From positions 1 through 22,503 of the IMG/VR virus record IMGVR_UViG_3300025660_000029: a DNA stretch of 22,503 nt. One strand, written 5' to 3'. The translations under genes and the position numbers were made by a program. A model generated the notes under the pieces. It saw only the letters and a program-made list of their open reading frames with translations. It was not told where the DNA came from and searched no databases. Shown here piece by piece: positions 1 through 22,503 of the stretch; within the stretch, counting starts at the first letter, position 1; each line of letters begins with the position of its first letter. The stretch is from a virus.

Positions 1-1152
1 CCCCTCTACGAGGACGTGGAGAGTCTGCTGATGATGGGGTTCCTCTCCAACCCGGTAACGGTCAACGGGCTCCGTCTCAGTCTCCGGTCCCTGGGACCTG
101 GCGACAGATTCCTCCTGCACACGAGGGCTGCGGGCACCCCTGACAAGCAGTGGAAGTGCTGGATGGTGGCCTCCTCCGTCTGGATGGTAGACGGCTACTG
201 CATCCTCGGTGAACCCCACGCAGCCCCTGCCATCTGGAAGAAGATTCAGGCGCTCCCCCCGTCTGCCCTGGAGATGTTGTTCAGCATCGTTCAAGGGCTT
301 TTCTCCCGACAGGACAGGGCTATCAGGGCTGTTGAGCCCTACACCTACGAGACCGCCTCCAGGTACTTGTGGCGCTCCACGGCTGGCCGGTTCCGTCCGG
401 GCGTGCCTGGTGCTGAAAAGCTGGGGTCTAACCACGTTCAGCAGATGTGGGCCTTCTACAACCGGGTGGAGGACACCAAACAGTCTCAGGATGCGGTGTG
501 GGAGGGCCAGAAGTTCGTCGCCTCCACGATGTCCTCTGGGGTCAAGAAGGTCGATCAGAAGGACAGGCAGCGGACACAGCAGGAGACAGAGCGCCGTCAG
601 CGTGTCCAAGACCTGTTCTACTACAAGCACATCGGGATCATTTCGGACGACCCGGAGAAGAAAGGCGAGGATCCCCGGCTGGCGGGCGTCACTCACGCCA
701 ACACCCCCGACGAACTGGCGGACGAGATGCGTCGTTGGGTACAGGGGGATGAGGACATCCACGACCAGGTGGTCAGCGCCTACAAGCGTGCGGTTGTAGC
801 CCAGCACACACAGCAGAAAGAGGAGCAGGAGAAGCGGGCAGCGGCGTACCGGGAACAGTTGGAGCATTTCCAGGGGCCGTCCACACAGCTTGTCGGCTAC
901 ACGGCGGCACAGTTGCAGGAGATCGTCAAAGATCGGAGCCCGGGAGCGCCTGGTGTTCGCTTTATTGCTGAAGGGGGCCAAGGAGGTCGAGATTACCTCT
1001 ATGAGAAGTACCTAGAGAGGGAGCCTGATGCCGGTTTGCTTTCTACTCAACAGGGCAGAGTGGTCAGGCAAGGGGCTCCGTCCCTGTTGGAAAAGGTGGC
1101 CGAAAGGCAGCTTCAGTTTGGCAGGTCGGTTGATGATGAGCCCACGGAGTAA
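1..1152 (+). CDS. Charged protein upstream of tape measure, possible tail assembly chaperone (5' partial)
   Basis: The frame is open at the left edge: bases 1-15 read P-L-Y-E-D in frame with the rest. The GTG at 16 is therefore probably not the true start and the gene is cut by the window. At least 383 residues are visible. The first ~110 look globular, with many Trp and Met (for example WKCWMVASSVWMVDGY). The stretch from about residue 170 is highly charged with predicted long helices (KKVDQKDRQRTQQETERRQ, and HTQQKEEQEKRAAAYREQLE near residue 270). I see no enzymatic motif, signal peptide or membrane span. Lying directly upstream of the tape measure gene, with a 3-base gap, it may be a tail assembly chaperone or small baseplate assembly factor. 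That is inference from position only. I saw no convincing slippery heptamer for the programmed frameshift known in many tail chaperone pairs. Confidence 0.8.
   Translation, partial: PLYEDVESLLMMGFLSNPVTVNGLRLSLRSLGPGDRFLLHTRAAGTPDKQWKCWMVASSVWMVDGYCILGEPHAAPAIWKKIQALPPSALEMLFSIVQGLFSRQDRAIRAVEPYTYETASRYLWRSTAGRFRPGVPGAEKLGSNHVQQMWAFYNRVEDTKQSQDAVWEGQKFVASTMSSGVKKVDQKDRQRTQQETERRQRVQDLFYYKHIGIISDDPEKKGEDPRLAGVTHANTPDELADEMRRWVQGDEDIHDQVVSAYKRAVVAQHTQQKEEQEKRAAAYREQLEHFQGPSTQLVGYTAAQLQEIVKDRSPGAPGVRFIAEGGQGGRDYLYEKYLEREPDAGLLSTQQGRVVRQGAPSLLEKVAERQLQFGRSVDDEPTE
1146..1149 (+). promoter_or_regulatory. Ribosome binding site of tape measure gene
   Basis: GGAG ends six bases before the ATG at 1156. 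It overlaps the last sense codon of the preceding gene, so upstream termination and downstream initiation are closely linked. It supports 1156 as the start. Confidence 0.6.
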
Positions 1153-1155
1153 CTA

Positions 1156-4100
1156 ATGCCGCCTTCTGCGAATGACATCGTCGTCCGGGTCATACCGGAC
1201 ATCCAGGCTGCCGGGGGTTCGATCTCCTCGCAGTTCAAGAAGGTCGCCAACCCGATCAAGAAGATCGTCGGCGACGCCCTTGGGGAAGCCCTGGATACGG
1301 CGTGGTCCCCCCGTGCGCTTGGCAAGGTCCAGAAGAACCTCGCCAAGATCGAGGTGGAGGCGGTCAAGGCAAGGGAAACAGCTTCCATCAAGGCTGCCGC
1401 CATCGACCGCCGCCTCCGTAAGAAGCACCTCGGTGAGGATGAGAAGATCCGCCTCCAATCGGCCAAGAAAGAGGCGAATCTGGAGGCCAAGAACCTTGAA
1501 GACCGCCTGAAGAAAGAGGCTGGTGCGGTTTCCGCCGCCGCAAAGCGCAGCAAGGACGCTGAGACACAACTGAAGGCTATGGGCGCAGAGGTTTCTAAAC
1601 TCTCCTCCGCCTCCGCAGAACGCTTCGGAGAGTCCCTGGCCGGTGCGTTTGCAGACCTTTCCTCCGGGGATCTTGGGAACATGTCCGGTCTCATCAAGAA
1701 GATCGGTGAGGGCACGAAGAAGCAGGGCTTGAACGCACAGGCCAAAGCCGACACCGGTGAAGCGGGCAAGCTCATGGGCACCTTGGGCGGGTTCCTGACC
1801 AAGATCGGCCCTGCTCTGATCGCCATCGGGGCTATTGCTGGAGGGCTGGCCGCCATCGCCAAGCTCATCATGGACGTAGATGAGAAGGCGAAGGACCTCA
1901 ACAAGACCATGCTCGAATCTGGGCTGACCGGGTTGGAGGTGGCGGGTGCTCTCGATGATGTGGAGGCCGGGTTCACCAAGATCCGCAAAGCGTTCACGGA
2001 CTTCAACCTCAACCGGATCTGGGGCACAACGCCAGAGGACCACATCAAGATCCTTGGGGCCTACTCTGAAGCGGGGTTCACGTTCAAGGAGGTCACGAAG
2101 GGAGCCGCCAATGCCGCAGAGGAGATGGAACGACTCCAGGATGCCACCATCATGACCCTCAAGTATTCCAAGCTCCTCGGTGCAGGCACGGACGAGATGG
2201 CTGGCAACATCGGCATGTGGATGGAGGAGTTGGGCAAGGACATGAAGTCCGTAGAAGAAGGACTCGGGGCGATCACCATCGCCGCACGGGGGTCGGGCTT
2301 CGGCGTGAAGCGCTTCTACGGGATGGTCCTACAAGCTACCTCTGGCATGTCCATGTACAACGTCCGGTTGGCTGAGACCGCTGCCATGCTGTCCATGATC
2401 ACCAAGATCCTCGGCCCGCAGCGTGGCGGGGCCTTTGTTGAGGGGCTCACCAAGGGCTTCAGCGAGGAAGGCTACCAGGACAGGATGAAGCGGACCAAGC
2501 TTGTTGGATCGGGCAAGGTCAAAGATGAACTAGGGGGGGCCGCAAGCCGGATAGGTAAGGACCTGCTGCGGGGGATGGATACAGGGAAGATCGCGGGGCT
2601 ACAGGCGGCAGCCAAGGCCGCAGGGTTGGACGTGAACCTGGTAGGCAAGTCCACAGAGGACCAGACCAAAGCCCTTGTCGCTGCCCTGACTACAGCGGGG
2701 CCGAAGAAGACCGCCGCCTTTATTGCGGATGCGGAAGAGCATATCGGGTTGGATCAGACCAGGAAGCTGGAAGACCTGGCGAAGCTCTCAGCAGGGATCA
2801 AAGGCGGCCTTGCTGACGTGGCTCACGCTATGAGCGGGTTCGATATGGGCGGCAAGCTGGCGATCCTGCTCAACGGTGTGGCAGCCAAGTTCTCTAAGCC
2901 GATCTACGAATTGCAGGGGCTGGAGCGTGTGGGTGCCGCCGAAATGATGGGCATGTCCGTTGAGCAGTTCGATGAACTCCAGAGGATCAGCGGACGCCTG
3001 CACAGCAACTTTGAGAACACACAGAAGCAGGCCAAGCGAGATGCTGCACAGGGAAAGGAATCCTCCGAAGCTGTCATCAAGCAGCAGATCGAAACGCAGG
3101 GCATCTTCGCAGAGGGTGGCAAGGTTTGGGCTGCCATTCTGGATCAGGACGGGGAGATCGCACGGGACGAGAACGGCAAGATCATCAAGGAAGAGATCAA
3201 GAATGTCGGGGACTACATGCAGACACAGGGCAAGCTCTTGGAGCAAGCCGTGGCGTCTGAGTTGGACGAGCAGACCCGGCTGTCCGTGAAGATCGCTTCC
3301 GCAACCACGGCGATGAGCCACACGATGAGCGTCGGGGTAGCCTCTGTTCTGGAAGGCATCTACAGTGCGATCACCTCCATCAAGGAATGGCTGTTCGGGG
3401 ATAAGGACGAGAAGGTTGTCGCTGAAGTTGTCGACCGGGCACTTCAGGGGGTCGAGAAGAGTCTTCGGGAGGGCCAAGAGGCTGTCCGCATGTCGGAGGC
3501 TTTGATCGATTCGTATCGGGACTTGATGCAGGCGGACCCCAAGAACAAGGCCAAGCACAAGAAGGACCTGGAGCTAGAAACGGCGGCCCTTGCAGCGATG
3601 CAGGCACAAGTAGCGGCGTACACGGCGCAGAAGGAGTCCCTGCGAGGTGAAGGGTATATAGGGAGTAAGCCCGCCGGTTGGTCCAGTACCGAGTGGCAGA
3701 CACAACGGGGGAAGATGCTCAAGGGTATCGCATCCGGTGGCAGGGAGGACCCAATGGCTGCGGGACAGAGCCTCCAGTCCATGTCTGTTCAGCATGCCGG
3801 GATGGCCTCACAATGGGGTCCTTTGGTTCAGAAACTGGCCTCCCAGGGCAACCGTAAGGCCCAGGAGGCAGTGTCGGGCATGGAATACATCCCGGGGGCA
3901 GAGATCCCGACCCCGAAGGGAGGCTGGACAGCCCCCATGGAGTGGAAGAAAGAGGACCTGACCATGTTGGCGGAGGCCCTTGGGGTGGGGTTCCAGCAAC
4001 AGTGGCTCACCCCGATTGCGGACATGCAGGGAGAGGTGTTCCAGTTCCTTGTGAAAGGTAAGGGGACCAAGATCGAAGGGCAGGGAGCGGAAGCTGTGGG

Positions 4101-4701
4101 TGAGTCCGCTTTCGGGGAAGCCTTCTTGAAGGACGCCGGGGAAGGGACGGAGTACCAGGCCGCCCTACTCAGGTTGGAGGAGCAGAAGGAATCCCGCAGG
4201 TCGGTTCGCCGGGGGGAGTTCAAGGCCGACACACAGGACGCTACGAAGACGGGAGTCCTAGCGGCCATGGAGGACATCGAAAACCAGAAGAAGAAGGAGC
4301 AGGCCAGCCGGATAGGGGCATCACTCAGGGCAATCACAGACGGCGGGTCCCAGGCTTACTGGGAGGAGGCTGCAGAGGCCCTCATGAAGGGTCAGATGTC
4401 CGACGAGGTGAGGGCAACCTTGTTGCCACACAAGGGCCGCATCGGTGAGTTGATGGGGAACACGAACATCCCGGGTTTGCTGGGGGGCAAGACGGACGAC
4501 ATGGTGTTGCAGATCGGGGCTGGCGGCGTGAAGTTCGCACAGCGGGTCGACAACAACGACGTCGGTGTGTTCGCCAAGCCTGGAGGGGCCATCTCCAAGG
4601 GCGGCGCTGGCGGTTCCGTCAACGTGTTCCACCTTTACAACGACGGCCCTGGCGTCATGAAGTCCATCGAGAAGGCCCAGCGGGCCGGGGTTCTGGGTTA
4701 A
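1156..4701 (+). CDS. Tape measure-like tail protein
   Basis: This 1181-residue protein starts at an ATG with GGAG six bases upstream. Residues ~50-140 are Lys/Glu/Ala-rich and look coiled-coil (for example EVEAVKARETASIKAAAIDR). A hydrophobic Gly/Ala-rich segment follows at about 216-239 (KIGPALIAIGAIAGGLAAIA), then long, mostly helical Ala/Lys/Glu-rich sequence. The C-terminus ends in HLYNDGPGVMKSIEKAQRAG, a tail of the kind seen in tape-measure proteins. Size, helical composition, a single internal membrane-like segment and position before hub and spike genes all fit a tape measure. Such proteins sit in the tail tube, set its length and are ejected with the DNA. At the usual rule of about 1.5 angstrom per residue, 1181 residues would span roughly 180 nm (inference). 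I see no lytic transglycosylase or peptidase motif in it, unlike some tape measures. A run of seven G at 2532-2538 stays in frame. Confidence 0.82.
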   Translation: MPPSANDIVVRVIPDIQAAGGSISSQFKKVANPIKKIVGDALGEALDTAWSPRALGKVQKNLAKIEVEAVKARETASIKAAAIDRRLRKKHLGEDEKIRLQSAKKEANLEAKNLEDRLKKEAGAVSAAAKRSKDAETQLKAMGAEVSKLSSASAERFGESLAGAFADLSSGDLGNMSGLIKKIGEGTKKQGLNAQAKADTGEAGKLMGTLGGFLTKIGPALIAIGAIAGGLAAIAKLIMDVDEKAKDLNKTMLESGLTGLEVAGALDDVEAGFTKIRKAFTDFNLNRIWGTTPEDHIKILGAYSEAGFTFKEVTKGAANAAEEMERLQDATIMTLKYSKLLGAGTDEMAGNIGMWMEELGKDMKSVEEGLGAITIAARGSGFGVKRFYGMVLQATSGMSMYNVRLAETAAMLSMITKILGPQRGGAFVEGLTKGFSEEGYQDRMKRTKLVGSGKVKDELGGAASRIGKDLLRGMDTGKIAGLQAAAKAAGLDVNLVGKSTEDQTKALVAALTTAGPKKTAAFIADAEEHIGLDQTRKLEDLAKLSAGIKGGLADVAHAMSGFDMGGKLAILLNGVAAKFSKPIYELQGLERVGAAEMMGMSVEQFDELQRISGRLHSNFENTQKQAKRDAAQGKESSEAVIKQQIETQGIFAEGGKVWAAILDQDGEIARDENGKIIKEEIKNVGDYMQTQGKLLEQAVASELDEQTRLSVKIASATTAMSHTMSVGVASVLEGIYSAITSIKEWLFGDKDEKVVAEVVDRALQGVEKSLREGQEAVRMSEALIDSYRDLMQADPKNKAKHKKDLELETAALAAMQAQVAAYTAQKESLRGEGYIGSKPAGWSSTEWQTQRGKMLKGIASGGREDPMAAGQSLQSMSVQHAGMASQWGPLVQKLASQGNRKAQEAVSGMEYIPGAEIPTPKGGWTAPMEWKKEDLTMLAEALGVGFQQQWLTPIADMQGEVFQFLVKGKGTKIEGQGAEAVGESAFGEAFLKDAGEGTEYQAALLRLEEQKESRRSVRRGEFKADTQDATKTGVLAAMEDIENQKKKEQASRIGASLRAITDGGSQAYWEEAAEALMKGQMSDEVRATLLPHKGRIGELMGNTNIPGLLGGKTDDMVLQIGAGGVKFAQRVDNNDVGVFAKPGGAISKGGAGGSVNVFHLYNDGPGVMKSIEKAQRAGVLG

Positions 4702-4704
4702 GCC

Positions 4705-5472
4705 ATGCCGTTGGGACACCGCACCAATGTCACGCCCGTTTTCCGGTCGGCGTTCAAGTCGAAGGACGATGAGTTCGATACCAACAAGGGGACCAAGCCA
4801 GTCGTGTTCGACATCCTTGCCCCGGACCATGAGACCAGCATCCTCCCGGACGGCTTGGCGATGGTCCTGCACGTCAACCCAAGCTCGATGAGCCTCAATT
4901 ACACGAAGATGATTGAGCGGATCCAGACGAAGGGCGGCTTCGTTGAGCAGCACTGGGGCGAGGGCGTCGATGGGATCGACTTCAACATGGCCACGGGCGG
5001 GTTCAAGCGGGTCTTCTCTGGCCTGTCCAACGTGACGGGCGGCCCTGGTGCCTACGACGCCAAGGGCACCCGGCGGGAGACCATCGCCTACGACAAGTAC
5101 CTGGACATGCTGGCCTTGTTCCACAACAACGGCAGCGTCTATGACGCCTCCGGCAAGATCGTGTTCCAGGGCATGATCAAGATCACCTTCGACGGTGGCA
5201 TCTACTTCGGGTGGTTCTCAGACTTCAACGTCACGGAAGCCGCCGAGAAGCCTTACCAGTTTGCGTTGACTACCAAGTTCACCATCGACCACGAGGTCCA
5301 GCGGTTCCGCACGTTGCCTTACAACCGGGGCCTCGTACCCGGGGCCACAGGTATGCGTGACGTAGACCCCGCTTCGATTGTGCCCACGACCACCCAGATC
5401 ACGAATGAGCGGCTGGCAGGGAGCCTTGGCGGGCGTATCGGGGGCATTCTGTCCGGGGAGGGTCTGAAATGA
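4705..5472 (+). CDS. Baseplate/tail tube initiator-like protein, short paralogue
   Basis: This 255-residue protein starts at ATG 4705, three bases after the tape measure stop, with only a weak GGG upstream. Its core carries NPSSMSLNYTK (58-68), GGFVEQHWGEG (77-87), FHNNGSVYD (139-147) and DGGIYFGWFSDF (from 163), followed by a beta-rich stretch ending FALTTKFTIDHE. The same motifs in the same order recur in the next gene, so the two are paralogues (seen in the sequence). There is no signal peptide, membrane span or enzymatic motif. In T4, the paralogous gp48 and gp54 sit on the hub and start tail tube assembly. A tandem pair between tape measure and hub is consistent with that role, but the assignment is inference from order and pairing, not from a recognised domain. 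The stop overlaps the next start as ATGA. Confidence 0.82.
   Translation: MPLGHRTNVTPVFRSAFKSKDDEFDTNKGTKPVVFDILAPDHETSILPDGLAMVLHVNPSSMSLNYTKMIERIQTKGGFVEQHWGEGVDGIDFNMATGGFKRVFSGLSNVTGGPGAYDAKGTRRETIAYDKYLDMLALFHNNGSVYDASGKIVFQGMIKITFDGGIYFGWFSDFNVTEAAEKPYQFALTTKFTIDHEVQRFRTLPYNRGLVPGATGMRDVDPASIVPTTTQITNERLAGSLGGRIGGILSGEGLK
5455..5462 (+). promoter_or_regulatory. Strong ribosome binding site of second paralogue
   Basis: GGGGAGGG lies six bases before the ATG at 5469, inside the end of the preceding gene. With the ATGA stop/start overlap it fixes the start and suggests coupled translation. Confidence 0.65.
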
Positions 5473-6779
5473 CAGTTCCCATCGGACAACGAGGGGCTAT
5501 CCCTTCACCCAAGACGATCAGCGGGGACAACTACGGGGATCGACGCCTTCAGCAGGTTTCAAGGGCCGTAACGGACCCTCCGCCCCCGGACGCATTCAGC
5601 GGACTGAGGAGCGGACCCGAACTGTCCCTCGAGTTGGAGGCCGCACGGGCGACCCCGCTTTCGTTGGAGGACAGCCTCCTGCGGAACCTCTCCCCGTTCA
5701 TGTTCCAGGTGGAACCCCCGATGGTCTTTGGGGAGGACGCTGGGTTCACGGACAAGCCAAGGAACGCCTTCAACCCGGCCATGTACGGTGAGGCCGGGAA
5801 CACAGGCATCACGTCGTTCCAGGCGGCCCGTGCCAAGCTCTCCCAGACAGGCATCGTGGGGATCAGCTACCAGGCGCAGGGGGCTCAGGAGTACGTCACA
5901 CAGAACGCAGCCAGCAAGTCCTCCCAGACAGCCGCTGACGGTACGACTACGGACGTAGACGGCACAGGGGGCCAGAAGTACGGTCAGCCCGCTATCGCCG
6001 ATCTCTACACGGCTGTGGACATCGCCCAGCAGTTGTCGGCGATCCTCAACACGCCGCCGCTTGTCCTGTTGATCAACCCGCAGAACATGGCGATCACGTA
6101 CACGAAGATCCAGCAGTACCAGGACCGTTCCAGGCACGGCTACATCTTCCATGCGTGGGGCGAAGACCAGCCTAAGCTCTCCATCACTGCTCGCTGCGGT
6201 GCGTTCCTGTCCGGCGGGAGAGGCGTCCAGTTCGCCAGTAAGCGGGACTCGAAGGCGTGGCAGAACCTGATGACCGCCTTCCAATTCTACAAGAACAACG
6301 GGTACATCTACGACACGGTCGGCAAGTCGAACGCCCACCTGTTCGTGGGTGCCCTGTCCATTCACTACGACGGGTGGATCTACTACGGCAACATGGAATC
6401 CTTCTCCTACAGCTACGAGGAGGACAAGCAGAACGGTGGCATCGAGTTCACCATGGAGTTCACCGTGTCCTCCATGACGGACACGTCGCAGCCCTCCTTT
6501 GCCGTGACGCCTATGAAGTCCCCCACGGTGAGCCTGACCGACTCACGGTATATCAGGGATCCTTCACAGCGGGGGCACGAGGGGCCTGGGGTGTACTCGG
6601 TGGACCTGTTCACCAGCAAGCCCAACGTGTCCGTGCAGGGAAGAGTCATCGCCGGGTACAGCGGGGACACCGTGGACGTGGCGGAAGCAGAGCGTCCGAC
6701 GGAGATCAACCCCAGTTCAAACGGGTTCCAACCTCCTGAGACACAAGAGGAAACCGAAGTGGCACAGGTGGAGGTCTAG
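5469..6779 (+). CDS. Baseplate/tail tube initiator-like protein, long paralogue
   Basis: This 436-residue protein starts within the previous stop (ATGA) behind a strong GGGGAGGG site. Residues 1-~190 are an extra N-terminal region, Pro- and Gln-rich and probably partly disordered. The core repeats the motifs of the upstream gene: NPQNMAITYTK (203-213), GYIFHAWGED, FYKNNGYIYD (ending at 282) and DGWIYYG (301-307), then beta strands ending in MEFTVSSM. A roughly 90-residue tail rich in Ser, Thr, Pro and Glu closes the protein. It has no enzymatic motif or membrane segment. The shared core and tandem order suggest two similar rings stacked where the tail tube meets the hub, as gp48/gp54 do in T4 (inference). 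The N-terminal extension could contact the tape measure or wedge. The TAG stop shares its last base with the GTG start of the hub gene. Confidence 0.84.
   Translation: MTVPIGQRGAIPSPKTISGDNYGDRRLQQVSRAVTDPPPPDAFSGLRSGPELSLELEAARATPLSLEDSLLRNLSPFMFQVEPPMVFGEDAGFTDKPRNAFNPAMYGEAGNTGITSFQAARAKLSQTGIVGISYQAQGAQEYVTQNAASKSSQTAADGTTTDVDGTGGQKYGQPAIADLYTAVDIAQQLSAILNTPPLVLLINPQNMAITYTKIQQYQDRSRHGYIFHAWGEDQPKLSITARCGAFLSGGRGVQFASKRDSKAWQNLMTAFQFYKNNGYIYDTVGKSNAHLFVGALSIHYDGWIYYGNMESFSYSYEEDKQNGGIEFTMEFTVSSMTDTSQPSFAVTPMKSPTVSLTDSRYIRDPSQRGHEGPGVYSVDLFTSKPNVSVQGRVIAGYSGDTVDVAEAERPTEINPSSNGFQPPETQEETEVAQVEV
6770..6774 (+). promoter_or_regulatory. Ribosome binding site supporting the GTG start of the hub gene
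   Basis: GGAGG lies four bases before the GTG at 6779, which itself overlaps the preceding TAG stop. The next in-frame ATG (6818) has no comparable site, so the GTG is the likely start. Confidence 0.6.
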
Positions 6780-9700
6780 TGGGTATCGAGCATCGTCCAT
6801 ACGTCGGGACGTGGCAGATGGAGGGGCGCAAGCTCGTCCAGCACACCCCTGATGCCCTGGTCTACATTAACGGAGACCTGACGATCCCGGGTTGCCCCAA
6901 GTGCAACGGACGGATTGACATCCAGAAGTTCGTCACTGAGGTCTCCGTGGACGGGGGTACAGAACCTGGTGCGGCCTCTGCCAGCTTCACTATGTCCGTT
7001 CCGTTCGCCACCAACGAGTCCCTGTTCCGGGACGCCCGGGCGCTCATCCGCCCGGGCCTGGAGGTCACGGTCTACGAGCGGGGCTACTTCCCTGTGAAGG
7101 GCCTGTACTCGAATCTCGGGGATCCCCGTAACCTGGAGAACCCGCCCGAAGGTGGGGGTTTTGACGCCTCCGGCCAGGTGCTTGTTGAACAGGCGACCCT
7201 CGACGAGGACATGATCGCCAAGTGGAAGGGTCGGGGCATGGACGCCCTTGACCAGGGCGGCAGTGTCGGCGAGTCCGCCGTCTACAGTGCGGCGGCCATG
7301 GAGGTCGTAGAGCAGTACTGGCGGCAGAAGTACCCCGCAGGACGTGTGGAGGTGCGGAGCAGCTACCGGGGCGGTGAGGAATCCAACCACGGCACAGGGG
7401 CAGCCACCGACTACGTCGTCAAGACGGGCCAAGGCGGGGCCGAAGTCCCACCCGCAGAGGTCTGGGCCGGACAGAAGAAGCTCGCCGCTGATGGCAAGAT
7501 CCCCGACGGCGGTCACGGCATGTACGTGAACCCTAAGACGGGCAGGCGCACCTCCACGAACCACTATGACTACCGGGGCTCCTACGGCTTCAAAGAGGGT
7601 GAACCCTCGATGTCGTGGATGCGGATCGATACGAACGGGGACGGCAAGGCCGACATGTCCACGGAGCGCAGTTGGGGTGGGGGCACCGGGGGCGCTATCG
7701 GGTGGCTCAACACCAACGGCATGGGGGAGCAGGCCGACTACTTTAATGGTGCGTGGGGGTCTGACAGCGGACTCCCCGGCACTGACGGCATCCCCTCCCT
7801 CGACCAGGTGATGAGCACGGCCACGGAACAAGTAGACGGTACGATGGGTCCTCCGGCCCCCGTGACTCCCACGTCGGCGGACTTTGAGCCCTCCTTGCTG
7901 GAGGAGCTAGGGCTTGCAGGGCAGGGGCTTGAGGACGTGCTGGCCTACCCCTACTACCACGTCTTCCATGGGGTGGTGACACAGGTGGGGACGGCCCGCT
8001 CTGGCCCGACCAAGACGATCAGCGTCCAGTGTGCCTCGATGCTGCACTTCTGGCAGTACCAGAGGGTGAGTACGAACGCCTCCCTGTTCGGTGCCCGACC
8101 TCAGAACTCAAAGCTCAAGGTGAGCCTGGTGGGCCACAACTTCACCGGGATGCACCCCTACGAGATCATCTACACGCTCCACAACGACGTGGGCGGTGCT
8201 GCGGCGGGTGTCTCGTGGGCACTCTCACAGTCCACGAACCAGGACGCATCAGGGATCACGGGTGACTCCCTGTTCAGCCTCAACTTGAAGTACTGGGAGC
8301 AGCGTTTCCAGAACCGACAGGTGAAGCTCCGGTTGCACGGTGCCAGCGGAGAGTTGTTCAACGCCGCACAGGCCGATTGGCTGTCCCGCACGAAGAGCAG
8401 TGAGCTTACAGGCTTGATGAAGCATAGGTTCAACCCCACAGGAGGGTCGGCCAACAAGGGCGTGATGCAACAGTCAGAGGCCCTGGGCTTGCGTAGCTCC
8501 GGCCTCCTGGACGCCCTTCAGTTCTCCCGACGGTCAGCCCCCGGTGGGGTGGACGGCACGTACCCCCGGTTTGAGATGAACCTCGGGGAGATGCAGGCTT
8601 TCACGGCGGACATAGGGAACTACGGGCAGGTCCAACTGTTCGAATCCACCTACGAGTCCAAGCACGACATCGCCGTTGCCGTCTGTGAGATCACAGGCTT
8701 TGAGTTCTTCCAAGACGTCGACGGCGACTTCGTGTTCAAGCCGCCGATGTACAACCTGGACACCTCGTCGAGCCGGGTCTATCGGATCGAGGACATCGAC
8801 ATCATCTCGATCAACTTCGACGAGAAGGAGCCCGAGTTCACTTACGTCACAGGCAAGGGGCCGGGGTTCAAGAACACCCTGGGCACTGGCCTGGAGGGCG
8901 AGTGGGGCGTTCAGGGACAGTACATCGATTACCGGCTGGTGGCCCAGTTCGGATGGCGGCCCCTCGACTTTGAGGTCGCCTACTTCAACGACAGCAAGAG
9001 CCTGTTTTTCGCCTCCGTCAACCGTATGGACATCGCCAACGCAGCGATCAACTCGGCGAGCGTCACGATCCCGTTGCGCCCGGAGTTGAGGCCCGGTTAC
9101 CCGGTCTTCATCCCGTACCTGGACTGCTTCTACTACTGCAACAGCTTTGCCCACAGCTTCAGCGTGGGCGGCCAGTGTACGACGGCCCTTCAGTTGATCG
9201 GCAAGCGGGCCAAGTTCTACGCCCCGGGCTACCCGAACAAGACGGGGATAGAAGCCATTGACCTGTCGAACACGTACCTCCCGCAGAAGCCCTTGGAGGT
9301 CCTGGACGGGAACAACAGCCCGAGGCTGTCTGGGTTCCCGAACGTCGTGATGGCGCTCGACCCCACACAGATCAACCCGCTCTTCTTCGTTGTGGGTGAG
9401 GACATTGACGACATCGCCAATGATTTCACGCTCCAGGCGTTGCTCAACATGGCGGTCAAGGTGGGGGCCCTGAACACGGACGACCCCTCCAACCCTGGCC
9501 CGAAGTATTGGATCAAAGTGGATGCGACCCGGAACAAGTACTTCTGGTTTGAGGGGCCCTCCGGGTATGCGGCGTCCGCCACGTCCACATCGAAGCCTGA
9601 CGGTGCCATCGATCTCAAGGCGGCGGCGGAGGGGTACGAGGCCGCACAGAAGAAGATCACCAAGGCGGTAGACACCAAGGTGGGGGAGAAAGCTCCCCTG

Positions 9701-12007
9701 GACTATGCCCTCACCCTCAAGCGGGCGGAGCAGCGCTCCTTGAACGTGGACGACCCGGACGACAAGAAAAAGAAGGCGGCCCTGAAGCGTCAGAAGGCGC
9801 TCAAGAAAGAGATCACCGCCATCGAGACCAAGCTCAAGAAGATCGACGTGGCTTACGACCAGGCCGCCCGGGCCTACGGGGACAAGATCGGGGACAGCAC
9901 GAAGACAGGGGTTGACGACCTGTTGAAGCTCGTCCGTAGCGTCGGCAAGGGCTACCTGACAGACCCGCAGTTTGGTGGCCAGAGCATGGGGGATTCCACC
10001 TCCACGACCAACCTCCTCGACATGTTGGGCGACAAGAAGGCGGTCTTTACGAACGGCCAGTTGCCGGGTTCCTACCGCTACTACTCTGCATCGCACCCGG
10101 ACCCGCAGCACCAGGGCCAGATGGAGCCCAGTTTCCACGTCAAGAAGGCTCAGGACGAGCAGGCTCTCAAGTTCAAGGCCGCCTACCTGGAGTCTATCTG
10201 GCAGGGAGAAGAGGTCACGGGCTATGTGGATCCCCCACAGGCACGGGCCGGTACGAAGCAGCCGGAGGCCGAGTTCGGCATTGTCCGGCCTACACGGGGC
10301 ATCCGTGTCCTGACAAACAACCCGGTCGCCCCGCAGGGTGAAGTTGTGCCCACGAGCGAGGTCCGGGAGTTGATGTTCGCCACGCACGACGTGGCTCACG
10401 TCCGCAAGGCTACCAGCACGAAGAAGCGGGCTGAGAGGTTCGAGTGGACGAACACGATGCAGACGGCCTTGCAGAACCAGGCCACGAACAACAAGGACTC
10501 GCAGACGACCCGGACCACAGTCGGGGACGTGTTCACGGACTGGTTCAACGCCACGATCCGGGACAGTTGGGTCCCTACGTCCACGGAGGCCGCACAAGCA
10601 GAGTTGTATGACGCTGTGCCGGGGTCCGAGACCGCTCCAAACTTCCCGACGCTGATCGCCCCTGAGTCCATCACGATTCTGGGATCCGCCATCGACGTAG
10701 ACGAGGTCATAGATGACCATCAGTTCAGCGGGGCCGGGGACCAGGAGGGCACAGCCCTGTACCCGGGAGCCCCTAAGGACTCCTTGGACACCTTCTGGAA
10801 CAAGGCCGCCAAAGCCTATGGGACGGCCATCTGGGGCCTCTTGGTGGTGGCACGGGGGCAGTGGGAGAACGATATGGAGGCTCAGGGGTTCTCCATTGAG
10901 GATCGCTTGACCGTCCTGACCGCTTTCACGACGGCTTTCAACAGTAAGATCGGGGCAAAGTCCCCGCCGACGCCCAAGAAGAAGGGCAGCCCGAAGGCGT
11001 TGCCTGGTTCCTTGCGGAAGATGATGCAGTCCCCGGTGTTCCCTGTGTCCGATGCCTCTGGTTACGAGGTCATCGGCTCCTACCGTTACGGCAGGGACCT
11101 GGACATCGCCCCTGACGGTGCGTGGGCAGCCCTGGCAGAGCAGGACCCCTTGCAGTTCCTCAGTTCCGCTATGGTCGCCCAGGTTGTCGACGTCCTGGTG
11201 AAGGGCAAGAAGCTCTACGAGGACGATGTGACCATCCTCAAGGACGGCACGAAGAAGGTCGTCCGCAAGGAGATCGGCGGGTCGACCGCAGCCACTGAGG
11301 TGGAGCGCCGTGTCCTGGCGCAGTTGCGGGCCCAGTTGACGGACGAGCAGATCCTGGACCTGGGCTTTGCCATCAAGACGGGCGACCCGAACGTCCTCCA
11401 GTTGAACATGGCCAACTTCCTGGCCTCCAAGGCCAAGGACGGGGTCATGAAGCTCCCCGTTCAGAACGCTGCCCTCTCTCTGGCCGATCTGAACCTCCAG
11501 GTAGGGCAGAACGTCTGCGGTTGCCGCATGGCCTCGGCGGACGTGCTCCTGGCTGCCGCCGGTCAGGAACAGTTCGTACAGTTCATCGAGCCGGGTGTCA
11601 TGGTTCCGCAGGGGTACGGTGATGGGACGCAGGACAAGGCTACTCAGTGGCTAATCTCCACGGCGGCGCAGTCCTCTGTGGACTGGCAACTCTCACAGGA
11701 CGCTCTTCGGGGAGTCCTGCCGGACAGGTCCCCCGTCAGCCTCCTGGAGACCATCCAGAACCTCGGCGACCAGTTTGCGGAGGGGCAGGCTAACGTGGAC
11801 AGGGCTGTTGAGGACGTGAAAACGGCTGCCAGTGCGGTAAAGCAGGCGGGCCTGGACGTAGGGGAGCACGCCAAGGACGCCTTCTACGATAGTTGGAGAG
11901 AAGGGGACACCCCGGAGCAGTTCAACGCTGAGGTTGAGGAGATCCGAAAGCAACAGGCAGCCAAGGCCGCCCAACCTGGCGGTGCTGATGAAGAGAGGGA
12001 ACGCTGA
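6779..12007 (+). CDS. Giant baseplate hub protein with inserted M15-type peptidase domain
   Basis: This 1742-residue protein starts at GTG 6779. Residues 1-~110 look like the first hub barrel and include a CPKC pair (C39, C42). Residues ~110-385 interrupt it and carry an M15-type peptidase signature: HGTGAATD (H204, D211), GGHGMY (244-249) and NHYDYRG (H262, D264), then an EF-hand-like loop at 284-296. The barrel seems to resume at YPYYHVFHGVVTQVG (~390). The region to ~812 ends in RPGYPVFIPYLD...GGQCTTALQLIGKR, resembling the close of the gp27/gpD hub fold. About 930 residues follow that I cannot assign, including a Lys/Glu-rich helical part (~946-1044), GSYRY motifs at 1097-1101 and 1433-1437, and a C-x-C (1580, 1582). 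It should form the central hub ring above the spike, with the peptidase cutting cell-wall peptides during infection. Hub and peptidase calls rest on motifs; the function of the C-terminal half is unknown. Confidence 0.85.
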   Translation: MGIEHRPYVGTWQMEGRKLVQHTPDALVYINGDLTIPGCPKCNGRIDIQKFVTEVSVDGGTEPGAASASFTMSVPFATNESLFRDARALIRPGLEVTVYERGYFPVKGLYSNLGDPRNLENPPEGGGFDASGQVLVEQATLDEDMIAKWKGRGMDALDQGGSVGESAVYSAAAMEVVEQYWRQKYPAGRVEVRSSYRGGEESNHGTGAATDYVVKTGQGGAEVPPAEVWAGQKKLAADGKIPDGGHGMYVNPKTGRRTSTNHYDYRGSYGFKEGEPSMSWMRIDTNGDGKADMSTERSWGGGTGGAIGWLNTNGMGEQADYFNGAWGSDSGLPGTDGIPSLDQVMSTATEQVDGTMGPPAPVTPTSADFEPSLLEELGLAGQGLEDVLAYPYYHVFHGVVTQVGTARSGPTKTISVQCASMLHFWQYQRVSTNASLFGARPQNSKLKVSLVGHNFTGMHPYEIIYTLHNDVGGAAAGVSWALSQSTNQDASGITGDSLFSLNLKYWEQRFQNRQVKLRLHGASGELFNAAQADWLSRTKSSELTGLMKHRFNPTGGSANKGVMQQSEALGLRSSGLLDALQFSRRSAPGGVDGTYPRFEMNLGEMQAFTADIGNYGQVQLFESTYESKHDIAVAVCEITGFEFFQDVDGDFVFKPPMYNLDTSSSRVYRIEDIDIISINFDEKEPEFTYVTGKGPGFKNTLGTGLEGEWGVQGQYIDYRLVAQFGWRPLDFEVAYFNDSKSLFFASVNRMDIANAAINSASVTIPLRPELRPGYPVFIPYLDCFYYCNSFAHSFSVGGQCTTALQLIGKRAKFYAPGYPNKTGIEAIDLSNTYLPQKPLEVLDGNNSPRLSGFPNVVMALDPTQINPLFFVVGEDIDDIANDFTLQALLNMAVKVGALNTDDPSNPGPKYWIKVDATRNKYFWFEGPSGYAASATSTSKPDGAIDLKAAAEGYEAAQKKITKAVDTKVGEKAPLDYALTLKRAEQRSLNVDDPDDKKKKAALKRQKALKKEITAIETKLKKIDVAYDQAARAYGDKIGDSTKTGVDDLLKLVRSVGKGYLTDPQFGGQSMGDSTSTTNLLDMLGDKKAVFTNGQLPGSYRYYSASHPDPQHQGQMEPSFHVKKAQDEQALKFKAAYLESIWQGEEVTGYVDPPQARAGTKQPEAEFGIVRPTRGIRVLTNNPVAPQGEVVPTSEVRELMFATHDVAHVRKATSTKKRAERFEWTNTMQTALQNQATNNKDSQTTRTTVGDVFTDWFNATIRDSWVPTSTEAAQAELYDAVPGSETAPNFPTLIAPESITILGSAIDVDEVIDDHQFSGAGDQEGTALYPGAPKDSLDTFWNKAAKAYGTAIWGLLVVARGQWENDMEAQGFSIEDRLTVLTAFTTAFNSKIGAKSPPTPKKKGSPKALPGSLRKMMQSPVFPVSDASGYEVIGSYRYGRDLDIAPDGAWAALAEQDPLQFLSSAMVAQVVDVLVKGKKLYEDDVTILKDGTKKVVRKEIGGSTAATEVERRVLAQLRAQLTDEQILDLGFAIKTGDPNVLQLNMANFLASKAKDGVMKLPVQNAALSLADLNLQVGQNVCGCRMASADVLLAAAGQEQFVQFIEPGVMVPQGYGDGTQDKATQWLISTAAQSSVDWQLSQDALRGVLPDRSPVSLLETIQNLGDQFAEGQANVDRAVEDVKTAASAVKQAGLDVGEHAKDAFYDSWREGDTPEQFNAEVEEIRKQQAAKAAQPGGADEERER
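7346..7588 (+). other. M15/DUF882-like peptidase domain within the hub gene
   Basis: The domain covers about residues 190-270 of the hub protein. It contains the H-x-x-G-x-A-x-D motif (H204 to D211), then GGHGMY and H-x-D followed by YRG (H262, D264). In the M15 family the first His, the Asp and the last His bind zinc, so H204, D211 and H262 are the predicted ligands. The order and spacing match the short DUF882-like branch, where the end reads roughly G-x-Y then H-x-D-x-R. Members cut peptide bonds in peptidoglycan stems; the exact bond is not predictable here. Confidence 0.75.
7628..7666 (+). other. EF-hand/dockerin-like calcium-binding loop in the hub protein
   Basis: Residues 284-296 read DTNGDGKADMSTE. 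D1, N3, D5, G6 and the acidic residue at 9 match the calcium loop D-x-N-x-D-G-x-x-D of dockerins and EF-hands. The terminal acid falls at position 13 rather than 12, so binding is plausible but unproven. It follows directly on the peptidase domain. Confidence 0.45.
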
Positions 12008-14433
12008 TGGCTGACACGATCACCAGAAGGCGGCCCGTTTCGGTCTTGGACACGGTTTCTCGTGGGTCCATGCTCACGTCGACCGCCAAGGCCCGAAAGG
12101 ACAAGGAGAAGGGTCGCCCGGAGTCCAACTGGGGTCTCGGTATCGCCGAGGTCGCCAGCATCGACTACGAGGAGTTCTACGTCACCCTGCGGACGATCAC
12201 GGGTACGTCCGACACCTTTGAGCGTGTGCCCGTCCCGATGACCTTCCCGGGTGCCGGTGCCCGCCACTTCCTCGGGGCGATGCCCGAAGTCGGGGACCTC
12301 GCCGTCGTAGACTGGATCGCCGAATCCACCTCCCGCTCTGAGATGACTAAGACCCCGGTCATCGTGGGTTGGGCCGTCCCTGGCGTCTGGCCGGGGCGTG
12401 ACTGGCTGACCACGTCGGACTTTGAGATCGACGAGTACGACATGGATGCGCCCAAGGAGCGACAGGCTTCTCCGGCGCTTCGCCGCATCCGCCACAAGCT
12501 CCGGCACATTCAACCTGGCATGATCGTGGGCTCCTCGGCTCAGGGTGCCGACATGGTGCTGGACGAGGGTGTCCTGTTCTCCAACCGCAGGGGCAACGAG
12601 TTCCGTTTGAGGGACCAGGACCAGGCGGCCATCACCCGTGCGCTACAGAAGTTCGACGTGCTGGCCGGTGCTCGTGTCTATGCCGGGATGGTGCAGCGTG
12701 ACGCCACCTTCCTCGCCCCGGACATGGTGAGCGACGGCAGGATCTGGGACGGACCTCTCCAGGCTATCGGCAACATGCCGGTCGCCGAGTGGGACCTCCC
12801 GAACGATCTCATGAACAAGGAGGGCTTCCTCACCCCGGCCCGTCCCATGCAGCGGTCAGCCCTCTCAGCCGAGGACGGCTACCTGGGCCGGACGGGAATC
12901 CAGTACGAAGGTTCCATCGACCCGTACCAGTTCCTCCAGTTGGGCGGGATTGTGGACGAAACCGGGTACGTGGTGGGCGACCGCTTCGTGTCCGACGCCA
13001 TCTACGGTGGCAAGTCTCTGTTCAGAGTGGCCTCACAGCGGCAGGACAACGCCGTCCTGGACCCGGACGCTCCGACCCTGACCGAGTACCGCATCGAGGT
13101 CACGCACACCTCTGACGGCAGGCTGCCTGTTTCAGAGCAGACCGACGGTTTCGACTCCGAACGGCTGCCGCAGCAACCTGGCGAGGTGCCCGGGCCGAAC
13201 CCCAATGCTCCCTTCATGGAGTTCGTTATGGGGTCCGTTGTGGGCAACGACCCCTACTCTCAGATGGGCCGTTCCATGTACGGGCTGCCCATCAAGGCTG
13301 TGGTCTTTGATGGGCCAAACGCCAACCCCCGCCTGGAGGCGGCCAACGTCACGGTCGCTGGGTCAGGTGTAAGTCCGACTCCGCTGGGAGAGCAGGCGGC
13401 GTCTCTGTTCCGTATCAACCCGCCGTTGCCGGACGGGGCACCGCAGACCTTTGTGTCCTACAACAAGAAGGGCCAGCTTAAGGCGGCCATCGGTGGGCCG
13501 GTCAACGAGAACTCTGCCGAAGTCTACATGCAGGGCGGCCTCAAGCTGGGCATCGGTGGAGCTTTTGAGTTCCTGCTCCAGGGACACACGCACATCGGCA
13601 CCCTGTCCAAGTCCAGCCTGTTCCTGACGGCGGAGGACGGCGCTGTCCGTATCTTCGGGGCCGGACCTATCCGGGACCAGTCCGCAGAGGTAGAGCGCAC
13701 GACGGGAACCGGGAACGGAGAGGGCGACCTTCCCTCCGTGGACATCGAGGCGCTCACTAACATGCGCCTCAAGGCCGGACAGGCCGTGTTCATCCAGGGT
13801 GACCGCCTTGCGACGAGCACCACCTCTGCCAGTATCAGGGCGCACCAGGACCTGACCCTCGACGGCGTCAAGCGGGTCGCCATCACGACTGAGCAGTTCC
13901 AGAAGACGGTGGCCGCCAAGGCGTCCGAGTCCTACAGCGGCCCGAAGCTGTTCCTTCCCACGTTCGCCCCGTTGCACGAGCGCACCTACACGCCGCCTTA
14001 CCCGGGCATCGTGTGTGAGGCCGTGACCTACGTGTTCGGCGACCGGGAGGAGACCTTCTACCTCGGGAACCACAAGACCACGATGCTCATCGGCAACATG
14101 TCCTATGAGACGAACCTCGGGACGTGGAAAGCCCGGGCGGTCACCTCTCAGATGGAGATGGGACCTACCGGGATCACGGCCTCCGCTCTGGTCGGGAACG
14201 TGTCCATGCAGGCCACAGCAGGCACGCTGACGGTGCAGGGGCTGGCAGGGGCCAACCTGGTAGCTACCGCAGGGCAAGCACAGGTGAGGGGCGCTACGGG
14301 CGTGTACCTGGGCGCTCCTCTGTACGGACCTGACGCTGGCCCCATAATCTGCGCGGGGTCCTTGGAGCCCTTCACGAATCTCCCCTTCGCAACTTGGGGT
14401 TTGGGAGCTAAGGCTCATGTCATCGGTAGTTAG
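12007..14433 (+). CDS. Baseplate central spike protein, gp5/VgrG-like
   Basis: This 808-residue protein starts at an ATG that overlaps the hub stop by one base (TGATG), with GAGGGA six bases upstream. Residues ~42-125 look like the OB-fold of gp5/VgrG spikes: GLGIAEVASID, then FPGAGARHF, MPEVGDLAVVDWI and PVIVGW, the usual order of barrel strands. A middle region of unclear fold follows (~130-450). From about 480 the chain becomes repetitive and strand-rich, for example SSLFLTAEDGAVRIFG, NMRLKAGQAVFIQG and, near 727-773, GNVSMQATAGTLTVQGLAG. This is typical of triple-stranded beta-helix needles. The predicted role is the trimeric membrane-piercing tip below the hub. No lysozyme motif is visible between barrel and helix, unlike T4 gp5; the cell-wall enzyme is in the hub instead. 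The family call is from pattern and position. Confidence 0.84.
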   Translation: MADTITRRRPVSVLDTVSRGSMLTSTAKARKDKEKGRPESNWGLGIAEVASIDYEEFYVTLRTITGTSDTFERVPVPMTFPGAGARHFLGAMPEVGDLAVVDWIAESTSRSEMTKTPVIVGWAVPGVWPGRDWLTTSDFEIDEYDMDAPKERQASPALRRIRHKLRHIQPGMIVGSSAQGADMVLDEGVLFSNRRGNEFRLRDQDQAAITRALQKFDVLAGARVYAGMVQRDATFLAPDMVSDGRIWDGPLQAIGNMPVAEWDLPNDLMNKEGFLTPARPMQRSALSAEDGYLGRTGIQYEGSIDPYQFLQLGGIVDETGYVVGDRFVSDAIYGGKSLFRVASQRQDNAVLDPDAPTLTEYRIEVTHTSDGRLPVSEQTDGFDSERLPQQPGEVPGPNPNAPFMEFVMGSVVGNDPYSQMGRSMYGLPIKAVVFDGPNANPRLEAANVTVAGSGVSPTPLGEQAASLFRINPPLPDGAPQTFVSYNKKGQLKAAIGGPVNENSAEVYMQGGLKLGIGGAFEFLLQGHTHIGTLSKSSLFLTAEDGAVRIFGAGPIRDQSAEVERTTGTGNGEGDLPSVDIEALTNMRLKAGQAVFIQGDRLATSTTSASIRAHQDLTLDGVKRVAITTEQFQKTVAAKASESYSGPKLFLPTFAPLHERTYTPPYPGIVCEAVTYVFGDREETFYLGNHKTTMLIGNMSYETNLGTWKARAVTSQMEMGPTGITASALVGNVSMQATAGTLTVQGLAGANLVATAGQAQVRGATGVYLGAPLYGPDAGPIICAGSLEPFTNLPFATWGLGAKAHVIGS

Positions 14434-14453
14434 GTTATGAGGCTATGCTCCAT

Positions 14454-14457
14454 AGGA
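14454..14457 (+). promoter_or_regulatory. Candidate ribosome binding site for the HNH gene
   Basis: AGGA lies seven bases before the GTG at 14465. A competing choice is the ATG at 14480, with GGGG five bases upstream. The 31-base gap 14434-14464 contains only a weak hairpin and no T-run, so I do not call a terminator or promoter there. Confidence 0.4.
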
Positions 14458-14464
14458 TAAGTTT

Positions 14465-15274
14465 GTGGTTGGGGTAAAGATGGGCGCACGAAAATTCAAA
14501 GTAGACGAGATGGTGGGGCAGAAGTTTGGGTTCCTGACACTGAAGGGTCCCGCAGATCCCGTTAAGGGCCGAGCACAGGCGACTTTCCTGTGTGGTTGTG
14601 GGGCTGTTACCGTGAAGGGCCTATCCCGGGTGGTGAGTGGGCACACAAAGAGTTGTGGTTGCGCCAGGGGTGCCTCTTGGAGGGCACTTACCTTGGAAGA
14701 GATGAGAGGCAAGCGGTTTGGCAGGCTGGTGGTGGTCGGAAGGAATCCTACAGGAACTTCTGTAGGTGGGACTCGTTGGGATTGTCTTTGTGATTGTGGG
14801 AATGGGAAGACAGTGGCCCTTTCAAACCTGCACAATGGCACGACCCAGAGTTGTGGATGTTTTGCATTAGAATCCTCCTCTAGGAACGGGAAGAAAAGGA
14901 AAGGGGTACGAGCGCATAACTGGAAAGGTGTGGGGGATATTTCCGCTTCCTTTTGGGGTCAGATCCTGAATGGTGCTCAGACTCGAAATTTGGCGTGTAC
15001 GATCTCACACCAATATGTGTGGGATTTGTTCCTGCAACAAAACAGGAAATGCGCTCTGACAGGGGTTTCTCTTCGATTCCCTCTGATAGGGGAGCGTTCC
15101 GGTACCGCATCCCTTGATAGGGTAGACAGTACGAAGGGGTACGAGGCCGGGAACGTGCAGTGGTTAGACAAGCGTGTTCAGCAAATGAAATGGAACTTGA
15201 AACAAGAAGAATTCTTGGCTCTTTGCCGTGCTATCACAGAGCATGGAGCGAAGGGTCACATTGTGGGGGCGTAA
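14465..15274 (+). CDS. HNH endonuclease with two zinc-ribbon-like DNA-binding repeats (probable homing endonuclease)
   Basis: This 269-residue protein starts at GTG 14465 (ATG 14480 would give 264). Two similar modules lead: GQKFGFL...CGCG...SGHTKSCGC (18-66) and GKRFGRL...CDCG...NGTTQSCGC (82-132), each with paired Cys typical of phage DNA-binding ribbons. A basic linker (GKKRKGVR) leads to an HNH-type C-terminus: KCALTG (195-200), ASLDRVDSTKGY (215-226), GNVQWL (229-234) and MK (241-242). Phage genes of this build are usually freestanding homing-type nucleases that cut DNA to spread. The SLDR branch has Asp where the first HNH His would be. GC is about 50% in two 60-base lines I counted, against 63% in a hub line, and the codons are more A/T-rich, which marks it as a newcomer between tail genes. 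Its TAA stop shares a base with the next ATG. Whether it still cuts is unknown. Confidence 0.88.
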   Translation: MVGVKMGARKFKVDEMVGQKFGFLTLKGPADPVKGRAQATFLCGCGAVTVKGLSRVVSGHTKSCGCARGASWRALTLEEMRGKRFGRLVVVGRNPTGTSVGGTRWDCLCDCGNGKTVALSNLHNGTTQSCGCFALESSSRNGKKRKGVRAHNWKGVGDISASFWGQILNGAQTRNLACTISHQYVWDLFLQQNRKCALTGVSLRFPLIGERSGTASLDRVDSTKGYEAGNVQWLDKRVQQMKWNLKQEEFLALCRAITEHGAKGHIVGA

Positions 15275-15882
15275 TGGCATTGGCCCCGCCTGTCATTCAG
15301 AGCGCTCTATTGAGCGTCCGGGCGGCGGCACCGCATCCCTTTGCAGGGATCAACTTTGACCGTTTGGCCTTGGGGATCGGCCTGGCCGTGTCCCAGTGGG
15401 GAGTCGGCCAGCCTCAGAACCTGGCTCTCTTCGGGGCGGCCACGGGACTTGCCGGTGTGGGGGCGATCAACCCGCTCACAACACGGCTGGTGGTTCCCCC
15501 GACGGTGGGTTTGATGCAGAGCGCCCTGGCAGGGGCCGGAATGGTGGGCCCATTGTCACAGAGCCTTGCGGTTGTGGTGACATTGGGGATCTCACAGGCG
15601 TTCTCCACGTCCGGCCAGTACGCAGGGGTTTCCCCGACGGTGGCCGTTGGAGCCGACATTTCCAAGGTCACGGTGGCCAATGGTCCCTCGCTCATTGGTA
15701 TCTTGAATGCGAACCTCAGTGCCGTTCTCGGTCCTGGGCCAGCCCTTGGCTTTATGACGACAGGTTTGGGGATGGGGATCGCCTCTTTGCTGCTCCAGGG
15801 AACGGGAGCAGGTCCTGTGACGGGGACTCCGGTTGTCCCTCCCGTCGCGTCTGGCGGGGTAACGAATTCGGTGGTGGTGTAA
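15274..15882 (+). CDS. Hydrophobic three-repeat virion protein, function unknown
   Basis: I place the start at ATG 15274, which overlaps the HNH stop (TAATG), with GGGGG four bases upstream. The frame is open further up (to 15160), but that part lies inside the HNH gene and has unlike composition. The product has 202 residues, very rich in Gly, Ala, Val, Leu and Pro, with almost no charge. Three imperfect units are visible at about 5-40, 75-107 and 137-171. Each starts with a Pro (PPVIQSALL, PPTVGLMQSAL, GPSLIGILNANL) and ends in a Gly-rich hydrophobic strand or helix (LALGIGLAVS, AVVVTLGIS, GLGMGIAS). A VVPP motif recurs at 73-76 and 187-190. I recognise no family. Between spike and giant baseplate genes it is probably a baseplate component, perhaps one that packs in a symmetric ring or touches membrane (inference). 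No signal peptide is evident. Confidence 0.8.
   Translation: MALAPPVIQSALLSVRAAAPHPFAGINFDRLALGIGLAVSQWGVGQPQNLALFGAATGLAGVGAINPLTTRLVVPPTVGLMQSALAGAGMVGPLSQSLAVVVTLGISQAFSTSGQYAGVSPTVAVGADISKVTVANGPSLIGILNANLSAVLGPGPALGFMTTGLGMGIASLLLQGTGAGPVTGTPVVPPVASGGVTNSVVV
15289..15786 (+). repeat. Three protein-level repeats in the hydrophobic gene
   Basis: Units of about 35-40 residues, spaced roughly 65-70 residues apart, share a Pro at the start, a Gln/Asn-Ser/Ala-x-L turn and a closing G-x-G-x-x-S motif (residues 34-40, 102-107, 164-171). Similarity is at protein level only; the DNA has diverged. Confidence 0.5.
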
Positions 15883-15883
15883 G

Positions 15884-18800
15884 ATGGGATTCTCCTTCGA
15901 CGGTTTCGTACTACGGCCTCCCCGCATCTCGCCGGTCAACTCCAAGTACACGGGCGAGCCGGACAACGGCGTGATCCGTGTCCCGATGGAAGTCCCCCCG
16001 GTGTACGACATCAGCGGGACTTCGCCGGACTTCATCGACGCTTACGCCGATCAGTACAGGGCCGCCGTCCTGGATGGCCCTGGCTCAAGCCCGCAGGAGT
16101 ACCTGTTCTGGGCTCAGAACACGGCGCAGCTTGCTGTGGCCGATGATCCTAGCTGGTGGACGGAACTCGGACAGGGAACCTTCCCGGCTGGCAGCCTCTC
16201 GGTTCTGGACACGACACCGGCTCCACAGAAACCGCCCCTGAAGGGCGCTGGGTGGTTCTATGACGGCACGAGTAGGGTTGTCGTTGCGGATGACGGCGGG
16301 CGTAGCCTGGGGGCTATCCTGTGGCTTGTGGTGGCCCGTGGGGACGTAGACGACTACGACGATGAGGGCTGGGTAGACCCGGATAACCCTGCCTCCCCTC
16401 GTGCGGGAGATAACCCGTACCTGGCCTTTGAGATCGCCACGGGGGATCAGAACCCTGTGGCTGGGACGGCGGACCTGACAGCGGCGCAGTTGACGCTGCT
16501 GGACGGTGGCCTTTCGCAAGAGCGTGGTGACCAGATCATGGGCGTCCGGTACACGGTCGGCACCGTCAAGATGTGGTGGACCCGCAACGACCGCTACGAG
16601 ACCCGGTTCGGGTGGAGCGACACCACTCAGCGGTGGGAACCCTACAAGGGTTCGTCGCCACGGGACCTGGGGCGGCTGTACCTCGACCAGACCTACAAGA
16701 TGGACCCCAAGGTGGCGAACCTGCCGGTGAACTCGGAGCTTCCGGGTACGTCGGTGGTGGACGCCTACGCCATGATCCGCCTGGGTCCGTCCCCGAGCCT
16801 TGCCCTGCCGGTGGAGGACATCGTTGTCCGGCCCAACACGGAGGTGGCGGGTGGGTTCGACTTCACCGCTTACCCGGACTTCAACGCTGTTATGGGGCAG
16901 ACCAACGGCATCCTGGAGTTCAACCCGAGCTTCGCCGAGCAGCACGCAGGCAAGACGGTCTGGTACTGCTTCAAGACCTTCACAGAGACCGATGAGGGCC
17001 TCGTGGGGCAGCTTCTGGACGCCCTCACGGATCCTCTGTTCCTTTCGCCGATCCCCGGGCCGACGGACAGGCCCCTGCTTCGGTTGGGGAACCGCACGTA
17101 CCTGACGCCGACGCTCTTGGACACCGACGCTGACCAGGACGCTCACGGGGATCCCGCAGAGGGTGAGGTGTCCGTGTCGCTGTCCACTGGCCGCATCCGG
17201 TTGGCCCCTGGCGACATGGCCAAGTCCGACCCGGACGATGCGGCGGCCTTCGACAAGCATTTCTTCGGCGAGGACGTCATCTATGACGGGGTGGCCCTCA
17301 ATCAGGTGCCGCAGCCCACGAAGGCCCCGGTGCAGCTTGTGGACGACGCAGGCGTGCCCTCAACGGCAGGCTCAGGGGACCTGTTCATCCCGCTGGCGGT
17401 GACGCTGCCCAACGACAACTACTCCACCGACCTGACCCGCAGAGGGCTGGGTGTCTCTGGCATCATCAACGCCCCGGACGAGACGGGGGCGCTTCCCATC
17501 TCCCCGGGCACAGTCCCGGGCATCCGGCCTGGTGGCGACACGCTGACAGGCGTTTGGACGGGGATGGTGCGGCAGGTTGAGGACGGTGTCGGTGACACCA
17601 TCATCTTCGCCACGCAGAGTGCGGCACAGATCCTTGTCGTAGATCGGGAGCAGGATCTCCCTGATCGATCCTACAAGGTGGCGAAGGGGACGGCTTACGT
17701 GTCCCGGCAGGCCCACGGTGCGGGCACACTGTCCAAGGTCCAGTTGAGCCGTGACGACTTGCGGGACTGGGACGGCGAGGCCGTCTACTTCTTGCAGGCG
17801 TCGCTGACGCCCGCCACGTACACGAGGCTGCCCCGTGTGCTTTCCCGGAACCGGGATCTGTTCCGGTTCGATGGCACCGAGATCCTGTACTTCAACGTCG
17901 ACACCGTTGACTACACCTGGCTGGCCTCGGCCCTTCCGGCGGCGTCCTTCTACACGCCGGATCAGGTAGCGGCGAGCATCAACACGGCGATCACCGGCAC
18001 GGGTAGCGCCTACGCCTTGAATGGCCGCCTCGTCATCGAGGGCGACGACACTGTGGAGATCGGCTGGGGCACCGCCACGGACAAGGATCTCTCCGGGGCA
18101 GCCATCCTGGGCTTCATGCCTGGTTGGCGTGTCCAGGATGGCACTACCAACTGGCTGACGGACTCCGGGGTCTCCTTGGGGCTCAACCGCAGCCCGGTGA
18201 ACATGGCGAGGACGAACGCCACGCCGGACCTGGCCGCATCTGACAGGATGGAGGACAGGACACTCACAAAGAACATCCAGGCGACACCGTTCTTTTTCTT
18301 GGACGCTCCGCCCTTGCAGGACGTGGCCGGGATCGATGACGGGGTGTTCTTCAACCTCCAGTCCATGATCACTGAGGGAGAGAGCGTCACCATCGTGAAC
18401 CGCCCTCTCCAGCACTACTCCGACATCATCCACCGCTTCGGGCAGCGGAAGTTCGACTGGGTGGATGACGACTCCATCGAGGGCAACGTGGAGAGGTCCA
18501 CGTCCGTTCTCGGGTTCGGGTTCAGCAACATCGTGCCTGAGTCGATGCTTGGCGCACCTGGCATCGGCGGTGGGTTCCTGATCTCCCCCGACGGGGGCCC
18601 CTCTGTGTTCCAAGACTCAGACACAGATTACGTGCTCCCGGACGACGGCATCTCCGGGCAGGCCATCCTGGTGGAACGGTTCGGAGCCCGTGCCATGTCG
18701 GGCGCTCAGGGCGCTATGACGGCGGGGAGCACCACGTTCTCAGACCCCGACGGGGACTTCACGAACGTGCAGCCTGGATACCGCCTGAAGGTGCTGTCCG

Positions 18801-21800
18801 GGGACAACGCCGGGTCCTACGTGGTGGCCGAAGTGCTGACGGGCACCAGCCTGCGGGTGAGTCCGGCGGCCCTGGCTACGACAAGTACCCCGGTCGTCTG
18901 GTCCTTGTACGAGGGCTACACCCGTGACGTGTACGACCCCTCGCTGGCGGCGGACTTCGTGTACCAGACCTTCAACCACCTCCCCGAGGAGCCCTTCCAG
19001 GTGCGGCTCCTGTCCCCGTTGGGGGATGTGCCGACCGACCAGGTGAACAACCGCCTCAAGGCCAACATGGAGGGGGCCCTGGAGAGTGGGCGGCCCATCG
19101 AACTCCGCTACGGCCTGACAGTGGCAACCTCGACCAACACGGCGAGCCTCACTCCTCTGACACAGGCGGAGCTTGGCCCCGTGGCGAACAACAGCCTGGA
19201 GGTGCCGGACACGGGATCGACCAGGTTCACGACCGAGAAGTTCTCCATCCGGGTGGGCACCGAGTCCTACTACCACGGGGCACTCTTGACAGGGGTGGCC
19301 TCGTTTAGTGCCGACCCGGGCGGCGGTTCTGGCATCGAGTACCTCACAGCGGCAGGCAGTGACGGTGACATCGGGCTCCTGAAATTCGGGTCAAACGTCC
19401 TGGTGTCGTATGCCACAGCGCCCGTCTGGTACGTGGAGGAGTTCTCTGACCCCTCTGACCTGACGGCCCTGGCTGCTGAGTACAACCCCAACACGGGCTA
19501 CCTCAACCTCCCAGAGGCGGACGTGACGGCCTGGGCAGGCACACGGGCCTACTTCGTGGAGCGGATGATCACGGAGGGCCGTGAGGACGTGTCCCTGTCA
19601 CCGCAGGTCGGCACTTTCGCCTTCAACAGCCCCGTCCCCGAGGGCTGCGCCGTGGAAGCGCAGTACTGGCGGGCGGACCTGGAAGGCCGCAAGGTCGGCG
19701 ACGAGGTCGTGGAGTTCCTGCCCGTCCCCGTCCGCAACGAGGCGGCCCAGCGGGTGTCCGACAAGGTATTCTACTTCAACACCACTCAGAACACGGTGCT
19801 CCAGGCCATTGATCCCATCGTCTACTTGGGGCCGGTGCAGCAGAACTTCGGGACGCAGGACTGCATCATCGACTTCCCGACTGACATGGCCGGGGTGGGG
19901 CGGATCACGTTCCTGGCGCAGACCATCCCGGCCCACGTCGACGTCATGGTGTCCTACTGGGTCTTCGAGGCTCAGGGCGGCGAACGGGCCTACGAGACCA
20001 GCCAGAAGCCGGTTTACAGGCCGCCCTTCTTCATCAAGGAGAACCTCGACCGCTTCGGCCTCCGGGGTGATAGGACGGCGGACTTCGTAGCGGGACAGTT
20101 GCTCCGGTTCGGTGAGGACTGTTTCTACGTCCGGGCCGTGGACTACTGGCCGGACGACGACATCACCGGCATCGACATCTTCCCGTCGACCGTCACTGAG
20201 GTAGGCACGAGGGCCCCGGCGAACGACGTCATCTCCGTGATGACCTTGGACCCCGTGACCACCATCGTGGACCCGGACGGAACTCCCGTGGCTACGACCG
20301 CCCCGGCAGGCTTCATGTTCCCCGTGGACCTGGCGACGTTCCCCTTTGAGCCTGTCAGCAAGGGCCAGAAGGCCATCACGTTCACCGGAGACCTGACGTC
20401 CTTTGCCATCCCGGGCCACATCTTTGAGATCGGGGGCTACCCCTTCACCATCTCGGAGGTGGGCCTCAACGATGACGGCACACGCACGAAGGTTTCGGTG
20501 ACCGCTGGGTTCCAGGCGGCGTTCGACGTGTCTAACAGCCCGACGGTGAAGCTCTCCTACCGGCCCATCTACGCCCCGGACACCAGAGACATTCTGGGGT
20601 TGGGTGCCTTGCTGGAGAGTGAGGAGTCTGAGCTTGTCGTATATGGGGAGAGCAGCGGTGGCGTGACACAGCCAGGACGCACTTTGCGTCCTACGGTTGA
20701 CTACGAGATAGAGCCCAGCACGGGTAACGTAAAGCTGCTGGACCCGATGCAGGCGGCCCTACAGCCTGGGCAAAGCCTGTCCCTGTCTTACACACAGGTC
20801 CGTACCTTGCAGCCCTTCCTCAAGGATGGGGTGGTGGCCTTCCCACGGTACAGCGCCGACTTCCTGCACACGATCCTGCCGGATGAGTCCAACGGGCTCC
20901 TCGGTGGCCGGGTGACCGGGACCTACACGTTCCGTAGCCCCGACACCTTCTACTTCAGGATCCTCACGCTGCCCAGCTTCCTGGTTGAGGCGGCGGGAGA
21001 AGCGGTAGATGACATCACGGCCAAGCGTCCTGCGGGCGGAGCAATCCAGCCCCCTGCGGGTGGGGATGAGAACTGGGAGAAGGGACGGCTGGGCCTGGCA
21101 GGAGAGCGCCGCCACCTGATGGACAAGGATCGGGCGGCCCGGACGTTCCTCGACTTCTACAACAGCAACATCGTGGCGTTTGAGCAGGTTGGGGAGACCA
21201 TCAACGGTGAGTTCGTGGGGGACAGGGACGGCAAGTTCCGGTTCTTCGTGGGCCACGGCAAGGATGTCCCGACTCCGGGCTACGAGAACCCGATCACAGG
21301 CGCTCTGACACCCCGAAACGTCTGGTCGGAGGTGTTCAACGAGGCCAACCCGAACCTCGACCTCTGGTTCATCGAGGACGACTACGTTGTCTCCCCGGCG
21401 AGCACGACGATGGTGAGCGGGGTCCTCCAGGGTTGGATGCCGGACTCGGACGACCTGGAAGCCTTGATGGTTCGTCAGGGGGCGCTCGTCCAGAACGACG
21501 TGGACGACGTCGTCATGACCCGAACGGGCAAGCCGGACGTGAAGTTCATCCCGGGGCTCCCGCCTCGGTTCTTCGCACGGGCTCAGGGCGAGTTCGCCCT
21601 CATGTCCGACCAGCACAGGTTCTCCCGCCTGTACCCCACTCTGACACGGGCCTTCATGCTGACCGGCCCTGGTGTGGGAGCGGACCCCGAGAACGGCGAC
21701 AACGGCGTGTACACTTGGGGTAGGCTCATTGACGGGGAGTTCCGCCGGAGCAAAGGGAGCACCATTGCTCAGTTGTACAACCCGGTGGTCGAGGACATCA

Positions 21801-22503
21801 CCGGGGTCTCGACGGCATCCCTGTCCAACAGGTACGCCCGTGGCCGTGTGTGGGGCTACTTCCCGGACGGCATCCCCGCAGGGATGTTCGACAGCGGCGC
21901 ATCCCCGCTCATCACACAGCCCTGCATCGTGGCGTTCCCCGCCCCGCTGGGTGAGGTGCCCGTGGACCCGCAGACGGGCTACCCGGACGACACACAGCTA
22001 CTCTCACAGGGCCTCGGGGGCGAGGTTGTGGACGCCGCCTCCGGTGACCCTGACCTGGTCGTGCCTGGTTTCCGTGAGGGGGATCAGATCCGTTGGGGCC
22101 AGCCGGACGGCGGCCTCTACGAGGTGTACTACCAAGACACCATCGACATCTTCGGCACTCCTGTCCTGACGGGCGTGTTCGTAAGCCAGGTGCTGTACGG
22201 GTGCGTGATCACCCTGGCGGACAACACAGGGTCTCCGATCACTAATGAGAACCGGGTGCTGATCGGGATCACGCCGGACTCGGGCATCCCGCTCCATCAG
22301 TTCCCGGTCGAGCGTGGGGACACCGTCTACGTGGGGCCGTCCCTGGGTTCACAGACTGCTGGGCCTGGAGCCCCCACGGCTTCCCCGACGTTCGATACGA
22401 TCCAGACCATGTCGGAGGGCTTTGATACCTTCCGGGACGGATTCGACTTCGACGTCAAGGAGGACGGGCGGATCGTGGACAAGACGCTCCCCTCCTTCAA
22501 GGA
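15884..22503 (+). CDS. Giant modular baseplate/fibre structural protein (3' partial)
   Basis: One frame runs from ATG 15884, one base after the previous stop, to the right edge with no stop: at least 2206 residues. I read it codon by codon and rechecked the frame near 16022, 18002, 19082, 20042, 20642, 21662 and 22442. The chain is rich in Asp, Gly, Pro, Thr and aromatic residues and looks beta-rich throughout, with no signal peptide, membrane span or catalytic motif that I recognise. Two small modules recur. One is a T-G-strand unit: TNGILEF (~340), STGRIRL (~435), NTGYLNL (~1204), STGNVKL (~1613). The other is a D-F-x-x-pG unit near 958 (GDFTNVQPGYRLKVLSGDNAG), 1400 and 1503. Order after hub and spike, size and repeats suggest a large baseplate-periphery, wedge-associated or fibre protein (inference). 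The visible end is acidic and repetitive (EGFDTFRDGFDFDVKEDG). The true C-terminus lies outside the window. Confidence 0.88.
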   Translation, partial: MGFSFDGFVLRPPRISPVNSKYTGEPDNGVIRVPMEVPPVYDISGTSPDFIDAYADQYRAAVLDGPGSSPQEYLFWAQNTAQLAVADDPSWWTELGQGTFPAGSLSVLDTTPAPQKPPLKGAGWFYDGTSRVVVADDGGRSLGAILWLVVARGDVDDYDDEGWVDPDNPASPRAGDNPYLAFEIATGDQNPVAGTADLTAAQLTLLDGGLSQERGDQIMGVRYTVGTVKMWWTRNDRYETRFGWSDTTQRWEPYKGSSPRDLGRLYLDQTYKMDPKVANLPVNSELPGTSVVDAYAMIRLGPSPSLALPVEDIVVRPNTEVAGGFDFTAYPDFNAVMGQTNGILEFNPSFAEQHAGKTVWYCFKTFTETDEGLVGQLLDALTDPLFLSPIPGPTDRPLLRLGNRTYLTPTLLDTDADQDAHGDPAEGEVSVSLSTGRIRLAPGDMAKSDPDDAAAFDKHFFGEDVIYDGVALNQVPQPTKAPVQLVDDAGVPSTAGSGDLFIPLAVTLPNDNYSTDLTRRGLGVSGIINAPDETGALPISPGTVPGIRPGGDTLTGVWTGMVRQVEDGVGDTIIFATQSAAQILVVDREQDLPDRSYKVAKGTAYVSRQAHGAGTLSKVQLSRDDLRDWDGEAVYFLQASLTPATYTRLPRVLSRNRDLFRFDGTEILYFNVDTVDYTWLASALPAASFYTPDQVAASINTAITGTGSAYALNGRLVIEGDDTVEIGWGTATDKDLSGAAILGFMPGWRVQDGTTNWLTDSGVSLGLNRSPVNMARTNATPDLAASDRMEDRTLTKNIQATPFFFLDAPPLQDVAGIDDGVFFNLQSMITEGESVTIVNRPLQHYSDIIHRFGQRKFDWVDDDSIEGNVERSTSVLGFGFSNIVPESMLGAPGIGGGFLISPDGGPSVFQDSDTDYVLPDDGISGQAILVERFGARAMSGAQGAMTAGSTTFSDPDGDFTNVQPGYRLKVLSGDNAGSYVVAEVLTGTSLRVSPAALATTSTPVVWSLYEGYTRDVYDPSLAADFVYQTFNHLPEEPFQVRLLSPLGDVPTDQVNNRLKANMEGALESGRPIELRYGLTVATSTNTASLTPLTQAELGPVANNSLEVPDTGSTRFTTEKFSIRVGTESYYHGALLTGVASFSADPGGGSGIEYLTAAGSDGDIGLLKFGSNVLVSYATAPVWYVEEFSDPSDLTALAAEYNPNTGYLNLPEADVTAWAGTRAYFVERMITEGREDVSLSPQVGTFAFNSPVPEGCAVEAQYWRADLEGRKVGDEVVEFLPVPVRNEAAQRVSDKVFYFNTTQNTVLQAIDPIVYLGPVQQNFGTQDCIIDFPTDMAGVGRITFLAQTIPAHVDVMVSYWVFEAQGGERAYETSQKPVYRPPFFIKENLDRFGLRGDRTADFVAGQLLRFGEDCFYVRAVDYWPDDDITGIDIFPSTVTEVGTRAPANDVISVMTLDPVTTIVDPDGTPVATTAPAGFMFPVDLATFPFEPVSKGQKAITFTGDLTSFAIPGHIFEIGGYPFTISEVGLNDDGTRTKVSVTAGFQAAFDVSNSPTVKLSYRPIYAPDTRDILGLGALLESEESELVVYGESSGGVTQPGRTLRPTVDYEIEPSTGNVKLLDPMQAALQPGQSLSLSYTQVRTLQPFLKDGVVAFPRYSADFLHTILPDESNGLLGGRVTGTYTFRSPDTFYFRILTLPSFLVEAAGEAVDDITAKRPAGGAIQPPAGGDENWEKGRLGLAGERRHLMDKDRAARTFLDFYNSNIVAFEQVGETINGEFVGDRDGKFRFFVGHGKDVPTPGYENPITGALTPRNVWSEVFNEANPNLDLWFIEDDYVVSPASTTMVSGVLQGWMPDSDDLEALMVRQGALVQNDVDDVVMTRTGKPDVKFIPGLPPRFFARAQGEFALMSDQHRFSRLYPTLTRAFMLTGPGVGADPENGDNGVYTWGRLIDGEFRRSKGSTIAQLYNPVVEDITGVSTASLSNRYARGRVWGYFPDGIPAGMFDSGASPLITQPCIVAFPAPLGEVPVDPQTGYPDDTQLLSQGLGGEVVDAASGDPDLVVPGFREGDQIRWGQPDGGLYEVYYQDTIDIFGTPVLTGVFVSQVLYGCVITLADNTGSPITNENRVLIGITPDSGIPLHQFPVERGDTVYVGPSLGSQTAGPGAPTASPTFDTIQTMSEGFDTFRDGFDFDVKEDGRIVDKTLPSFK

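Follow-up and report, generated by a model that had tools for sequence, protein, structure and literature searches.

Does the baseplate hub of this phage carry its own cell wall enzyme, nested within the hub fold? We analysed IMG/VR virus record IMGVR_UViG_3300025660_000029, and refer to the whole stretch of 22,503 bases as the window. On the + strand, the open reading frames (ORFs) read as a run of tail genes. A tape-measure-like ORF (1156-4701), with a role assigned from gene order, precedes two ORFs (4705-5472 and 5469-6779) placed by order and by weak matches in relatives. The latter pair share the motif NPxxMxxxYTK...HWGE and look like paralogues. In other loci, genes of this region have weak matches to Phage_tail_tube_init (PF23980). 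The hub ORF (6779-12007, + strand) has a GTG start and encodes 1742 amino acids. Next is the probable central spike gene (12007-14433, + strand). Between this and the downstream tail genes, ORF 14465-15274 encodes cysteine-containing repeats. By eye, its C-terminal stretch resembles an HNH-type homing endonuclease; Pfam gave no match. A very long ORF starts at 15884. The order of tape measure, small tail genes, hub and spike is the same in the annotated phage Tunturi_5.

Searches of the window proteins against Pfam and PHROGs gave no convincing match. Hence, the question was settled via relatives. An IMG/VR scan with the window hub recovered relatives at 42-64% identity. Three wider scans brought the collection to 91 distinct hubs (core less than 95% identical), with the distant Tunturi_5 hub kept apart. 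The carriers are mostly uncultured, often jumbo, phages. No hub relative was found in the GTDB genomes searched. Among isolate phages, the hub retrieved only LR745208 (L009), an uncultured phage of 485 kb, and the distant Tunturi_5; the insert alone retrieved nothing. In Tunturi_5, gp254 (L010:11647-14298) is deposited as 'tail protein with lysin activity'. It has no barrel insert and no Pfam lysin match.

A segment nested in the first barrel of the hub

We modelled hub residues 1-842 with AlphaFold from an 81-row alignment, to which hubs with non-M15 inserts contributed their flanks only. Mean pLDDT was 72, indicating moderate confidence; an earlier model from 7 sequences (pLDDT 37) was set aside. 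The best Foldseek matches in the PDB were hubs of contractile injection systems and phages. These were Streptomyces CIS, Milano, JBD30, Mu gp44 (1wru) and T4 gp27 (1k28), with E down to 3.3e-6 and probability 1.00. The protein was thus assigned, by these matches and by its relatives, to hubs of the gp27/Mu gp44/VgrG type. A sequence profile of hubs lacking the insert found no match in the PDB.

The first part of the N-terminal barrel covers residues 1-106 (6779-7096) and ends with the strand VYERGYFP. The inserted segment follows (residues 107-389; 7097-7945). The hub then resumes with residues 390-842 (7946-9304), a conserved core on which both the family search and the tree were based. In empty relatives, the barrel anchors GYFPVKG and YPYYHVFHG are separated by only 14-45 residues. 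For example, the empty site of LR745208 reads GYFPVKG-MTTSNAPTAVGGINLGDIPQ-YPYYPVFHGVVT. Here, GYFPVKG and YPYYPVFHG lie 23 amino acids apart, compared with 284 in the window. Wherever both anchors could be located, they were 14-45 or 238-342 amino acids apart, with no intermediates. The 91 distinct hubs divide into 59 that are empty and 32 that are filled. Since natural relatives bridge the same anchors with 14-45 residues, the insertion is real. In a joint alignment, empty hubs retain the post-insert core and every one of the 105-106 N-terminal positions, and are blank or nearly so at the 130 positions of the catalytic region. An assembly artefact was ruled out; a 100% identical hub occurs in two other IMG/VR contigs, and inserts are present in more than 30 distinct hubs.

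In the AlphaFold model, strand 95-101 stops just before the insert and strand 392-408 starts after it. Hence, the insert occupies a loop of the first barrel. The original prediction had described a hub-like sequence that seems to break near residue 110, within the N-terminal barrel, and to resume near 390. All of this was borne out: the hub assignment by the structural matches, the boundaries (about 107 and about 389/390) by the empty relatives, and the nesting by the 59 relatives that keep both flanks and lack the segment.

An M15/Hedgehog-type domain among unrelated enzymes

The predicted catalytic core spans residues 162-283 (7262-7627, + strand). Its modelled elements are a helix (162-184), strands (190-194 and 209-216), a second helix (225-237) and three further strands (245-250, 260-264 and 279-283). 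Most of the core has pLDDT between 65 and 90. The order of strands and helices, read as secondary structure from the model and not from coordinates, fits the Hedgehog/DD-peptidase fold. Just after the core (7625-7665) is DTNGDGKAD, which resembles a calcium-binding loop and is missing in most relatives.

In an all-against-all BLAST comparison, the window insert was linked with 14 other inserts. We built an HMM from 11 distant M15-like inserts, leaving out the window and its two closest relatives. This matched the core of the window insert at E=2.8e-17; the best score among 200 shuffled controls was 0.15. Inserts of the M15 set match HH_signal above the cut-off (L007 at 5.4e-6, another at 3.6e-5) and Peptidase_M15_3 below it (0.002 and 0.0006). 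Against the PDB, a profile of the set found Sonic hedgehog (Shh; E 1.2e-4), with SxHyxGxAvD over HYEGRAVD, a stretch that includes two of the Shh zinc ligands. One relative's insert matches an endolysin family (phrog_894; 7e-8).

The predicted zinc ligands are H204 (7388-7390), D211 (7409-7411) and H262 (7562-7564), numbered as in the original prediction and correct against ORF 6779-12007. H204 and D211 fall in SxHxxGxAxD, the stretch aligned with Shh. H262 lies in NHYDYRG, where the H-x-D motif also supplies a candidate catalytic acid, D264 (7568-7570). All four residues are invariant (14/14). The pattern of H-x6-D plus a distal H was found in 14 sequences; L042 alone has 3 extra residues directly after the D in the alignment. 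H-x-x-G-x-A-x-D followed by H-x-D is the motif of PF08291 (M15_3) and PF05951 (DUF882). We infer that the domain binds zinc and is catalytic.

Two results count against the M15 reading. First, the window's own insert gave no direct family match in Pfam (E<=1) or PHROGs. Second, M15 members such as VanX and the T5 endolysin usually have a D/E-x-x-H acid, and the column at -3 of the third ligand is variable in the 14-member alignment. The M15 call made originally therefore stands on the Sonic hedgehog, HH_signal, M15_3 and endolysin PHROG signals and the invariant triad, and falls short in the direct Pfam match and the conserved acid. Assignment of the insert to the M15/Hedgehog superfamily is supported at the level of sequence.

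Other hubs hold different enzymes at the identical site. That the M15 domain is just one of several fillings, and that some relatives have none, goes beyond the original prediction. Matches were to SLT (L034, 2.2e-19; L044, 4.7e-6), to the phage tail lysozyme PF18013 (Phage_lysozyme2; L033, L035, L048 and L049, down to 2.5e-11) and to Amidase_2 (L082, 3.5e-6). By BLAST, the inserts form eight sets without mutual similarity, although the three lysozyme/SLT-like ones may be distantly related to each other. According to curated models, the slot holds a minimum of three catalytic folds that are unrelated (M15/Hedgehog, lysozyme-like and Amidase_2). There are probably more; curated models cover only part of the lytic types. 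SleB-like (L005, L020, L032 and L055) and NlpC/CHAP-like (L073) are labels given by eye. No family was found for the SleB-like set, L073 or L006, and comparison of the SleB-like set, L073 and L031 with the PDB gave no meaningful match.

The contents of the slot bear on what the window domain does. It could be catalytically dead and instead bind the wall or sugars; Hedgehog, for which no peptidase activity is known, likewise retains its zinc. That Hedgehog is the best PDB sequence match, and that the D/E-x-x-H acid is missing, would fit. We consider this improbable since very divergent members all retain the three ligands together with the aspartate of H-x-D, and one relative's insert matches a phage endolysin family. 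Furthermore, catalytic domains fill the identical slot in relatives, pointing to lysis as the selected function. A different proposal is that the enzyme acts during assembly, as a processing protease for the hub or a further tail protein, and not on the host wall at entry. M15 enzymes are peptidases, and cleavage by a built-in or linked protease is known for some phage structural proteins. However, glycan-cutting and amidase domains at the identical place cannot serve proteolytic maturation, and we regard this proposal as very improbable. The reading we prefer, with a probability of about 0.83, is that the segment is a virion-associated peptidoglycan hydrolase. Specifically, it would be a zinc-dependent endopeptidase of M15_2/M15_3 type (Hedgehog/DD-peptidase fold), nested in the first-barrel loop of a gp27-type hub, in an exchangeable socket.

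We also looked for lysins outside the slot. In the window, Pfam found nothing in the spike ORF (12007-14433) at E<=1, in keeping with the initial view that the spike has no wall enzyme. The gene at the spike position of L046 has a weak Phage_base_V match. The C-terminal regions of 50 empty hubs held a glucosaminidase in 3 and an M23 peptidase in 1, and those of 29 filled hubs held no lysin. This difference is too small to carry weight. Long empty hubs, such as L009, L054, L058 and L065, can have extra segments of about 200 amino acids at two other places in their C-terminal half. In the LR745208 hub (L009:13750-17055), one such segment (residues ~1013-1135) matches glucosaminidase PF01832 (1.1e-7). 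The gene right before the empty hub of L051 (L051:3547-5580) is enlarged to 678 amino acids and includes an M15_3 domain (1.1e-9), as though the adjacent tail protein had taken over the enzyme. For most empty hubs, neither the hub itself nor the neighbouring genes examined yielded a lysin, which counts against our preferred explanation. Hence, full complementarity between the slot and other lysins is unsupported.

Exchange of enzymes between conserved adaptors

Irrespective of enzyme type, most inserts share an upstream adaptor, G(M/L)(Y/F)SNLxxP, and a downstream one, PSLLEExGLxGxxIExxLAYPYY. In the window, these are VKGLYSNLGDPRNL (7097-7138, + strand) and the PSLLEELGLAGQGLEDVLA region (7883-7945, + strand). 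Altered adaptors occur in a small divergent group (L034, L042, L044, L048, L049 and L073).

We built a tree of the post-insert hub core (IQ-TREE, C20 mixture) for the 59 empty and 32 filled hubs. Empty and filled states change 2 times on this tree, compared with a mean of 26.5 after shuffling. All labels together change 19 times. Hence, enzyme type changes about 17 times, an estimate because several forks in the filled part lack support. Well-supported branches alone force at least 7 changes of the M15 label. With the N-terminal barrel added (41 rows), 18 changes were counted. Constraining M15 carriers to one clade was rejected (p-AU 3e-4). A single ancestral enzyme that diverged was ruled out by the unrelated folds and the rejected M15 monophyly.

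Among the supported sister pairs, those that differ in their enzyme include L005/L012, L032/L041, L006/L035, L055/L082 and L034/L073. In a comparison of L029 (lysozyme-like) with L004 (M15), the flanks are 88% and 80% identical and the inserts about 23%.

Filled hubs occupy one part of the tree, with one empty clade (L039, L043, L085 and L087) nested inside. The linker of this clade measures 14-15 amino acids; hardly any other empty hub has one so short. The clade reads as a loss of the insert, with the direction of gain and loss dependent on the root. The scanned neighbours of L039 and L085 held no replacement lysin.

The history that we consider likely is that the slot had about one origin and one loss. 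Unrelated peptidoglycan hydrolases (M15, lysozyme/SLT-like, Amidase_2, and probably SleB-like and NlpC-like) would have been swapped some 17 times between conserved adaptors. Presumably, this adapts the tail tip as hosts, and with them the chemistry of the wall, change. Independent filling of the socket in many lineages would account for inserts that are mutually unrelated, and several deep forks of the filled clade lack resolution. This is unlikely, since the filled hubs lie together on the tree, with the 2 state changes given above. In addition, adaptors common to most inserts of different type do not fit into the 14-45 amino acid linkers of most empty hubs.

Proposed role and known systems

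T4 gp27-type hubs are trimers. Hence, three enzyme copies are expected, by analogy. The hub trimer would project these sideways, beside the channel, on flexible adaptors. Upon contraction of the tail, the hub would be driven through the outer envelope. The enzymes might then cut peptide cross-links of the wall around the tube. The socket of related phages holds lysozyme/transglycosylase-like, amidase or other domains, which would have been swapped by recombination between the conserved adaptors. Alternatively, the socket is empty, with a lysin sometimes located elsewhere. MepK of E. coli is named as an LD-endopeptidase alongside other M15 peptidases (PMC10864386). Cross-link cleavage is suggested for the hub insert for this reason; the peptide cross-link as its target is our guess by analogy.

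The wall-cutting enzyme of a contractile tail is, hence, not tied to the spike. It can be a plug-in module in a hub loop, swappable without disturbing the hub. Sister pairs, with a near-identical hub and a different enzyme, are natural domain-swap experiments. They make tuning of the entry lysin to host wall chemistry directly testable and mark an insertion point that tolerates many folds.

Several known systems share parts of this arrangement. Like the T4 gp27-gp5 device, the window combines a gp27-type hub with a wall enzyme at the tail tip. However, the T4 lysozyme is in the spike, gp5; the enzyme described here is in the hub, with none detected in the next gene. Peptidase M15_3/DUF882 proteins of the YcbK/MepK type (PF08291, PF05951) share the motif and the Hedgehog/DD-peptidase fold (PMC3927764 for YcbK). 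Unlike the window domain, these are free-standing bacterial cell wall enzymes; the window domain has diverged too far to be matched directly by Pfam. Evolved Dit proteins are tail-ring proteins that likewise have a functional module inserted in a loop (PMC9437275, PMC9692632). There, the modules are carbohydrate-binding and lie in Dit, rather than being enzymes in the hub. Two Herelleviridae hubs, Deep-Blue Gp189 and Vp4 Gp110, have demonstrated wall-lytic activity and an NlpC/P60 domain at the C-terminus (PMC11406892). These are myophage hubs with their own lytic domain, as predicted for the window, but the domain is appended C-terminally rather than nested.

The closest parallel is Tal of Brussowvirus (SW13, TP-778L). 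In Tal, a glucosaminidase and a CHAP domain lie between sub-domains 3 and 4 and are predicted to project from the axis (PMC9437275). Tal and, by prediction, the window hub hold peptidoglycan hydrolases that are joined by linkers and nested inside a gp27-like hub, trimeric in Tal and probably so in the window. The insertion site differs, since the window insert begins at residue 107, between strands 95-101 and 392-408. Brussowviruses are streptococcal siphophages with two lysins in Tal, whereas the window hub has a single M15 domain in its first barrel. In addition, nearly all that is known of the window's phage family comes from metagenomes, and its members have exchanged one enzyme type for another. 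Searches of the open-access literature turned up neither an M15 domain within the first hub barrel nor the recurrent replacement of a lysin by an unrelated one at a single site of a hub. Hence, a lysin nested in a gp27-like hub is already known from Tal; the M15 type, the first-barrel site and the repeated exchange of enzymes appear to be new.
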